DNA from: Loktanella sp. Alg231-35
GTDB lineage: Bacteria > Pseudomonadota > Alphaproteobacteria > Rhodobacterales > Rhodobacteraceae
Reading direction: 5' to 3'
NCBI RefSeq assembly: GCF_900143545.1
Contig: NZ_FREV01000007.1
Span: 1-64,000 of the forward strand
DNA length: 64,000 nt
Of the stretch, positions 1-64,000 are shown piece after piece (positions within the stretch are counted from its first letter, which is position 1; each line of letters starts with the position of its first letter). The notes below the pieces were generated by a model. The model was not told the origin of the DNA and did no database searches. It worked only from the letters and a program-made list of their open reading frames with translations. A program made the position numbers and the translations under genes.

Positions 1-232
1 CAAGCTCCGCCACGATCTTCTTGAGCCGATCATTCTCTTTCTGAAGCGCCTTCAGATTGGCCATCTCCGATCGTCCCATGCCACCAAACCGTTTGCGCCA
101 TGTGTAATAGGTCGCGTCGCTGACACCAGCACTTCTGCAGGCCGTCGCTACATCTGAGCCAGACGCTAGGCTCAGTTCAATCTCACGCAAAAGCCGAAGA
201 ACATCTTCATCCGAGTACCGTTTCCGTGCCAT
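1..232 (-). CDS. IS3-family transposase OrfA, N-terminal part (partial)
   Basis: The visible 77 residues begin MARKRYSDEDVLRLLREI. They form the helix-turn-helix region of IS3/IS911-type OrfA (HTH_Tnp_1), including a YYTWRKRFGGM recognition-helix segment. This is followed by the start of the leucine-zipper region (KALQKENDRLKKI). OrfA binds the IS ends and is normally joined to the OrfB integrase by programmed frameshifting; OrfB would lie to the left of the window. The ATG at 232 has the terminal repeat just upstream. The reading frame is open to the window edge, so the gene may be intact. Confidence 0.85.
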   Translation of the reverse strand, partial: MARKRYSDEDVLRLLREIELSLASGSDVATACRSAGVSDATYYTWRKRFGGMGRSEMANLKALQKENDRLKKIVAEL

Positions 233-282
233 CAATCCAATCTCCAAAACTAAGCCAACTTTGGCACAGTTTTAGGGGGTCA
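1..282 (-). mobile_element. IS3-family insertion sequence, one end (rest outside the window)
   Basis: The left edge carries the 5' part of an IS3-type transposase orfA, reading leftwards out of the window. About 30 bp upstream of its start is a terminal-repeat-like sequence; read on the minus strand from 282 to 263 it begins TGACCCCCTAAAACTGTGCC. The coding sequence of the neighbouring surface-protein gene is homology-like up to about 283 and then runs into this IS sequence, so the IS boundary is placed at about 282. Neither the other end nor a target-site duplication can be seen here. Confidence 0.75.
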
Positions 283-1169
283 AGACATGGCGCAATACCA
301 TCTGGCGTAACAGCGTTGCTGGTCGTCGAAGACGAACTGGACAGTGGCACGGTGTCACCACCCGCGTTTGTGAAATCGAAGACAGACGTCACATCAAAGG
401 TGTATGTCTGCTCATTTGTCAGACCGGGTATCGCAATAGGGCCGCCAATAGCAGATGCGGGAACCGTGATCTGGGTCCCATCTGGCTGAATGGTGACCAG
501 ATATTCTATTGGTGTATTGCCGGTGAGTGGAGGCGTAATCGTCAGCGAGCCATCCCCGTTGCCAGCCGTGGCAACGACACTTGCGGGTGGTAGTGGCGCG
601 TTGGGGTTTTCTGCACCTCCAGTAATGTCTACCCTGAAATCGACAGTTGTGCCGAAACCATATGAGCCGCAAAGATTTGGGCTTCCGGCAAACTGCATGA
701 TCATCCGGCCATAGGACGTACCATTGAACGCTGTTGCGGGAATGGCGGTGGATGCGCCCGAAAAGGTCAGACCAGTTCCATCAACATCCGCGTTCTGCGT
801 GAATACGCGTTCGGTGGCATCGTCGATGACACCATCCTGGTTCAAATCCAGCCACAAGATGACGAATTCGTTGAATGTAGAGCCGCTTGTGATGACGTCG
901 ACTTCAATGTCAAAGGTCGCGCCAGCGTTGACCGTGCTGATAGACGCATCAGAGCCGTCAAGGTAGTTTGTGTTGGGCGCAACGGCGATATCATTGCCAC
1001 CAATGCCAACTCGCGTCACCCATTCAATCGTTGCAGTGTCACTTGCTGACGAACAAAGCGGTGACGCCGCATATGCGGTTGTCGGCGCGCCCACGGCAAG
1101 GATCGCACTGGAAAGGGCAGCTACGGATGTTGTCGTCTGGTACTAACGGGACGCGAGACTCTTTGTCAT
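283..1169 (-). pseudogene. Secreted GEVED/fibronectin type III surface protein, disrupted
   Basis: The translation has a signal-peptide-like start (hydrophobic stretch ending in AYA), then a GEVED-type domain with the acidic motif DLNQDGVIDDATERVF, then a fibronectin-III-like module (PPASVVATAGNGDGSLTITPP). Two lesions are visible. The only plausible ATG (1169-1167) is followed at codon 9 by an in-frame TAG (1145-1143), inside the signal peptide. At about 283 the reading frame passes into the IS3-family end, which removes the C-terminus. A GTG at 1094 could allow re-initiation but would lose most of the signal peptide. I infer a former exported adhesin or surface protein that is no longer functional. 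Confidence 0.7.
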
Positions 1170-1597
1170 TTCTTATACACACTCTATCTTGTCCAACGAT
1201 GGCGCTTTCGGCACATCCATCGGAATTGGGTTCAGACGAGCTATGGGACCACATGGTGAAATACCTAAAGCCAAGCGCACGTCGGGTGGTCCTAGATGGC
1301 CCTCCAAATATGTCACAAATTTGATTCAATAGCGGTTTGGATTGAGATGTTGCGGCCACAATTCCAATTTTGAACGCGTTGAAAATATGAGCAGAAATTT
1401 CAAATGTGTCTGAAATTTGGTCAATTCCAGCCCAATAATCGACACACCTGAAGGTTGCATTTGTCTGGTGGTCACAATTGCTGGCGAATCAGTGCTGATA
1501 CGGGATTGCTTGAACATTACAGAGGAGATGAGCGTCAACATGCTGGATAGTTCGATCAGCCTTGGGCGCACCTGACGACACCCCACTGACTGCGTAC
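1170..1597. other. Intergenic region, no gene recognised
   Basis: These 428 bases lie between the disrupted surface-protein gene and the TIGR03032 gene. They are visibly more AT-rich than the flanks. Short open frames exist on both strands, but none has a convincing ribosome binding site, composition or recognisable motif. A short direct repeat of GAAATTT occurs twice near 1400. I see no tRNA, terminator or clear promoter. Confidence 0.5.
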
Positions 1598-2710
1598 CTA
1601 GATATGCAAACTCGACGGCCGAAAGATCGTGTTCATGTGGTCGCTTTGCACATCAGTCACGAACGGCCTTTGCACTCCAGGAATGATGCACACATCGTAA
1701 ATCTCGGACGCGACACCTTCGATGGTCAGCGTTTGCTTGATTTCGCCACTGCGCAGGTCAACGATGGAAATCTGGCATTGCGGCGCGATGTTGTCGCGCG
1801 TCAGGATGTCGTTCAGTGGTGTTTCGTCGTTGCCTTCAAAAACGCCATGCTCTCTTGGCTTTGAGGAACCAACAAAGGCAAAATGCCGCCAGAAGGCGAT
1901 CCCACGGGTAAAACCGGGGATGAAGCAGATGGGGGTATAGACACCGGTCTTGCGATCCACATGGCCAAACTCACCGCAGCCACTGTTTGCCACGTAAAGC
2001 TCGCCCTCATGGATCTGTGGCGAATGCGGCATATGCAAGCCACGGCAGAGTACCTCATTGGTGGTGACATCCATCACGATGCCGGTGCCTTCGCTTTTTG
2101 AGTTGTTTCGCCAGCCTCTGATGTCGTCGGTTTCGGCAAAGGCGGTCACATATTTAGGCTTGCCATCCTCAAGGGCCAAACAGTTCAGATGGCATTTATC
2201 GCCATATTCAAACTGGCTGATGAAGGGCGGCTTCCAGACCGGCTCAAAGCTCCACTTGGGGTGCAGTTTCCCGATGCAGTTGAAATTGCACGAGATGAAA
2301 TAGACCCCTTCATCAGAGGCGCGCACATCATGCAGGTTGATCATGCCGGTTGTCGTGGCACCCATCGGGACAAAAACCGCGTCGTGGCCTTGGGACGTCT
2401 GGCCGGGTTGGAGGAAATTCTCAAACCGCCAAAGCTGCTTTTGCCCCGCCATCCAGAGTGTCTGGTTGTGCATGCTGAGCCCCATAGAGCGGGGGAAATT
2501 CGCCTCAGAGAACTGGAAGGTTCCGAGCGGGTCGAACCCCACCATGAAGAGTTTGCCAATATGGTAGGTGTTGAATGCGATAGAAAAGCGGCGCTGCGCC
2601 ATCCATTGACGCAGGCCCGGCGACGTGCTGATCGTGATTTTGCGCGTCTCTTTGTCTGGTGTTTCCACCTGGCTGATGTCAAAGGATTCGCGGTCGCCGG
2701 TTTGTTCCAT
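1598..2710 (-). CDS. TIGR03032 / DUF4915 family protein
   Basis: The 370-residue protein matches the TIGR03032 (DUF4915) family of unknown function, which are probably beta-propeller-like proteins. Family-like segments include FNTYHIGKLFMVG near the N-terminus, LHMPHSPQIHEGELYVANSGCGEFG in the middle, and GFTRGIAFWRHFAFVGSSKPRE towards the C-terminus. There is no signal peptide, so it is probably cytoplasmic. The gene is transcribed divergently from the HlyC-like acyltransferase across an 86-base spacer that must hold both promoters. Proteins of this family often occur near surface or RTX-type genes, and the neighbours fit that, but the function is unknown. Confidence 0.8.
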   Translation of the reverse strand: MEQTGDRESFDISQVETPDKETRKITISTSPGLRQWMAQRRFSIAFNTYHIGKLFMVGFDPLGTFQFSEANFPRSMGLSMHNQTLWMAGQKQLWRFENFLQPGQTSQGHDAVFVPMGATTTGMINLHDVRASDEGVYFISCNFNCIGKLHPKWSFEPVWKPPFISQFEYGDKCHLNCLALEDGKPKYVTAFAETDDIRGWRNNSKSEGTGIVMDVTTNEVLCRGLHMPHSPQIHEGELYVANSGCGEFGHVDRKTGVYTPICFIPGFTRGIAFWRHFAFVGSSKPREHGVFEGNDETPLNDILTRDNIAPQCQISIVDLRSGEIKQTLTIEGVASEIYDVCIIPGVQRPFVTDVQSDHMNTIFRPSSLHI

Positions 2711-2796
2711 CGATTGACACTAACACTGCTGGACGTAACTATGAATTGTTACAACTAGAGCGATGACGCTCAAACAACAACAGTCAAGGCAGTGCC

Positions 2797-3297
2797 ATGC
2801 AAACAACTGAAAAAGGCGCAGCCCCGGACGATGGCGGCATGATCCAGGTATCGCCGCTTTATCCCAATCAGGACGTGCTGGGTGTGATCGGCGAGTTTTG
2901 CTTCTTGTGTTTTCATTCGAAAGTGCATCGCAACTGGACAATGGAAATGATCGGCAAGGTGTTCGAGCCTCCGATCTATCTTAAGCAGTTTCAGGTGTAC
3001 CGTGCGCGTGACGTTCCCCGCGGGCTGGTCACATGGGCCCAGATGGACGCGGCGACAGAGGCCAAATTCATCAAAGGCAACGGGCTTGACACCTATGACG
3101 AATGGAAATCAGGCAACAACCTTTGGGTTGTCGATTTGATTGCGCCCTGGGGCCATGGCAAGGCCATTATTGCTGATGTGCTAAAGACTATACCCGGCAC
3201 GTCATTCAAGACATTGCGCGTGCGCGGCGGCCGAAAACGGGTTGTCGAGTACTACCGCAGCGACGTCGAAAGCAAATGGAAAATTCGCACAATTTAG
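2797..3297 (+). CDS. HlyC/RtxC-type toxin-activating lysine acyltransferase
   Basis: The 166 residues align by eye with HlyC-type ACP-dependent lysine acyltransferases, which move a fatty acyl chain from acyl-ACP to internal lysines of RTX proteins in the cytoplasm before secretion. The catalytic His of the family motif HRNW is H44. The catalytic Asp falls at D113 in WVVDLIAPWG, preceded by the family-typical W-K-S-G. There is no signal peptide, as expected. Family length is about 165-170 residues, so the protein is full length. No RTX toxin and no type I ABC transporter are present in the window. The nearest possible substrate is the Hint protein 162 bases downstream on the same strand. Confidence 0.85.
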   Translation: MQTTEKGAAPDDGGMIQVSPLYPNQDVLGVIGEFCFLCFHSKVHRNWTMEMIGKVFEPPIYLKQFQVYRARDVPRGLVTWAQMDAATEAKFIKGNGLDTYDEWKSGNNLWVVDLIAPWGHGKAIIADVLKTIPGTSFKTLRVRGGRKRVVEYYRSDVESKWKIRTI

Positions 3298-3459
3298 TGG
3301 CACAGGTTACCTCGCTCTTGACGCAAGGCGGCATAAGCTGTGACCGTATCAAAACGCTGTGACAGCGCTTGTCCAGAAGACACATTGGAGATGGGCTTTT
3401 GCCCCAAAGATCGCTAATGTGAGGTAGCTGCGACGCAGCGTGAGATTTGGAGACATGCA

Positions 3460-4467
3460 ATGGTTGGCTTGGTCGGACCCACTACAGCATCGGCAACAGA
3501 AGGCCTGAACGGCGCAGGAAACGTGACCGTGACTGGCTCTGTCAGCAACACCGATCCGGGTATCTACATTTGGCTGGCTGGTGGAAACACCGTACTGTCT
3601 GCACCGGGCTTTGGTACGCTGACTATCACGCAGAACACTGCGAACGGTGAAGGCGGCTACACGTGGTCGTTCGTGTTTGATTCCGATGACCCCGCGCTGG
3701 ACACACTGGATAGCGGTTCAACGCTGGATATTACCTTTAATGTCCGCGTCTTTGATGTCTCTTGGACAGGTACGGGCGATGCCTCAACTCAGAGTGGGAT
3801 TCCGGTTATTGATACCCATCAGGTCACGATCACCATCTTTGGTGAGAACGAAGTTTGCTTTACCCGTGGCACAGAAATTGCCACACCAGATGGCGCCCGC
3901 CTGATTGAAGACCTTCAAGTGGGTGATTTGATCCTAACACAAGATAACAAAACGAGACCTATCAAATGGCTTGGGTACTCCGAAATTTCCGACGCCCGGC
4001 GGCGCGGCAACGATGGGTTGGAGCCGATCCTGATCGAGAAAGGCGCTATTGAGCCAAACATCCCCTCTCGCGATTTGGTTGTTTCGCCACAACACCGAGT
4101 TCTGTTGACCGGGCAAGTGGCCGATGCGCTATTTGAATCTCAGGATCGCCTTGTCGCGGCAAAGCACCTTTGCGATGGGCAGCGGATCAGACCTTGTGGT
4201 GAGCGCTTTGAGAAATTGGAATACTGGCATCTGATGCTTGATGATCATGATGTTGTCGTCGCAAATGGCTGCCCGGTTGAATCTTTCTATTTTGGTCCGA
4301 TGTCGGCGGTGATCCTCGACAGTGGTCAGGTCAATGAGTTGAAAGAAATCTTCCCGGACTTGGCGGCAGGCGGGCGCGAGCTGGCCTACCCGGTGCTGAA
4401 AGCCCGCGAAGCCGGACGTGTGATCGCACATCTGGACAGCAGTGCGTCCCAACCAATCTCTCTTTGA
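3460..4467 (+). CDS. VCBS-like / Hint-domain protein
   Basis: The protein has 335 residues. Residues 1-128 form a Ser/Thr/Gly-rich beta-sandwich-like region resembling a VCBS/cadherin-like repeat (TWSFVFDSDDPALDTLDSGSTLD). Residues 131-275 are a Hint domain of the Rhodobacterales Hint_2 type. It begins with the nucleophile Cys133 in EVCFTRGTEIATPDG and contains the block VSPQHRVLL with His212. There is no obvious signal peptide and no GGxGxD calcium repeats. GGAG about 7 bases before the ATG at 3460 supports the start, and an in-frame stop lies upstream at 3415. Such proteins are often type-I-secreted and self-cleaving, which is inference here. It may be the remnant or short form of a larger adhesin. 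Confidence 0.75.
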   Translation: MVGLVGPTTASATEGLNGAGNVTVTGSVSNTDPGIYIWLAGGNTVLSAPGFGTLTITQNTANGEGGYTWSFVFDSDDPALDTLDSGSTLDITFNVRVFDVSWTGTGDASTQSGIPVIDTHQVTITIFGENEVCFTRGTEIATPDGARLIEDLQVGDLILTQDNKTRPIKWLGYSEISDARRRGNDGLEPILIEKGAIEPNIPSRDLVVSPQHRVLLTGQVADALFESQDRLVAAKHLCDGQRIRPCGERFEKLEYWHLMLDDHDVVVANGCPVESFYFGPMSAVILDSGQVNELKEIFPDLAAGGRELAYPVLKAREAGRVIAHLDSSASQPISL

Positions 4468-4501
4468 CGCATCTGCACCTTGTTTCAGGCCCTAGGCGTG
4501 C

Positions 4502-5233
4502 TCACTTCAGCGCGCGCGCCAGAAAGGCCCGCGTCGCTTCTTGCTGTGGTGCGTCGAACAACCGCTCCGGCGGGCCCTCTTCCACGATGCGTCCATCCGC
4601 CAAAAAACAAACTTTGTCGGCGGCTTCTCGTGCGAACCCCATTTCATGGGTCGCAAGTACCATGGTCATACCCTGGTTCTTCAGCATCAGCAGAACGTCC
4701 AGCACTTCGCCCACCAATTGCGGATCAAGCGCCGACGTAATCTCATCAAACAGCATCACCTCGGGGCGCATGGCCAAGGCGCGCACGATGGCCACGCGTT
4801 GTTGTTGACCGCCTGACAGTTGATCGGGGTAGTTGTGCATCCGGTCCGCCAGACCAAACCGCGCAAATAGCGCCTCAACTTCGGGCTGCACCTCGGCCCG
4901 CGACAGACCGCGCACCCGCCGGGGGGCCAGCATGGCGTTTTCCAATGCGGTCATATGCGGAAACAGGTTGAAACTTTGAAACACCATGCCGATCCGAGAA
5001 CGCACGCCTTGCGGGTTCAAGCCCGGTTCGGCGATATCTTCGCCATCCAACAGGATTTCCCCGTCCTCGACCGGTTCCAGCAGGTTGATGCACCGCAGCA
5101 GCGTGGATTTTCCCGCGCCCGACGCCCCGATCAAACAGACCATCTGGCCTTCTGTCACGTCCAAATTGATCCCGTCGCAAACCGTTGTGTCGCCGAACCG
5201 TTTGACGACACCGCGCAATTCTAGCTTGGCCAT
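4502..5233 (-). CDS. Polar amino-acid ABC transporter, ATP-binding protein
   Basis: The 243-residue protein has Walker A GASGAGKST, the signature LSGGQQQRV, Walker B VMLFDEITSALD and the H-loop ATHEMGF. It is of the GlnQ/HisP type, which powers import of polar amino acids or related amines. Its start codon overlaps the stop of the permease gene by one base (TGATG), so the two are translationally coupled. It is the last gene of the eight-gene minus-strand operon that begins with the GntR regulator at 12925. The substrate is not known. The catabolic genes upstream suggest a methylated amine or amino-acid derivative. Confidence 0.9.
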   Translation of the reverse strand: MAKLELRGVVKRFGDTTVCDGINLDVTEGQMVCLIGASGAGKSTLLRCINLLEPVEDGEILLDGEDIAEPGLNPQGVRSRIGMVFQSFNLFPHMTALENAMLAPRRVRGLSRAEVQPEVEALFARFGLADRMHNYPDQLSGGQQQRVAIVRALAMRPEVMLFDEITSALDPQLVGEVLDVLLMLKNQGMTMVLATHEMGFAREAADKVCFLADGRIVEEGPPERLFDAPQQEATRAFLARALK

Positions 5234-6066
5234 CAGCTGCGATCCCGCATTTGCCGTGCCATCAGATAGTCGGCATAGCGCGTGGCTGGGATGGTCACGA
5301 TCAGAAAAATGATCGCAGCCCCGACATAGGGTGTAAAATTCGCCAACAGCGATTTGAACACGCCCGCCTGCCGAAAAATCTCGACCGGGCCGATGAAGCT
5401 GAGCAATGAGACATCCTTTTGCAATGCGATCAGCATGTTCATCTGCGATGGGACAACGTTGCGGATGGCCTGCGGCAGGACAACGTCTCGCATCACCTGC
5501 CGATCTGCCAGTCCCAGCGATGAGGCCGCAGCACGTTGGCTTTGGTGGACACTATCGATGCCCGACCGGAAAATTTCGGCGACATAGGCCGAATAGGTCA
5601 GGATCAGCGCGAGCGAACCCCAAATATAGGGCGAATTCCAAGGCCGCGGCAGACCCAGCCCCGGAATGCCAAAACCGATCAGATAGACGGTGAGAATGAC
5701 CGGCACCCCGCGAAATACGTCTGTAAACGCAGCCCCAAAGATACGCAGCGGGAACAAAGCCGGTGATTTAGCGTCTCGCGCTAATGCTATCAGCAGCCCC
5801 AGCACGGCAATGGCAGGTGCGGACCAAGCGAAGATCATCACATTGACGGTGAAGGCTTCCAGCAGTTTGGGAAAGGACTTGGCCAACACCTCGCCGTTGA
5901 AGAAGCTCTTTTGCACCTTCTCCCAACCGGGAGCCATGGGCACAAAGATCACGATAGCTGCAACCACGATCACCGTACTTGTTGCCGCGATGATCAGTGA
6001 CCGCCTGCGCTGCTGCGCCTCATAGCGTTCGCGGCGGGTCATCCCCGCCGCCTGTTTCAGCGCCAT
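5233..6066 (-). CDS. Polar amino-acid ABC transporter, permease
   Basis: The 277-residue inner-membrane protein has a cytoplasmic basic N-terminus (TRRERYEAQQRRR), a first hydrophobic segment at about residues 24-44, and then the HisMQ-type permease core. The EAA loop reads AAASSLGLADRQVMRDVVLPQAIRNVVPS. It probably forms a homodimer, since only one permease gene is present. It lies one base after the binding-protein gene and overlaps the ATPase gene by one base. Confidence 0.88.
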   Translation of the reverse strand: MALKQAAGMTRRERYEAQQRRRSLIIAATSTVIVVAAIVIFVPMAPGWEKVQKSFFNGEVLAKSFPKLLEAFTVNVMIFAWSAPAIAVLGLLIALARDAKSPALFPLRIFGAAFTDVFRGVPVILTVYLIGFGIPGLGLPRPWNSPYIWGSLALILTYSAYVAEIFRSGIDSVHQSQRAAASSLGLADRQVMRDVVLPQAIRNVVPSQMNMLIALQKDVSLLSFIGPVEIFRQAGVFKSLLANFTPYVGAAIIFLIVTIPATRYADYLMARQMRDRS

Positions 6067-6067
6067 A

Positions 6068-6883
6068 TTACTTGATCAGCGGAACACCGGTGGTGTCCTG
6101 AAGCCATTCCGCCTCAATCGCGGCCAGATCGCCGCTTTCGGTCAAGGCTGCAAGCGCTTCATCCACGCAGGTCTTCAGCGGATTGCCGTCTTCCAACAGC
6201 ATGCCAAACTGATCAGGGTTGTCGCTGGCATCCGGTGCGAACTGCCCGATCACCTTTGATCCTTCGATCATCACAGCGCTCAGAAAAAGCGCCGTGGGCA
6301 GATCAAACAAAGCCGCATCAATCTGGTTGGCAGACATCGCTGCGTTCACATCAGCATTGTCGCCATAAAGCAGCGGGTCGTTGCTGGGTTGAATGACGCT
6401 GGCCAATTTAGGCACAGCCGTCGTTGATCCGACTGCCCCCCATTGCAATTCGCGCAGCGCATCAAGCGTTGCTTCGGTGTCGATCGCGCCTGGGCTGACC
6501 AGAACGGCCATGGGGGCGGTGTAATAAGGTGCCGAGAAATCTACGATTTCATCGCGCTCTGGCGTGATCGAGTACTGCTGCATGTTGACGTCAAAGTTCT
6601 TTGCCCCCGGCTGGATCGCCTCATCAAAGGATGATCTGACCCAAACCACATCTTCAGCCGCAAACCCCATTTCCGCGGCAACCGCATAAGCAACAGCGGC
6701 TTCAAACCCCTGCCCGCTTTCAGGCGCGTCATCCATGACCCAAGGGTAGTAGGCAGGATTGCCCGTCGCGATTGTGAATTTGCCGTCGGTGAGCGTCTTT
6801 CCAGCCGCACAATGACCACCGGCAAAAGCGGCGGTCGACATCAGCGCAAGGGCGACAGCGCTGGCAGAGAGCATCTTGGACAT
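6068..6883 (-). CDS. Amino-acid ABC transporter, periplasmic substrate-binding protein
   Basis: The protein has 271 residues with a cleavable signal peptide (hydrophobic core LSASAVALALMSTAAFAGG, cleavage near residue 21). This is followed by a family-3 solute-binding fold: FTIATGNPAYYPWVM at the N-terminal lobe and PERDEIVDFSAPYY at the hinge. It captures the substrate in the periplasm for the two ABC subunits encoded directly downstream. It is separated by 90 bases from the FAD oxidoreductase gene, the only sizeable gap in the operon. That gap could hold an internal promoter or a small coding frame. Confidence 0.88.
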   Translation of the reverse strand: MSKMLSASAVALALMSTAAFAGGHCAAGKTLTDGKFTIATGNPAYYPWVMDDAPESGQGFEAAVAYAVAAEMGFAAEDVVWVRSSFDEAIQPGAKNFDVNMQQYSITPERDEIVDFSAPYYTAPMAVLVSPGAIDTEATLDALRELQWGAVGSTTAVPKLASVIQPSNDPLLYGDNADVNAAMSANQIDAALFDLPTALFLSAVMIEGSKVIGQFAPDASDNPDQFGMLLEDGNPLKTCVDEALAALTESGDLAAIEAEWLQDTTGVPLIK

Positions 6884-7002
6884 ATCATCAAACCTTCTGT
6901 TGGATACACTTTTGCCAAAGCGTAGTAGCGCATGCCAAAGGTGTCCAGCGTGATGCCGCCCTGCCCGATGCGGTCAAAGCTCGCCTCCGGCGCGGCGTTC
7001 AT
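6841..7002 (-). CDS. Candidate small ORF (53 aa) bridging the gap between two operon genes
   Basis: A frame starting with ATG at 7002 overlaps the 3' end of the FAD oxidoreductase gene by 29 bases, crosses the 90-base gap and ends inside the binding-protein gene. Its middle part (GGITLDTFGMRYYALAK) has codon use like the neighbouring genes. No family is recognised. It could be a real small peptide, a remnant of a deleted gene, or chance. The overlap on both sides argues for caution. Confidence 0.2.
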   Translation of the reverse strand: MNAAPEASFDRIGQGGITLDTFGMRYYALAKVYPTEGLMICPRCSLPALSPLR

Positions 7003-8305
7003 GCAGCATGATATGCAGGTTCGCGCCTATGGTGGAAATCGGACGTGGTGGCAGGCGGCTTGGCGGATCGGCATTCAGCGCACGACTGAGCCCCGGTGAG
7101 GTCACTCCCATCGCCAGCTCCGCCGCTGTCACCCCGGCAAAGGTGCCTTTGGCAGTGCCAAGCCCATTTTGGCAGCAGGCAGCGTAAAGCCCTGGTTCCA
7201 ACTCCTGAATGACCTGCACGTTGTTGCGACTCAGGCAAAGACGCCCGCCCCAGCGGTACTCCATCTTGACCCCGGACAGCATCGGAAAACGCGCGGCGAA
7301 TGCGGCGTCATGGTCCTGCCCAATGCGCGCGATGCGTTTGTCGGACACCTCCATTGACGGGTCAAAGGTAAAGCGATTGCGGATCACGATCCTGTCGCCA
7401 CCGGTCCCGCTGATGCGCCGGACGGTGGTGCCAAGCGGATCGGCAGGCGTGATCCCCCAGATCGGATCACCGCCAAGACGCGCGACCGCATCATCCGTCA
7501 ATGCGTATGTCATCGAGGCGTAAGTGAAGACGTTCATTAGCCGGCGGGCCAGATATCCAAAGCTGGCCAGATGCCCGTTCACCGCCATGATAACTTTGGG
7601 GGCAGTCACTTTGCCCTTGGGCGTGGTGGCCACCCAGTTGCCATCGCGCTTCAGCTCAATGACGGGGCTGTTTTCATACAAAGAGATCCGGTTTGAGCGC
7701 AGACCCACTGCCACGCCGCGCACAAAGCGTGCCGGTTGGATGACAGCTGTTCCTGGGGTAAAAAGACCGCCCCGGTAATAATCTGTGCCCGTAATCCGCT
7801 GCATCTGTTGTTCGCTCAGCAGATTATGCGCTTCACCCATGGCCGAAAGGTGCTTGGCATAGTTTTCGTTGTGCGAAAGCCCCTTTTGAGTAGCTGCCCC
7901 ATTGATTTTACCCGATTGCACAAAGGCTTCGGCATCCAGCCCGTATTCTTCGGCCATTTCGCTGGCGTAAGAGATACCGCGCCGGTTATCTTCGGTCTGC
8001 GCCCGGTCATGCGCCAACTGCCCGCCATAATCAGCACTGGCCAGATCATGTGGCAAATCAATCATAAAGCCCGAATTGCGCCCCGCTGGCCCCTCGCCCA
8101 CACGCACGGCATCCAGCACGACGATCCGATCATCTGGCGCAAGTTTCGACAGACGGTGGGCGGCAGCAAGCCCCGCAAATCCCGCACCAATGACAAGCCA
8201 ATCTGCCGTGACTGTGTCTTCCAACGGCGTGGCCGGTGCGGCGGGTGGTAATAGGCTGTTCCAACCGGCAGGACCGGGGTCTTTGGGTAGACGCTTGGCC
8301 TTCAT
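6974..8305 (-). CDS. FAD-dependent amine/amino-acid oxidase (DAO family)
   Basis: The 443-residue protein has a Rossmann FAD-binding motif VIGAGFAGLAAAHRL near residue 37, the PuuB/OrdL-type motif EGPAGRNSGFMIDLPHD, and a C-terminal DAO-family block CQNGLGTAKGTFAG. DAO-family enzymes oxidise C-N bonds of secondary or tertiary amines to imines, releasing ammonia, an amine or formaldehyde. The gene lies one base after the MttB-family gene. In this operon it could oxidise an N-methylated intermediate, as sarcosine oxidase does, or a cyclic amino acid. The substrate is inferred only from context. Confidence 0.85.
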   Translation of the reverse strand: MKAKRLPKDPGPAGWNSLLPPAAPATPLEDTVTADWLVIGAGFAGLAAAHRLSKLAPDDRIVVLDAVRVGEGPAGRNSGFMIDLPHDLASADYGGQLAHDRAQTEDNRRGISYASEMAEEYGLDAEAFVQSGKINGAATQKGLSHNENYAKHLSAMGEAHNLLSEQQMQRITGTDYYRGGLFTPGTAVIQPARFVRGVAVGLRSNRISLYENSPVIELKRDGNWVATTPKGKVTAPKVIMAVNGHLASFGYLARRLMNVFTYASMTYALTDDAVARLGGDPIWGITPADPLGTTVRRISGTGGDRIVIRNRFTFDPSMEVSDKRIARIGQDHDAAFAARFPMLSGVKMEYRWGGRLCLSRNNVQVIQELEPGLYAACCQNGLGTAKGTFAGVTAAELAMGVTSPGLSRALNADPPSRLPPRPISTIGANLHIMLHERRAGGEL

Positions 8306-8306
8306 C

Positions 8307-9857
8307 CTAATGGTCCTGGTTCAATGCATCAGCGGCAGGAATTTCAGTCTCGCGGCGTCTGATATAGTCCAGCAGCGCCTCGTTGACGCCCTCGTCCAGC
8401 ATGGGTTCTTCATATTCATTTAGCATGGCCTTGGCGCGGATCAGTGCGCGCTCGGTGATCTCGATGCCGCCTTCGGCCTGCCATTGCTCGATCGAGTTGT
8501 TGTCAAACATCTCGGGCATGAAAAATGCCTTCTGAAAATGCTCCAGCGTGTGAGCGTGCCCCAGATAATGCCCACCTGGGCCGATATCGGGCACGGCGGC
8601 GATTGCTTCGTCAAAGTCGTCCCAGTTGATCCCTTCGGCCATCCGGTAGCCCATCGCGCACATTTCAGCATCGACAATGAATTTGGCGGTTGAACAGTGC
8701 ATCCCCGCCTCGTTCCAGCCGGCACTGTGCCAGATGTAGTTGGCACCCGCCATGAGCACCGCGTTCAGCGTCATGGCGGATTCGTAGCCGGCCTGCGCGT
8801 CAAAGGTCTTGGCCCCGCCAAGCGTATTGGAGGTTCGCCATGGCACACCATAAAACCGCGCCATCTGACCAATCATAAAGTTCATCAGGCTAATCTCTGG
8901 CGTGCCCGCCATGGGCGCACCAGATTTCATCGACACAGTGCTGAGGTAGTGACCATAGATGGCCGGGCACCCTTTCTTGATGACTTGGGTATAGGCCAAA
9001 GCGCTAAGCGCTTCGGCATTCAGCTGCGCCACAGTGGCCGCTGTTGAAGCAGGGGTATTCGCTCCACCCAAGACGAAAGGCGAACATAAGACCGGCTGGT
9101 TGCGGCGGCAAAAAGCACGCATCGCCCCCAGCATCGTTTCATCCCAAACAAGCGGTGAGTTCCCGTTGCAGTTCCCGGTGACTACGGGATGGGTATCAAT
9201 AAAGTCGTCACCAAAGAGGATCGCGCACATCTCGATCACATCTTCAGCGTTTTTGGGGCTGGTCGTCATGCCCATGAAGGTCTTGTCGGAATGCTTCATC
9301 GACGAATAGGTGATCCGCAGATGCCTTTGGCTGATCGGATGATCATAAGGTTCCACGATATGATGCGCGGACGAATGGATCGCGGGCAACATGTGGCTCA
9401 GCTTGTGAAAATTCGCCAAATCATCAAGCGTCGGATTGCGCCGCTGATCTTCTAGGTCGCGCAGGAATGGGGCGCCCGTCATAGGCACAAAGATGCAGTG
9501 ATCCTTGCCAAAGGGCAGGTTATTGGCGGGGTTACGTGCATGATAGGTGAATGTTTCGGGAATGGTTGCGATGAGCTCGCGCACCAGTGCGCGGTCCAGA
9601 AAAACCAGCTCGCCTACAACCTTGGCCCCTGCCCGCTTCCAATCGGCCAAGGCAATCGGGTCACGGAACTGAACGCCGACGTTTTCCAGAATATCCATCG
9701 AGGCGGCATCGATCTTTTCGACCTGCTCTGGCGTCATGGGTTCCGTCAGTGGCAAGCGCCTTTTCAATGCAGGCAACATCGCCACATCGCGGGTCTGGCG
9801 GATCGCCTTGCGCGCACCGCGTCCGCGACGAACCGTGCCAACCGCATCAACGCTCAT
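8307..9857 (-). CDS. MttB-family (trimethylamine methyltransferase-like) protein, non-pyrrolysine
   Basis: The 516-residue protein belongs to the MttB superfamily (COG5598). Family-like blocks are EKIDAASMDILENVGVQF near the N-terminus, VTGNCNGNSPLVWDE in the middle, and GGAKTFDAQAGYES and GGHYLGHAHTLEHF towards the C-terminus. It reads through without an in-frame TAG, so it is of the non-pyrrolysine type. Characterised non-Pyl members transfer a methyl group from glycine betaine, proline betaine or carnitine to a corrinoid protein. No corrinoid protein or corrinoid:THF methyltransferase gene is in the window. It overlaps the aldehyde dehydrogenase gene by four bases (ATGA). Confidence 0.85.
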   Translation of the reverse strand: MSVDAVGTVRRGRGARKAIRQTRDVAMLPALKRRLPLTEPMTPEQVEKIDAASMDILENVGVQFRDPIALADWKRAGAKVVGELVFLDRALVRELIATIPETFTYHARNPANNLPFGKDHCIFVPMTGAPFLRDLEDQRRNPTLDDLANFHKLSHMLPAIHSSAHHIVEPYDHPISQRHLRITYSSMKHSDKTFMGMTTSPKNAEDVIEMCAILFGDDFIDTHPVVTGNCNGNSPLVWDETMLGAMRAFCRRNQPVLCSPFVLGGANTPASTAATVAQLNAEALSALAYTQVIKKGCPAIYGHYLSTVSMKSGAPMAGTPEISLMNFMIGQMARFYGVPWRTSNTLGGAKTFDAQAGYESAMTLNAVLMAGANYIWHSAGWNEAGMHCSTAKFIVDAEMCAMGYRMAEGINWDDFDEAIAAVPDIGPGGHYLGHAHTLEHFQKAFFMPEMFDNNSIEQWQAEGGIEITERALIRAKAMLNEYEEPMLDEGVNEALLDYIRRRETEIPAADALNQDH

Positions 9858-11326
9858 GATACATTGTCCCCATCGGCGGGATCAGTCAGGTCGATCCAGA
9901 TGGTTTTGAGCTCGGTATACTGGTCGTGGGCATGCAACCCGTTGTCGCGCCCGCCAAAGCCAGACTGCTTGTAGCCGCCAAAGGGCGTGGCCATATTGCC
10001 TTCGCCATAACAATTGATCGTGACCGTACCTGCCCGGATGTCGCGCGCGGCGCGCATGGCATCGCGGCCACCTGCGGAAAAGATTGACGCGGCAAGCCCA
10101 TAGTCGGTGTCATTGGCGACCTGCACGGCCTCATCATTGCTGGCCACTTCGATTACGCCCAGAACAGGGCCGAAAATCTCTTCGCGGGCGCGCACGTCAT
10201 CTGCTGACATCTCGATCACGACGGGGGCAACGAAGGGGCTGTCTTCGCTGCTATCGAGATAGCTGCGCACCTTGGCGCAATGCCCTTGATCAATCAGCGC
10301 ACCAATGTGATTTGCCGGGTCCAGCGGATCGCCGGTTTTCCAATTGCGCAAATGCGCCTCGATCTTTTCCATCAACGCCGCTTTGACAGCCTTATGCACG
10401 ATCAGCCGCGAAGTGGCAGAGCAGTTTTGCCCGGCATTCCAGAACGCCGCATTCACAACATGGCCTGCCACGTGGTCGAGGTTCTCTGCATCGTCAAAGA
10501 CAACCGCCGGGTTCTTGCCGCCACACTCCAGCACGATCTTCTTGAGGTTGCTATCGGCCGCATAGCGCAGGAAATGGCGACCGGTTTCGGTTGAGCCGGT
10601 AAAGCTGACCATATCAACGTCCATGTGACGGCCCAAAGGCTCACCCACAGATGGACCATCGCCCGGCAAGACCTGCAAGACACCGCGCGGAATGCCCGCT
10701 TCAGCGGCAAGCTCGGCCACGCGCAGTGCGGTCAGGCTGGTCTGCTCTGCCGGTTTCACGATCACCGAACAGCCTGCGGCAAGGGCCGGGCCGATTTTCC
10801 AGGCCAGCATCATCAACGGGAAATTCCATGGCAGGACGGCAGCAACAACACCAATGGGTTCGCGCACGATCATGGCCATGGCACTGTCGCCTGTGGGAGC
10901 AGTCTGATCATAGATCTTATCGGCAGCTTCGGCATGCCATTTGATACAATGAATGGTCTCGGGCAGATCAATCTGCTCACAATCGGCAATCGGCTTACCG
11001 CTCTCGATACTTTCCATGACCGCCAGTTCGCGCCTGTTCCGGGTGATCAGCTTGCACAGGCGGATCAGCACATCCTTGCGCGCGTCGGGGTCCATCTTTG
11101 ACCAATGCCCCTGATCAAAGGCCTCGCGGCCCTTGGCAACGGCCAAATCAACATCAACGGCATCAGCACAAGAGATTTGCGCAATCTCCGCACCTGTTGC
11201 CGGGTTCGTTGTCGCCATCATCGGGCCATTCCCAGCGCGGTATTTGCCGTCGATAAACGGGCTGCGCGGCAGGTCGAGCGTTGCTGCGATTGCCTGATAC
11301 TCGGCATGTGTCAGAAGGTCAGTCAT
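9854..11326 (-). CDS. NAD(P)-dependent aldehyde dehydrogenase
   Basis: The 490-residue protein has the full ALDH fold: the nucleotide-binding stretch VLPWNFPLMMLAWKIGPALAAG, FTGSTETG, the general-base Glu in LECGGKNP and the catalytic Cys in NAGQNCSATSR. It resembles PuuC/betaine-aldehyde-type enzymes. It would oxidise an aldehyde released by the FAD oxidase or by the lyase to the carboxylic acid. ATGA overlaps at both ends tie it to the DapA-like and MttB-like genes. Confidence 0.9.
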   Translation of the reverse strand: MTDLLTHAEYQAIAATLDLPRSPFIDGKYRAGNGPMMATTNPATGAEIAQISCADAVDVDLAVAKGREAFDQGHWSKMDPDARKDVLIRLCKLITRNRRELAVMESIESGKPIADCEQIDLPETIHCIKWHAEAADKIYDQTAPTGDSAMAMIVREPIGVVAAVLPWNFPLMMLAWKIGPALAAGCSVIVKPAEQTSLTALRVAELAAEAGIPRGVLQVLPGDGPSVGEPLGRHMDVDMVSFTGSTETGRHFLRYAADSNLKKIVLECGGKNPAVVFDDAENLDHVAGHVVNAAFWNAGQNCSATSRLIVHKAVKAALMEKIEAHLRNWKTGDPLDPANHIGALIDQGHCAKVRSYLDSSEDSPFVAPVVIEMSADDVRAREEIFGPVLGVIEVASNDEAVQVANDTDYGLAASIFSAGGRDAMRAARDIRAGTVTINCYGEGNMATPFGGYKQSGFGGRDNGLHAHDQYTELKTIWIDLTDPADGDNVS

Positions 11327-12231
11327 ATCTTTTGCCCCGTAATGTTAGTGATTGCCGTGTTCATGGTGCGGATCACATCGGCCAAGGCGCGTTTGTCGTC
11401 CTTGTTGAGCGGTTGCAGCGGCTTGCGTGGTGGTCCGGCATCAATCCCGCGCAGGGTCAGCCCGTATTTGATGCATTGCACAAATTTACCGCCCTGTTCG
11501 AGCACACGCATCAGCGGCAACATCGCTGACATGATCGCACGGCCTTTGGTGAAATCCCCTTCAACCGCGCAGGCCTGATAAAGTGCGATATGCGCCTCTG
11601 GTGCGAAATTGGACCCGGCACAGACCCAAGACCGCGCACCCCATGCAAAGAACTCCAGTGCCTGATCGTCCATACCGCAGGACAGCGCGATATGCGGATA
11701 ATCGCGGGCCAGCATATGCAGACGGTTGACGTCACCAGAGCTTTCCTTGATGGCGCAGAAATTCGGGCTGCGACCCAGACGGTCAAGGCATTCTTCATCC
11801 ATATTCACGGACATCCGACCGGGATAATTGTAAAGCATCACGGGAAGGTTGGCCGCGCGGTCCACTGCGAGGGCATGCAAGGCAATCTCGCGACCTGTTG
11901 GGTAGGCATAAGGCGGTGTTGCCACCAATAGCGCATCTGCGCCGGCATCTTTGGCCGCTTTGGCAAACATCACACTGTCTTCGGTGCGGATAGCGCCGGT
12001 GCCAACAATCATCGGAACGCGCCCACCGATCAAGGCCTTGGCGGTGGTCATCATCTCAATCCGCTCATCAGCGGTCTGCGCGTAGTATTCGCCGGTTGAC
12101 CCTGCCACTATGATCCCGTGCACACCTGATGCAATCAGGTGGTCAACAGTCTGTGCGAAGGCAGTCTCATTCAAAGAAAAGTCATCATGATAAGGCGTGA
12201 CAATGGGGGTATAGATGCCTTCAAACTGCAT
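11323..12231 (-). CDS. Dihydrodipicolinate synthase/N-acetylneuraminate lyase family protein
   Basis: The 302-residue class-I aldolase-type TIM barrel has the N-terminal block GIYTPIVTPY, the GSTGEYY substrate motif, the tyrosine in LYNYPGRM and the Schiff-base lysine in CAIKESSGD. Members of this superfamily act as aldolases, dehydratases or deaminases; an example is 1-pyrroline-4-hydroxy-2-carboxylate deaminase in hydroxyproline breakdown. A true DapA for lysine synthesis would not normally sit in a catabolic operon, so a catabolic lyase is inferred. The gene overlaps the GntR gene by 11 bases. Confidence 0.85.
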   Translation of the reverse strand: MQFEGIYTPIVTPYHDDFSLNETAFAQTVDHLIASGVHGIIVAGSTGEYYAQTADERIEMMTTAKALIGGRVPMIVGTGAIRTEDSVMFAKAAKDAGADALLVATPPYAYPTGREIALHALAVDRAANLPVMLYNYPGRMSVNMDEECLDRLGRSPNFCAIKESSGDVNRLHMLARDYPHIALSCGMDDQALEFFAWGARSWVCAGSNFAPEAHIALYQACAVEGDFTKGRAIMSAMLPLMRVLEQGGKFVQCIKYGLTLRGIDAGPPRKPLQPLNKDDKRALADVIRTMNTAITNITGQKI

Positions 12232-12925
12232 GGCTGTTGTCCTTCAGAGAGATCACATTGACCGGGAGCGGATCAGGACGCACGAAACGCTCCATCTGAT
12301 CGCGGCTGAGGTCCCAGTGCTGGATGGTCAGATCGATGGCCAAAGCGCCTTCGCGCGCTTCAATCGCAGTGATCAAGGCCTCGTGCTGCTCAATCGCCTT
12401 ACGCACCAGATTGCTTTCGGCAGGTGACGACGGGTTGTAAAATGTCTGGCTAAGGCGCGTGTGGTCAATCAGCAAGCGCGACAGCGCGGCCTCAAGATAG
12501 GCGTTCTGGGCCATGTCGCCGATGATGGCATGAAAGCGGTGATTGGCGAGGGCGGCTTCTTCGCTTTGGTTCGCTTTGGCCGCCTTGGCAAATTTCAGTT
12601 GTGCCGTTTTGAGGTCGTCAATCTGGCCACCTGTCCAGGTTTCCGCCGCCAGTCGCGAAATGTTGGCGTAGATCATCGGCGCAGTCTGAAAGAAGGTCCG
12701 CATCACCGCGATATCCATCGACGCCACCTTCGCCCCGCGATTGGGCGTCCGCGCGGCATAGCCTTCGCCCATCAGGCGCTGCAGCACTTCGCGCATGGGG
12801 GTACGGGACATACCATAAAGCGCGGTCAGGCTGATCTCATCCAAGTCAGAACCCGGCACCAACTCGGTCGAGAGGATGCGGCGTTTGAGGTCTTCAAGAC
12901 ATGCGTCTTTTGAGAATCGGGTCAT
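12221..12925 (-). CDS. GntR-family transcriptional regulator (FadR/FCD subfamily)
   Basis: The protein has an N-terminal winged helix (LKRRILSTELVPGSDLDEISL, then GMSRTPMREVLQRLMGEG) and a C-terminal all-helical FCD ligand-binding domain (residues about 85-220). The ATG at 12925 is chosen over a GTG at 12949: it gives the usual FCD length and leaves the dyad operator at 12941-12959 outside the coding region. It is the first gene of the catabolic operon and probably regulates its own transcription in response to the substrate or an intermediate. Confidence 0.85.
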   Translation of the reverse strand: MTRFSKDACLEDLKRRILSTELVPGSDLDEISLTALYGMSRTPMREVLQRLMGEGYAARTPNRGAKVASMDIAVMRTFFQTAPMIYANISRLAAETWTGGQIDDLKTAQLKFAKAAKANQSEEAALANHRFHAIIGDMAQNAYLEAALSRLLIDHTRLSQTFYNPSSPAESNLVRKAIEQHEALITAIEAREGALAIDLTIQHWDLSRDQMERFVRPDPLPVNVISLKDNSHAV

Positions 12926-12940
12926 GTGTGTTATCCAATC

Positions 12941-12959
12941 TGTATACACAATGTATACA
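12941..12959 (-). promoter_or_regulatory. Probable operator of the GntR-regulated operon
   Basis: Two perfect copies of the self-palindromic octamer TGTATACA are separated by CAA, giving 11-bp centre-to-centre spacing. They lie 16-34 bases upstream of the GntR start codon. TGTATACA-type palindromes are typical binding sites for FCD-type GntR regulators. The position just before the first gene of the operon fits autoregulation. No other copy was noticed at the other genes of the operon. Confidence 0.7.
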
Positions 12960-13056
12960 TTTCGATTTCACGCAAGTTTATTCTTCCGATGTAAACCACG
13001 GCAGCGCAGCGCTACCCTGCAAGCAAAGGGGATATTGTTGCTTTGGATATTCAAAG

Positions 13057-13142
13057 TGGTGCCCGCGGCCGGACTCGAACCGGCACGGCCATACGGCCAA
13101 GAGATTTTAAGTCTCCAGTGTCTACCATTCCACCACGCGGGC
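13057..13142 (-). tRNA. tRNA-Leu (anticodon UAA)
   Basis: On the minus strand the acceptor arm GCCCGCG pairs with CGCGGGC near the 3' end, which finishes with an encoded CCA. The anticodon loop is CTTAAAA (anticodon TAA), and the T-arm has GGTTCGAGTCC. A long variable arm (TTGGCCGTATGGCCG) is typical of a class II leucine tRNA. Length is 86 bases. Confidence 0.95.
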
Positions 13143-13187
13143 ACGGCGCTATTCCTATGCGCAGTAGCCGTGGTCGGCAAGCGGTGA

Positions 13188-13727
13188 TCAGAGGTCGGTG
13201 CCCATTGGTTCCGTCAGCAGCGCACGCTCTTGCAGCCAGGGGTTCATCTTGACCGCCGCACGCAGCGCTTCTTGCGCTTCTTCATCGCGGCCAAGCCCCA
13301 ACAGCGTCAGCCCTTTACCCGATAATGCGGCGATGTGGTTTGGCATGATCTCAAGGGCGACGTTGAGGTCTGCAAGTGCCGCCTCAAAATCTTGCGCAAG
13401 GTAACTGGCAAAGGCCCGTTGGTTATACCCTTCGGCATAGTCAGGGCAGTAATCCACCAACCGCGTCAGCGTTTCGCGCGCGCCCAGAAAGTCGTAGATA
13501 GAACGCTGCGACATGCCTTCATCCAGCATCTCTTGGGCCAGCGCGTCAGGTGCATCAAGCCACAACTCCCAGAGCTGCTGGCTGAGCATTTGTGCCTCGC
13601 CCTGACCGCGGGAGGCGCTCAATTCACTTACAATTTGTGCGAGACGCGCACTGTGATCCGTGGCGGGTGGGCAGTTTTGGGCGAAAGCGGGTCCTGCTAT
13701 GACGCAAATCGGCAATATCCATTTCAT
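13188..13727 (-). CDS. Exported tetratricopeptide-repeat protein
   Basis: The 179-residue protein has a short signal peptide ([14 protein letters not shown]) and at least two TPR units in its C-terminal half: [21 protein letters not shown] followed by [23 protein letters not shown] proteins serve as protein-protein interaction scaffolds; the partner here is unknown. It stands alone between tRNA-Leu and putR on the minus strand. Confidence 0.75.
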
Positions 13728-13764
13728 GCCTTGAGTATCTGAGGCAGCAACCGCTCAGGTCAAG

Positions 13765-14256
13765 TCACGACCCCGTGCCCGGCGTCAAGGGCGACAGTCC
13801 TTCTTCCTTGACTGCCTGCATGGCCACATAGGTCGACGTGCTGGCGACATGTGGCAAGGTCGAGATTTTCTCTGCCAAAACAGCGCGATAACCCGGCATA
13901 CCGGCTGTGCGCACCTTCAACAGATAGTCAAACGCCCCGGCAATCAGGTGACATTGTTCGATTTCCGGCACCTTCAGAACCGCACTGTTAAACGCCGCCA
14001 ATGCGCTTTCGCGGGTGTCCGACAGTTTGACCTCGACAAAGGCCACGTGGTCGCGCCCCAGTCGGATTGCATCATAAAGCGCGCGGTAGCCGCGGATCAC
14101 ACCTTGATCCTCCAGCCGTTTGAGCCGCGCCTGCGTCGGCGACTTCGACAACCCGATGCGGCGTGCAAGTTCTGTCACGCTGATCCGCCCCTCGACGGTC
14201 AGGATATCGAGAATCTTGCGATCAAACGTATCCAGTTCGGAAAGCATTTCGGCCAT
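13765..14256 (-). CDS. putR: Lrp/AsnC-family regulator, probable PutR
   Basis: The 163-residue protein has an N-terminal helix-turn-helix (DRKILDILTVEGRISVTELARRIGLSKSPTQARLKRLE) and a C-terminal RAM/ACT-like effector domain. It is divergent from putA across 106 bases. In alphaproteobacteria an Lrp-type PutR activates putA in response to proline, and this PutA lacks its own DNA-binding domain. The arrangement therefore supports the name. A second ATG three codons downstream (14247) is an alternative start. Confidence 0.85.
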   Translation of the reverse strand: MAEMLSELDTFDRKILDILTVEGRISVTELARRIGLSKSPTQARLKRLEDQGVIRGYRALYDAIRLGRDHVAFVEVKLSDTRESALAAFNSAVLKVPEIEQCHLIAGAFDYLLKVRTAGMPGYRAVLAEKISTLPHVASTSTYVAMQAVKEEGLSPLTPGTGS

Positions 14257-14362
14257 ACAGTTACCTCTATTAAGTCGAATTGCCTTTCACTTTGCCAGAC
14301 TGAAGGCATCTTGACTAGGAAATCTGGTATATGATGGGACAAACCCAACGCAGGAGCCAGCA

Positions 14363-17300
14363 ATGCCGCGCGATCACAGCACCGACCTTCACCGTCAAAT
14401 CGACCTTGCGATGTACCAAGACGAAGCGGCCAGTGTGCAGAACCTGATAGAGACAGCCGCACTGTCACAGGACGACCGTGCGCGGGTCTCTGACAAGGCG
14501 GCCGACCTGGTGCGTCAGATCCGTGGCAGCTCTGAACCCGGATTGATGGAGGTTTTTCTGGCCGAATATGGCCTGTCCACGGATGAAGGCATTGCATTGA
14601 TGTGCCTTGCCGAGGCGCTGTTGCGCGTCCCTGACGCCGAAACCATGGACGATCTGATCGAGGATAAGATTGCACCTTCCGACTGGGGCAAGCATCTGGG
14701 CCACTCTGCCTCTTCGTTGGTCAATGCGTCCACATGGGCGTTGATGCTGACGGGCCGCGTGCTGGATGATGAAAAACCGGGCATGACCCGCCATCTGCGC
14801 AGTGCCGTCAAACGTCTGGGAGAGCCTGTGATCCGCACCGCCGTTGCCCGCGCCATGCGCGAAATGGGCCGCCAATTTGTCTTGGGTGAGGATATCGGCA
14901 AGGCCATGAAACGCGCTGAAGGCATGCAGGCCAAAGGCTTTACCTACAGCTATGATATGCTGGGCGAAGCCGCCCGCACGGATGCCGATGCCCGCAGCTA
15001 TCATCTGGCTTATTCCCGTGCCATCAGTGCCATTGCCGAGCATTGCACACACACGAGTGTTGCAGAAAACCCCGGCATTTCTGTTAAGCTTTCGGCGCTG
15101 CATCCGCGCTATGAAGTGGCCCAAGACGCCCGGGTGATGGAGGAACTGGTCCCACGTGTACGTGCGCTGGCGCTTTTGGCGAAATCGGCGGGCATGGGCT
15201 TTAACATTGACGCTGAAGAGGCCGACCGTTTGTCGCTGTCGCTCAACGTGATCAGCGCGGTTCTGTCTGAACCTGCTTTGACCGGTTGGGATGGATTTGG
15301 CGTGGTTGTGCAGGCCTTCGGCCAGCGCGCGCCTTTGGTCATCGACTACCTGTATGATCTTGCCGAACGGTTGGACCGCAAGATCATGATCCGCCTTGTC
15401 AAAGGCGCATATTGGGACGCCGAGATCAAGCGTGCGCAGGTTGAGGGCATCGATGGCTTCCCCGTCTTCACCTCAAAACAGCACACCGACATCAGCTATA
15501 TCGCCAACGCTCGCAAACTGCTGGACTTGACGGATCGCATCTATCCGCAATTCGCCACACACAATGCCAATACCGTCGCCGCCGTCCTCGACATGGCGCA
15601 AGGCATGGGGCGCGGGAAGGATGATTATGAATTCCAGCGTCTGCATGGCATGGGCGAAACGCTGCACACAATCGTGTTGCAGGCCGAGCAAACCCACTGC
15701 CGGATTTACGCCCCCGTCGGCGCACATGAGGACCTGCTGGCCTATCTGGTCCGCCGTTTGTTGGAAAACGGCGCGAACTCCAGCTTTGTTAATCAGATCG
15801 TTGATGAAGACGTACCCCCAGAGGTCGTGGCAGCCTGCCCCTTTGAAAGCGCAGGCGTTGGTCCGCAACTGCCGACCGGGCCGAACCTCTATCAACCGCA
15901 ACGCATCAATTCGAAAGGCTGGGATCTGACCCATGGGCCAACACTGGATTTAATCGCAAAACAACGTGAACCTTTGCGGACAGCGTCCTTTGTGGGTCAC
16001 CCACTTACAGGGTCCGACCACGCCTATCCGCGCGCTGCATTCAAAACAGCGCAGCCGGTGCTGAACCCGGCCAAGCAGGGTGATGAGGTCGGTCAGGTGC
16101 AGGTGAGTACTGACAATGATATCGCCACAGCACTTGATGCCGCCAAACCATGGTCTGCGGATGTGGCAACGCGCGCCAAGGCTCTCAATGCTGCTGCGGA
16201 CGCCTATGAGGCCCATGCTGAGGAACTTTTCGCGATCCTGTGTCGCGAAGCGGGCAAGGCGCTGCCGGATGCCATTGCGGAACTGCGCGAAGCCGTTGAT
16301 TTCCTGCGCTACTACGCCGCCCAAGCGCACGCGGACCAGAGCGCTCGCGGCATCTGGACCTGCATCAGCCCATGGAACTTTCCGCTGGCAATCTTCACCG
16401 GGCAGATTGCGGCAGCACTGGCCGCAGGAAACGCGGTTCTTGCCAAACCCGCCGAGCAAACACCGCTGATCGCAACCCGCGCAGTGGCATTGTTGCATGC
16501 GGCGGGTGTCCCCGCATCTGCCTTGCAACTGTTACCCGGCGGTGGCGAGATCGGCGCGGCCTTGACGGGCGATGCCCGCATCAACGGCGTGGCGTTTACC
16601 GGCTCAACTGCCACTGCTTTGAAAATCCGCACCAACATGGCCGCACATTGCGCACCCGGCACGCCATTGATTGCAGAAACCGGCGGGTTGAATGCCATGA
16701 TCGTCGACAGTACCGCCCTGCCCGAACATGCGGTGCGTGACATCATCAACGGGGCGTTCCGCTCTGCCGGGCAGCGCTGCTCGGCTTTGCGTTGCCTTTA
16801 CGTGCAAGAGGATATCGCAGAACCGCTTTTGACTATGCTGAAGGGCGCGATGGATGAACTGAGCGTTGGTGACCCGTGGCATCTGTCCACCGATGTAGGC
16901 CCCGTCATTGATGCGGCCGCCCATGCGGGCATTGCGGACCACATTGCGACCGCACAAGCACAAGGCCGCATTATCCACCAGACCGACGCACCTGCACAGG
17001 GCCACTTTATCGCGCCCGTCGCCATCAAAGTGTCTGGCATCGCCGAAATGACCAAAGAGATCTTTGGGCCCGTCCTGCATGTTGCGACCTTCAAAGCCTC
17101 AGAGTTGGACGCAGTGATTGATGCAATCAACGCCACCGGCTATGGCCTGACCTTTGGCCTGCACACAAGGATCGATGACCGCGTACAGACGATTGTTGAG
17201 AAGGTTCAGGCGGGCAATCTCTATGTGAACCGCGACCAGATCGGCGCCATCGTGGGCAGTCAGCCATTTGGTGGCGAAGGCATGTCCGGGACCGGGCCAA

Positions 17301-17827
17301 AGGCTGGCGGACCACACTATCTGCCTCGTTTTACCGCCCGTCCTGTTTCCCCGGCAAAAGTGACATGGGCGGCAGCGGCAAATCAAGGAGACGTCGCAAC
17401 CCGACTGCAAACCGCCAAAACCAATCAGGACTATCCTGTGACCGATCTGCCTGGCCCAACGGGTGAATCCAATCGGCACAGCCTACACGCGCGCGGTCCG
17501 ATCCTGTGCATGGGACCGGGTGCCACCGCGGCGGCTGAGCAGGCAGAGGCTGTGACGGCTTTGGGCGGTATCGCAGTGAATGCCGAAGGTGATCTTGCGC
17601 CAAAGGCGCTGACCACCCTCACCCGGCTTGCGGGTGTTATCTGGTGGGGTGATGACGACACAGGACGCGCGATTGAAACGGCCCTGAGCAAACGCGAGGG
17701 GCCGATCACTGCGCTAATCACCGGGTTGCCTGACAAGGCCCATGTCCTGCACGAACGCCATGTCTGCATCGACACCACTGCTGCGGGGGGCAATGCTGCA
17801 CTTTTGGCCGAAGTCGGCGGGGGCTGA
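14363..17827 (+). CDS. putA: Bifunctional proline dehydrogenase / delta-1-pyrroline-5-carboxylate dehydrogenase PutA
   Basis: The 1154-residue protein oxidises proline to glutamate in two steps. The FAD-binding proline dehydrogenase barrel covers about residues 130-480 (motifs NPGISVKLSALHPRYE, RLVKGAYWDAEIKRAQ, FATHNANTVAAVL). The NAD-dependent aldehyde dehydrogenase covers about 560-1000, with the catalytic Cys806 in AGQRCSALRCL and the Glu in IAETGGLNAM. A C-terminal ALDH-like extension follows. There is no N-terminal ribbon-helix-helix domain, so it is not a self-regulating PutA, consistent with the adjacent Lrp-type regulator. AGGAG lies 8 bases before the ATG. It sits next to the amine/betaine operon, which may deliver proline or a relative to it. 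Confidence 0.95.
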   Translation: MPRDHSTDLHRQIDLAMYQDEAASVQNLIETAALSQDDRARVSDKAADLVRQIRGSSEPGLMEVFLAEYGLSTDEGIALMCLAEALLRVPDAETMDDLIEDKIAPSDWGKHLGHSASSLVNASTWALMLTGRVLDDEKPGMTRHLRSAVKRLGEPVIRTAVARAMREMGRQFVLGEDIGKAMKRAEGMQAKGFTYSYDMLGEAARTDADARSYHLAYSRAISAIAEHCTHTSVAENPGISVKLSALHPRYEVAQDARVMEELVPRVRALALLAKSAGMGFNIDAEEADRLSLSLNVISAVLSEPALTGWDGFGVVVQAFGQRAPLVIDYLYDLAERLDRKIMIRLVKGAYWDAEIKRAQVEGIDGFPVFTSKQHTDISYIANARKLLDLTDRIYPQFATHNANTVAAVLDMAQGMGRGKDDYEFQRLHGMGETLHTIVLQAEQTHCRIYAPVGAHEDLLAYLVRRLLENGANSSFVNQIVDEDVPPEVVAACPFESAGVGPQLPTGPNLYQPQRINSKGWDLTHGPTLDLIAKQREPLRTASFVGHPLTGSDHAYPRAAFKTAQPVLNPAKQGDEVGQVQVSTDNDIATALDAAKPWSADVATRAKALNAAADAYEAHAEELFAILCREAGKALPDAIAELREAVDFLRYYAAQAHADQSARGIWTCISPWNFPLAIFTGQIAAALAAGNAVLAKPAEQTPLIATRAVALLHAAGVPASALQLLPGGGEIGAALTGDARINGVAFTGSTATALKIRTNMAAHCAPGTPLIAETGGLNAMIVDSTALPEHAVRDIINGAFRSAGQRCSALRCLYVQEDIAEPLLTMLKGAMDELSVGDPWHLSTDVGPVIDAAAHAGIADHIATAQAQGRIIHQTDAPAQGHFIAPVAIKVSGIAEMTKEIFGPVLHVATFKASELDAVIDAINATGYGLTFGLHTRIDDRVQTIVEKVQAGNLYVNRDQIGAIVGSQPFGGEGMSGTGPKAGGPHYLPRFTARPVSPAKVTWAAAANQGDVATRLQTAKTNQDYPVTDLPGPTGESNRHSLHARGPILCMGPGATAAAEQAEAVTALGGIAVNAEGDLAPKALTTLTRLAGVIWWGDDDTGRAIETALSKREGPITALITGLPDKAHVLHERHVCIDTTAAGGNAALLAEVGGG

Positions 17828-17875
17828 CGCCAGCTTCGGCTTGACCAAAGCCGCCACATGCATAACGGTCGCGCT

Positions 17876-18610
17876 ATGTTTCCAATACGTGATCACAACC
17901 CGTCCGAGCGCACGCCTTATGTGACGCTGTCCCTCATTGCCATCAACGTCGTGGTGTTTCTGGCTGGGCTTGCCTTGCTGCAAAATGACCGGGCGTTGGG
18001 GCTGTTCTACTACGATTATGCCCTGCTACCGATCCGGCTGTCGCAGGGCGAGAACTATGCCGCATTGATTACGTCAACCTTCCTGCACGGCGGGTTTATG
18101 CATCTGGCGGGCAATATGCTGTTTTTGTGGATCTTCGGGGATAATCTGGAAGAGGACATGGGGCATATCCCCTTCCTCATCTTCTATCTGGTTTGCGGGA
18201 TCGGTGCGGGGCTGGCGCAGTTTGCAACCGATCCGATGTCTGCGGTGCCCACCGTGGGTGCCTCGGGCGCGATTGCCGGGGTGATGGGCGGGTATCTGTT
18301 GCTTTATCCAAAAGCGCGAGTCGATATCTTTATCTTTTTCGTCGTCTTCTTCCGCATCTTCCCCATTCCGGCGTGGGTCATGCTGGGATTGTGGTTTGCG
18401 CTGCAGCTTTTCAATGGGTTTAGCATCGACACTACAGGTGGCGGTGTCGCCTATTGGGCGCATGCGGGTGGTTTTGTGATCGGGTTTGTCCTGACGCTGC
18501 CGCTTTGGCGCAAACTTGGTGGCGGGCTCTATTGGCGGCAAACGCACGGGCATCCGCCCCATCCAGAGGCGACCTATGGGCGCAGCAGCGTCCCCATCGT
18601 GCGGCGTTAG
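17876..18610 (+). CDS. Rhomboid-family intramembrane serine protease
   Basis: The protein (about 244 residues) has six predicted membrane segments, the rhomboid HGGFMHLAGNMLFLWIFG block, the catalytic serine in GASGAIAGVMGGY and the histidine in HAGGFVIGF. It would cleave single-pass membrane proteins within the inner membrane; targets are unknown. The ATG at 17876 begins MFPIRDHNPSERTPYVT, which is typical for this family in alphaproteobacteria. An ATG at 17858 would add six residues. Its stop overlaps the convergent inositol monophosphatase gene by four bases. Confidence 0.88.
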   Translation: MFPIRDHNPSERTPYVTLSLIAINVVVFLAGLALLQNDRALGLFYYDYALLPIRLSQGENYAALITSTFLHGGFMHLAGNMLFLWIFGDNLEEDMGHIPFLIFYLVCGIGAGLAQFATDPMSAVPTVGASGAIAGVMGGYLLLYPKARVDIFIFFVVFFRIFPIPAWVMLGLWFALQLFNGFSIDTTGGGVAYWAHAGGFVIGFVLTLPLWRKLGGGLYWRQTHGHPPHPEATYGRSSVPIVRR

Positions 18611-19395
18611 GTGTTACGAATAACCTTGGCGAAGGTTTCAAAGATCGGCTCATTGGCACAGATCAGCGCGCCGCTCTCTAGGATATCATCCTCAGGCGTG
18701 AGCGGCTCGATGATACCGCCCGCCTCGCGTACGATGACAACTCCGGCGGCGATGTCCCAGGCGTTCAGGCTACGTTCCCAAAACCCGTCATAGCGGCCAG
18801 CGGCGACATAGGCCAAATCAAGTGCCGCCGCACCAAAGCGGCGGACACCGGCACAGGATGGCATGATGCGCGCCAGATCTTGCAGCGATTCCGGCAGATC
18901 AATACGGCCACCAAACGGCAGGCCGGTTGCAAAGATGCTCTCAATCATCCGGTGGCGGCCAGAGACGCGCAGGCGGCTTTCATTCATCCATGCGCCGCCG
19001 CCCTTTTCGGCATAAAACATCTCGTCTTTGACGGGGTCATAGATGACACCGGCCACGATCTGCCCCTTGTGCTCCAACGCGATTGAGACCGCCCAATGCG
19101 GCAGGCCGTGCAGAAAGTTCGTCGTCCCGTCCAGCGGATCAACAATCCAGCGGCGCGTGGGATCTTCGCCATCAACCTCTGTGCCTTCTTCGCCAAGGAA
19201 ACCATAAGAGGGGCGCGCGTGCATCAGCTCTTCTTTGATCAGCGCCTCCGCAGCCTTATCCGCACGGCTGACAAAATCGCCGGGGCCCTTGGTGCTGACC
19301 TGCAGGTTCTCGACCTCGCCAAAATCTTTCAGCAAACCACGCCCTGCCTTACGGGCGGTTTTCATCATTACGTTCAGGTTTGCACTGCCAGCCAT
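18607..19395 (-). CDS. suhB: Inositol-1-monophosphatase family protein
   Basis: The 262-residue protein has the metal-binding motifs FLGEEGTE, IVDPLDGTTNFLHG and the C-terminal WDIAAGVVIVREAGG of the IMPase family. Such enzymes hydrolyse inositol phosphates, and SuhB also acts with rRNA antitermination complexes. The ATG at 19395 starts MAGSANLNVMMKTARKAGR, which fits the family. An upstream in-frame ATG at 19422 would add nine unconserved residues. Confidence 0.88.
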   Translation of the reverse strand: MAGSANLNVMMKTARKAGRGLLKDFGEVENLQVSTKGPGDFVSRADKAAEALIKEELMHARPSYGFLGEEGTEVDGEDPTRRWIVDPLDGTTNFLHGLPHWAVSIALEHKGQIVAGVIYDPVKDEMFYAEKGGGAWMNESRLRVSGRHRMIESIFATGLPFGGRIDLPESLQDLARIMPSCAGVRRFGAAALDLAYVAAGRYDGFWERSLNAWDIAAGVVIVREAGGIIEPLTPEDDILESGALICANEPIFETFAKVIRNT

Positions 19396-19462
19396 TGCGA
19401 GGTGTCCTTGGTTCGGGATCAAGCGCGGCGTATAGGCCGCAAAGCCTAGGGAGGCAAGGGCC

Positions 19463-20368
19463 TCAGGCGCGCTGCAGTTTGACCGCCTCTTGCCGTGCCA
19501 ATCGGATCAGATGCGCCATATAGGGGCGGCTGGTGTCATCTTCACGCGTGGCCGCATAAAGCCTGCGCGTGATACCCGATTTCGTCAGTGGCCGCGTCAC
19601 ATAATCAGAGTTGTAACGCACCTGACGCACCACCCAGTCCGGCAGCACCGCAACGCCCCTGTTTGAAGCGACAAGCAGCAAGATCACTGCCGTCAGCTCC
19701 ACCTGCCGCACCTCTGCCGGTTCGACCTTTGCAGGGGTGAGAAGTTGGGAAAACACATCAAGGCGCGCCCGATCCACCGGATAGGTGATCAGCGTCTGAC
19801 CGCGAAAATCATCTGCTTCGATTACCTCCTTCTGGGCTAGCGGGTGCGCGGCAGAGGCAACAAAGACGGCGTCATAGTCAAAAAGCGGGGTGAAATCAGT
19901 CTCGGGCAGATCCTCTGGATCGGAGGATACAACCAGATCCACCTCTTCCTTGCGCAGAGCAGGCAGCGCATCAAAGGCAAGGCCGGGGCGAATATCCACA
20001 TCAACGTCCGGCCATGCTTTGCGAAACTGCTCCAACACCGGGAACAGCCATTCAAAACAGGCGTGACATTCAATCGCGATATGCAGACGGCCGGACTTTC
20101 CTGCAATCAGGCCGGAAAACTCCATCTCCAACGCGGCGACTTGCGGTAGGATCGTCTCAGCTGCGGCCAGCATGCGCATGCCCGCCGCAGAGAGTTTCAG
20201 CGGCTTGGAGCGACGCACGAATAGCTCAACTCCGGCCTGATCCTCGATCCCCTTAATCTGATGCGACAGCGCCGATTGGGTGATGTTGAGCTGATCCGCC
20301 GCCCGCGCCAGCCCGCCCGTATCATGGATCGCCTTGATGGTGCGCAAGTGCCGGAATTCGATATGCAT
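19463..20368 (-). CDS. metR: LysR-family regulator, probable MetR
   Basis: The protein has about 301 residues. It has an N-terminal LysR helix-turn-helix (FRHLRTIKAIHDTGGLARAADQLNITQSALSHQIKGIE) and a substrate-binding co-inducer domain with the MetR-like stretch IAIECHACFEWLFPVLEQFR. MetR responds to homocysteine and controls methionine-synthesis genes. The ATG at 20368 places the helix-turn-helix at the usual distance; an in-frame ATG at 20446 would run through the operator region. It is divergent from metF, which supports the assignment. Confidence 0.85.
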   Translation of the reverse strand: MHIEFRHLRTIKAIHDTGGLARAADQLNITQSALSHQIKGIEDQAGVELFVRRSKPLKLSAAGMRMLAAAETILPQVAALEMEFSGLIAGKSGRLHIAIECHACFEWLFPVLEQFRKAWPDVDVDIRPGLAFDALPALRKEEVDLVVSSDPEDLPETDFTPLFDYDAVFVASAAHPLAQKEVIEADDFRGQTLITYPVDRARLDVFSQLLTPAKVEPAEVRQVELTAVILLLVASNRGVAVLPDWVVRQVRYNSDYVTRPLTKSGITRRLYAATREDDTSRPYMAHLIRLARQEAVKLQRA

Positions 20369-20371
20369 ATG

Positions 20372-20415
20372 TGAGCAATCCTCATTACTTTGGTGAAGTA
20401 TATGAATTTGCCTCA
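20372..20415. promoter_or_regulatory. Two MetR-like dyads in the metR-metF intergenic region
   Basis: Two TGA-N7-TCA dyads occur at 20372-20384 (TGAGCAATCCTCA) and 20403-20415 (TGAATTTGCCTCA), spaced 31 bp start to start, about three helical turns. They resemble the MetR consensus TGAA-N5-TTCA. The first ends four bases before the metR start codon, and the second is 46 bases before the metF start. This layout suits autoregulation of metR and control of metF. Confidence 0.55.
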
Positions 20416-20460
20416 ACTCCATAGAGGTGGGACAAGAGCAAATCAAGCAAGAGGTTTGTC

Positions 20461-21327
20461 ATGTCCGCGCCATCCGTATCTTTCGAATTCTTCCCGCCCA
20501 AATCACTGGAGGCGTCATTCCGGCTGTGGGATTGCGTCAACACACTGGCCCCGCTTGATCCGTCCTTTGTGTCGGTCACCTATGGTGCGGGCGGCACGAC
20601 GCGCAAACTGACCCATGAAGCAGTGACAACAATCCACAAGACCAGCGGCCTGCATGTAGCGGCGCATCTGACCTGTGTTGATGCGACCAAGGACGAAACG
20701 CTCGCGATTGCAGAAAGCTATGCCACGGCAGGCGTGCGCGACATTGTTGCATTGCGCGGCGATGCCCCCAAGGACGCCAGCAGCTTCGCACCGCACCCCG
20801 ACGGGTTTGCAAGCTCGGTTGATTTGATCACCGCCCTATCGGACACTGGCACCTTCAACATCCGCGTCGGTGCTTATCCAGAGAAACATCCCGAAGCACC
20901 CGACCAAGCCGCCGACATCGCGTTCCTGAAACGGAAGTTTGATGCCGGTGCTACCTCTGCAATCACGCAGTTCTTCTTTGACGCTGACACGTTTTTCCGC
21001 TTCCGGGACGCCTGCGTTAAAGCTGGTATTGATGCGCCGATCATCCCCGGTATCCTGCCCGTTGAGAACTGGGCGGGGACGCAACGCTTTGCTGCGCAAT
21101 GCGGAACGCAAGTCCCGCAAATCATCCGTGATGCCTTTGACAATGCAACCCGCGATGGCACGACCGACCTGTTGGCAACAGCCGTCGCAACAGAGCTTTG
21201 CGATGATCTGCGCCAAGGCGGCGTTGAGCACTTGCATTTCTATACTCTCAACCGACCAGAGCTGACACGCGATGTCTGTCACGCGCTTGGCATCACCCCC
21301 AAAGCGCAGTTGCAAAACGTGGCATAA
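20461..21327 (+). CDS. metF: 5,10-methylenetetrahydrofolate reductase
   Basis: The 288-residue TIM-barrel flavoprotein reduces methylene-THF to methyl-THF, the methyl donor for methionine synthase. Family blocks are SFEFFPPKS at the N-terminus, SVTYGAGGTTR, LRGDAPKD, GAYPEKHPEAP and the QFFFDADTFFRF stretch. GAGG lies about 7 bases before the ATG. It is divergent from metR, with MetR-like dyads between them. In a demethylating organism it also links one-carbon oxidation to methionine synthesis. Confidence 0.93.
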   Translation: MSAPSVSFEFFPPKSLEASFRLWDCVNTLAPLDPSFVSVTYGAGGTTRKLTHEAVTTIHKTSGLHVAAHLTCVDATKDETLAIAESYATAGVRDIVALRGDAPKDASSFAPHPDGFASSVDLITALSDTGTFNIRVGAYPEKHPEAPDQAADIAFLKRKFDAGATSAITQFFFDADTFFRFRDACVKAGIDAPIIPGILPVENWAGTQRFAAQCGTQVPQIIRDAFDNATRDGTTDLLATAVATELCDDLRQGGVEHLHFYTLNRPELTRDVCHALGITPKAQLQNVA

Positions 21328-21363
21328 CGGGCCAGCTTGCGGGCAAACAACGCTCGAGGCCCC

Positions 21364-21849
21364 ATGTTCGTCGCAACCTCTCCTGAAGAAATGCCTGATC
21401 TAGACACGACACTTTCAATGTCGGGGTTAGAGTTCATGCAGGCAATGCAGCGTGGCGAGCTAAGCCGCCCGCCGATTTCGACCTTGCTGAACTACACATT
21501 GGACACCGTTGAGGACGGTAAAGTTGTCTTTCGAGGGTCACCGGAATTCCAGCACACAAACCCCATGGGCGGCGTGCATGGTGGCTGGTACGGCACGTTG
21601 CTGGATAGCTGCATGTCTTGTGCGGTGATGACCAGAACACCCAAAGGTTCGGTCTACACCACACTGGAATACAAGGTGAACCTGACCGGCGCGATTCCGA
21701 TAGGCAGCGAGATATTGGCGATTGGCACCCTCGCCCATGCAGGCCGGAGCACCGGCGTTGCCCATGGCGAAATCCGGGATGCTGAAACGGGAAGGCTTTA
21801 TGCCACCGGATCAGCCACTTGTCTGATTATGAAGCTCCGGGGCGGCTGA
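21364..21849 (+). CDS. PaaI-family hotdog thioesterase
   Basis: The 161-residue protein has a single hotdog fold with the PaaI-type motif TNPMGGVHGGWYGTLLDSCMSCAV and the C-terminal strand RLYATGSATCLIM. It probably hydrolyses an acyl-CoA thioester. The ATG at 21364 is preceded by GAGG at suitable spacing; a TTG at 21337 is also in frame but is poorly supported. The gene follows metF by 36 bases and its end overlaps the convergent DUF2235 gene by 39 bases. Confidence 0.8.
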   Translation: MFVATSPEEMPDLDTTLSMSGLEFMQAMQRGELSRPPISTLLNYTLDTVEDGKVVFRGSPEFQHTNPMGGVHGGWYGTLLDSCMSCAVMTRTPKGSVYTTLEYKVNLTGAIPIGSEILAIGTLAHAGRSTGVAHGEIRDAETGRLYATGSATCLIMKLRGG

Positions 21850-22878
21850 CAACTCCGGCAGCTTGTCAGGGACGGTATCATGTAGACGCTCGGACCGGCA
21901 CCGCCCCATAATTCGCTTGCGGCGCGACAGGAATATCTTGGCCCAGCCCCGCCAACTGCCTACCGATGGGGCGCTGACATCTTGCGGGAAACGGGTTTGC
22001 CAGCCCTCTGGCAAAGGCACGCCGCAGGCGTTCAAACGCCCTAGTATCCAAACCAGTGGAATATTCGCCAACGGGCGCGCGGCAGGGTGTTGCCAGACCT
22101 GTCCGCCCACATCTCCGTGATTGCCGCGAAACCAGACCTGTTCCATATGCCCCTTCCAACCCACAGGGCAGGCCCACATCACGGGCGCATAGGCCTCGCG
22201 CCGCTCATCAAGGGCGACTGCGTGAAATCCATTGCGGATATGCGGCCCAAGGGCGTGATTGTGAAAATCATGCTGCGCTTGCGCCCAGCGCCACACGATT
22301 GGCATGCGCAGCCCCAAAGCCTTGACCGTGTCCCAAACCGCCACTGCCTCAACCTGCGTATCCGCATGACAATAGTGATCGCGAAAGGCCTGCACCGTAC
22401 CGCTGCGCGCGCCAGTGCGATAGTGGCGATAGGCCTGGCGCACCGCACGAACAGTTGCACAATCGGCCTTCACCAGCCCGATCATATCAATCACCCCCGC
22501 CAGTGACCGTACGGCATAGGCCCCGCGTGAATACCCCACCAGAACAATCTGATCACCGGGACGGTAGCGAGAGGCGACAACACCGTAGGCCCGCTCAATC
22601 TGGCGGTTGATCCCTTTGCCAGTGATCACGCCCCACGTGCTTGACCAATCGCGCCATTGGATCCCGGCCTCATAATAGACTGTCAGGTTCGATGTCCGGC
22701 TGACCTCGCTCAGCAATTTGAACGTCAGGCCTGCATTTGTTTCACACCCATCCGAAAGCGACGACATGGTACCATCAAGGATGACAACATGGGTCGCCGG
22801 GCCGCGTTTGCGTATCCCGCCTTCCGCGGTGCGCGCCTGCCTGCCAAAAAGGCCAAAGAACCAATCACGCAGCGGCAC
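21811..22878 (-). CDS. DUF2235 alpha/beta-hydrolase-like protein
   Basis: The protein has about 355 residues with the DUF2235 layout: an N-terminal strand HVVILDGTMSS, the nucleophile elbow VGYSRGAYAVRSLAG (GxSxG) and a later FRGNHGDVGGQ block carrying the Asp/His. DUF2235 domains occur in type VI secretion phospholipase effectors (Tle1) and in stand-alone proteins. No T6SS gene is nearby. A GTG at 22878 with AAGGA 6 bases upstream is the best start; upstream codons lie inside the xanthine-dehydrogenase gene. The gene overlaps that one by 14 bases, suggesting coupling. Confidence 0.75.
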   Translation of the reverse strand: MPLRDWFFGLFGRQARTAEGGIRKRGPATHVVILDGTMSSLSDGCETNAGLTFKLLSEVSRTSNLTVYYEAGIQWRDWSSTWGVITGKGINRQIERAYGVVASRYRPGDQIVLVGYSRGAYAVRSLAGVIDMIGLVKADCATVRAVRQAYRHYRTGARSGTVQAFRDHYCHADTQVEAVAVWDTVKALGLRMPIVWRWAQAQHDFHNHALGPHIRNGFHAVALDERREAYAPVMWACPVGWKGHMEQVWFRGNHGDVGGQVWQHPAARPLANIPLVWILGRLNACGVPLPEGWQTRFPQDVSAPSVGSWRGWAKIFLSRRKRIMGRCRSERLHDTVPDKLPELSAAPELHNQTSG

Positions 22879-25165
22879 TGTTTTCCTTCGCCTCTTGAAT
22901 TTTCTGCCAGACACGGTGCGGGGTGTAGGGCATTTGCACGTCGCGCACACCAACATCCCACAAAGCGTCGACGACGGCATTCGCCATCGCCGCCAGCGCA
23001 CCAACGGTGCCCGCCTCACCGCAACCTTTCATCCCCATGGGATTATATAGCGACGGCGTGCATTCTGTTGAAAAACTGATCATGGGAACATCATCGGCAC
23101 GTGGCATGCCGTAGTCCATAAAACTCGCCGTGAGCAGTTGACCGTCTTCATCAAACACAACCCTTTCTGTCAGGGCCTGCCCGATGCCTTGCGCGACACC
23201 GCCGTGCACCTGCCCTGCAACCAGCATTGGGTTAATAAGGTTACCAAAATCATCTACGACCGTATAGCGGTCCACCGTGACAACGCCCGTCTCAGCGTCC
23301 ACCTCAACTTCGGCCACATGCCCGCCATTGGGGAAACTGCGGTTTTCCAAAGTGATCCGGGCACTGTGATGCAGCAGGTCATCGCGGCCCGCGTCGCGCG
23401 CCATATCAGCGACTTCAAGCATCGTTGGCGTCAGGTTGGACCCTGCAATGCGGAACCTTTCATCATCAAAGCTGATCTCTTTGGCATCGACGCCCTCGGT
23501 TTCGGCCAGAAAGGCCGTGAAGGTCTCTAGCATAACGTCAATCGTTGCCAGCGTCGCGGTGTTCTGCACAGTGACAGAGCGTGACCCGCCTGTACCGCCG
23601 CCGACCGCGATCCGGTCGCTATCGCCCTGCACAACCGTGACCCGATCCGCCGGAATGCCCGTCTGATCCGCCAGAAACTGCGCATAGACCGTTTCATGCC
23701 CCTGCCCGTTCGATTGAGTACCGACATAGATCGTCGCCCCGGCTTGGGTGAACTCCACAGCAGTGGTCTCGGATGGATGCCCCAGAATGCTCTCGATGTA
23801 ATAGCATAGCCCCTGCCCGCGCAGTTTGCCCTGTGCCGCTGACGCCGCCTTGCGCGCGGCGAACCCATCCTTGTCAGCGGCTTCGGCCACGCTGGACAAT
23901 ACCATCCCGAAATCGCCCACGTCATAGGTCACCCCCGTGACGGAGGTGTAAGGAAAGTTGCCGGGCGCGATAAAGTTTTTGCGCCGCAGGTCCCACGGAC
24001 TGATGCCAAGCTGGCGCGCAGCCTCATCCATAGTGCGTTCCAGAACAAACATGGCCTCAGGGCGGCCAGCGCCGCGGTAGGCATCGACCGGGGTCGTGTT
24101 GGTGTAGACGCCGCGCGTGCGCATATAGGCGGTCTGAACGTCATAGGTGCCCATCAGTACCTTTGAGAAAAGGTCGGTTTGGATGGCTTGTGCAAACTGT
24201 GAATTATACGCCCCCATGTTGGCCACGGTATCAAGCTGATAGGCGGTGATCCGATAATCCGCATCAAAGGCCAGTGTCGCGGTTGTCGTCAGGTCGCGAC
24301 CTGCGTTGTCGGTCAGCATGGCCTCTGTGCGTTCGGACATCCAGCGGACAGGACGGCCCAAGACACGGGCAGCGTGGGCCGCACAAACGGGTTCGGGATA
24401 GCGCATAGCCTTCATCCCGAACCCGCCACCCACATCGGGGTTGGTCACACGGATATCATCAGGATCAAGGTTGAAATGGTGCGCCAGATCACCCTTGGGC
24501 ACCCAGACGCCCTGCCCATTGACGGCCACATGCAAGCGGCCATCGACGACCTCGGCATAACAGCCACGCGGCTCCATCGCGTTGCAGATGATCCGGTTGT
24601 CATCCACATCCACCGTCACAACATGGGCGGCGTTGTCGATTTCAGCATTCGTTGCCACCTCGTCGCCCATGCCCCAATCGAATGCGAGGTTCTGTGGGGC
24701 CTCAGCGTGGATTGCATCGCCACCAATGGCCAGTTCGACATGCACAGGCAGGTCATCGACATCGAGGACGATCATCTCTGCTGCATCCTTAGCGATCAGC
24801 GCCGTGTCCGCGACGATCATCGCGACGGCTTCACCCACGTGACGCACCCGACCTTGCGCCAGAAGCGGACGCAAGGGTGACGCCCCCTTGCTGCCATCGC
24901 GGTTCTTGACGGTCGAACCTGCCAGCCCAAGCTGCACGCCTGCCGCAACCAGATCATCCGCCGTTACAATCAGATGCACCCCCGGCATGTCGCGGGCGTC
25001 TGCCAGATCAAGTTCGGCAATCTCGCCATGGGCCACCGTCGCCCGCAGGAAATAGGCATAAAGTGCGCCATCAGGCGCAATATCATCCACATAGCGCCCG
25101 TGCCCGGTGAGAAAGCGCACATCTTCAAAGCGTTTCACCGCCTGGCTTTTGCCAAATTTTTCCAT
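22865..25165 (-). CDS. Xanthine dehydrogenase/CO dehydrogenase-family molybdopterin-binding large subunit
   Basis: The 766-residue protein has the full large-subunit architecture: an N-terminal domain (KSQAVKRFEDVRFLTGHGRYVDDI), a first molybdopterin-binding part (NPDVGGGFGMKAMRYPEP) and the catalytic Glu in KGCGEAGTVGA near the C-terminus. The active-site loop is AYRGAGRPEA (from residue 362), not the AYRCSFR loop of true form I CO dehydrogenase. It is probably an aldehyde or N-heterocycle hydroxylase, or a form-II-like enzyme. The FAD and 2Fe-2S subunits that normally flank it are missing from the window. Confidence 0.88.
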   Translation of the reverse strand: MEKFGKSQAVKRFEDVRFLTGHGRYVDDIAPDGALYAYFLRATVAHGEIAELDLADARDMPGVHLIVTADDLVAAGVQLGLAGSTVKNRDGSKGASPLRPLLAQGRVRHVGEAVAMIVADTALIAKDAAEMIVLDVDDLPVHVELAIGGDAIHAEAPQNLAFDWGMGDEVATNAEIDNAAHVVTVDVDDNRIICNAMEPRGCYAEVVDGRLHVAVNGQGVWVPKGDLAHHFNLDPDDIRVTNPDVGGGFGMKAMRYPEPVCAAHAARVLGRPVRWMSERTEAMLTDNAGRDLTTTATLAFDADYRITAYQLDTVANMGAYNSQFAQAIQTDLFSKVLMGTYDVQTAYMRTRGVYTNTTPVDAYRGAGRPEAMFVLERTMDEAARQLGISPWDLRRKNFIAPGNFPYTSVTGVTYDVGDFGMVLSSVAEAADKDGFAARKAASAAQGKLRGQGLCYYIESILGHPSETTAVEFTQAGATIYVGTQSNGQGHETVYAQFLADQTGIPADRVTVVQGDSDRIAVGGGTGGSRSVTVQNTATLATIDVMLETFTAFLAETEGVDAKEISFDDERFRIAGSNLTPTMLEVADMARDAGRDDLLHHSARITLENRSFPNGGHVAEVEVDAETGVVTVDRYTVVDDFGNLINPMLVAGQVHGGVAQGIGQALTERVVFDEDGQLLTASFMDYGMPRADDVPMISFSTECTPSLYNPMGMKGCGEAGTVGALAAMANAVVDALWDVGVRDVQMPYTPHRVWQKIQEAKENSAAA

Positions 25166-25302
25166 TGCGTCCTCATGCCTGTTCTTGCGCAGACCCTAGC
25201 GGGGGATTGTACCTTGTCCAACCGCATTCCGCGCAGGTCGTTGCCAAGCGCGATATGTCGCATTTTTTCCGCAAATCTAAAGGCATCAATGCGGAGGGCG
25301 TC

Positions 25303-26181
25303 ATGCAAACATCCCTTAAGCTAACAGACCATAAATTGCCCCAAGCTCTGACGCAGCAATACTGGGACGATGGGTATCTTTTTCCGTTACCATCGTTGCC
25401 TGCACGCGACGCTTTGGCCTATCGGGCAGAGATCGAAACGATCGAGCGCGACTGGCTGGACAACGGCCTGCCACTCCCCCTGAACACCTACAAACGGATC
25501 AACGCGCATGTGGTCATGCCGATGGTCGCCACGATCGCCACGCACCCCGGGGTGCTGGACGTGATTGAGGGCATTCTCGGGCCTGATATTATGGTTTTCT
25601 CAGGCGAGTTCTTTATCAAAGAGCCGCAGACCGACCACATCGTTTCGATGCATCAGGACCTGACGTATTGGGGCTTGGGTGCGATTGACGGGCTGGTGAC
25701 GGCGTGGATTCCACTTTCGCCAGCAACGCCAGCCTCTGGTTGTATGGATTTTGTCCGGGGCAGCCACAAGAATGCGATCTTGCCACATGAGGATACGTTT
25801 GGTGAAAACAACCTGCTTAGCCGGGGCCAAGAAGTGAAGGTTGATGTGACCGACGATCAGAAAACAGCCATCGAAATTCACCCCGGCCAGATGAGCCTAC
25901 ATCACGGGCTAACCATTCATGGATCGGGCCCCAACACCAGCAACGACCGACGGATTGCTTGCGTGATCCGCTACATACGCCCGGATATGCAGCAACAGGT
26001 CGGGGAAAAGGACTATGCCATGCTGGCCCGCGGAGAAGACCGTCATGGCAACTTCATCCATGTCCCTGCGCCGATCGAAAACTTCTCTCCCGCCGCATTG
26101 GCGCTTTACGATGAGATGCGCGAGGCGCAGTCTAAGGTGATGATGAAAGGCGCTGGCGCCAAGACGGAGATGTATGTGTGA
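25303..26181 (+). CDS. Phytanoyl-CoA dioxygenase (PhyH)-family Fe(II)/2-oxoglutarate dioxygenase, PhnY/TmpA-like by context
   Basis: The 292-residue protein has the iron-binding facial triad H117-x-D119 in SMHQDLTYWG and H206 in IHGSGPN. It also has the family's SPATPASGCMDFVRGSHK strand, and an Arg of the type that binds 2-oxoglutarate follows. GGAGG lies about 6 bases before the ATG at 25303, and the longer upstream reading is not conserved in character. Its stop overlaps the next gene's ATG by one base (TGATG). PhyH enzymes paired with an HD oxygenase are known as PhnY/PhnZ and TmpA/TmpB, where the dioxygenase hydroxylates the carbon next to phosphorus. The substrate here is unproven. Confidence 0.82.
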   Translation: MQTSLKLTDHKLPQALTQQYWDDGYLFPLPSLPARDALAYRAEIETIERDWLDNGLPLPLNTYKRINAHVVMPMVATIATHPGVLDVIEGILGPDIMVFSGEFFIKEPQTDHIVSMHQDLTYWGLGAIDGLVTAWIPLSPATPASGCMDFVRGSHKNAILPHEDTFGENNLLSRGQEVKVDVTDDQKTAIEIHPGQMSLHHGLTIHGSGPNTSNDRRIACVIRYIRPDMQQQVGEKDYAMLARGEDRHGNFIHVPAPIENFSPAALALYDEMREAQSKVMMKGAGAKTEMYV

Positions 26182-26783
26182 TGGAACGTGTCAAATTCAC
26201 CGCAATGAAAGATGGCGACAAGGAAGACTACGACTTCCTGACCGAACATGAGGTGGAATACACCAAAGGCACCGCTGCACGTCTGTTGGACGCAATGGTC
26301 AGCCTTGATGAAGGGTTGTCTGGCTATCAGATCACCCGCCTAGGTCATTCCCTACAATCCGCCACACGGGCAGAGCGCGATGGGGCGGACACCGATTGGG
26401 TCGTTGCAGCGCTGCTGCACGATATCGGGGATATCTATGCGCCTTACAATCACGATGAATATGCGGCGACCATCCTGCGCCCCTTTGTGCGTGAACAGGT
26501 GACATGGGTTGTCGAAAAGCACGGTGACTTCCAACTGGTCTATTATGGCGCACATGTGGGTGCTGACCCCGACAAGCGCGACGCCTACAAAGGGCACCCC
26601 TATTTCGACGATTGCGCGACCTTCTGCGAACGCTGGGATCAAAGCTCTTTTGACCCTGACTATGACACGCTTGCACTGTCGCATTTTGCCGGGCGCGTGG
26701 AAGAGGTTTTTGCCCGCGCACCTTACGATCCAGATGTAATCCGGGCTGGAGAGCGCGTTGCGTTACACAGAGTGGATAAATAA
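26181..26783 (+). CDS. HD-domain oxygenase-like protein (PhnZ/TmpB-type)
   Basis: The 200-residue protein has an HD domain whose ligands can be placed against PhnZ: H56 in LGHSLQSA, H80-D81 in ALLHDIGD, H91, H114 and D153 in RWDQ. The spacings of 24 (H56-H80) and 23 (H91-H114) are close to those I recall for the mixed-valent diiron oxygenase PhnZ. Such enzymes cleave the C-P bond of alpha-hydroxyphosphonates, or C-C bonds in the related MIOX. The PhnZ lid residues Tyr24 and Glu27 would align with L46 and Y49, so substrate recognition probably differs. A hydrolase role cannot be excluded. It is translationally coupled to the PhyH gene. Confidence 0.75.
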   Translation: MERVKFTAMKDGDKEDYDFLTEHEVEYTKGTAARLLDAMVSLDEGLSGYQITRLGHSLQSATRAERDGADTDWVVAALLHDIGDIYAPYNHDEYAATILRPFVREQVTWVVEKHGDFQLVYYGAHVGADPDKRDAYKGHPYFDDCATFCERWDQSSFDPDYDTLALSHFAGRVEEVFARAPYDPDVIRAGERVALHRVDK

Positions 26784-26924
26784 AAAATCAATCTTATCAA
26801 AAACTTGTAACTTTCGTGAAATTTTCGAACTACAATCGAGAATAAAACGGCATCTCCCTGCGTAATCCTCATAACTGACGGATGATCCGCCAGCATGACG
26901 TTCAACAAGCTTTGGAGATACCAA

Positions 26925-27302
26925 ATGAAAATCTCAGCAATCGCACTTTCCCTCGTCGTCGGCCTGTCTGCATGTGACGCCTATGCAGGCGGCCATGCCA
27001 CCGCCCCTGTCGCCCAGTCAAACGGCATTCTTGTCGATGATCAGGGCATGAGCCTTTACACATTCGATCCAGATACTGCGACATCTTCTGCCTGCAACGG
27101 CGGCTGTGCTGTCAACTGGCCACCACTGGCCGCCCCCGCAGACGCCGATGAAGCAGGCCAGTTCACTACCATCACCCGCAATGACGGCACCAAGCAGTGG
27201 GCGTACGCCGGTCAACCTCTCTATCTCTGGGTCAACGACCGCCGCCCCGGCGACATCACTGGTGATGGCGTTGGCGGCAACTGGCACCTCGCCCGCCCCT
27301 GA
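26925..27302 (+). CDS. Secreted-repeat (COG4315) lipoprotein
   Basis: The 125-residue protein has a lipoprotein signal (AIALSLVVGLSACDAYA, lipobox LSAC). It then has two copies of the short secreted repeat PF03640: one around MSLYTFDPDTATSSACNGGC, the other around QPLYLWVNDRRPGDITGDG. The role of this family is unknown. The ATG at 26925 has GGAG 9 bases upstream. The gene stands alone after a 141-base AT-rich spacer and is followed by a strong terminator. Confidence 0.82.
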   Translation: MKISAIALSLVVGLSACDAYAGGHATAPVAQSNGILVDDQGMSLYTFDPDTATSSACNGGCAVNWPPLAAPADADEAGQFTTITRNDGTKQWAYAGQPLYLWVNDRRPGDITGDGVGGNWHLARP

Positions 27303-27333
27303 TCTTCAGTCCCCCGTGTTTTAATGAGTATTG

Positions 27334-27364
27334 GCCTGCCCTTACTTCCCAGGGCAGGCTTTTT
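27334..27364 (+). terminator. Rho-independent terminator after the secreted-repeat lipoprotein gene
   Basis: A 9-bp perfect stem (GCCTGCCCT / AGGGCAGGC) with an 8-base loop is followed by TTTTT. It lies 32 bases after the lipoprotein stop codon and before valS. Confidence 0.85.
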
Positions 27365-27593
27365 GGCCTCCTTCAGGCCTGCGTCACCCTCCCCCACACT
27401 CTATCCCTTGCCTAGGTGGGTGTTGCCTCAAAACGGGCCACAATCGCAAACGCGCCTTGTAAGTCTCGCGAAGGTGGACCGTTCGGGCAATATGGCAGAT
27501 ACAATTGCCATAAGGGCCCAATCCCACCGCAAACCCTTTTCCTTCCCTGCCCCCTCCGCTATCTGCACTTCCAAGCGCAGGAGAGTTGCAGAC

Positions 27594-30500
27594 ATGGCAA
27601 TGGACAAGACATTCAACGCGGCCGAGGCCGAGGCACGCATCTATCAGATGTGGGAAGAGGCGGGTGCCTTCAAAGCGGGCGCAAACGCGTCGCGGGATGA
27701 GACATTCTGCATCATGCTGCCGCCCCCCAATGTGACCGGGCACCTACACGTCGGCCACGCCTTCAACCATACGATCATGGATATGCTGACCCGCTGGAAG
27801 CGGATGCAGGGCTATGACACGCTTTGGCAGCCGGGGTTGGATCATGCAGGCATTGCGACCCAGCTGATGGTGGAAAAGGACCTCGCGGAAACTCAGCAAC
27901 CCAAGCGCGTTGAGATGGGTCGTGAGAAGTTTCTTGAGAAAGTCTGGGAATGGAAGGCCGCCAAAGGTGGCACCATTGAACAACAGGCCCGCCGCTTGGG
28001 CGACAGCATGGACTGGTCGCGCTCTGCCTTTACCATGTCGGGTGCCGAAAGCGCGCCTGCTGGCGAAAAGCCCGGTAACTTCCACGATGCCGTGCTCAAG
28101 GTCTTTGTCAAAATGTACAACGACGGGCTGATCTATCGCGGCAAGCGGCTGGTCAACTGGGATCCGCATTTTGAAACCGCGATTTCCGACCTTGAGGTCG
28201 AGAATCTCGAGGTCGACGGCCACATGTGGCATTTCAAATACCCGCTGGCCGGTGGTGAGACATATGAATACGTCGAGAAAGACGAAGACGGTAATGTGAC
28301 CCTGCGCGAGACGCGCGATTATATTTCCATCGCCACAACCCGCCCTGAAACCATGCTCGGCGACGGTGCCGTTGCGGTTCACAAGGATGATGAGCGTTAT
28401 GCGCCCATCGTTGGCAAACTCTGCGAAATTCCCGTCGGCCCCAAGGAACAGCGCCGCCTGATCCCGATCATCACCGACCCCTACCCCGATATGACCTTCG
28501 GCTCTGGCGCGGTGAAGATCACCGGCGCACATGACTTCAACGACTATGAAGTCGCCAAGCGCGGCGGCATCCCGATGTATAACCTGATGGACACCAAAGG
28601 GGCGATGCGCGCCGATGGAAAGCCTTATGCCGAAGAGGCCGCCGTGGCCCAAGCCATTGCCAATGGCGAACAGGAATTTGACGAGGCGATGATCGCCGCG
28701 ATGAACATGGTGCCCGAGGAGTACCGCGGGCTGGATCGGTTCGAGGCACGCAAGTGCGTGGTGGCGGATATTACGGCGGAAGGGAACGCCGTGATGGTGC
28801 CCAACCCCGATTACACCCCGGCCCCCGAGCCGGGGTCTCAGGATGCGGCTGCGGGTGAGGTCCCGGATCAAGTCCGGGACGTGCCGGAATTCATCCCGTT
28901 TGTTGAGTCCAAGAAAATCATGCAGCCCTTCGGCGACCGATCAAAAGTGGTGATCGAGCCGATGCTGACCGACCAATGGTTCGTCGACACTGCCAAAATC
29001 GTCGGCCCCGCGCTGGATGCGGTCAAAGAAGGCCGCACCAAGATCATGCCGGAAAGCGGAGAGAAGGTGTATTATCATTGGCTGAAGAATATCGAGCCTT
29101 GGTGCATCTCGCGGCAGTTGTGGTGGGGGCATCAGATACCAGTTTGGTATGGGCCAAGTCTAAACGAGAAAGGGCTTCCAACAGATTTTGAGAAGCCGAA
29201 GGCATTTTGCGGATCGTCTCTCGCTGAAATTGAACAACAGATCACTGACTATTACGGTCCGAAAAAAGCGTATGAAGTTGCCGATGCTCAAAGGGCGCTC
29301 GATGACCTGATTGAGACCGCAACTCTTGATGGCAATGCAATTTTCGTTTGGCGCGACCCCGACGTCCTCGACACATGGTTCTCCTCAGGCCTCTGGCCGT
29401 TTGGCACCCTTGGCTGGCCTGCTGAGGATGAGGCGATGAAATACTTCCCCGGCGACGTGTTGGTCACCGGTCAGGATATCCTGTTCTTCTGGGTCGCCCG
29501 CATGATGATGATGTCCCAAGCAGTTCTGGAAAAAGACCCGTTCCACACCGTCTATCTGCACCAATTGGTCCGCGACGCGAAGGGCGAAAAGATGTCCAAG
29601 ACCAAGGGGAACGTGATCGACCCGCTGGATATGATCGACGCTTACGGCGCCGACGCCCTGCGCTTTTCCAACGCGCAGATGGCGGCCTTGGGCGGTGTTC
29701 TGAAAATCAGTGAGGACCGGATCAAAGGGTACCGGAACTTCGGCACGAAACTGTGGAATGCGTTCAGCTTTGCCGACCACTACCAAATCGCCTACCCCGG
29801 CGACCCGGCCAAACCTGACGTCAGCCAAACATTGAACAAATGGATCATCGGCGAAACCGGCAAGGTCCGCGAAACCGTCGATGCGGCAATGGAGGCGTAT
29901 CGTTTCAACGACGCCGCCGACGCGCTTTATGCCTTTACATGGGGCAAGGTCTGCGACTGGTATCTGGAATTCTCAAAACCCATCCTGCAGGGCGACGATG
30001 CGGCGGCCAAGGCCGAGACTGAACAAACCCTGCGCTGGGTGCTGGACCAATGCCTGATCCTGCTGCATCCCATCATGCCGTTCATCACCGAAGAGCTGTG
30101 GCAGTTGGCTGACAGCCGCGCCAAAATGCTGGTCCACGCCGATTGGCCGACTTACACGGCGGCTGATCTGGTCGATGCAGACGCCGACCGCGAAATGAAC
30201 TGGGTGATTGACCTGATCGACAACGTCCGTTCTGCCCGCGCGCAGGTACACGTGCCAGCGGGCGCAAAAGTGCCACTGCTGGTCACCGATCTAGAGGCCA
30301 AAGGGCAATCCGCATGGGACAACAACCATGTTCTGATCCAACGGCTTGCCCGGATCGAAAGCCTGGCGCATGTGGGTGACTTCCCCAAAGGCTGCGTCAC
30401 GATCCCTATGGCAGGCGGCACCTTTGGCATTCCGCTGGCCGATCTGATCGACGTGAAAGAAGAAATCGCGCGGCTTGAAAAGACCATGCAAAAGCTGGGC

Positions 30501-30659
30501 AAAGAACTGGGTGGTCTGCGTGGACGGCTGAACAACCCCAAATTCGTGGCCTCCGCCCCGGATGAGGTTGTGGCCGAGGCAAAGGCGAACCTCGCGCTGC
30601 GCGAAAACGAAGAGGCGCAACTGAAGGCGGCAATCGCGCGCCTGCAAGAAATCGGCTAA
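27594..30659 (+). CDS. valS: Valyl-tRNA synthetase
   Basis: The 1021-residue class I synthetase has the HIGH-type motif [26 protein letters not shown], the editing-domain [11 protein letters not shown], the zinc/insert stretch [20 protein letters not shown] and the C-terminal coiled coil ([16 protein letters not shown]). The ATG at 27594 has GGAGAG about 12 bases upstream and gives the family start [17 protein letters not shown]. Two unusual parts are present: a palindromic in-frame insert at 28815-28880, and a lower-GC variable insert at about 29150-29345. Both leave the frame open and lie outside the catalytic motifs. Confidence 0.95.
28815..28880. repeat. Palindromic repeat element inserted in frame within valS
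   Basis: Two hairpin-forming palindromes sit 23 bases apart: ACCCCGG / CCGGGGT (28815-28836, 8-base loop) and GTCCCGGA / TCCGGGAC (28860-28880, 5-base loop TCAAG). The second resembles the GTCCCGG-ATCAA-G-type palindromes scattered through many alphaproteobacterial genomes. The element adds about 22 codons ([20 protein letters not shown], with a few more after) to ValRS without breaking the frame. Confidence 0.6.
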
Positions 30660-30668
30660 AAACAAACA

Positions 30669-30690
30669 GGGGCGGTTGAAACGCCGCCCC
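30669..30690 (+). terminator. Hairpin after valS, probable terminator
   Basis: A 7-bp GC-rich stem (GGGGCGG / CCGCCCC) with an 8-base loop begins 10 bases after the valS stop. There is no T-run, so termination strength is uncertain. It may also serve the convergent small Tat-signal gene. Confidence 0.5.
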
Positions 30691-30731
30691 CTGACTTTCC
30701 ATGTCCAATCAAACTTCCGCCGGTGGTATCC

Positions 30732-30893
30732 TTACGGCACCACACGTTCGACAGCGCGCATCATGCCCAGCGCCTTGTCATAAACCAGCGTCAGAATCCG
30801 GCGTCCGCCGGTTTTGCCCGCAACCTGCGGCACGCCGCGCAGTGCTAGGGCGGCTCCACTACTCACCAAAAATCCGCGTCTACTGATATCCAT
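30732..30893 (-). CDS. Small twin-arginine-signal protein (53 aa)
   Basis: The 53-residue protein starts MDISRRGFLVSSGAALAL, a clear Tat motif (SRRGFL) with a short hydrophobic region. This is followed by a conserved-looking tail (RRILTLVYDKALGMMRAVERVV). GGAGG lies 7 bases before the ATG at 30893. It is too short to carry a cofactor domain. It may be a membrane-anchored or exported peptide. Function is unknown. Confidence 0.6.
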   Translation of the reverse strand: MDISRRGFLVSSGAALALRGVPQVAGKTGGRRILTLVYDKALGMMRAVERVVP

Positions 30894-30965
30894 CTGGAGC
30901 CTCCGTTGCTGCATTCCGGGGCCGGGTCTGTGAATGGGGCCATCGAAACGCTTTAGTTGCGAACG

Positions 30966-30981
30966 ATTCTCATATAAGAAT
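30966..30981. promoter_or_regulatory. Inverted repeat upstream of the aminotransferase gene
   Basis: The dyad ATTCT-CATATA-AGAAT lies between the divergent Tat-signal gene and the aminotransferase gene, 38 bases before the ATG at 31019. Imperfect outer arms (GCGAAC / GTTGCGC) extend it. It looks like a regulator site. A Fur/Irr-type role was considered but the match is too weak to name. Confidence 0.35.
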
Positions 30982-31018
30982 GGTTGCGCGTATTTCAAGG
31001 GCAGGCTTATCTGGCGCT

Positions 31019-32140
31019 ATGACAAAACCTGCCTTGACCCCGCTTGCCGCAACCCTTCCTGCCTCCGTGCCTTTTGTCGGACCCGAGGCGCAGGAACGCC
31101 AGATGGGGCGTGCCTTCGCCGCGCGCCTTGGGGCAAATGAAAATGGCTTTGGCCCTTCACCCAAGGCCATCGCTGCCATGCAACGCGCTGCGGGCGAGGT
31201 TTGGATGTATGGCGATCCCGAAAGCCATGACCTGCGTCAGGCACTCGCGTCACATCACGGCATCGCCCCGGACAACATCATGGTCGGCGAAGGCATTGAT
31301 GCTTTGCTCGGCCTGCTGGTGCGTCTTTATGTCGGCGCGGGGGATGCTGTAGTGACCTCTGCCGGGGCCTATCCAACCTTTAACTATCATGTGGCCGGTT
31401 TTGGCGGCGTGTTGCACACAGTTCCTTACAAGGGCGATCACGAAGATCCTGATGCCTTGCTCAGCATGGCATCCCGAACCAAAGCAAAACTGATCTATCT
31501 GGCCAATCCCGATAACCCCATGGGAAGTTGGCACAGCGCCAAGGTCATTCAATCCATGATCGATGGCCTGCCGGACGGCTGCATGCTGGTGCTGGATGAA
31601 GCCTATGTCGAACTTGCCCCCGACGGCACGGCCCCCGCGTTTGACACGCAGGCAGGTAACGTGATCCGCATGCGCACATTTTCTAAGGCTTATGGCATGG
31701 CTGGCGCGCGGGTGGGTTATGCCATTGCCACAGCAGAGGTGATTACGGGCTTTAACAAGGTGCGCAACCATTTCGGCATGTCACGGATCGGCCAAGAAGG
31801 GGCATTGGCCGCGCTGAAGGACGCAGACTGGCTGTCAAATGTCCAAGGAGAAGTTGCCAACGCCCGCGCCCGCATCGAAGAAATCGCACGCAAAAACGGA
31901 CTGACAACGCTGTCGTCAGCCACGAATTTCGTCACCATAGATTGCGGTGCGGATGGCGATTTTGCGCGCCGGGTCCTGGCGGAACTGGTGGCGCGCGGCA
32001 TCTTTGTGCGCATGCCCTTTGTTGCCCCGCAAGATCGGTGCATTCGGGTCAGTTGCGGTGCCCAACCAGAGCTTGACGCCTTTGCAGATGCCCTGACGCC
32101 AGCGCTCGCCGCGGCGCGCGCACACGAAAAATTAGGGTGA
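31019..32140 (+). CDS. HisC-family (histidinol-phosphate-type) aminotransferase
   Basis: The 373-residue fold-type I PLP enzyme has the N-terminal LGANENGFGPSPKA typical of HisC-like proteins, NPDNPMGSW, LDEAYVELAPDG, the PLP lysine in RTFSKAYGMAGARVGY and a C-terminal RVSCG block. The closest group is HisC2/aromatic or broad aminotransferases that contribute to histidine or phenylalanine synthesis. No other his gene is nearby, so the substrate is uncertain. The ATG at 31019 is chosen over 30980 because the longer form crosses the promoter region. Confidence 0.82.
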   Translation: MTKPALTPLAATLPASVPFVGPEAQERQMGRAFAARLGANENGFGPSPKAIAAMQRAAGEVWMYGDPESHDLRQALASHHGIAPDNIMVGEGIDALLGLLVRLYVGAGDAVVTSAGAYPTFNYHVAGFGGVLHTVPYKGDHEDPDALLSMASRTKAKLIYLANPDNPMGSWHSAKVIQSMIDGLPDGCMLVLDEAYVELAPDGTAPAFDTQAGNVIRMRTFSKAYGMAGARVGYAIATAEVITGFNKVRNHFGMSRIGQEGALAALKDADWLSNVQGEVANARARIEEIARKNGLTTLSSATNFVTIDCGADGDFARRVLAELVARGIFVRMPFVAPQDRCIRVSCGAQPELDAFADALTPALAAARAHEKLG

Positions 32141-32188
32141 TTTTTGCATAAAGCTGGCTAGCCTCATGGCAAAGGCTGAGGAATCCTT

Positions 32189-32371
32189 ATGTCGCAATAC
32201 CCGATCCGCCGTGTTGAAGACTACTCAGACGCGTTTCTTGCATCGCTCTGGGTGCTGCTTTTCATGGGCTTTTGGGTGATCGCAGCCGCTTTCGGATATC
32301 TCTGGGTCGCTGTCAATGCCTACTGCCTCAACCATGTCTTTAGATGGATCGGACGAATCAACAACCGCTAA
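32189..32371 (+). CDS. Small membrane protein (60 aa), unknown function
   Basis: The 60-residue protein has one long hydrophobic segment (about residues 17-48) and a basic C-terminus (FRWIGRINNR). GAGGAA is about 7 bases before the ATG. Its stop overlaps the convergent aminotransferase gene by four bases. The ribosome binding site and hydrophobic pattern support a real small protein. No family is recognised. Confidence 0.55.
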   Translation: MSQYPIRRVEDYSDAFLASLWVLLFMGFWVIAAAFGYLWVAVNAYCLNHVFRWIGRINNR

Positions 32372-33546
32372 GCGCGTTGTGCCAATGCCGCTGCCGCGGC
32401 CTCTAATGCGCCATCCCCATGCGGGATATCCAAGGCTTTCAGCCCCGCATCAATCGTCCCCAGCACACCCATGATCATATGCGCATTCACATGCCCCATA
32501 TGGCCAATGCGGAAATAGGCATCGGCGGGTTCCCGGCCCAGCCCGATGCCCAACGTCAAACCGCATTGATGCTCACACCAGTTGCGCAGGCGGTCGCCAT
32601 TTGGTGATCCAATTTCAACGGAGGTCACCGCATGTGACCGATGCACCGGATCAGCAATATTGAGCTGCATTGGCCCCTTTGCCGACCAACGGTCAAACGC
32701 GGCCCAAACTACCTGCGCGAGCCTCTCGTGACGTGCAAAGACAGCCTCCAACCCCTCGGCTTTGATCATATCAAGCGCTGCGCGCAGCCCGAAAATGTGA
32801 TGCGTGGGTGCTGTGCCATCAAAATACTGGTAGTAGACATCTGCGTTGACGCGTGGACGCCAATCCCAATAGGTCGTCACACGATCACCGCGCGCCGCGT
32901 CGGCCTTTGCATTGAACCAGACAAAGCTGATGCCTGCGGGTGTCATCAGCCCCTTTTGGCAGGCCGACACCATCACATCGACGCCCCAGGCGTCCATCTC
33001 GAACCGGTCACACCCCAAAGAGGCGATGCAATCCGCCATGAACAATGCGGGATGGCCAACCTTGTCCATCACTGCGCGCACGCCCGCGACATCGTTCTTG
33101 ACCCCGGTTGAGGTATCCACATGCACCATCAAAACGGCCTTGATCCGGCCGTCTGTATCGGCGGCAAGAACCTCTTCCACCTGCCCCAGATCCACTGGGG
33201 ACTGCGCGCCATAGTCGATCGTTTCGACCTTGGCGCCTAGACCTTCAGCCATTTCGCCCCACCCGATGCAAAAGCGCCCTGTGGCCAGCACCAGTACAGT
33301 ATCCCCCTTGGAGAGCACGTTAGCGAGCGCCGCTTCCCATGCGGCATGTCCATTGCCGATGTAGATGGCGACATTGGCCTGTGTCATAGCGATAGCCTTG
33401 AGATCGGGGATCAGGCTATCGGTCATGTCATGCAACACGCCTTCGTAGATGTTCGGAGAGGCCGTATGCATGGCCTGCAAGACCGCATCAGGCATGACGG
33501 ATGGACCGGGAATGGCCAGATAGGCGCGACCGTTAGACAAGGACAT
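32368..33546 (-). CDS. Class V aminotransferase, alanine/serine-glyoxylate type
   Basis: The 392-residue fold-type I PLP enzyme begins IPGPSVMPDAVLQAM, contains FMADCIASLGCDRFEMDAWGVDV and has the PLP lysine in SACQKGLMTPAG. The C-terminus has GIGLGREPADAYFRIGHMGHVN, typical of SGA/AGAT proteins. It transfers an amino group to glyoxylate or a similar 2-oxo acid and could serve serine-cycle or photorespiration-like flux, but no partner genes adjoin. Confidence 0.85.
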   Translation of the reverse strand: MSLSNGRAYLAIPGPSVMPDAVLQAMHTASPNIYEGVLHDMTDSLIPDLKAIAMTQANVAIYIGNGHAAWEAALANVLSKGDTVLVLATGRFCIGWGEMAEGLGAKVETIDYGAQSPVDLGQVEEVLAADTDGRIKAVLMVHVDTSTGVKNDVAGVRAVMDKVGHPALFMADCIASLGCDRFEMDAWGVDVMVSACQKGLMTPAGISFVWFNAKADAARGDRVTTYWDWRPRVNADVYYQYFDGTAPTHHIFGLRAALDMIKAEGLEAVFARHERLAQVVWAAFDRWSAKGPMQLNIADPVHRSHAVTSVEIGSPNGDRLRNWCEHQCGLTLGIGLGREPADAYFRIGHMGHVNAHMIMGVLGTIDAGLKALDIPHGDGALEAAAAALAQRA

Positions 33547-33675
33547 TTGGGAGCTTTCAACAGTGGTATTACGCGGACATTAATGCTGCGCGATGCCGCG
33601 TCAACCTTGTGCTGCTTGCCCTTGCCCCCCATTTGCGATTAGACCCATATCCAATCGCGCAGCAGAAGGCTTTCG

Positions 33676-35466
33676 ATGGCCCCGCCCACCCCAAAACCCG
33701 GCAGTAGCAAAGACCAATCCGCAGCGACCTTGTTTTGGTGGCTGTGGCGTGACTATTTGCGCCACTACAGATGGCTCTTGGTCGGTGCTGTCGTGCTGAT
33801 GATGATCGAGGGGTCAATGCTTGCCCTGATCAGCCGCATGATCCAACCGATGTTCGATGACGTTTTCGCCAACGGCGATCGCGACTCGCTTTATTTCGTC
33901 GGCTTTGCGATCATGGGCATCTTTTTTGTGCGCGCGCTCACGTCATCGGGGCAACGGATTCTGATGTCGCTGATCAAGCTGTTGGCCGCAGCAGACATGC
34001 GCAAACACCTGCTACGTCATATGATGACCCTCGACAGCGGTTTCTTTCAGCTTCATCCACCCGGTCAATTGATCGAACGGGTGCAAGGCGATGTTGGGGT
34101 GATCAACGGAGTGTGGAGCAGCATTCTGACCGCCTTCGCACGTGATCTGGTATCGTTGTTTGGGTTGTTGGCTGTCGCCTTGTGGATTGACTGGCGTTGG
34201 ACGCTGATTGCAATAATCGGCATTCCCTTGCTGATCCTGCCTTCATTGCTGGTACAGGCCTACATCCGCCGTCGCGCGCGCGACACGCGCGAGATAGCGG
34301 GTCGCGTGTCGACCCGGCTGGATGAAGTATTCCACGGCATCAACCCGGTCAAACTGAACTCTCTCGAAGATTATCAGGCAAAGCGATACGATGGGGTGAT
34401 CCGCGAGGGTGTTGACGCCAGCATGCGCACATCTGTTGGGCAGGCCGCTGTCCCAGCCATGATTGATATCATGACGGGCATCGGTTTTCTGGGCGTGATG
34501 CTTTATGGCGGTTCCGAAATCATCGCAGGCGAAAAAACAAACGGTGAGTTCATGGCGTTCTTTACCGCCATGTCGCTGGCCTTTGATCCGCTGCGCCGTC
34601 TGGGGCTGGTCAGCGGACAGTGGCAAATGGCTGCGGCCAGTGTTGAGCGGCTTCAACATGTATTGAACCTCGAACCCACAATCCTATCACCAGCAAAGGC
34701 CAAGGCGCTGCCAACTGGATCACCCGCCGTGGCACTGTGCGATGTGCAGATGAACTATGGCGAACTGCCGGTCCTGCGCGGTGCGAATTTCACCGCCGAA
34801 GCTGGCAAAACGACAGCGCTTGTTGGTGCATCCGGTGCAGGCAAAAGCACCGTTTTCAACGTACTGACCCGTCTGATTGAACCCAACGATGGTGCCGCGA
34901 CGATCAACGGCATCCCGATCACAGAGTTTGACCTGACGGAATTGCGCGGGCTTTTCTCTGTTGTCACCCAAGACGCAGCCTTGTTTGACGAGACGCTGCG
35001 CGACAACATCCTGCTAGGGCGCGAGGATGTCGATGACACACATCTGCAAAGTGTTCTGGATGCTGCCCATGTGACAGATTTCCTGCCTATGTTGCCAAAC
35101 GGGTTGGACAGTCCGGCAGGGCCGCGCGGTTCGAACCTTTCTGGCGGACAGCGGCAGCGTGTCGCGATTGCACGCGCCTTGCTGCGTGATACGCCGATCC
35201 TCTTGCTGGACGAAGCCACCAGCGCGCTTGACACGAAGTCCGAAGCGATTGTCCAGACAGCGCTTGAGAAACTCTCGACCGGGCGCACCACGCTGGTGAT
35301 CGCCCACCGCCTTTCGACCATTCGCAATGCGGATTCCATTGTTGTGATGGATCATGGTCGCGTCGTTGACCAAGGCGACCATGAATCGCTGATTGCGCGC
35401 GGCGGTATCTATGCCGACCTGCATCGCTTGCAGTTCTCGCAGAAAGAGAACGAAAATGATGCCTGA
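33676..35466 (+). CDS. MsbA-like ABC exporter (permease-ATPase fusion)
   Basis: The 596-residue half-transporter has six membrane helices at about residues 25-320 and a C-terminal ATPase with Walker A GASGAGKST, signature LSGGQRQR, Walker B ILLLDEATSALD and H-loop AHRLST. It resembles lipid A/multidrug exporters of the MsbA group and works as a homodimer in the inner membrane. Its 3' end overlaps ygfZ by 11 bases, indicating coupling. Confidence 0.85.
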   Translation: MAPPTPKPGSSKDQSAATLFWWLWRDYLRHYRWLLVGAVVLMMIEGSMLALISRMIQPMFDDVFANGDRDSLYFVGFAIMGIFFVRALTSSGQRILMSLIKLLAAADMRKHLLRHMMTLDSGFFQLHPPGQLIERVQGDVGVINGVWSSILTAFARDLVSLFGLLAVALWIDWRWTLIAIIGIPLLILPSLLVQAYIRRRARDTREIAGRVSTRLDEVFHGINPVKLNSLEDYQAKRYDGVIREGVDASMRTSVGQAAVPAMIDIMTGIGFLGVMLYGGSEIIAGEKTNGEFMAFFTAMSLAFDPLRRLGLVSGQWQMAAASVERLQHVLNLEPTILSPAKAKALPTGSPAVALCDVQMNYGELPVLRGANFTAEAGKTTALVGASGAGKSTVFNVLTRLIEPNDGAATINGIPITEFDLTELRGLFSVVTQDAALFDETLRDNILLGREDVDDTHLQSVLDAAHVTDFLPMLPNGLDSPAGPRGSNLSGGQRQRVAIARALLRDTPILLLDEATSALDTKSEAIVQTALEKLSTGRTTLVIAHRLSTIRNADSIVVMDHGRVVDQGDHESLIARGGIYADLHRLQFSQKENENDA

Positions 35467-36193
35467 TCGCAGTGTTCTGTCCATTGGCGGCGCTGATCGC
35501 GTGTCCTTCTTGCAAGGCTTGGTCACCAATGATGTCGCCAAGGCCGACGGCAGTATCATCTACACCGCACTCCTTACCCCGCAGGGCAAGTTCATCGCCG
35601 ATTTCTTTGTGCTGGGGCAGAAGGATCGGTTGTTGCTCGACGTAGCGACCTCTCACACGCAGGTTCTGGGGCAGCGGCTGATGATGTACCGGCTGCGTGC
35701 CGATGTTTCGATAGAACCAACGGATACTGTTGTTTCGCGCGGAACAGGTGAAATGCCCGATGGCGGATTTGCGGACCCACGCCACCCTGCCCTGGGGTGG
35801 CGCGCCTATGGCGACAGCAATATCAGTGATGCGACGGATTGGGACGCGATCCGCGTGGCCAATCTGATCCCCGCAACGGGGATTGAGTTAACTGATGATA
35901 CTTACGTTCTTGAGGCTGGTTTTGAAGCGCTCAACGGCGTTGATTTCAAGAAAGGGTGTTTTGTCGGGCAAGAGATCGTCGCGCGGATGAAGCATAAGAC
36001 AACGCTCAAAAAAGGCATTGCGCGGGTGCAAATCACTGGCAAAGCAAATGCGGGTGATGCGATCACGGCAGCCGGTAAACCCGTAGGGACGTTGCACACC
36101 GTTTCTGACGATACAGGATTGGCCTATCTGCGGTTTGACCGGGCAGAGGGCGAGATGCAGGCGGGTGACGCCACCCTGACCCGCATCACATAA
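35456..36193 (+). CDS. ygfZ: YgfZ/GcvT-like folate-binding protein
   Basis: The protein has about 245 residues. It has the GcvT-like N-terminus FLQGLVTNDV, the LTPQGKFIADFF strand and the family signature KGCFVGQEIVARMKHK carrying the conserved cysteine. YgfZ helps maintain certain Fe-S enzymes such as MiaB, using folate. There are two in-frame ATGs at 35456 and 35459; either overlaps the ABC exporter gene. Confidence 0.88.
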   Translation: MMPDRSVLSIGGADRVSFLQGLVTNDVAKADGSIIYTALLTPQGKFIADFFVLGQKDRLLLDVATSHTQVLGQRLMMYRLRADVSIEPTDTVVSRGTGEMPDGGFADPRHPALGWRAYGDSNISDATDWDAIRVANLIPATGIELTDDTYVLEAGFEALNGVDFKKGCFVGQEIVARMKHKTTLKKGIARVQITGKANAGDAITAAGKPVGTLHTVSDDTGLAYLRFDRAEGEMQAGDATLTRIT

Positions 36194-36196
36194 GCA

Positions 36197-36760
36197 TCAG
36201 GCGCGCTCTGCGTACTCAAACGTCTCGGTGTTCACGACAATATCTTCATCCTGCCCGACGAAAGGTGGGATCATCACACGGACCCCGTTGTCGAGCGTCG
36301 CAGGCTTAAAGCTGTTGGCGGCGGTTTGGCCTTTGACGACAGGTTCGGTTTCCACAACTTTGCAGATCACCTTTTGCGGCAAGCTGACGTTCAGCGCCTC
36401 TTCGCCGTAGTATTCGATCTTTACCGTCATGCCGTCCTGCAAAAACGGGCGACGCTCGCCAAGGATATCGGCAGGCAGTGCAATCTGCTCATAGGTTTCG
36501 CTATCCATAAAGGTCAGCATGTCGCCGTCCTCAAACAAGAACTGCTGGTCCTTTTGGTCGAGACGCACGCGTTCTACCTTGTCAGCGGAACGAAACCGCT
36601 CGTTCAGCTTGCGGCCATCGCGCAGGTTCTTAAGCTCAACCTGTGCAAAGGCTCCGCCCTTACCGGGCTTGACGTGATCAACCTTCACAGCACTCCAAAG
36701 GCCGCCTTCGTGCTCAAGAACATTGCCGGGGCGGATCTCGTTACCGTTGATTTTGGGCAT
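36197..36760 (-). CDS. efp: Elongation factor P
   Basis: The 187-residue three-domain protein has the KOW-like N-terminal domain with the tip loop KPGKGGAF; K34 is the position modified in other bacteria. An OB domain and the C-terminal OB domain follow ([19 protein letters not shown]). It relieves ribosome stalling at polyproline. No lysyl-modification genes (epmA/epmB) are next to it, so whether K34 is modified is unknown. Confidence 0.95.
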
Positions 36761-36979
36761 GGGTCACTCTGTCTCAGATTCTTGGTTAAGGTTGAATGAA
36801 GTGTTTCCGAGGCTATATCTGCAGCGTGGGAGCCTGACAAGATCAACAGAGCCGGGGAATTTCTTGCTGTTCAGTTATGCGATACGTGCATGGCTGCCAT
36901 TCCAAAAGAGCACCCCCGAATCGATCAATAACAGGCATAAAGGCCCGCACGCGGGAACTACAAGAGCAAAAAAGGAAAC

Positions 36980-37306
36980 ATGATGAGAGATTTCGTCGAC
37001 GGTACAGCCTTCAACAACGAACAAGGCAACCGTGCCCGTAAGCTCTTTGCTGCTGTTGTCCTCGCCGCATTGGATGATGCGATTGCGGATGACAAGAAAT
37101 ATGGCAACGGTCCAGAGCAGATTGCGCGTTGGGCGCGATCACGTGATGGGCGCGAAGTTCTGTCCTGTGCCGGTATCGACCCGAATGAGCGTGTCGTGAA
37201 CGGCCTGATGGAATTTGTTGGCAAAGGTGTTCGTACATCTGTTGCGCTGTCGCGCGAAGAAAGCGAACGCCGCAATGCAGCCGAGCAGGAAGCACGCGCC
37301 GCTTAG
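36980..37306 (+). CDS. DUF6280 family protein
   Basis: The 108-residue protein is predicted to be soluble and helical (NEQGNRARKLFAAVVLAALDDAIADDKKYG, with WARSRDGREVLSCAGIDPNERV in the middle). It is a family I recall as widespread and conserved in Rhodobacterales, annotated DUF6280, of unknown role. An AAAGGAAA-type ribosome binding site precedes tandem ATGs at 36980 and 36983. It stands alone, with its own strong terminator, suggesting a well-expressed monocistronic gene. Confidence 0.75.
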   Translation: MMRDFVDGTAFNNEQGNRARKLFAAVVLAALDDAIADDKKYGNGPEQIARWARSRDGREVLSCAGIDPNERVVNGLMEFVGKGVRTSVALSREESERRNAAEQEARAA

Positions 37307-37327
37307 ATTTCAATCTGAGCGCTGACA

Positions 37328-37361
37328 AAAAAACGCGGTCCCAAGGGACCGCGTTTTTTTT
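37328..37361. terminator. Strong bidirectional rho-independent terminator
   Basis: An 11-bp GC-rich stem (ACGCGGTCCC / GGGACCGCGT with flanking A and T) is bounded by an A-run on the left and a run of eight T on the right. It lies 22 bases after the DUF6280 stop. It also lies just beyond the stop of the convergent membrane-protein gene, so it can serve both. Confidence 0.9.
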
Positions 37362-37363
37362 GT

Positions 37364-37942
37364 TCACCCCCCGGAAAACATGATTGCGAAGATGATAAAC
37401 GGTGCAAACTCCATCGCACCAAATGTGATGATCACGCCGCGCATCCATCTGCTTTCAAATCGTCGCCACAATAATGCACAGCACAGCAGCGACACCGCGA
37501 CCTCAACCGGGCCTACGATATCGCCATATCGCGCAGGGTCCCAATAGCTGACCGGGCTTTCGAATATCCAGTTGGTCACAGGCCAGAAATGCGCCCGCCC
37601 ATCATCATGGTGAAAGGCGAAGTCCAACCCTAGATGCAGCAGCGCCGCGCCGCAAAGCGCGATCACAATGGGCGACCGCGCCATTAGCCCCCAAGCAAGT
37701 GCGACACCCCAAAGGATGATTGAGTTATCAATCCGAAAGATGCTTTGCCAGTCTTCCGAGAAATATAGCTGGCCAAACACCACGCCTGGCGAGGTGCCTA
37801 GAACCTGCAAATGCCAGCCAGCCAGTAGGTAAAGTGACAAGTCAGGCAGCAACGATCCGGCAAAGGCTGCTGCAGTCACACCGGGCCGCCCGGCCTTACC
37901 AAATGCTGTCATGCCAAAAATCAGATGCGCTGGCGTGTTCAT
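37364..37942 (-). CDS. Small integral membrane protein (cobQ-adjacent, YdjM-like)
   Basis: The protein has about 192 residues with several hydrophobic segments and His/Asp-rich loops ([18 protein letters not shown]). This resembles YdjM-type membrane-bound metal-dependent hydrolases. It starts [16 protein letters not shown] at 37942. In other Rhodobacterales it lies next to cobQ and is sometimes mislabelled CobQ because of that position. It is divergent from cobQ here. Function is unknown. Confidence 0.6.
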
Positions 37943-37994
37943 GGTCTTTCCCCGCGCTCCTTGCGCCCCTATGACGTTAGATGAGGGGGCGGCG

Positions 37995-39440
37995 ATGACC
38001 AAGTCAATCATGATCCAGGGCGCGGGCTCGAATGTGGGGAAATCCATGCTTGTCGCGGGCATCGCCCGCGCTTGTGTGCGGCGCAGCATGTCTGTGGCCC
38101 CATTCAAACCACAGAACATGTCCAACAATGCCGCCGTCACGGTCGATGGTGGCGAGATCGGGAGGGCGCAGGCGCTTCAGGCGCTTGCATGTGGGCTGGA
38201 TCCGCTCGTGGATATGAACCCTGTCCTGCTCAAACCAGAGTCCGAAGTTGGCGCCCAGATCATCCTGCAAGGTAAGCGCTACGCGACGATGAAGGCCCGC
38301 GACTATGGCACGCACAAGGCCACGCTTTTACCCGCCGTGTTAGAGAGCTTTGCCCGGATTGGGCAGGGACGTGATCTTGTGATCGTCGAAGGCGCTGGCA
38401 GCCCCGCAGAGGTGAACCTGCGCGCTGGCGATATTGCCAATATGGGATTTGCTGCCGCCGCGAAGGTCCCAGTTGTCCTGATCGGCGATATCGACAGAGG
38501 CGGCGTAATTGCGCAGCTTGTCGGCACGCATGCGGTGCTGCCTCCTGACGACGAAGCCCTGATCAAAGGCTTCGCTATCAACAAATTTCGGGGTGATCCG
38601 ACACTTTTTGCCGAAGGTATGGACATCATCGCAACCAAGACCGAATGGACGCCTCTTGGGATTGTACCGTGGTTTGCTGACGCGTGGAAGCTGCCCGCCG
38701 AGGACGTCATGGACATCGCAAGCCACCAAGGCGGCAAGTTAAAGATTGCCGTGCCACGCCTAAACCGGATCGCGAACTTTGATGATCTGGACCCGCTCAA
38801 GGCGACACCGGGTGTCACAGTCGAGATGATCCCCGAAGGCCGCCCCCTGCCGGGTGACGCGGACCTCGTGATTATTCCCGGTTCAAAATCCACCATCGCT
38901 GATCTGGCACACTTCCGTGCGCAGGGGTGGGACATCGATCTGCAGGCGCATCTACGGCGTGGAGGGCATGTTCTGGGCATCTGTGGCGGCTATCAGATGC
39001 TGGGGGCGGAAATCGCCGACCCTGACGGCATCGAAGGCACGCCATCGACTGTCGCCGGGCTAGGGCTGCTGGATGTACGCACAGTCATGGTGCCAGAAAA
39101 GCGGCTGGCGCTATCACGCGCAATCTATCTGCCTACCGGAGACGCCGTTAGCGGTTATGAAATCCACCTTGGTAAGACCGAAGGGGCTGACTGCGCCAAC
39201 GGATGGCTTTCACTAGATGGACGCAAGGAAGGAGCGGCAACCGCAGATGGGCGTGTGATGGGGTGTTATCTGCACGGGCTCTTTGCCTCGGACGCGTTCC
39301 GCGAGACCTATCTAGCCCGGCTTGGGCGGCCAGTGGATGCGTTTGACTATGCCGGCAGCGTACAGACTACCTTGGATGCGCTTGCCGATCATCTGGAAGC
39401 GCATCTTGATATTGATACTTTGCTGGCCTTGGCTGGTTAG
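37995..39440 (+). CDS. cobQ: Cobyric acid synthase
   Basis: The 481-residue protein amidates adenosylcobyrinic a,c-diamide to cobyric acid in cobalamin synthesis. It has an N-terminal ATP-binding fold ([30 protein letters not shown]) and a C-terminal glutamine amidotransferase domain ([27 protein letters not shown]). The ATG at 37995 is preceded by GAGG. Cobalamin would be needed by any corrinoid-dependent methyl transfer of the MttB-type operon. No cobalamin riboswitch is visible. The end overlaps the convergent PopZ-like gene by four bases. Confidence 0.93.
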
Positions 39441-40126
39441 TCCTGACCCAGCTCGCGGCTGAGAAGCACGCGATTGATCTCCCGGCGAACCAATTTGCGG
39501 ACATTGCGGGTCATGCGCTCGCCCAGTTCGCCTGTCAGCTCTTCATGAACAATCTCGGTGATCATTGCGCGCAGGGCGTCCTCTGCCATGGCGTCAGCGG
39601 TCTGGGCAGCCATAAGATTTGCGATAACATCGTCCGTCGCGGCCTCATCATCGTCATCATCAGTTGGCGGAATTTCGCCCAGCTCCGATGCGGCTTCGTC
39701 CTCTGGCCCGGGCGCCTCATCTGAGTCAGTCGAATCGTCCCGTGGCGTCTGAAAGGCGCTAAACGCCCAAGCCTCGTCCTCAAAACTCTCGCCTTCATCG
39801 GCCTCCCACTCGTCGGGTTGGGCTGTGACGGCAGCTTCCAGCTCTGCAATCTTTTCTTCCAGACCTTCACGTTCATCAGGCTGCGTCGCGCGCAATCGGT
39901 GAACGATATCGACAACTGCAGCTTCTGGAGCCTCAACATTTGTTGGTGAATCAGGTTCTGGCTCGATCTCTTCGGGCGCGTTTTCACGCACCAGTTGTTC
40001 TGGCGTCAGAACCAACCGCTCAGGTATATCTGGTGGTAAATCTTTTTGCAGGTCTTTGTGCGATACAAAGTCCCGCACCGAAGAAACCAATGCGTCGATC
40101 TCATCCGTACGTGCAGACTTGGACAT
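39437..40126 (-). CDS. Acidic protein with PopZ-like C-terminus
   Basis: The 229-residue protein has a short basic start and a long Asp/Glu/Pro-rich, probably disordered middle (about residues 60-160). The C-terminal helical block [20 protein letters not shown] continues with [19 protein letters not shown]. PopZ (DUF2497) has the same plan: an acidic disordered spacer and a C-terminal helical oligomerisation region ending in a VERxVxxEIxRx pattern. The next genes on the same strand are tolC and a pcm-like gene, the order I recall around Caulobacter popZ. The assignment as a divergent PopZ is inference. A generic disordered protein is the alternative. Confidence 0.55.
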
Positions 40127-40197
40127 TTAGACTCATCCCAATTTCGCACCCAGTAACAAAATGTTAGCGAAAATTGGGACAATTAACAACTAGAGGC

Positions 40198-41562
40198 TTA
40201 CTCTTTCCCGATAGCTTCAAGCACCCGATCCAGTGCCTGACCCTGTTCAGAAATGACCGCTGGGGCGCCCTTGACCAGGTTGTAGTATTCGGCCGGGTCA
40301 TACTGCTGCACTGGCAGGTTCAGATGGTCTGCGGTCAGCAAGCCCATGGCAGACAAGACAGAGTAAGACGCCACAACCTCGTCTGACTGCGCAGAAATCC
40401 GGTTCGCCTCGGCATCCAGCAATTCCTGCTCAGCGTTCAGCACATCCAATGTGGTCCGCGATCCCAATGTTGCCTCTTCACGTACACCTTCAAAGGCGGT
40501 ACGGGCAGCAGTGATCTGACGGTCAGTGGCTTCGCGGGACGCGCGTGCAACCTGAAGGCGGGCATAAGCATTGGTCACCTCCTGCTCGATCGAGAGCATG
40601 GTCAGGTGCAGCCCGGCGCGGCTGGCATCACGGTTTGAGCGTACCTGTCGGATGCTGCTGGCAATCGCACCGCCGCTGTAGATTGGCCCGCCAATGGTTA
40701 CGCCCACTTGTGCGGTTTCATTGGAATCCTGATCGGAAGAGAGGAAACCGTTCAAAGAAACGGAGGGCAAAAGTGCGGCTTCTGCCCGGCGAATGGCAAG
40801 TTCGGCAGCCGCGACCGAGTGCTGTTGTTGCAGAATACTGGGATGGTTACGCAAGGCAAAAGCAATGGCGTCGGCCAAGCTACGTGACACAGGTGCCGGA
40901 GAGACGTTGCGCGGACCCGACGGCACGCGCCCCACGGCAATACGAAACTCTTCGTTGGCAATGGCAAGATCACCCTGCGCGGAAGCCAGAAGGCTGCGTG
41001 CTGCGGCAAGACGTGCCTCGGCCAGGGCAACATCAGTGCGCGTTACTTCACCCACATCAAAGCGGTCTTGTGCGGCGCGGAATTCTTGCGTGATGACCCG
41101 AACATTGTTCTGACGCAGTTGCAGGAATTCCTGTGCGCTGCGGAGATTCATGTAAGATTGCACCGCGCGCAGCAGAACGCCCTGTTCGACACTACGCAGC
41201 GACTGGCGCGTGGCCAGCACGGTTTCCTTTTGCGCCTCAACAGCCAGCAGATTGGACCCGCCTGCATAAAGCGTCAGATCAGCATTAAGACGCGCGGTTG
41301 TCGAATCTGTTGTGGTTTCAACGGGCACGTCAACCGACGTGCGGTTTGCCGAATACGACCAGCTGATCACCGGACGCAGCGCGGAAAAGGCCTGCGCCAC
41401 ATTTTCATCGGCAGCACGCAGCAAGGCCCGGTTCTGTTCTAGCAAGCCAGAATTGTTGTAGGCAGAAGTCAGCGCTTCAGAAAGGTTTTCAGCCTGCACC
41501 TGCCCCGCCGTGATTGTGGACATTACCAAAGCAATAACGGTTAATCTTTTCGGACGGAACAT
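40198..41562 (-). CDS. tolC: TolC-family outer-membrane efflux protein
   Basis: The 454-residue protein has a signal peptide (ALVMSTITAGQVQA) and the duplicated TolC/OEP helices (AQDRFDVGEVTRTDVALAEARLA and VREEATLGSRTTLDVLNAEQELL). It forms the outer-membrane channel for type I secretion and drug efflux. It could be the exit duct for the Hint protein, but no inner-membrane type I partners are nearby. It lies 71 bases from the PopZ-like gene and 55 bases from the pcm-like gene. Confidence 0.9.
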   Translation of the reverse strand: MFRPKRLTVIALVMSTITAGQVQAENLSEALTSAYNNSGLLEQNRALLRAADENVAQAFSALRPVISWSYSANRTSVDVPVETTTDSTTARLNADLTLYAGGSNLLAVEAQKETVLATRQSLRSVEQGVLLRAVQSYMNLRSAQEFLQLRQNNVRVITQEFRAAQDRFDVGEVTRTDVALAEARLAAARSLLASAQGDLAIANEEFRIAVGRVPSGPRNVSPAPVSRSLADAIAFALRNHPSILQQQHSVAAAELAIRRAEAALLPSVSLNGFLSSDQDSNETAQVGVTIGGPIYSGGAIASSIRQVRSNRDASRAGLHLTMLSIEQEVTNAYARLQVARASREATDRQITAARTAFEGVREEATLGSRTTLDVLNAEQELLDAEANRISAQSDEVVASYSVLSAMGLLTADHLNLPVQQYDPAEYYNLVKGAPAVISEQGQALDRVLEAIGKE

Positions 41563-41617
41563 GCTGACACCCTACCTTCGTTGATCAATTGTACGGCTTA
41601 CGATGCCGCCATCTTTC

Positions 41618-42271
41618 TTAGAGTGCGAATGCCGCTGGTTTTTCAAACCCCGGCAAAACGGGCGCACTTGCATTAAACGAGAACCGCCAGTTCATCACAC
41701 CATCAATTTTGTGCCCGATGCGAATGACACCCAAAGCGCCCTCGGCAAAGACGCAAGCCATGCGTCCACCTTCGCGCAACTGGTAGGTAAGTGCGGCAGG
41801 CACCATTTCAACAGCGCCTTGCACAATGATGATGTCATAGGGCCCTGATTTGGCCGAACCATCGGTCAAAGGCCCCGCCATCACGGCGGCATTGTCAAAA
41901 CCCTGCTCCGAAAGGGCGCTTTGCGCGTCTTCGGCACGTGTTTCATCATCTTCGACGCCGACGACAAATTCACACATTCTGGCAAGAAGAGCCGTCGAAT
42001 ACCCCAAACTGCAGCCCACATCGAGGGCAACATGGTGCGGCTGGATATCGAGCGCATCAAGCATCTTGGCCAGTGTCCGGGGTTCCAGCATCACCCGCCC
42101 TGCCCCCAAAACAAGGTTTTCACCGACATAGGCTGCCTCGCGCAGGTGATCGGGCACAAAGGCCTCACGCGGGACCGACAGCATCGCATCGATGATCGGA
42201 AATTTGGTGACATCAGAGGGGCGCACTTGCGTATCAACCATCATAGTGCGGCGTGAGGTGTAGTCGGTCAC
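41618..42271 (-). CDS. Protein-L-isoaspartate O-methyltransferase-like protein
   Basis: The 217-residue SAM-dependent methyltransferase has motif I DVGCSLGYSTALLARM and a PCMT-like N-terminus (DAMLSVPREAFVPDHLREAAY). Motif I differs from the usual GTGSGY of PCMT, so its activity on isoaspartate is uncertain. It precedes tolC on the same strand, a conserved alphaproteobacterial order. Confidence 0.8.
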   Translation of the reverse strand: MTDYTSRRTMMVDTQVRPSDVTKFPIIDAMLSVPREAFVPDHLREAAYVGENLVLGAGRVMLEPRTLAKMLDALDIQPHHVALDVGCSLGYSTALLARMCEFVVGVEDDETRAEDAQSALSEQGFDNAAVMAGPLTDGSAKSGPYDIIIVQGAVEMVPAALTYQLREGGRMACVFAEGALGVIRIGHKIDGVMNWRFSFNASAPVLPGFEKPAAFAL

Positions 42272-42486
42272 GGTCTAAACTCTTTCGTTCAGTCTGCTTT
42301 GCAGCTTGATGCCATAGTTCCCTGGGGGCGGCAACATTTGATCGCCGCAAGGCGCAGGCAAAAACCGGACAGGCAATATCTGTCATGCGCGTCTCCTCGC
42401 CCCTCTCGACATGATGCCTGGCAGCAGCGCCCATCATGCGATCAAGAGATTGCCTAAACTTGAATTCGTACTTATCAGTTTGTTCT

Positions 42487-43482
42487 ATGAACATAAGTCT
42501 TGGTGAAAGCAGTCGCTCCCAGCGACCGGACCCGCCCGTGGGCGTAGATAATCAACCGCTTGAGATTGCGGTCCTAATCCCGTGCTACAATGAAGAAGCA
42601 TCCATCGGAATCGTCGTAAACGATTTCCTGCAGGCGCTGCCACACGCCACTATCTATGTTTATGACAACAACTCGACCGATGGCACAGCAGCACAAGCAT
42701 CAATGGCTGGCGCGATTGTGCGTACAGAAAGGCAGCAAGGCAAAGGCAACGTCGTCCGTCGTATGTTTGCAGACATCTCAGCGGATGTTTTCGTGATGGT
42801 GGATGGGGACAATACCTATGATGCATCCGCAGCGCCTGAACTGATCGAGCATCTGCTGACAGATCGGCTTGATATGGTGACAGGAAGCCGCGTCTCCGAG
42901 ATCAAAGAGGCCTACAGGCAAGGACACCAATTCGGAAACTGGCTTTTGACGACGCTCGTCGCGAATATCTTTGGCCGACAGACAAAGGACATGTTGTCAG
43001 GCTACAGGGTGATGTCGCAGCGTTTCGTGAAAAGCTTTCCGGTGATGTCACATGGGTTTGAGATTGAGACCGAACTGACGGTTCACGCGCTAGAGCTCCG
43101 CTTGCCTGTGTCCGATGTCGACACGGTCTATATCAACCGCCTGCCCGGATCAGAAAGTAAGCTGAGCACATTCAAAGACGGCTGGCGGATACTTCGCACA
43201 ATCATGACATTGGTCAAGGAAGAGCGCCCAATTCAGTTCTTTGCCCTGATCACGGCGCTCTTTTTGATCGCGGCCCTGGTTGTCGGTTTGCCAATCGTGT
43301 TCGAGTTTATCGAAACCGGATTGGTGCCGCGTTTCCCGTCGGCTGTTCTCGCCGCGAGTTTGGTCGTGATCTCGGTGCTTTCATTCCTCGCAGGCATCAT
43401 CCTTGATACCGTGACGTTGGGACGCCGCGAAGCCAAACGGATGCACTATTTGACGTTGCCGGCGACTCAGTATCGGCAATGA
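42487..43482 (+). CDS. Family 2 glycosyltransferase (polyprenyl-phosphate type)
   Basis: The 331-residue protein has the GT2 start VLIPCYNEEASIGIVV, the DxD-like MVDGDNTYDASAAPEL and a GYRVMSQRF block. Two C-terminal membrane segments follow (about residues 255-325). It probably transfers a sugar to polyprenyl phosphate in the inner membrane for surface glycan decoration. The ATG at 42487 is preferred; upstream codons are unlike the family. It overlaps gtrA by four bases (ATGA). Confidence 0.85.
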   Translation: MNISLGESSRSQRPDPPVGVDNQPLEIAVLIPCYNEEASIGIVVNDFLQALPHATIYVYDNNSTDGTAAQASMAGAIVRTERQQGKGNVVRRMFADISADVFVMVDGDNTYDASAAPELIEHLLTDRLDMVTGSRVSEIKEAYRQGHQFGNWLLTTLVANIFGRQTKDMLSGYRVMSQRFVKSFPVMSHGFEIETELTVHALELRLPVSDVDTVYINRLPGSESKLSTFKDGWRILRTIMTLVKEERPIQFFALITALFLIAALVVGLPIVFEFIETGLVPRFPSAVLAASLVVISVLSFLAGIILDTVTLGRREAKRMHYLTLPATQYRQ

Positions 43483-43895
43483 CACCCCAAAACCGACCTT
43501 CGTGGCAAAGCCTCGTGCGGTTTATGTGCGTGGGTGTTGTGGGGTTCATTGTTGACGGTGGGCTGCTGTTTTCTTTGATTGCGCTGGGTACTGACCCATA
43601 CACCGCAAGGCTATGCTCGTTTCCGCTTGCCGTGCTTGCCACGTGGTGGCTCAACCGGGTTTGGACGTTTCAAAGTTCCAACCGCTCAAAACCAGTTTCG
43701 CAGCTTGGACGGTATGTTGCGGTTCAGCTTGTCGGTGTCACGACAAACTATCTTGCCTACGCAACGGTACTGAACCTGACACAACCAACCCCTGAATTCG
43801 TGCTTTTGGGGTTTGTGATCGGGTCAACAATCGGTTTGTTCGTGAACTTTCTTGGCGCACGGTTCTTCGCATTTCCAAACGCCGGGGCGACATAA
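43479..43895 (+). CDS. GtrA-family membrane protein
   Basis: The 138-residue protein has four membrane segments, with the GtrA block FMCVGVVGFIVDGGLLF and TWWLNRVWTF. GtrA proteins are thought to flip polyprenyl-phosphate-linked sugars across the membrane. Coupling to the GT2 gene supports a two-gene sugar donor module. It is followed by tRNA-Cys on the other strand. Confidence 0.85.
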   Translation: MTPQNRPSWQSLVRFMCVGVVGFIVDGGLLFSLIALGTDPYTARLCSFPLAVLATWWLNRVWTFQSSNRSKPVSQLGRYVAVQLVGVTTNYLAYATVLNLTQPTPEFVLLGFVIGSTIGLFVNFLGARFFAFPNAGAT

Positions 43896-43947
43896 AGCGA
43901 TTCTGGGCGGGGCCAATTGTGCAGTGTCAGCAATCCGAGGGGACGAT

Positions 43948-44021
43948 TGGAGGCGAGTACCGGAATCGAACCGGTCTACACGGATTTGCAATCCGCTGCA
44001 TAACCTACCTGCCCACTCGCC
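43948..44021 (-). tRNA. tRNA-Cys (anticodon GCA)
   Basis: On the minus strand the acceptor GGCGAGT pairs with ACTCGCC. The anticodon loop is TTTGCAA (GCA), the T-loop is TTCGATT, and an encoded CCA ends the gene. Length is 74 bases. Confidence 0.95.
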
Positions 44022-44034
44022 TTGCTGCACCGTC

Positions 44035-44062
44035 ACCTAAGGATGCAACCTAGCAAGGTCAA
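44035..44062 (-). promoter_or_regulatory. Probable promoter of tRNA-Cys
   Basis: On the minus strand TTGACC (44062-44057) is followed after 16 bases by TTAGGT (44040-44035), ending 14 bases before the tRNA. The -35 match is good; the -10 match is weak. Confidence 0.4.
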
Positions 44063-44189
44063 GCCGTTATCGTGGCTCCCGCCATGCATCCTTTCCAAGG
44101 TGCGTGATATCGCAGTTTCCTTTCGCGCGACGTCTCGTTAATCTGCGCGGACCGCCGCCTTGCCGGTATCATGTTGATTTGGAAGACCG

Positions 44190-45314
44190 ATGCCCCGTTC
44201 GATCCTTTTTGTCACCGGCACCCGCGCCGATTTCGGCAAGCTGGAACCGCTTGCTGCGGCCACCCGCGATGCGGGTTTTGCGGTCTCATTCTTTGTCACG
44301 GGCATGCATATGCTCTCGCGGTATGGGCTGACAAAGGTTGAAGTCCACCGCACCCCCGGCGTGCAGGTGCATGAGTTTCTCAATCAGCGACCCGGTGACC
44401 CGCAGGATATGGTGCTGGCCAAAACCGTCACCGGGTTTTCCGATTTCGTCAAAGAAGCCCGGCCCGATCTCGTCGTCATCCATGGCGATCGGGTTGAGGC
44501 GCTGGCTTGCGCCCTTGTGTGCGCTACCAATTATATCCGCTGCGCCCATGTTGAGGGCGGTGAGGTATCAGGCACCATTGATGAAATTTACCGCCATTGT
44601 AACTCCAAATTGGCCAGCGATCATTTCGTGTCGTCCGATGATGCCGCCCGGCGTGTGATGGCTTTGGGGGAACCACAGGCGCATATTCATGCGATTGGCT
44701 CGCCCGAGCTCGACTTTCACGCAGGGGCCTCGGGGGTCAGCTTGGCCGAGGTGAAATCCCGCTACGATCTGCCCTTTGACGACTATGGCATCTGTGTGTT
44801 TCACCCGGTCACTTCAGAGGCTGACAGCATGGGCGCACAGGCCGCATCCCTGTTTGGGACATTGGCCAGATCTGGTCGTCAGTTTGTCGTTATTGCACCG
44901 AACAATGATCCGGGCTCTGCCGCGATTTTTGACGCAATTGCAGCAGTGCCGCAGGATCAGTTCCGAGTCTTGCCTTCGATGCGATTTGCGCATTTTTCAG
45001 AACTCATGAAGAACGCCAGTGCGATGGTCGGGAACTCTTCCGCTGGCGTTCGCGAAGCGCCGTTTATCGGGGTGCCATCGCTTGACATCGGCACCCGTCA
45101 GACCAACCGGGCGAAATCGCCATCGGTGTTCTTTGCGGATGCCACGGATACTGATGCTATTGCGGAATTCCTGCAAAAGGAGTGGGGCAAATCCTATCCG
45201 CGTCATGATGCCTTTGGCGGCGGCAGTGCGGCCTCGCGCTTTGCTGCCATTCTTGAGGCCGCGCCATTCTGGGAAACATCACTGCAAAAAACCTTCCATG
45301 ACGCCGCCGACTGA
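44190..45314 (+). CDS. neuC: UDP-N-acetylglucosamine 2-epimerase (hydrolysing type)
   Basis: The 374-residue protein has the NeuC/WecB fold: FVTGTRADFGKLEPL at the N-terminus, VIHGDRVEALACAL, CAHVEGGEVSGTIDE and the C-terminal MVGNSSAGVREAPFIGVP. Hydrolysing members release ManNAc or a related 2-epimer, the first step to sialic- or legionaminic-type acids. No NeuB or NeuA gene is in the window. Its end overlaps the first GT30-like gene by 17 bases. Confidence 0.85.
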   Translation: MPRSILFVTGTRADFGKLEPLAAATRDAGFAVSFFVTGMHMLSRYGLTKVEVHRTPGVQVHEFLNQRPGDPQDMVLAKTVTGFSDFVKEARPDLVVIHGDRVEALACALVCATNYIRCAHVEGGEVSGTIDEIYRHCNSKLASDHFVSSDDAARRVMALGEPQAHIHAIGSPELDFHAGASGVSLAEVKSRYDLPFDDYGICVFHPVTSEADSMGAQAASLFGTLARSGRQFVVIAPNNDPGSAAIFDAIAAVPQDQFRVLPSMRFAHFSELMKNASAMVGNSSAGVREAPFIGVPSLDIGTRQTNRAKSPSVFFADATDTDAIAEFLQKEWGKSYPRHDAFGGGSAASRFAAILEAAPFWETSLQKTFHDAAD

Positions 45315-46545
45315 ATTGCGGGCGGGCTGGGCCTTGCGCAGCTATCTTGCCGCCAGTCACCTTATCCCGCTGGTCGCAAAGCCGCTGTTGCGTCGCCGTC
45401 TGAAGCGCGGCAAAGAACACCCCACCCGCTGGCCGGAAAAACTTGGGCAAGGTCTGGCCCCACGGCCCGAAGGCCCGCTGATCTGGTTACATGCAGTGGG
45501 CTTGGGCGAAGTCCTGTCACTGCGCGGCCTGATCACACGTATGGCCGCGGCCCGTCCCGACGTATCTTTTCTGGTCACAACCACAACGGCGGCCTCTGCA
45601 GAGGTTTTTGCAAAGAACGCCCCACCCCGCACGCTGCATCAGTTTTTGCCGCTTGATGCGCCGCGCTATCGCAAGCGCTTTTTGAACCACTTTGATCCTG
45701 ATCTGTGTATTTGGGCGGAACAGGATCTGTGGCCGGGGTTTGTGAGCGCGATTGCGGCGCGGCGCATTCCGCAGTGCATTGTTGCGGCACGGATGAATGC
45801 GGCATCCTACACCGCCCATCAAAAGGCAAAGGGTCTTTTTCGCGATCTTTATCAGGCGATGGCGCTGGTCACGGCACAGGATCAGGTCACAGCGACCCAT
45901 CTGGAAGGCCTTGGTGCCACGGTCCGCGTCACGGGATCATTAAAACCTGCGGCCCCGGCGTTGACCAGCGATCCCGCTACACTTGATACATTGCGCCGTG
46001 CCACAGCAGGCCGGTTTGTCTGGGCCGTTGCACCAGCCTACCCCGCGGATGCCGAACGCGCGCGCGCGGCCCATGACATATTGCGCCAGACAGACCCCAC
46101 AGCGCTGTTGATCATCGTTCCGCGCCATCCGTCCGGTTTTGCAGACGATCCCGTCCCCAAACGATCCCAAGGCCAATGGCCCGATGCAGACACCCCCGTC
46201 TGGCTTTGCGACACATTCGGTGAACTGGGGCTGATCTACCGGGTTGCGCAAGCGGTCTTGATCGGAGGCACTTTCAGCGACATCGAAGGCCACAACCCGT
46301 GGGAGGCGGCAACACTGTCAACTGCGATCCTATGCGGGCCGCGCACCGCAAATTTCCAGGCTGATTTTGAGGCCTTGATCGATGCAAAAGCTGCAATTTC
46401 TGTTGCAAATTCCGCAGGCATAGCCACGGCTCTGCGCGAAGATGATCTGCAGGCCCATGCCCAAAGAGCCGCAGATCACGTCAGCACGGCAGGCGCCGCG
46501 ACAGATCAACTGGCTACCGAACTCTTGCAGAAGGTAAAGCGCTGA
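45298..46545 (+). CDS. GT30 (WaaA/KdtA-like) glycosyltransferase, first copy
   Basis: The 415-residue protein has the Kdo-transferase N-terminal acceptor domain with the catalytic-base block LHAVGLGEVLSLRGL, and a C-terminal donor domain with GGTFSDIEGHNPWEAA. It departs from canonical WaaA: WAEQDLWPG replaces the usual E-x-E-x-W-P. WaaA transfers Kdo from CMP-Kdo to lipid A precursors at the inner membrane. This copy may use another ulosonic acid or acceptor. It overlaps neuC and is one base from the second copy. Confidence 0.8.
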   Translation: MTPPTELRAGWALRSYLAASHLIPLVAKPLLRRRLKRGKEHPTRWPEKLGQGLAPRPEGPLIWLHAVGLGEVLSLRGLITRMAAARPDVSFLVTTTTAASAEVFAKNAPPRTLHQFLPLDAPRYRKRFLNHFDPDLCIWAEQDLWPGFVSAIAARRIPQCIVAARMNAASYTAHQKAKGLFRDLYQAMALVTAQDQVTATHLEGLGATVRVTGSLKPAAPALTSDPATLDTLRRATAGRFVWAVAPAYPADAERARAAHDILRQTDPTALLIIVPRHPSGFADDPVPKRSQGQWPDADTPVWLCDTFGELGLIYRVAQAVLIGGTFSDIEGHNPWEAATLSTAILCGPRTANFQADFEALIDAKAAISVANSAGIATALREDDLQAHAQRAADHVSTAGAATDQLATELLQKVKR

Positions 46546-46546
46546 T

Positions 46547-47839
46547 ATGCCGTCAAACTTTCCCAGCCCAAAACTCCACCTTGCGTTGATCTGTTACAGC
46601 ATCCTGTGGTGGCTCTTGCTGCCGTTGGTATTGCTTTATCTCTGGCGCCGCGGGCGCAAGGACCCGCTTTACTTTCAACATTTGAGCGAGCGGTTCGGCC
46701 GGTACCCCACCCTACTTAAATCACCCGTTTGGGTGCATGCTGTCTCGTTGGGCGAAATGCGCTCGGCAACCCCGTTGATACGCGGTCTGCTGGCGCAGGG
46801 TGAATGTGTCGTGACCACCAACTTTACGCCCGCCGGGCGGCGCGAAGCCATGCGCGAATTCGCCGCTGAGATAGCGGCGGGCACCGTGCAGGTGATCTGG
46901 GTGCCGTTAGAGTATGGCTTCGCCTATCGGCGTTTCCTGTCGCAGTTCGCGCCGAAATATGGTCTGGTCATGGAGATCGAGATTTGGCCGCGCATGATCA
47001 TGGCCGGCCGCAAACACGGCACACCGCTATTCATGTGCAACGCCCAATACCCAAAGAAAAGCTTTGAGAAAGACCAGCAGGGCTTGGGGCTGCGCGCCGC
47101 ACTTGTGGGTGGTTTTGCCGGCGCATTCGTCAAATCCACAGCGCATCGTGATCGCTGTGCAGCCATTGGCATACAAAATATCCACGTCACTGGCGAATTA
47201 CGCTTTGATCAGCCGATTCCGCAATCACTGCTGGATGCCGCCGCCGCATGCCGCGATACGCTAACCAAGGGCCGCCCTAGTTTCACCCTGACAAGCGTGG
47301 TCGAGGGCGAGGACGCCGTTTATATCGATATGATCCGCCAGACTAAGGGCCTGTTCATTACCTATGTGCCCCGCGCGCCCGAACGGTTCGACGAAGTCGC
47401 AGAGATGCTGCGTGCCGCCGGGCTGAAGTATGCGCGCAGGTCAGAGATTCTGGATGACAATCTTGCGCTGAAAACACCTGCAACAGACATAGATGTCCTT
47501 TTGGGCGACAGCATGGGCGAGATGTATTTCTACCTTGGCCTTTGTGATCGGGCCATCGTTGGTGGCGGCTTTATTCCGCAGGGCGCGCATAACGTGATTG
47601 AGCCTCTGGCGCTCAAGAAACCTGTGATCGTGGGTCCTTTTATCTGGACGATCGAGTATCCGGCAACCGAAGCGATTGCAGCAGGTGTCTGTCACAATGT
47701 GCAGACCCCAGGGGAACTGCTACAGGCCGTGCAACAGCCTCGGGATGTCAGCAACCCGCAGATTGATGCCTTCTATGCGGCGCATGCTGGCAGCGTGACA
47801 CGGACGTTGGCGGCGATCCCCAAGGCGTTGAAATCCTAG
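46547..47839 (+). CDS. GT30 (WaaA/KdtA-like) glycosyltransferase, second copy
   Basis: The 430-residue protein starts with an N-terminal membrane anchor (YSILWWLLLPLVLLYLW) and has HAVSLGEMRSATPL, the EIEIWPRM block and GGGFIPQGAHNVIEPL. It is closer to canonical WaaA than the first copy and could be the Kdo transferase of lipid A synthesis. No lpx genes adjoin it. Its end overlaps the convergent modC by four bases. Confidence 0.82.
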   Translation: MPSNFPSPKLHLALICYSILWWLLLPLVLLYLWRRGRKDPLYFQHLSERFGRYPTLLKSPVWVHAVSLGEMRSATPLIRGLLAQGECVVTTNFTPAGRREAMREFAAEIAAGTVQVIWVPLEYGFAYRRFLSQFAPKYGLVMEIEIWPRMIMAGRKHGTPLFMCNAQYPKKSFEKDQQGLGLRAALVGGFAGAFVKSTAHRDRCAAIGIQNIHVTGELRFDQPIPQSLLDAAAACRDTLTKGRPSFTLTSVVEGEDAVYIDMIRQTKGLFITYVPRAPERFDEVAEMLRAAGLKYARRSEILDDNLALKTPATDIDVLLGDSMGEMYFYLGLCDRAIVGGGFIPQGAHNVIEPLALKKPVIVGPFIWTIEYPATEAIAAGVCHNVQTPGELLQAVQQPRDVSNPQIDAFYAAHAGSVTRTLAAIPKALKS

Positions 47840-48897
47840 CGGCCAATGTCCTCTGGCCCGACTGCAGTCGCCTTAATAATCGCAAAGATATTCTGACCCA
47901 CGGCAAGCTCCATACGCTGCGCACTGCGCCGCGTCACACGCGCCAAAAGATGATCCTTCCCCGCCTGCAAGCCGACGGCCACACCCGGTCCGCGCCCTTG
48001 GGAAATTTGGGTGATCGTAACGGGCAGGACGTTCAGCGCGCTCATCCCTTTGGGTTTCTCGGTCGCGAGAATCACGTCCTGCGCGGGGATGCGAATGCGC
48101 ACGCTCTGCCCCAAAACACCCAATATGCCCGGCATCATCAGCCGCCCACCCGAAAACAACAGCTCTGTCAGCCCATCATCCAGCAGGCGGCCCGCGACCT
48201 TTGTTTCAATCACCGCACCCGCTGCCCGCACACCCAGCAGCGGTACGGCCTGAGGTTGCGACAGCACCTGCCCCAGCGGGCCTTGGATCACAACCTTGCC
48301 TGCATCCATCACAACCAGCGTCGTCGCGAGGCGCGCCACCTCGGACATGTCGTGGCTGACGTAAAGGATGGGGATTTTCACGTCATCCCGCAGCCGTTCA
48401 AAGTAGGGCAGGATTTCAGCTTTGCGCGCACCATCAAGGGCCGCCAAAGGCTCGTCCATCAACAACAGTTGCGGGTTACACATCAGCGCACGCCCCAATG
48501 CGACGCGCTGTTGTTCGCCCCCTGACAGTCCGGCAGGCATCCGTTCCAGCAGATCGCCCAGTCCCAGCACCTCAATAATCCGCGCCTCATCATATGTGCC
48601 GCCAAAGCGCAGATTGCGGAGCACCGACATATGCGGAAACAGGCGCGCGTCCTGAAAAACATAGCCGATACGGCGTTGTTGCGGGGGAAGATCGCGGCGC
48701 TTCTCATGGTCAAAAAGTACCACGTCACCAACGCTAATGCGCCCCGCCGCAGGTGTCAGCAATCCCGCCACAGCATTGACGACAGTTGTTTTGCCAGAGC
48801 CCGATGCACCAAAAATCGCTGTGACACCTGCGGGTGCCTCAAAGCTGGCATCAAGCGCGAAACCGCCAAGCTGCTTTTTGATCGCAACGCTGATCAT
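47836..48897 (-). CDS. modC: Molybdate ABC transporter, ATP-binding protein
   Basis: The 353-residue protein has Walker A GASGSGKTT, signature LSGGEQQRV, Walker B LLMDEPLAALDGA and a C-terminal molybdate-binding TOBE/Mop region (about residues 285-350). The ATG at 48897 overlaps modB by four bases (ATGA). It powers molybdate uptake for molybdopterin enzymes such as the xanthine-dehydrogenase-type protein at 22.9-25.2 kb. Confidence 0.92.
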   Translation of the reverse strand: MISVAIKKQLGGFALDASFEAPAGVTAIFGASGSGKTTVVNAVAGLLTPAAGRISVGDVVLFDHEKRRDLPPQQRRIGYVFQDARLFPHMSVLRNLRFGGTYDEARIIEVLGLGDLLERMPAGLSGGEQQRVALGRALMCNPQLLLMDEPLAALDGARKAEILPYFERLRDDVKIPILYVSHDMSEVARLATTLVVMDAGKVVIQGPLGQVLSQPQAVPLLGVRAAGAVIETKVAGRLLDDGLTELLFSGGRLMMPGILGVLGQSVRIRIPAQDVILATEKPKGMSALNVLPVTITQISQGRGPGVAVGLQAGKDHLLARVTRRSAQRMELAVGQNIFAIIKATAVGPEDIGR

Positions 48898-49589
48898 GCC
48901 CGCCCGATCCTTTTGGCCATGCGCCGCGCCAGCCATTCCGATATGAGCAAGGCACCCATCGCTAGAATGACAGAAACGATGACCAGCCGCAGCACCGCCG
49001 GTTCACCGCCCGGCACTTGCAGCAGCCCGTAGATCGCTGTGGGGATGGTTTGTGTTTGTCCGGGGATCGCGGCCACAAATGTGATCGTCGCGCCAAATTC
49101 GCCCAGCGCCTTAGCAAAGCCAAGGATACCACCCGCCAGAATACCCGGCAGAACCAAAGGCAATGTCACCGTCCACAAGATGCGCCAGCGCGACGCACCC
49201 AAAGTTGCCGCGGCATCCTCTAATCCGGGATCAACAGCCTCAAACCCCAGCCGGATCGCACGGACCATCAAGGGGAACGCCATAATGGCCGCTGCCAGTG
49301 CCGCACCCGTCCAGCGAAACGCAAAACTGATACCGAACTGCGCCAAAAACCCGCCGACGGCACCTTGTTGTCCAAAGACAACCAGCAAAAGATACCCAGT
49401 GACCACCGGGGGCAGCACCAACGGCAGATGCACAAGCCCATTCAGCAATTGCCGCCCGAAAAAGCGTTTGCGCGCGAGCACATAGGCAATCCAGATCGCG
49501 ACCGGCAACGCCGCCAATGTCGCGACCAAGGCGACCCGTAGCGACAGCAGGATCGCGGTCCATTCTTCTGGCCCCAATCCCAAAGTCAC
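48894..49589 (-). CDS. modB: Molybdate ABC transporter, permease
   Basis: The 231-residue permease has five membrane segments. Its EAA loop reads DAAATLGASRWRILWTVTLPL and GFAKALGEFGATITF is typical of ModB. It overlaps modA and modC by four bases each, so the operon is tightly coupled. Confidence 0.92.
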   Translation of the reverse strand: MTLGLGPEEWTAILLSLRVALVATLAALPVAIWIAYVLARKRFFGRQLLNGLVHLPLVLPPVVTGYLLLVVFGQQGAVGGFLAQFGISFAFRWTGAALAAAIMAFPLMVRAIRLGFEAVDPGLEDAAATLGASRWRILWTVTLPLVLPGILAGGILGFAKALGEFGATITFVAAIPGQTQTIPTAIYGLLQVPGGEPAVLRLVIVSVILAMGALLISEWLARRMAKRIGRA

Positions 49590-50332
49590 TCGCGTTGCTC
49601 CATCGGTGGCAAAAAGCCCGCGTCGGCCATTGCAACTTGTCCTGCATCGCCCAGCAGATAATCCAAAAACGCAGCGGGCTCTGGCCCGGCAGCGTGAGTG
49701 GTCACAGCACCGACATAGCGGATCGGTGGATGCGTCTCGTTCGGAAAGACGGCGAGTTCCTTTACGTTCCCCGACACCCGCACATCCGACTGGTAAACAA
49801 TGCCCAGCGGTGCCTGCCCACGCGCCACGAGCGCCAGTGCGGCGCGGACGTTGTCAACTTCAGCCAGCCGCGCAGAAAGCGACCGCCACAGGCCCAACGA
49901 TTGCAAAGCTGCCTTAGCGTAGATCCCTGCGGGAACGGCTTTGGTGAAACCAACGGCGATGCGCCCCTCGCCCAAGGCGCTCAGCATCGATGCCTCTGTC
50001 AATGCAACCGCCGCCGCGTCGGCGGGCCCGATGAGAACCAGCCGATTGCTGGCAAAATCAACCACCGACGCCTCTTGTACATCACCCTCTTCGGACAGCA
50101 CGGTCATCCAATCGGCATTGGCCAGTAAAACAACGTCTGCGGGGGCCCCCAGCCCAACCTGCCGCGCCAAGGTGCCACTGCCCCCATAAGACACAACAAC
50201 ATCGCCAAACTCCGCCGCGATCCGGTCCAGCGGTTCTTTCAAGCTGGCCGCTGCAAAGACAACAACCTCGGCCCGCACAAAGCTGGCAGAGATGCTTAGA
50301 ACAGCCATAAGGAAGAGAGCGCGTATCGACAT
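49586..50332 (-). CDS. modA: Molybdate ABC transporter, periplasmic binding protein
   Basis: The 248-residue protein has a signal peptide (FLMAVLSISASFVRA) and then ModA motifs: VFAAASLKEPLDRIAAEF, GSGTLARQV and a C-terminal FLDYLLGDAGQ. It binds molybdate or tungstate in the periplasm. No ModE box or molybdenum riboswitch was recognised upstream. It lies 38 bases after the HDAC-like gene. Confidence 0.92.
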   Translation of the reverse strand: MSIRALFLMAVLSISASFVRAEVVVFAAASLKEPLDRIAAEFGDVVVSYGGSGTLARQVGLGAPADVVLLANADWMTVLSEEGDVQEASVVDFASNRLVLIGPADAAAVALTEASMLSALGEGRIAVGFTKAVPAGIYAKAALQSLGLWRSLSARLAEVDNVRAALALVARGQAPLGIVYQSDVRVSGNVKELAVFPNETHPPIRYVGAVTTHAAGPEPAAFLDYLLGDAGQVAMADAGFLPPMEQRE

Positions 50333-50370
50333 GTGCGGACTATCCGGCGGTTCGCAGGGCGTTGCAAGCG

Positions 50371-51528
50371 CTAGACCCAGACCGCGCGGCGGGCCGCCAG
50401 TTGGGCCGTGCGCCTGCGCACCTCGTCACTAATCGCGCCATGGCGTGGCGCATCGCGCAGCGTGCTGATCCAATGCGGCTCTGGTTGATGCTGCCGTAAC
50501 GGGCCACGCCACGTGAGAGCACCCAATATGGCTTGGGCATCGGGTGGCAATCTATCGGGAATGTCATGGCCGTTCAGTGTGCCCCAGACACCCGTCCACA
50601 GACGGCCCACTGACCAAGGGTTATACCCGCCGCCACCCAGAACAAGGTACCGAGGCGCCAGCGGCATCAAACCGGCAACAATCGCCCAATGCGCATTGTT
50701 GGACAAGGCAAGCCGCGACTGACGATCCTCGGTCACAGCATCAGCACCACATTGCAAGATAATGGCATCAGGGCGGTACGCAGCGACCAGTGGCAGGATC
50801 AATGCATCCCGGATCAACGCCATGTCATCGTCATGCATCCCAGCAGGAACTGGCAAATTAAACACCTGGCCAACGCCCACGTCCGTCAGTAGCCCTGTGC
50901 GCGGCCAGCGGTTTTCCTCATGCACTGAAATCAACAATGTGTCGGGGTCATCCGCAAAGGCGTGTTCAACACCGTCAGGATGATGTGCATCAATATCGAT
51001 GTAGGCGATGCGTCGCACCCCGTTGCGTCTAAGCGATTGCATGGCAAGGACAGGGTCGTTGAGATAGCAAAACCCGTTGGCCCGATCTGGCATACCATGA
51101 TGCGTGCCACCCGCTGGTGAATAGATCACCCCACCTGTTGCCAGCAATTCACCCGCCAGCAAGGATGCACCAGCAGAGGTGGCAGGACGGCGATACATCT
51201 CAGGGAAAACCGGGTTGGACGGAGTGCCAAGGTTATGGCGCAGGCGCGTGTGGTCTGTCACGGCCTGTGCCGCCTCTGCGGCTTGCAGGGCGGCCAGATA
51301 ATCGGCTGTATGAAACCCTGCCAATGCGGCGGGTTTCGCACGCGGGCTGACAACAAACTGCGCGGATGGCAGCCATCCCAGACTGCGCGCCAAATCCATT
51401 ACGGTCGAGACACGCGGCACCCTCAGCGGGTGCCAATCGCCATAACTGGAGTGCCGATAGATCTCGGAGCCGATAAATCGGGGTGCAGGGGTTGCCCCCG
51501 GAACCGCGCTCTGCGTAACGTCTGCCAT
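50371..51528 (-). CDS. Histone-deacetylase-superfamily protein (AcuC/acetylpolyamine amidohydrolase type)
   Basis: The 385-residue zinc hydrolase has all catalytic blocks: GGTHHGMPDRANGFCYLND (His pair and Asp), DIDAHHPDGVE and the CGADAVTEDR metal site. It resembles AcuC and acetylpolyamine deacetylases and removes acetyl groups from small amines or lysines. It is co-directional with modA; no functional link is known. It is divergent from the NUDIX gene. Confidence 0.85.
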   Translation of the reverse strand: MADVTQSAVPGATPAPRFIGSEIYRHSSYGDWHPLRVPRVSTVMDLARSLGWLPSAQFVVSPRAKPAALAGFHTADYLAALQAAEAAQAVTDHTRLRHNLGTPSNPVFPEMYRRPATSAGASLLAGELLATGGVIYSPAGGTHHGMPDRANGFCYLNDPVLAMQSLRRNGVRRIAYIDIDAHHPDGVEHAFADDPDTLLISVHEENRWPRTGLLTDVGVGQVFNLPVPAGMHDDDMALIRDALILPLVAAYRPDAIILQCGADAVTEDRQSRLALSNNAHWAIVAGLMPLAPRYLVLGGGGYNPWSVGRLWTGVWGTLNGHDIPDRLPPDAQAILGALTWRGPLRQHQPEPHWISTLRDAPRHGAISDEVRRRTAQLAARRAVWV

Positions 51529-51561
51529 GCCCCTGATGTAATGCTTTTTGTGGTGGAGAAT

Positions 51562-52056
51562 ATGGCAAAACGCCTCGCAAAACAGCTACCGCTTAAACTG
51601 CGCACTGGGGGTAAATCCGATGTGCGTGCGCAATTTGCCGCACTGTGCTGGCGGATCAAGAACGACAAGGTTCAGATCTGTCTGGTCACAAGCCGCACAC
51701 GGCAGCGTTGGATCATCCCCAAAGGCTGGCCGATGCACAAACAGACCCCGGCAGATGCCGCCGCCACCGAGGCCTATGAAGAGGCAGGGGTCAGCGGCGA
51801 AGCGCTTGATATCTGTCTTGGCGTCTACAGCCATAACAAACCTGCGAAGGTCGGGAATGCGCCGATCATCACAATGGTTTACCCGCTCCACGTCACCCAT
51901 GTGCATAGCAAATGGCCCGAAAAACACCAACGCCGCCGCAAGTGGATGAGCGTCACAAAAGCAGCAAAGAAACTGACAGAGCCGGAATTGAAACGCATCG
52001 TCACAACCTTCAAACCGCACAAGCTGGGCGATAGAGCGCCTTGCAGGTGCGGCTGA
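51562..52056 (+). CDS. NUDIX hydrolase with a modified NUDIX box
   Basis: The 164-residue protein has a NUDIX box running from GWPMHKQTPADAAA through TEAYEEAGV. Against the consensus G-x5-E-x7-R-E-U-x-E-E, the first Glu is Gln and the Arg is Thr. The metal-binding E-x-x-E-E core is kept. Similar boxes occur in diphosphoinositol-polyphosphate-type hydrolases. The ATG at 51562 has GGAG upstream. Confidence 0.8.
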   Translation: MAKRLAKQLPLKLRTGGKSDVRAQFAALCWRIKNDKVQICLVTSRTRQRWIIPKGWPMHKQTPADAAATEAYEEAGVSGEALDICLGVYSHNKPAKVGNAPIITMVYPLHVTHVHSKWPEKHQRRRKWMSVTKAAKKLTEPELKRIVTTFKPHKLGDRAPCRCG

Positions 52057-52096
52057 AAGGCTTATTTATGGGCAGACGACAGGAAATTAGGCTGCA

Positions 52097-52498
52097 ATGA
52101 TCCGCTTTCATCTTAAATGTGACCAGGGCCACCAATTCGAAAGTTGGTTTCAATCGGGCGCGGCTTTCGACAAGCTGGTCAAGGCCAACATGGTCAGTTG
52201 CACGACTTGCGGATCCACGCAGGTGCGCAAGACAATGATGGCCCCCGCCGTCAGCACGTCATCAGACATCACCGCACCCAAGCCTCAAGACTCCATCGCA
52301 GAGTTGCGTGACAAGGTTGAAGCCAACTCTGACTACGTCGGCGGCGCTTTCGCCAAAGAAGCGCGCGACATGCACGACGGTTTGGTGCCTGACCGACCAA
52401 TCTATGGCGAGGCGAATTTGAAAGAGGCCAAAAAGCTGGTTGATGACGGCATCCCGGTGATGCCCCTTCCCTTCGTCCCGCGCAAGAAAACCAACTAA
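52097..52498 (+). CDS. DUF1178 family protein
   Basis: The 133-residue protein has an N-terminal zinc-ribbon-like part (KCDQGHQFESWFQSG and VSCTTCGSTQVRKTMMAP) typical of DUF1178. Function is unknown. It is co-directional with the NUDIX and SDR genes, with short spacers. Confidence 0.85.
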   Translation: MIRFHLKCDQGHQFESWFQSGAAFDKLVKANMVSCTTCGSTQVRKTMMAPAVSTSSDITAPKPQDSIAELRDKVEANSDYVGGAFAKEARDMHDGLVPDRPIYGEANLKEAKKLVDDGIPVMPLPFVPRKKTN

Positions 52499-52513
52499 GC
52501 CAAGAGGCGTATC

Positions 52514-53164
52514 ATGACGACACTGATCACCGGCGCAAACCGCGGCATCGGCAAGGCCATGTTTGATGGCTATGCGGCACAGGGTGAAAAGGTCTTTGGC
52601 ACGCATCGCGCGCCGGATGCGGGGCAACTGCTAAAGCTGGATGTCACTGATCCAGCATCGCAAAATGCTTTGGCTGGCAAGCTGTCGGATGACCCCATTG
52701 ATCTGCTGGTCTGCAATGCAGGCGTTTACCTCGACAAGTTCGAAGACCTGTCAGGGGGCTTTCCCGCCGCGATGTGGGCGCAAAGCTTTGCCGCCAATGT
52801 CACAGGTGTTTTCCTGACCATTCAGAACCTGTTGCCCCATCTGATGCGCGCCCAGAACGCCAAGATTGCGATTATCTCGTCGCAAATGGCGTCTCAGACC
52901 CGTGCGCCGGGTGGCAGCTATATCTATCGGGCCAGCAAAGCTGCTGTATTGAACCTTGGACGCAATCTGGCGTCTGATCTGAAACCACGGGGTATTGCCG
53001 TTGGCATCTACCACCCCGGTTGGGTGCGCACCGACATGGGCACGAATAACGCAGAGATCAGCGTTACCGAGGGTGCGGAAGGCTTGATGCACCGCTTTGC
53101 CGCCCTCACCCTAGACACCACCGGCGTATTCGAAACCTGGGACGGACGCGACCACCCTTACTAA
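52514..53164 (+). CDS. Short-chain dehydrogenase/reductase
   Basis: The 216-residue protein has the NAD(P) motif TGANRGIGKAMFDGY, NAGVYLDK, the catalytic Ser in IAIISSQMAS and the Tyr-x3-Lys in YIYRASKAA. It is short for an SDR and resembles C-factor/CsgA-type members. The substrate is unknown. Confidence 0.87.
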   Translation: MTTLITGANRGIGKAMFDGYAAQGEKVFGTHRAPDAGQLLKLDVTDPASQNALAGKLSDDPIDLLVCNAGVYLDKFEDLSGGFPAAMWAQSFAANVTGVFLTIQNLLPHLMRAQNAKIAIISSQMASQTRAPGGSYIYRASKAAVLNLGRNLASDLKPRGIAVGIYHPGWVRTDMGTNNAEISVTEGAEGLMHRFAALTLDTTGVFETWDGRDHPY

Positions 53165-53234
53165 CCGATTGCTCTTCTAGGCACAGGGCATTAAAGCGGG
53201 CGCTGATTAAGTACCCGTTTCTCTAGGACGACCC

Positions 53235-54473
53235 ATGCCGACTCTCGTGATGAAATTTGGTGGCACTTCGGTTGCCAATCTTGACCGGATTGCGCGCGCG
53301 GCCAAACGTGTCGCGGTAGAGGTCGCCAATGGCTACGATGTAATCGTGATCGTCTCGGCAATGTCCGGCAAAACCAATGAGTTGGTGGGCTGGGTCGATG
53401 AAACCTCACCCTTGTATGACGCGCGCGAATTTGATGCGATTGTATCGTCGGGCGAAAACGTGACCGCGGGCCTCATGGCCCTGCGCTTGCAGGAAATGGA
53501 TATTCCTGCACGCAGTTGGCAAGGCTGGCAGGTGCCGGTGAAAACGACCTCTGCCCATTCCAGCGCCCGGATCGAAGAAATTCCAACCGACAACATAACT
53601 GCGAAATTCGGCGAAGGCATGAAAGTTGCGGTAGTCGCGGGCTTCCAAGGTGTCAGCCCCGAAGGACGGATCACAACGCTGGGCCGTGGCGGATCTGATA
53701 CGACGGCTGTGGCCTTTGCAGCAGCTTTCGAAGCTGACCGCTGCGATATCTACACCGACGTTGATGGCGTTTACACAACAGACCCACGCATCACAGACAA
53801 GGCCCGCAAACTCGACAAGATCGCGTTTGAGGAAATGCTGGAACTGGCGTCACTGGGCGCCAAAGTTCTGCAAACCCGATCGGTTGAGCTGGCGATGCGC
53901 TATAAGGTGCGCCTGCGGGTGCTATCATCATTCGAAGAACCATCTGACAGCGCAGGCACGCTGGTCTGCGATGAGGAGGAAATCATGGAATCCAATGTTG
54001 TGGCCGGTGTGGCCTATTCCCGTGACGAAGCAAAAATGACCCTCATCTCGGTCGCTGACCGCCCCGGCATTGCGGCGGCCATCTTTGGCCCGCTGTCTGA
54101 TGCAGGCGTGAACGTCGATATGATTGTGCAGAACATTTCTGAGGAAGGGCGGACGGACATGACGTTCTCTTGCCCGACCGATCAGGTCAAGCGCGCTGAA
54201 AAAGCGATGCAGGATGCCAAGGATAGTGGCGACATAAACTATCACGATCTGGTCGCCGACGAAGATGTCGCCAAGGTCAGTGTTGTAGGTATTGGCATGC
54301 GCAGCCACACAGGTGTGGCCGCCAAGATGTTCCGCATTTTGTCCGCAGAAGGTGTGAACATCAAAGTTATCACAACCTCTGAGATAAAGATTTCCGTGTT
54401 GATCGACCGAAAATACATGGAACTTGCCGTGCAGGCCCTTCATGATGCCTTTGAGTTGGAAAAGGCTGGCTGA
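53235..54473 (+). CDS. lysC: Aspartate kinase
   Basis: The 412-residue protein phosphorylates aspartate, the first step to lysine, threonine and methionine. It has the kinase motif KFGGTSVANLDRIARAAKRV, GRGGSDTTAVAFAAA, TDPRI and two C-terminal ACT domains (about residues 265-400) for feedback by lysine/threonine. It is monofunctional, without a fused homoserine dehydrogenase. Confidence 0.95.
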   Translation: MPTLVMKFGGTSVANLDRIARAAKRVAVEVANGYDVIVIVSAMSGKTNELVGWVDETSPLYDAREFDAIVSSGENVTAGLMALRLQEMDIPARSWQGWQVPVKTTSAHSSARIEEIPTDNITAKFGEGMKVAVVAGFQGVSPEGRITTLGRGGSDTTAVAFAAAFEADRCDIYTDVDGVYTTDPRITDKARKLDKIAFEEMLELASLGAKVLQTRSVELAMRYKVRLRVLSSFEEPSDSAGTLVCDEEEIMESNVVAGVAYSRDEAKMTLISVADRPGIAAAIFGPLSDAGVNVDMIVQNISEEGRTDMTFSCPTDQVKRAEKAMQDAKDSGDINYHDLVADEDVAKVSVVGIGMRSHTGVAAKMFRILSAEGVNIKVITTSEIKISVLIDRKYMELAVQALHDAFELEKAG

Positions 54474-54509
54474 TCACTTTGCGTGGTGGCCTGCCGTAAT
54501 GGGGGCCAG

Positions 54510-56753
54510 ATGCCGCACCGGTTAGAAAGCGAAAGCCGCAAGCTGCTTGGGCGCCTCCGCGAGGCGCTGGCGGCCGACAGTGAAGGACAGGCCCGCCTTG
54601 ATGCTGTGGTCAATCTGATCGCAGATCAGATGCGCACTGAGGTCTGCTCGATCTACCTGTTCCGCGATGCCGAGACTCTGGAACTCTGCGCCACCAAAGG
54701 CCTTCAGGAAGAAGCGGTTCACCAAACCCGTATGCGATTGGGCGAAGGTTTGGTTGGACGAACGGCCAAGTCGCGCACCGTGACAAATACCGCCGACGCC
54801 CCTTCCGAAAAGGGTTTCCGTTACATGCCGGAAACCGGCGAAGAACGGTTTTCGTCCTTCTGCGGCGTGCCGATCCAACGTCTGGGCGATGTGCTGGGTG
54901 TCTTGGTCGTGCAATCCAAAGATGGCCGCGAATACACCCCCGACGAGGTTTACGCCCTCGAAATCGTGGCCATGGTCATTGCCGAAATGACCGAACTGGG
55001 TGCGTTTGTCGGCGAAGGGGCAGCGCTTTCTGCACGCCACCAGCAACCGGTCATGCTGCGCGGCTCGATTGCACAGGAAGGCGCAAGCGAAGGGCAGGTT
55101 TACCTGCACGAACCGCGCGTTGTGGTCACCAACCCCATTTCCGACGACCCCGAAACCGAGCTTTCGCGATTGCGCGAGGCCATCGATCAACTGCGTAAAT
55201 CAGTTGATAACATGCTGGTGGGCGCCCGCACCGTTGACGCCGATCAGGCACAGGTACTTGAGGCCTATCGGATGTTCGCCAACTCCTCCAGTTGGGTGCG
55301 GCGGATGGAAGAAGACGTCAATAACGGCCTCTCGGCCGAGGCGGCGGTCGAAAAAGAACAATCGCTTGCCCGCGCGCGCCTGTCAAAGGCAGGTGATCCT
55401 TATCTGCGCGAACGCCTGCATGACCTTGATGATTTGTCGAACCGCCTGTTGCGCACTTTGACAGGCCAAGGCGCTGATGCGCAGGCCGATATGCCAGATA
55501 ATCCAATCCTTGTGGCCCGCAATATTGGCCCCGGAGAATTGCTGGAATATGGCAAGAAAATCAAAGGGATCGTGCTTGAGGAAGGCTCTGTGGGCAGTCA
55601 CGCCACCATAGTCGCCCGCGCCTGGGCAATCCCGCTGATCATCAACGCCAAAGGGGTCACACGCGAGGCGCTGAACGGTGATACGATCCTTGTGGATGGC
55701 GAACAGGGCATTGCGCACCTACGCCCCGACGAAACCGTACAAAGCGCGTTTAGCGACAAGATCGCGATGCAGACGCGTGCGCAGGAACGTTATGCATCCA
55801 TCCGTGATCTGCCTGCACAGTCAAAATGCGGCAGTGTGATCAGCCTGCAAATGAATGCAGGTCTGATTGCAGACTTGCCATCGTTGGAAGGGTCCGGCGC
55901 CGAAGGCGTGGGCCTGTTCCGCACCGAGTTGCAGTTTCTGATCCGCAATCAAATGCCCCGCCGGGCCGAACTGTCGGCGCTTTATTCCCGTGTCCTCAAG
56001 GCGGCAGGCGGCAAACGCGTAGCCTTCCGCACCCTCGATATTGGGTCAGACAAAGTGCTGCCCTATATGAAACCCAATGACGAACCTAACCCTGCCATGG
56101 GGTGGCGCGCTATCCGCGTCGGTCTCGACAAACCCGGTGTGTTGCGGATGCAATTGCAGGCTCTGCTGCGCGCGGCCAACGGGCAACCGCTGACCGCGAT
56201 GTTCCCCTTTATCACGCAGATCAGTGAATTTCGCGATGCCAAGGCCGAGATGGACAAAGCCATCGCGCGCGAGAAGAAACTGGGGCATCCCTTGCCCTCC
56301 AAACTTGACGTGGGCGCGATGCTGGAAACCCCATCGCTGGCCTATGCACCAGATGCGTTCTTTGAAGAGGTTGATTTCATCTCAATCGGGGGCAACGACC
56401 TCAAACAGTTCTTCTTTGCTGCGGACCGGGAAAATGAGCGGGTGCGCAAACGATATGACACGCTTGACGTCAGTTTCCTGAGCTTCATCGAACAGGTGAT
56501 CAAGCGCTGCGCTGCCGCCAATACGCCGCTGTCATTTTGTGGAGAAGATGCAGGCCGCCCGGTCGAGGCGCTTTGCTTTGCCGCACTTGGGTTGCGCACG
56601 CTCTCGATGCGCCCGGCCTCTGTCGGGCCAGTCAAGCATCTGCTGCGCCGGGTCGATCTGAACGAGGTTAAAGGGATCATGGACGACGCCATCGCGCGCG
56701 GCGATCAATCGGTGCGGCGTGCGGTGTCTGACTGGCTTGTCTATCAGGTCTGA
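54510..56753 (+). CDS. ptsP: PtsP, enzyme I of the nitrogen phosphotransferase system
   Basis: The 747-residue protein has an N-terminal GAF domain (residues about 15-165, SSFCGVPIQRLGDVLGVLVVQS), the phosphohistidine domain with H364 in SVGSHATIVARA, and the PEP-binding barrel (EGVGLFRTELQFLIRNQMP, IGGNDLKQFFFA, FCGEDAGRP). It starts the PEP to Npr to EIIA-Ntr phosphorelay that links nitrogen and carbon status. The ATG at 54510 is preferred to the GTG at 54483. lysC lies directly upstream, a common alphaproteobacterial order. Confidence 0.93.
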   Translation: MPHRLESESRKLLGRLREALAADSEGQARLDAVVNLIADQMRTEVCSIYLFRDAETLELCATKGLQEEAVHQTRMRLGEGLVGRTAKSRTVTNTADAPSEKGFRYMPETGEERFSSFCGVPIQRLGDVLGVLVVQSKDGREYTPDEVYALEIVAMVIAEMTELGAFVGEGAALSARHQQPVMLRGSIAQEGASEGQVYLHEPRVVVTNPISDDPETELSRLREAIDQLRKSVDNMLVGARTVDADQAQVLEAYRMFANSSSWVRRMEEDVNNGLSAEAAVEKEQSLARARLSKAGDPYLRERLHDLDDLSNRLLRTLTGQGADAQADMPDNPILVARNIGPGELLEYGKKIKGIVLEEGSVGSHATIVARAWAIPLIINAKGVTREALNGDTILVDGEQGIAHLRPDETVQSAFSDKIAMQTRAQERYASIRDLPAQSKCGSVISLQMNAGLIADLPSLEGSGAEGVGLFRTELQFLIRNQMPRRAELSALYSRVLKAAGGKRVAFRTLDIGSDKVLPYMKPNDEPNPAMGWRAIRVGLDKPGVLRMQLQALLRAANGQPLTAMFPFITQISEFRDAKAEMDKAIAREKKLGHPLPSKLDVGAMLETPSLAYAPDAFFEEVDFISIGGNDLKQFFFAADRENERVRKRYDTLDVSFLSFIEQVIKRCAAANTPLSFCGEDAGRPVEALCFAALGLRTLSMRPASVGPVKHLLRRVDLNEVKGIMDDAIARGDQSVRRAVSDWLVYQV

Positions 56754-57547
56754 GGCAGGTTGCCTGCGGCCAAGACCTTGTGGAAGTGATCGGTTACTGC
56801 TTTTTCGCCATGGGTGCGGGCCAGCTTGCGCAACCCGAAATGCACATGCGCCATCGCGACATAGTAATCCACGAAGGCGTAATTTGTCCCTGCCCCCGCC
56901 GCCGCACCCAGAACCGGCACGGCCTGAGCAGCCAATTTCTGCGACAGAACAGCGGCAAAGCGGGGCGCGACCTTGCTGATCAACCCGTTGACGGCGGCAC
57001 CCGAAATGCTTAGCCGCGCGCCGATAAAGGCCGTATCGACGCCGTCATCCTCTGCGCCCGGTCCGCCAGCACCAAAGACGGCCAGACATTCCATCCGTGT
57101 TTCCGCTGCATCAGGGTCTTCGCCGTGTTCCACAGCGACGTGATGCACCGCCCGAAAAATCACGGTTGTCGCAACAGGCAGTTCGGCCAGTGCCGTGGGC
57201 AAGCCGCCCAATCCGCCCAGCGCGCCCGACAAGGTGCCCAATAACTTATGCACTCTGTCAGACCCAATGTTCTGCCCCAAGCCGCCGCGCGATTTCTGGG
57301 CCACGTCAAAGCTCTGGCGCAATGCCGCGCGTGCAAGATCATCAATCTGATCACGCGCTGAGGCCGGAAGCAGTTTGAGCCCGTCTTCGACCTGCCCGCC
57401 GACAAAGTTGATTGCCGTCATCAGCACACCATTTGCCTTACGTTGCCGCACGGCAAGGGTGGTGATTTCGGCGTGCGCGGCGTCGGTCAACGGTACGGGT
57501 GGGTTGGAAGGGTTGATCTCTTCCATCGCGATATCTTGGTCATCCAT
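56744..57547 (-). CDS. EcsC family protein
   Basis: The 267-residue protein has an Ala/Gly-rich middle (RVHKLLGTLSGALGGLGGLP and TTVIFRAVHHVAVEHGEDP) and a glycine-rich hydrophobic tail (VPVLGAAAGAGTNYAFVDYY), typical of EcsC-like proteins. The role in gram-negatives is unknown. Two in-frame ATGs (57547, 57526) are possible starts. Its end overlaps the convergent ptsP by 10 bases. Confidence 0.8.
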   Translation of the reverse strand: MDDQDIAMEEINPSNPPVPLTDAAHAEITTLAVRQRKANGVLMTAINFVGGQVEDGLKLLPASARDQIDDLARAALRQSFDVAQKSRGGLGQNIGSDRVHKLLGTLSGALGGLGGLPTALAELPVATTVIFRAVHHVAVEHGEDPDAAETRMECLAVFGAGGPGAEDDGVDTAFIGARLSISGAAVNGLISKVAPRFAAVLSQKLAAQAVPVLGAAAGAGTNYAFVDYYVAMAHVHFGLRKLARTHGEKAVTDHFHKVLAAGNLPQT

Positions 57548-57578
57548 CTGTCTTAGATGGGGCAGTGCAGGTCCAAAT

Positions 57579-58079
57579 TCAATCGCGCATGGATGTGACT
57601 GGCCCTGATACACCTTTCCAGGCGTCTGCACCAAGGGCCGCACCCAGCACGCGTGCGGGGTTTGTGGGCGTTGGCATGATGACATTATCCAATCGCTGAA
57701 ACCCGAAACGCGCATAATAGGGCGCGTCACCCACTAGCATGATCCTTTCATGCCCATCTTCGACCGCCTTTGTCAGGCAGGCCTGCATCAACAGGGCTGC
57801 AACACCTTCACCCTGCCGGGTCGGGTGGACGGCAATGGGGCCCAAAAGCACGGCATCGACCGGCCCAACGCGCACCGGCCAATTGCGCACAGCGCCACCC
57901 AGAATGCCATCTGCATCGCGTGCGGTCAGGCAAAGGGACGCAATCGGATCGACACCATCGCGCAACCGGTACGACGAGAGTGCAGAACGTCCCGGCGCAA
58001 AGCAAAGATCATAAAGCGCCTCGACTTCCCACCAATCATCGCCTGTCTCTGAGGCCAATGTCATTGCCGTTTGTTGCAT
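57579..58079 (-). CDS. GNAT-family N-acetyltransferase
   Basis: The 166-residue protein has the GNAT acetyl-CoA block LGPIAVHPTRQGEGVAALLM and the YYARFGFQRL strand, as in YhbS-type proteins. The substrate is not predictable. It is divergent from the flavin reductase gene. Confidence 0.85.
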   Translation of the reverse strand: MQQTAMTLASETGDDWWEVEALYDLCFAPGRSALSSYRLRDGVDPIASLCLTARDADGILGGAVRNWPVRVGPVDAVLLGPIAVHPTRQGEGVAALLMQACLTKAVEDGHERIMLVGDAPYYARFGFQRLDNVIMPTPTNPARVLGAALGADAWKGVSGPVTSMRD

Positions 58080-58148
58080 GTGTCTTTCATCTGGCCATTG
58101 GCGCTAGGCCACGCTACCCAATGGGAAATCGAAACGAAAGACACCGCG

Positions 58149-58754
58149 ATGTTCTACGAACCCAAAAATGGCCATGGCCTGCCGCATAATCCTTTCAATG
58201 CGGTTGTTTCGCCGCGTCCCATTGGCTGGATCGCCACGCGCGGCGCTGATGGGCAGGACAACCTCGCCCCATATTCCTTCTTTAATGCTGTGGCCTATGT
58301 GCCGCCGCAGGTCATGTTCGCCTCAACCAGTGCCAAACCGGACCGGGGCGACACCAAGGATTCTGTCAGCAATATCCGCGAAACCGGCGTTTTTGCCGTA
58401 AACATTGTGGAATACGTGGCCCGAGACATCATGAACAAAACCTCTGGGCCATGGGACAAGGGTACCGACGAATTTGCTCTTGCAGGGGTCGAAAAGGCCG
58501 AGTGTGCGACCATCAACTGCCCACGCGTGGCAAATACGCCTGCGACGCTGGAATGCAAACTGACGCAAATCGTGCAGCTGCCCGGTGAAGCGAACTTTGC
58601 CGTCTTTGGCGAGGTCACAGGCGTGCATCTGCGTGATGATTGCCTTGTGGATGGCAAGTTCGACGTGACCAAGTTCAACCCGCTCACACGTCTAGGGTAC
58701 CGCGACTATTCAGTGATCCGCGAGGTTTTTACCTTGCAGCGCCCTGACGACTAA
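58149..58754 (+). CDS. Flavin reductase-like FMN-binding protein
   Basis: The 201-residue protein has the split-barrel flavin domain (VVSPRPIGWIATRGADGQDNLAPYSFFN, SNIRETGVFAVNIVE). Relatives reduce flavin with NAD(P)H or act as oxidoreductases of unknown substrate. The ATG at 58149 gives the family start MFYEPKNGHGLPHNPF. Confidence 0.85.
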   Translation: MFYEPKNGHGLPHNPFNAVVSPRPIGWIATRGADGQDNLAPYSFFNAVAYVPPQVMFASTSAKPDRGDTKDSVSNIRETGVFAVNIVEYVARDIMNKTSGPWDKGTDEFALAGVEKAECATINCPRVANTPATLECKLTQIVQLPGEANFAVFGEVTGVHLRDDCLVDGKFDVTKFNPLTRLGYRDYSVIREVFTLQRPDD

Positions 58755-58758
58755 GCAC

Positions 58759-58807
58759 CCAGACTTTCCAAGAAAGTCTGGCCCCAAATCCTCTTGGAGG
58801 ATTTGGG
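58759..58807. terminator. Tandem hairpins between convergent genes
   Basis: Two perfect stems lie side by side: CCAGACTTTC / GAAAGTCTGG (58759-58781, 3-base loop) and CCCAAATCCTC / GAGGATTTGGG (58783-58807, 3-base loop). They fill the space between the flavin reductase stop and the sulP stop. There is no T-run. They probably act as a bidirectional terminator or mRNA 3' end protector, and may belong to a dispersed repeat family. Confidence 0.6.
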
Positions 58808-58808
58808 C

Positions 58809-60431
58809 TTAGTGCCCACCGATAATCCCGGTCTTAACGCTGTAATCCACTGCGAGCTCATAATCAGGATCGTCATCACTATCGACCATCAGGTGGCCAG
58901 CTTTTGACAAAAGCTTGTGACAATCGCGGCTGAGGTGACGAAGTTGAATGACTTTCCCGGCATCGACATACTTCTGCGCCAGCGCCTCAATCGCCTGCAA
59001 GGCGGATTGATCTGCGACGCGGCTCGCGGCGAAATCAACGATGACAACATCAGGATCGGCCTCGACGTCAAAGATTTCCGTGAATCCGTCAGCTGAACCA
59101 AAGAACAACGGCCCTTGGATTTCATAAACCTGCGCACCTGCTTCGGTGCGGCTTTCGCGCTTGATCGCATGAATGCGTGTTGCATTGCTCCACGCGTATG
59201 CAAGGGCAGAGACAATCACACCAACAACAACGGCCGTAGCAAGGTCTGTGGCCACGGTGACGATGGTGACGAGGATCGTCACAAAGGCATCCGTCTTGGG
59301 AACCTTGCGCAGGATACGCAGTGAGTTCCAGGCGAAAGTGCCTATTACCACCATGAACATCACACCAACCAAAGCGGCAAGCGGGATCTGTTCGATCAGA
59401 CCACTAGCAAACAGGATGAAGGCAAGCAGGAACAAGGACGCGGCCACACCGGCAACGCGAGTGCGCCCACCGGATTTGACGTTGATCATCGACTGACCAA
59501 TCATCGCGCAACCGCCCATGCCACCAAAGAAACCGGTCACAGTATTGGCGGCGCCCTGGGCCAGGCACTCCTGACTGGCACCGCCACGCTTGCCCGTCAT
59601 TTCACCCACAAGGTTCAAGGTCAGCAGGCTTTCGATCAAGCCAATCGCGGCAAGGATCAGCGCGTAGGGCAGGATGATCTCAACGGTTTCCCAGTTCAGC
59701 GGCACCATGGGCACATGGAATGGCGGCAGCCCACCTTCGATGCTGGCCAGATCGCCAACCAGTGGCACATCAAGGCCAAAACCAATCACGATGGCCGCAA
59801 CAATACCAATCCCAGCAAGAGGGGCTGGTACGATATTTGTCACCTTTGGCATCAGCCAGATGATCACCATCGTCAACGCTACAAGGCCCAGCATCAGATA
59901 AAGCTGCATTCCATGCAGCCATTCACCGTTGGCCATGCCGTGGCCCGCGCTTTCTGCCGATCCCGGCACCTGAAACTGACCCAATTGCGCCAGGAAAATC
60001 ACAATCGCCAGACCGTTCACGAAACCCAACATAACCGGGTGTGGCACGAGGCGGATGAATTTACCCCAACGCATGACGCCCACAAAAATCTGGATCAGCC
60101 CCATGAGGACAACAGTGGCAAACAGATACTCAACCCCGTGCAGCGCAACGAGGCTGACCATGACGACGGCAAGCGCACCGGTAGCTCCCGAAATCATACC
60201 CGGACGGCCGCCAAAGAGCGCAGTGATCAAGCCCACGATAAAAGCCGCATAAAGCCCAACCAGCGGTTCCACCCCCGCAACAAAGGCAAAGGCCACGGCC
60301 TCTGGCACGAGGGCCAAGGCAACGGTAAGACCCGAAAGGATCTCGATCCGCAGAGTGCTAGGGTTCAACGGGCCGTCAGGGTCGCGACGGGAAAGGTTTT
60401 CAGCGAAACTCGCCAAGAGTGCGCGGGCCAT
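58809..60431 (-). CDS. SulP-family anion transporter with STAS domain
   Basis: The 540-residue protein has 10-12 membrane segments with the SulP motif VPEAVAFAFVAGVEPLVGLYAAF and a GGMGGCAMIGQSMINVKSGG block. A C-terminal STAS domain follows (about residues 435-525). It may carry sulfate, bicarbonate or another anion; the BicA-like group is possible. The start at 60431 has AGGA upstream; a further upstream ATG is unsupported. Confidence 0.87.
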   Translation of the reverse strand: MARALLASFAENLSRRDPDGPLNPSTLRIEILSGLTVALALVPEAVAFAFVAGVEPLVGLYAAFIVGLITALFGGRPGMISGATGALAVVMVSLVALHGVEYLFATVVLMGLIQIFVGVMRWGKFIRLVPHPVMLGFVNGLAIVIFLAQLGQFQVPGSAESAGHGMANGEWLHGMQLYLMLGLVALTMVIIWLMPKVTNIVPAPLAGIGIVAAIVIGFGLDVPLVGDLASIEGGLPPFHVPMVPLNWETVEIILPYALILAAIGLIESLLTLNLVGEMTGKRGGASQECLAQGAANTVTGFFGGMGGCAMIGQSMINVKSGGRTRVAGVAASLFLLAFILFASGLIEQIPLAALVGVMFMVVIGTFAWNSLRILRKVPKTDAFVTILVTIVTVATDLATAVVVGVIVSALAYAWSNATRIHAIKRESRTEAGAQVYEIQGPLFFGSADGFTEIFDVEADPDVVIVDFAASRVADQSALQAIEALAQKYVDAGKVIQLRHLSRDCHKLLSKAGHLMVDSDDDPDYELAVDYSVKTGIIGGH

Positions 60432-60606
60432 AAAGAATCCTGTCAAAGGGGGCAAAGGTTGGGCTGCGGATACCCAAGCCTGAACTGAATGTCACCCCAC
60501 TTCATCGGGGCAATTTCGGCTGTTGCAGCATTGGCACTGCGCAAAGGGTTCACATTTGGGGTGATCCGTTTCAATGTCAGCGCCGAACCGGGGTTAGGGG
60601 CACCAC

Positions 60607-61473
60607 ATGCAAACCAAAATCGGGATTATCGGCGGGTCAGGCATCTATAATATGGATGGGCTGCAAGACCCCAGTTGGATATCTGTGGCAAGCCCATGGG
60701 GCACCCCTTCTGATGACATCCTCACTGGCGCGTTGAATGGCGTCGCCATGGCCTTCCTCCCCCGGCACGGACGCGGGCACATGCATTCGCCGACGACAGT
60801 GCCTTACAGGGCCAATATCGATGCAATGAAGCGGCTTGGCGTTACTGACATTATCAGTGTCAGCGCCTGTGGATCATTCCGTGAAGAGATGGCACCGGGT
60901 GATTTCGTGATCGTGGATCAGTTCATCGACCGGACCTTCGCCCGCGAAAAATCATTCTTTGGCACCGGCTGTGTGGCCCATGTCAGCGTGGCGCACCCCA
61001 CTTGCGCACGGCTCTCGGACGCCTGTGAAACCGCCGCGCGCGACGCCGGGATCACAACGCATCGGGGCGGCACCTATTTGGCGATGGAAGGCCCGCAATT
61101 TTCCTCGCAGGCCGAAAGCAAACTTTACCGCGACTGGGGCTGCGATGTGATCGGCATGACCAACATGCCCGAAGCCAAGCTCGCCCGCGAAGCCGAGATT
61201 TGCTACGCCTCCATCGCCATGGTCACCGACTATGACAGCTGGCACCCCGATCACGGGGCGGTTGACGTGGCCGAAGTGATCAAGACCTTGCAGGGCAATG
61301 GCACCAAGGCGCAGGATTTGGTCAGCCGCCTGCCCGCCTTGTTGGGCTCGGAACGCACGCCCTGTCCGCATGGCTGTGACCGCGCCCTAGACTACGCTGT
61401 GATGACCGCCCCCGAAAAACGCGACCCGGCACGTGTTGCCAAACTGGATGCCGTCGCAGGCCGTGTCCTCTAA
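60607..61473 (+). CDS. mtnP: S-methyl-5'-thioadenosine phosphorylase
   Basis: The 288-residue protein has the PNP/MTAP motifs [28 protein letters not shown], the [10 protein letters not shown] block, [18 protein letters not shown] and [16 protein letters not shown]. It splits methylthioadenosine into adenine and methylthioribose-1-phosphate. It is followed 19 bases later by apt, which reclaims the adenine. Confidence 0.93.
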
Positions 61474-61492
61474 TCCATATGAAAGCGAATTG

Positions 61493-62023
61493 ATGAAAAC
61501 CGTCCAAGACTATATCCGCACGATCCCTGACTTTCCCCATGAAGGGATCATGTTTCGTGATGTGACCACGCTGTTCAATGATCCGCGCGGGTTTCGGATG
61601 GCCATTGATCAACTGCTACATCCTTATGCCGGGCAACCCATCGACAAGGTTGTGGGATTGGAGGCGCGCGGCTTCATCCTAGGCGGGGCGATTGCACATC
61701 AGTTGTCGCTTGGCTTTGTCCCGATCCGTAAGAAAGGTAAACTGCCAGGCAAGACCATCGAACAGGACTACACGCTGGAATACGGTCAAGCGACGATGGA
61801 AGTGCATGACGACGCGCTTCAGCCGGGCGAGAAAATTCTGCTGGTTGATGATCTTCTGGCCACCGGCGGCACCGCTGAGGCCGGGATCAAATTGATCGAG
61901 CGTATGGGCGCCGAAGTGATTGGCTGTGCCTTCGTCATCGACCTACCCGAATTGGGTGGGCGCAAACGGCTGGAAGCCATGGGCATGGATGTGCATGCGC
62001 TTTGCGCTTTTGACGGCGCATGA
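61493..62023 (+). CDS. apt: Adenine phosphoribosyltransferase
   Basis: The 176-residue protein has the start [28 protein letters not shown] and the PRPP loop [16 protein letters not shown]. It makes AMP from adenine and PRPP. The ATG at 61493 fits the family. Its stop abuts the stop of the convergent membrane-protein gene. Confidence 0.94.
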
Positions 62024-63037
62024 TCAGAGCAGCGACGGAAAACTGCCCGCAAATGCAGCCAATATCGGCGCTGCCAATGCAAAGCCCGACTTGAGAAACT
62101 CAATCGGATTGGTCTGCAACCCGCGCATCTTTAGCCATGCGGCATGCGCTTTGTAGTCAGCGAGGCTTTCTTCTTGCGCTGCGGCATCGGACAATCGCTG
62201 TTTGCGCCCTTCAAGGATCAGCGCCACAGGCAGGTAGAAGCTGAGGATCAGCAGTGAAAAATAGATGCCCACGAACAAAAGCGCCGAAGACACCAGCGCC
62301 CCGTAAGCCGCCGCATCCGCGCCATCAACCATCGGTACAAGCCAACGCATCCAACTGATCGCAAAGAACATCCCAAATGTCAGCACCAACCCTGACATGT
62401 AAAGTTGGCGGCGCATCCGCTGCATGTTCCGTTCTAACTGTGCGGCCTGCGCGTCAAGGTCGGTGTCGGGCTGCTCTTCCAGACACAGCACCATGCCAAC
62501 AACTAGACCACCGACACCCAACCCCGCAAAAACGTTGGTCACATCCATCATCCGGTTCAGCAATGAGATCACCGGAACCTCGCCGCAAAGCCCCAAAAGC
62601 CAGCGATCCTCGGGGCTGGCACAACCGGGCAGACCGCCACGCGCTAGGGCTGCCTCAAACAGGTCGCCACCCAACCGGTGATAGTTGCGCAATTTGTCGG
62701 GGTTCAAGGCATAATCAACGGTCGGATACACCGCGAGCGCAAAGACACCGACCAACACCAGAATTGCGGCAAAGCGGGTCTGTCTTGCGATCGGTTGTGC
62801 AAGGTCGCGTATGGCCATCACAAACACCAGCAACGCAAGGGCGGCAAAGAACCAAGTAGCGCCTAAGAACCGGAACCGCCCGGTCGTTTCCTGAAAACCA
62901 TTGTCCGGGCTAAGAAGCTCTGTCGAAATCGGCAAATTCGCAGTCAGGAACTGTTTGGTGATGATAGACTCAATGATGGCCATTGCGGCGGGCACAAGCC
63001 CAATCAGAAAATAGCGTGGTGGAACATTGCGGGTCAT
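62024..63037 (-). CDS. Multi-pass membrane protein, unknown function
   Basis: The 337-residue protein has about six hydrophobic segments (near residues 10-27, 60-78, 90-107, 165-185, 213-232 and 243-272). A charged loop (EEQPDTDLDAQAAQLERNMQRMRRQL) lies between the fourth and fifth. No family is recognised. It stands alone between apt and the flavoprotein gene. Confidence 0.7.
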   Translation of the reverse strand: MTRNVPPRYFLIGLVPAAMAIIESIITKQFLTANLPISTELLSPDNGFQETTGRFRFLGATWFFAALALLVFVMAIRDLAQPIARQTRFAAILVLVGVFALAVYPTVDYALNPDKLRNYHRLGGDLFEAALARGGLPGCASPEDRWLLGLCGEVPVISLLNRMMDVTNVFAGLGVGGLVVGMVLCLEEQPDTDLDAQAAQLERNMQRMRRQLYMSGLVLTFGMFFAISWMRWLVPMVDGADAAAYGALVSSALLFVGIYFSLLILSFYLPVALILEGRKQRLSDAAAQEESLADYKAHAAWLKMRGLQTNPIEFLKSGFALAAPILAAFAGSFPSLL

Positions 63038-63101
63038 AATACGACCGTCCCCTTCTGAATAAGGACGACGTTAGCAGTTTTGGCCCAAGTTGAATACCCG
63101 C

Positions 63102-64000
63102 CTAGCTTTTAGCGGCCAATACCGCGCCGGGGTTCATGATCCCGTCTGGGTCCAGTGCTGATTTGATCGCGCGCATCATGGCCAGATTTGCCGGATCACC
63201 GTACCGCTCCAAATCATCGGTTTTCAACCGCCCGATCCCGTGTTCCGCGCTAACCGATCCCTGCATTTCATGTACCAGATCATGCACCGCCTGTTTGACT
63301 TGGGCACGGTCGGCCTCATGATCATCACGGCTGCGCCCCGGTAAGGGAAATACGTTGTAATGCAGGTTTCCGTCACCCAGATGGCCAAAGCAGTTAATCC
63401 GGAAAGTGCCAACCTCGGCCAGCACCGCTTTGCCGCGTTCAATAAAGGCCGGAATGGCACCGAGCGGGACAGAGATATCATGCGAACTGACCGATCCGAT
63501 CCGCCGGTTCGCCTCTGGGATACTCTCGCGGATGTGCCAGAAGGCGTCACGTTGGGCATGCGATTGCGCGATGACCCCGTCAGTGACCAGATCCGCCTCA
63601 AAAGCTGAGGCAAAGATGGTTTCCAGCGCATCAGCCGCCCCCAGCCCGGCGGGCAATCCAACATCGATCAGCACACACCACTCTGGCTGTTGATCAAACG
63701 GGTGTTTGTAAGACGGTCCAACCTCATCAAGGAAATCAAAGCCTTGACGGTGCATCAACTCAAAGGCTGAAATCCCCTCACCCACCTTCGCTCTTGCCAG
63801 CGCCAGCAATGCCAAGGCTGCCTCTGGCGATGACACCGCCATCAACGCCGCCCCAACTTCAGCCGGGGGTGTGGCAAGTTTAAGCGCGGCTGCGGTGACA
63901 ATCCCCAGTGTACCTTCAGCCCCGATCATCAGATTGCGTAGATCATAGCCGGTGTTGTCTTTGTGCAGCCGTGTCAGCCCATGCCAGATGGAACCATCTG
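63102..64000 (-). CDS. FAD-linked oxidase, D-lactate/glycolate-dehydrogenase type (partial)
   Basis: The C-terminal 299 or so residues are visible; the N-terminus is beyond the right edge. They include the end of the FAD-binding domain (LRNLMIGAEGTLGIVTAAALKLA) and the FAD-oxidase C-terminal domain (GHLGDGNLHYNVFP, SAEHGIGRLKTDDLERYG, ALDPDGIMNPGAVL). Relatives are GlcD, Dld and D-2-hydroxyglutarate dehydrogenase. The frame is open to the edge. Confidence 0.88.
   Translation of the reverse strand, partial: DGSIWHGLTRLHKDNTGYDLRNLMIGAEGTLGIVTAAALKLATPPAEVGAALMAVSSPEAALALLALARAKVGEGISAFELMHRQGFDFLDEVGPSYKHPFDQQPEWCVLIDVGLPAGLGAADALETIFASAFEADLVTDGVIAQSHAQRDAFWHIRESIPEANRRIGSVSSHDISVPLGAIPAFIERGKAVLAEVGTFRINCFGHLGDGNLHYNVFPLPGRSRDDHEADRAQVKQAVHDLVHEMQGSVSAEHGIGRLKTDDLERYGDPANLAMMRAIKSALDPDGIMNPGAVLAAKS

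Follow-up and report, generated by a model that had tools for sequence, protein, structure and literature searches.

The 64,000-nt stretch of Loktanella sp. Alg231-35 DNA analyzed here (the window) contains a PhyH-family hydroxylase gene that overlaps a gene for an HD-domain protein, and the question is which compound such a pair of enzymes may convert. A preliminary description of this DNA had suggested a possible new pathway of the PhnY/PhnZ type. We compared both proteins with curated families and with their relatives in other genomes, and the HD protein also with solved structures, and examined the genes around those relatives.

The features of the pair are collected in Table 1. The one-base overlap reported previously was confirmed, and the HD gene is probably translationally coupled to the PhyH gene, for which an in-frame TTG at 25165 is an alternative start. 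The same spacing (-1) was observed in 13 of 20 PhyH-HD pairs; the spacing of TauD-HD pairs ranges from a 4-base overlap to a 94-base gap. The pair is flanked by genes for a molybdenum-hydroxylase subunit and a secreted-repeat (Lipoprotein_15) protein, followed by a valS-like gene (by sequence reading, which here and below means that a neighbor was named from its sequence without a search). As had been described, no phosphonate transporter or regulator is found among these neighbors. About 12-21 kb from the pair, the minus strand (window 4502-12949) encodes an ABC amino-acid-type transporter, an FAD oxidoreductase, an MttB-superfamily methyltransferase (TIGR02369, 293 bits, below the cut-off of 525), an aldehyde dehydrogenase, a DHDPS-family protein, and a regulator (GntR-like by reading), which looks like another quaternary-amine catabolic cluster.

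Table 1. Coordinates of the PhyH/HD gene pair and of selected codons in the window
Feature	Coordinates	Strand	Basis or remark
PhyH-family Fe(II)/2-oxoglutarate hydroxylase gene	25303..26181	+	292 aa; ATG 25303, stop TGA 26179-26181
H117-Q-D119 codons, iron-binding facial triad of PhyH	25651..25659	+	alignment of 27 rows
H206 codon, distal iron ligand of PhyH	25918..25920	+	alignment of 27 rows
TGATG, one-base PhyH/HD overlap (shared base is its A)	26179..26183	+	sequence; likely translational coupling
HD-domain protein gene, predicted diiron oxygenase	26181..26783	+	200 aa; ATG 26181
H56 codon, first HD ligand	26346..26348	+	113-row alignment
H80-D81 codons, HD pair	26418..26423	+	113-row alignment
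D84 codon	26430..26432	+	Asp 113/113; PhnZ/TmpB-type rows His 22/24
H91 codon, ligand	26451..26453	+	113-row alignment
H114 (ligand) to Q118 codons	26520..26534	+	Q118 113/113; PhnZ/TmpB-type rows Lys 24/24
D153 codon, last ligand	26637..26639	+	113-row alignment

The first protein belongs to the PhyH family (Pfam PF05721, E-value 3.8e-24, 86.6 bits, cut-off 22), and its AlphaFold2 model has a pLDDT of 89. The Fe/2OG triad H117-x-D119/H206 had been assigned to exactly the right residues, and these, together with Arg217, are invariant across 27 aligned PhyH rows. From its place, Arg217 would bind 2OG; the HxD...H triad, the suitably placed arginine, and the Pfam score all agree with the family. 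In the PhyH tree, the window protein falls in an HD-linked group of 20 rows (SH-aLRT 95), 18 of which are HD-paired; the other two represent one gene seen twice in a genome with an unlinked HD gene (G109). Another 26 PhyH rows, mostly the best match per genome rather than all matches, lie outside this group.

For the second protein, the only model over its cut-off in Pfam and NCBIfam is the general HD family (PF01966, E-value 6.1e-7). The MIOX family (PF05153) was not assigned, its score of 24.0 bits being just below the cut-off of 25. Scores against the curated NCBIfam models were 43.8 of 214.6 bits for TIGR03276 (Phn-HD), 32.7 of 300 for TmpB, and 28.6 of 300 for PhnZ1, cut-offs that are strict and are also missed, mostly by far less, by the TmpB-type gene of locus L112 and most other PhnZ/TmpB-type matches. 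PhnZ was matched in the PDB with an E-value of 3.7e-7. The predicted fold is nearest to PhnZ and TmpB, hydrolases following at a clear distance, and MIOX is reached with a Foldseek E-value of only 0.25. These three proteins are the HD-domain oxygenases named in the accessible part of PMC8177086, where they share a mixed-valent diiron mechanism with O2. A grouping with nucleotide phosphohydrolases, which the preliminary description had held against its own reading, was not found by sequence and fold, and assignment as such a phosphohydrolase is disfavored by the fold ranking.

We then aligned 113 HD rows (relatives and the window protein) with 24 PhnZ/TmpB-type proteins from 23 loci and L112; residue counts among the HD rows are not independent events, because they include near-copies (L010 and L087 are identical). 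The six-ligand motif H...HD...H...H...D is present in 113/113 and 24/24 rows, respectively, and Gln59 is the same in all 137 proteins. The ligands H56, H80-D81, H91, H114, and D153 had been located exactly, and a failure of the diiron ligands to be conserved, which had also been named as a contrary result, was not observed. The lid differs. Its Tyr occurs in 24/24 PhnZ/TmpB-type rows versus 1/113 HD rows (L028), with Leu in 89/113, and its Glu in 17/24 versus 0/113, with Tyr or Phe in 112/113. The YxxE lid of PhnZ consists of Tyr24 and Glu27 according to the available text of PMC8177086, and the alignment places L46 and Y49 of the window protein opposite these residues, as proposed before, so that the YxxE motif is absent.

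The substrate side of the pocket is also changed. The window protein has D84, Q118, and E150 at the positions of PhnZ His62, Lys108, and Arg158, the basic residues that presumably hold the phosphonate. An Arg found in 24/24 PhnZ/TmpB-type rows is replaced by Glu150 in 103/113 HD rows and retained in none, a Lys (24/24) is replaced by Phe157 in 113/113, and a stretch of about 19 residues with serines and GG in PhnZ/TmpB is absent from the HD family. The family has its own invariant residues, namely Arg53, Asn90, Trp109, Phe117, Phe148, and Cys149, and Tyr121 and Tyr161 are each present in 112/113 rows. Because the lid is changed relative to PhnZ and TmpB, the substrate is probably different; replacement of the PhnZ/TmpB pocket positions tested therefore strengthens what the preliminary description had deduced from the lid. 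Membership in PhnZ or TmpB was rejected on both the curated cut-offs and the pocket residues. Together, these comparisons support an oxygenase-type HD protein related to PhnZ/TmpB, and at the sequence level the family is an HD-oxygenase-type family distinct from the curated models, none of which was found to cover it.

Of 289 genomes sampled from the window's class (Alphaproteobacteria), 82 have a relative of the HD protein (E-value 1e-10 or better), and a profile search (E-value 1e-15) detected relatives in 40 of 299 genomes of a phylum sample. From 117 loci, 112 and the window entered a quick tree, in which 48 of 110 inner branches are open; the window's own copy, two genes with in-frame stops, and two poor matches were left out. 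Neighboring genes were predicted by a codon-based caller that is unreliable in high-GC stretches, and L226, L229, and L230 were not used. Counting hydroxylases within 400 bases on the same strand, 20 of the 113 rows adjoin a PhyH gene, 14 a TauD/BBOX-type gene, and one TmpA, while 17 lie within 4 kb of both a carnitine dehydrogenase and a BKACE-type gene. All 17 belong to a 51-row clade (SH-aLRT 99) that includes the window protein; they comprise 12 Mesorhizobium, one Hoeflea, and four Tabrizicola-type rows and are not independent.

As an example of these operons, the gene order in L061 is BKACE-type enzyme, HD, carnitine dehydrogenase (742.6 bits, over the curated cut-off of 592), acyl-CoA dehydrogenase, acyl-CoA synthetase, and a hydratase that most resembles crotonobetainyl-CoA hydratase (308 of 500 bits). 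The BKACE-type genes tested are below every curated cut-off (232 of 382 bits in L061) and are named by family only. The Mesorhizobium-type operons have the HD gene without an adjacent Fe/2OG match. In a distant lineage (L134), HD, a betainyl-CoA-thioesterase-type domain (on the other strand and like the end of a fused dehydrogenase), BKACE-type, and dehydrogenase genes lie side by side. In L106 (Pelagibacteraceae), roughly 4 kb separate a TauD-HD pair from BKACE-type and dehydrogenase genes, the latter next to a gene that is more BBOX-like and lies on the other strand. Linkage to carnitine/betaine catabolism is hence seen in 17/113 relatives, L134, and L106, and is absent at the window locus itself. 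The TauD-HD pair of L109 has as neighbors an MttB-type methyltransferase gene and, by sequence reading, a BCCT-type transporter gene. Among 25 more distant loci, three (L137, L140, and L148) have GlxA-type, MttB-type, or sarcosine-oxidase genes nearby, of which soxB of L148 scores over and the MttB-type gene of L140 under its cut-off; no quaternary-amine neighbors were recognized at the other 22. Judged by these neighborhoods, some members of the HD family are linked to quaternary-amine catabolism.

Several other arrangements were observed. A LysR-type regulator gene (by annotation or sequence reading) is divergent beside the hydroxylase-HD pair at 11 loci (L008, L011/L125, L014, L015/L127, L017/L129, L035 with HD alone, L053, L055, L060, L086, and L108); the window has none there. 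In the compact genomes of Pelagibacteraceae (L103, L104, L113, L114, and L118), HD lies between a purF-type gene and glutathione-synthesis-like genes (by reading). Ureohydrolase (agmatinase/arginase-type) genes close to HD in L090-L093 and L107, and agmatine-deiminase-type genes near it in L134 (both by sequence reading), could be a second link to amine catabolism. A sterol-desaturase-type protein is encoded after HD in L035 (a Phaeobacter plasmid, annotated) and one gene from it in L116 (by reading). In some roseobacters (L045, L057, L064, and L067), HD is upstream of valS with no PhyH match; PhyH is not an obligatory partner of HD. In a genome of the window's genus (G252; one gene, seen as L006/L246), HD has an in-frame TAA and its flank no PhyH match, and the pair may be decaying there.

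Neither a hydroxylase partner nor a carnitine operon was found within the tested distances for 61 of the 113 HD rows. Such solitary genes, along with the mostly hydrolytic character of the HD superfamily (in the part of PMC8177086 available), would suit a hydrolase or metabolite-repair enzyme that merely adjoins oxygenases; we consider this improbable, as it has against it both the fold comparison and the repeated pairing with two unrelated Fe/2OG families.

The carnitine link was also examined across genomes by counting carnitine dehydrogenase (E-value 1e-60) in the same 289 genomes: HD is present in 82, the dehydrogenase in 46, and both in 33. The dehydrogenase thus occurs in 33/82 genomes with HD versus 13/207 without it (odds ratio 10, one-sided Fisher p 2e-11, ignoring phylogeny and genome size), and the odds ratio is 8.8 without the window's own family. 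The control gene xylA is enriched too, with an odds ratio of 3.1, or 1.8 without the window's family. Among 30 families with the dehydrogenase, 20 have at least one sampled dehydrogenase genome with HD and 10 have none. Contig 12 of the window's genome carries a carnitine dehydrogenase gene (73 per cent identical to that of L061) and, close to it, a BKACE-type gene; a search for a broken HD/PhyH copy between the two gave no match at an E-value of 1e-3. Unlike in the Mesorhizobium, Hoeflea, and Tabrizicola-type genomes and, separately, L134, where the carnitine operon (carnitine 3-dehydrogenase, BKACE-type enzyme, betainyl-CoA thioesterase domain) houses the HD relative, here HD stands outside it with PhyH on another contig (C11, C12). 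The same holds for G107, whose carnitine operon has the same genes without HD. In G022, a partial second carnitine dehydrogenase N-terminus (L225:10517-10873) is found between the dehydrogenase and the BKACE-type gene.

The hydroxylases that accompany HD were compared next. TauD partners of three loci scored 340-348 bits against TmpA (cut-off 400), 234-293 against BBOX, and 159-184 against trimethyllysine dioxygenase. The stretch HTDNPYR of five TmpA rows is common to 13 of 14 TauD partners (the remaining one has HADNPYR) and is lacking in two BBOX rows. On the HD tree, at least four swaps between PhyH and TauD partners are required, which suggests that the hydroxylation step is conserved rather than a given hydroxylase. 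The TauD scores bear on the proposal that the substrate of HD is 3-hydroxy-trimethyllysine, split into glyoxylate and a gamma-butyrobetaine that supplies carnitine catabolism, with the Fe/2OG partner as trimethyllysine hydroxylase. A vicinal amino alcohol suits HD-oxygenase chemistry, and the L061 operon, with its crotonobetainyl-CoA-hydratase-like gene and carnitine dehydrogenase, would agree with such a route, but the scores in the three loci disfavor the partner as a trimethyllysine hydroxylase, and we regard the proposal as quite unlikely.

Phosphonates remain to be weighed. If the pair formed a phosphonate pathway, PhyH would hydroxylate a phosphonate and HD would cleave its C-P bond with a rebuilt pocket, perhaps on a trimethylammonium phosphonate. 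The closest solved relatives of HD, PhnZ and TmpB, are consistent with this. In addition, a genuine TmpA gene (580 bits, cut-off 400) comes directly after HD in L116, whose short contig has no TmpB match; this adjacency is the best single argument for a phosphonate substrate. At L112, the neighbors of a TauD-HD pair are TmpA (565 bits) and a TmpB-type gene (263.5 of 300 bits), so both systems coexist in that locus. Such coexistence also counts against this pathway. The window's genome likewise carries a separate locus, with TmpA (573 bits) and a TmpB-type gene (202 of 214.6 bits) side by side on contig 14; for this reason, the PhyH/HD pair is probably not the TMAEP system of the organism. Moreover, HD has other residues at the lid and pocket positions tested (at three of them in 113/113 rows), relatives are linked to carnitine, and the only phosphonate genes recognized in the neighborhoods read, by unsystematic reading, were of the TmpA/TmpB type. 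A phosphonate substrate is therefore unlikely in our view. What stands of the preliminary description is a Fe/2OG hydroxylase with a related HD oxygenase-type protein; its phosphonate pathway is not supported, given the replaced pocket, the carnitine/betaine context of relatives, and the organism's separate TmpA/TmpB-type locus, and a phosphonate title for the pair is doubtful.

Our main reading, to which we assign a probability of roughly 45%, is that the two proteins are successive oxygenases acting on a betaine-type compound, with HD cleaving a C-C bond and glycine betaine as the product. PhyH would use Fe(II) and 2-oxoglutarate to hydroxylate a short trimethylammonium (betaine-type) compound. 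HD, as a mixed-valent diiron oxygenase, would then cleave with O2 the bond that joins the hydroxylated carbon to its neighbor, the former ending as a carboxylate: Me3N+-CH2-CH(OH)-R + O2 -> glycine betaine + oxidised R, in which a carboxylate or carboxymethyl group would take the place of the phosphonate of TmpB as R. Glycine betaine, the likeliest product, would enter the carnitine/glycine-betaine route. A hydroxylated trimethylammonium carboxylate is the best guess, given where the relatives lie in their genomes and that the phosphonate pocket has been lost. 2-Hydroxy acids, such as that from beta-alanine betaine, fit HD-oxygenase chemistry best. Among the candidates, carnitine fits the operon best, and hydroxytrimethyllysine partly fits both the chemistry and the operon but not the TauD scores. 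Several points count against the betaine reading. Within the tested distances, 61 of the 113 HD rows have no partner and no carnitine operon, and 22 of the 25 more distant loci have no recognized quaternary-amine neighbor. The TmpA beside HD in L116 suits a phosphonate, HD and the carnitine genes are on separate contigs in the window's genome, the xylA control is enriched as well, and 10 of the 30 dehydrogenase families have no sampled dehydrogenase genome with HD. The BKACE-type genes tested fall below the curated cut-offs, and 12 of the 17 carnitine-operon rows are from one genus, Mesorhizobium, whose operons have no Fe/2OG match adjacent to HD. Finally, carnitine, as a 3-hydroxy acid, lacks to our knowledge the neighboring oxygen of known HD-oxygenase substrates.

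In a further variant, carnitine itself is the substrate: HD would offer another way to cleave L- or D-carnitine (carnitine + O2 -> glycine betaine + glycolate), and the TauD partner would be a gamma-butyrobetaine hydroxylase. The mass balance, the 17 loci with HD close to BKACE-type and carnitine dehydrogenase genes, and the position of TauD partners within the BBOX/TmpA superfamily agree with this. However, the enzyme would duplicate the dehydrogenase/BKACE route with which it co-occurs, L106 already has its more BBOX-like gene next to the dehydrogenase, and we know of no HD oxygenase with a 3-hydroxy acid as substrate. We give this variant little credence.

The pair can also be set beside known systems: TmpA/TmpB of the 2-(trimethylammonio)ethylphosphonate pathway (6npa and 6npb), PhnY*/PhnZ of the 2-aminoethylphosphonate pathway (4mlm, 4mln, 4n6w, and 4n71), and MIOX (2huo). 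TmpA is a TauD-type hydroxylase, whereas that of the window is PhyH; relative to TmpB, the lid, His, Lys, Arg, and Lys positions and the serine stretch are replaced. From PhnY*/PhnZ the pair differs in its pocket positions and in having no phosphonate genes seen beside it. MIOX, whose Pfam cut-off the window protein just misses, does not act in tandem with a hydroxylase according to the available text of PMC8177086, whereas the window HD is paired with PhyH.

In the literature, GmPhnY/PhnZ and the fused PhoF are further versions of the phosphonate pathway (PMC10574752, accessible part), and a SAR11 island contains carnitine dehydrogenase, BKACE, and two BBOX genes (PMC12421898, accessible part); the term 'HD domain' is absent from the main text of the latter. 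Among the literature matches listed (titles, abstract starts, and passages), including PMC8177086, PMC10574752, PMC12478193, and PMC12421898, no description of an HD family in carnitine/betaine metabolism was present. In plasmid-record annotations, family members are called phosphohydrolase, HD domain-containing, or inositol oxygenase family protein.

Since the phosphonate pocket is lost and some close relatives lie in carnitine breakdown operons, the bond that HD cleaves may be one in a betaine-like compound rather than in a phosphonate. A broader idea, doubtful at present, is that the HD family comprises widespread C-C-cleaving oxygenases for hydroxylated betaines with interchangeable PhyH/TmpA-like hydroxylases, a counterpart of TmpA/TmpB for carboxylates; beta-alanine betaine, for example, would be converted to its 2-hydroxy acid and then to glycine betaine and bicarbonate. 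If true, roseobacters, rhizobia, SAR11, and Halomonas would have a route into glycine betaine that depends on O2. A distinct HD family, marked by a residue signature of its own and paired with either of two kinds of hydroxylase, would extend the chemistry from phosphonates and inositol to quaternary amines and would correct the gene names now in use, and the pair gives a short list of candidate substrates.
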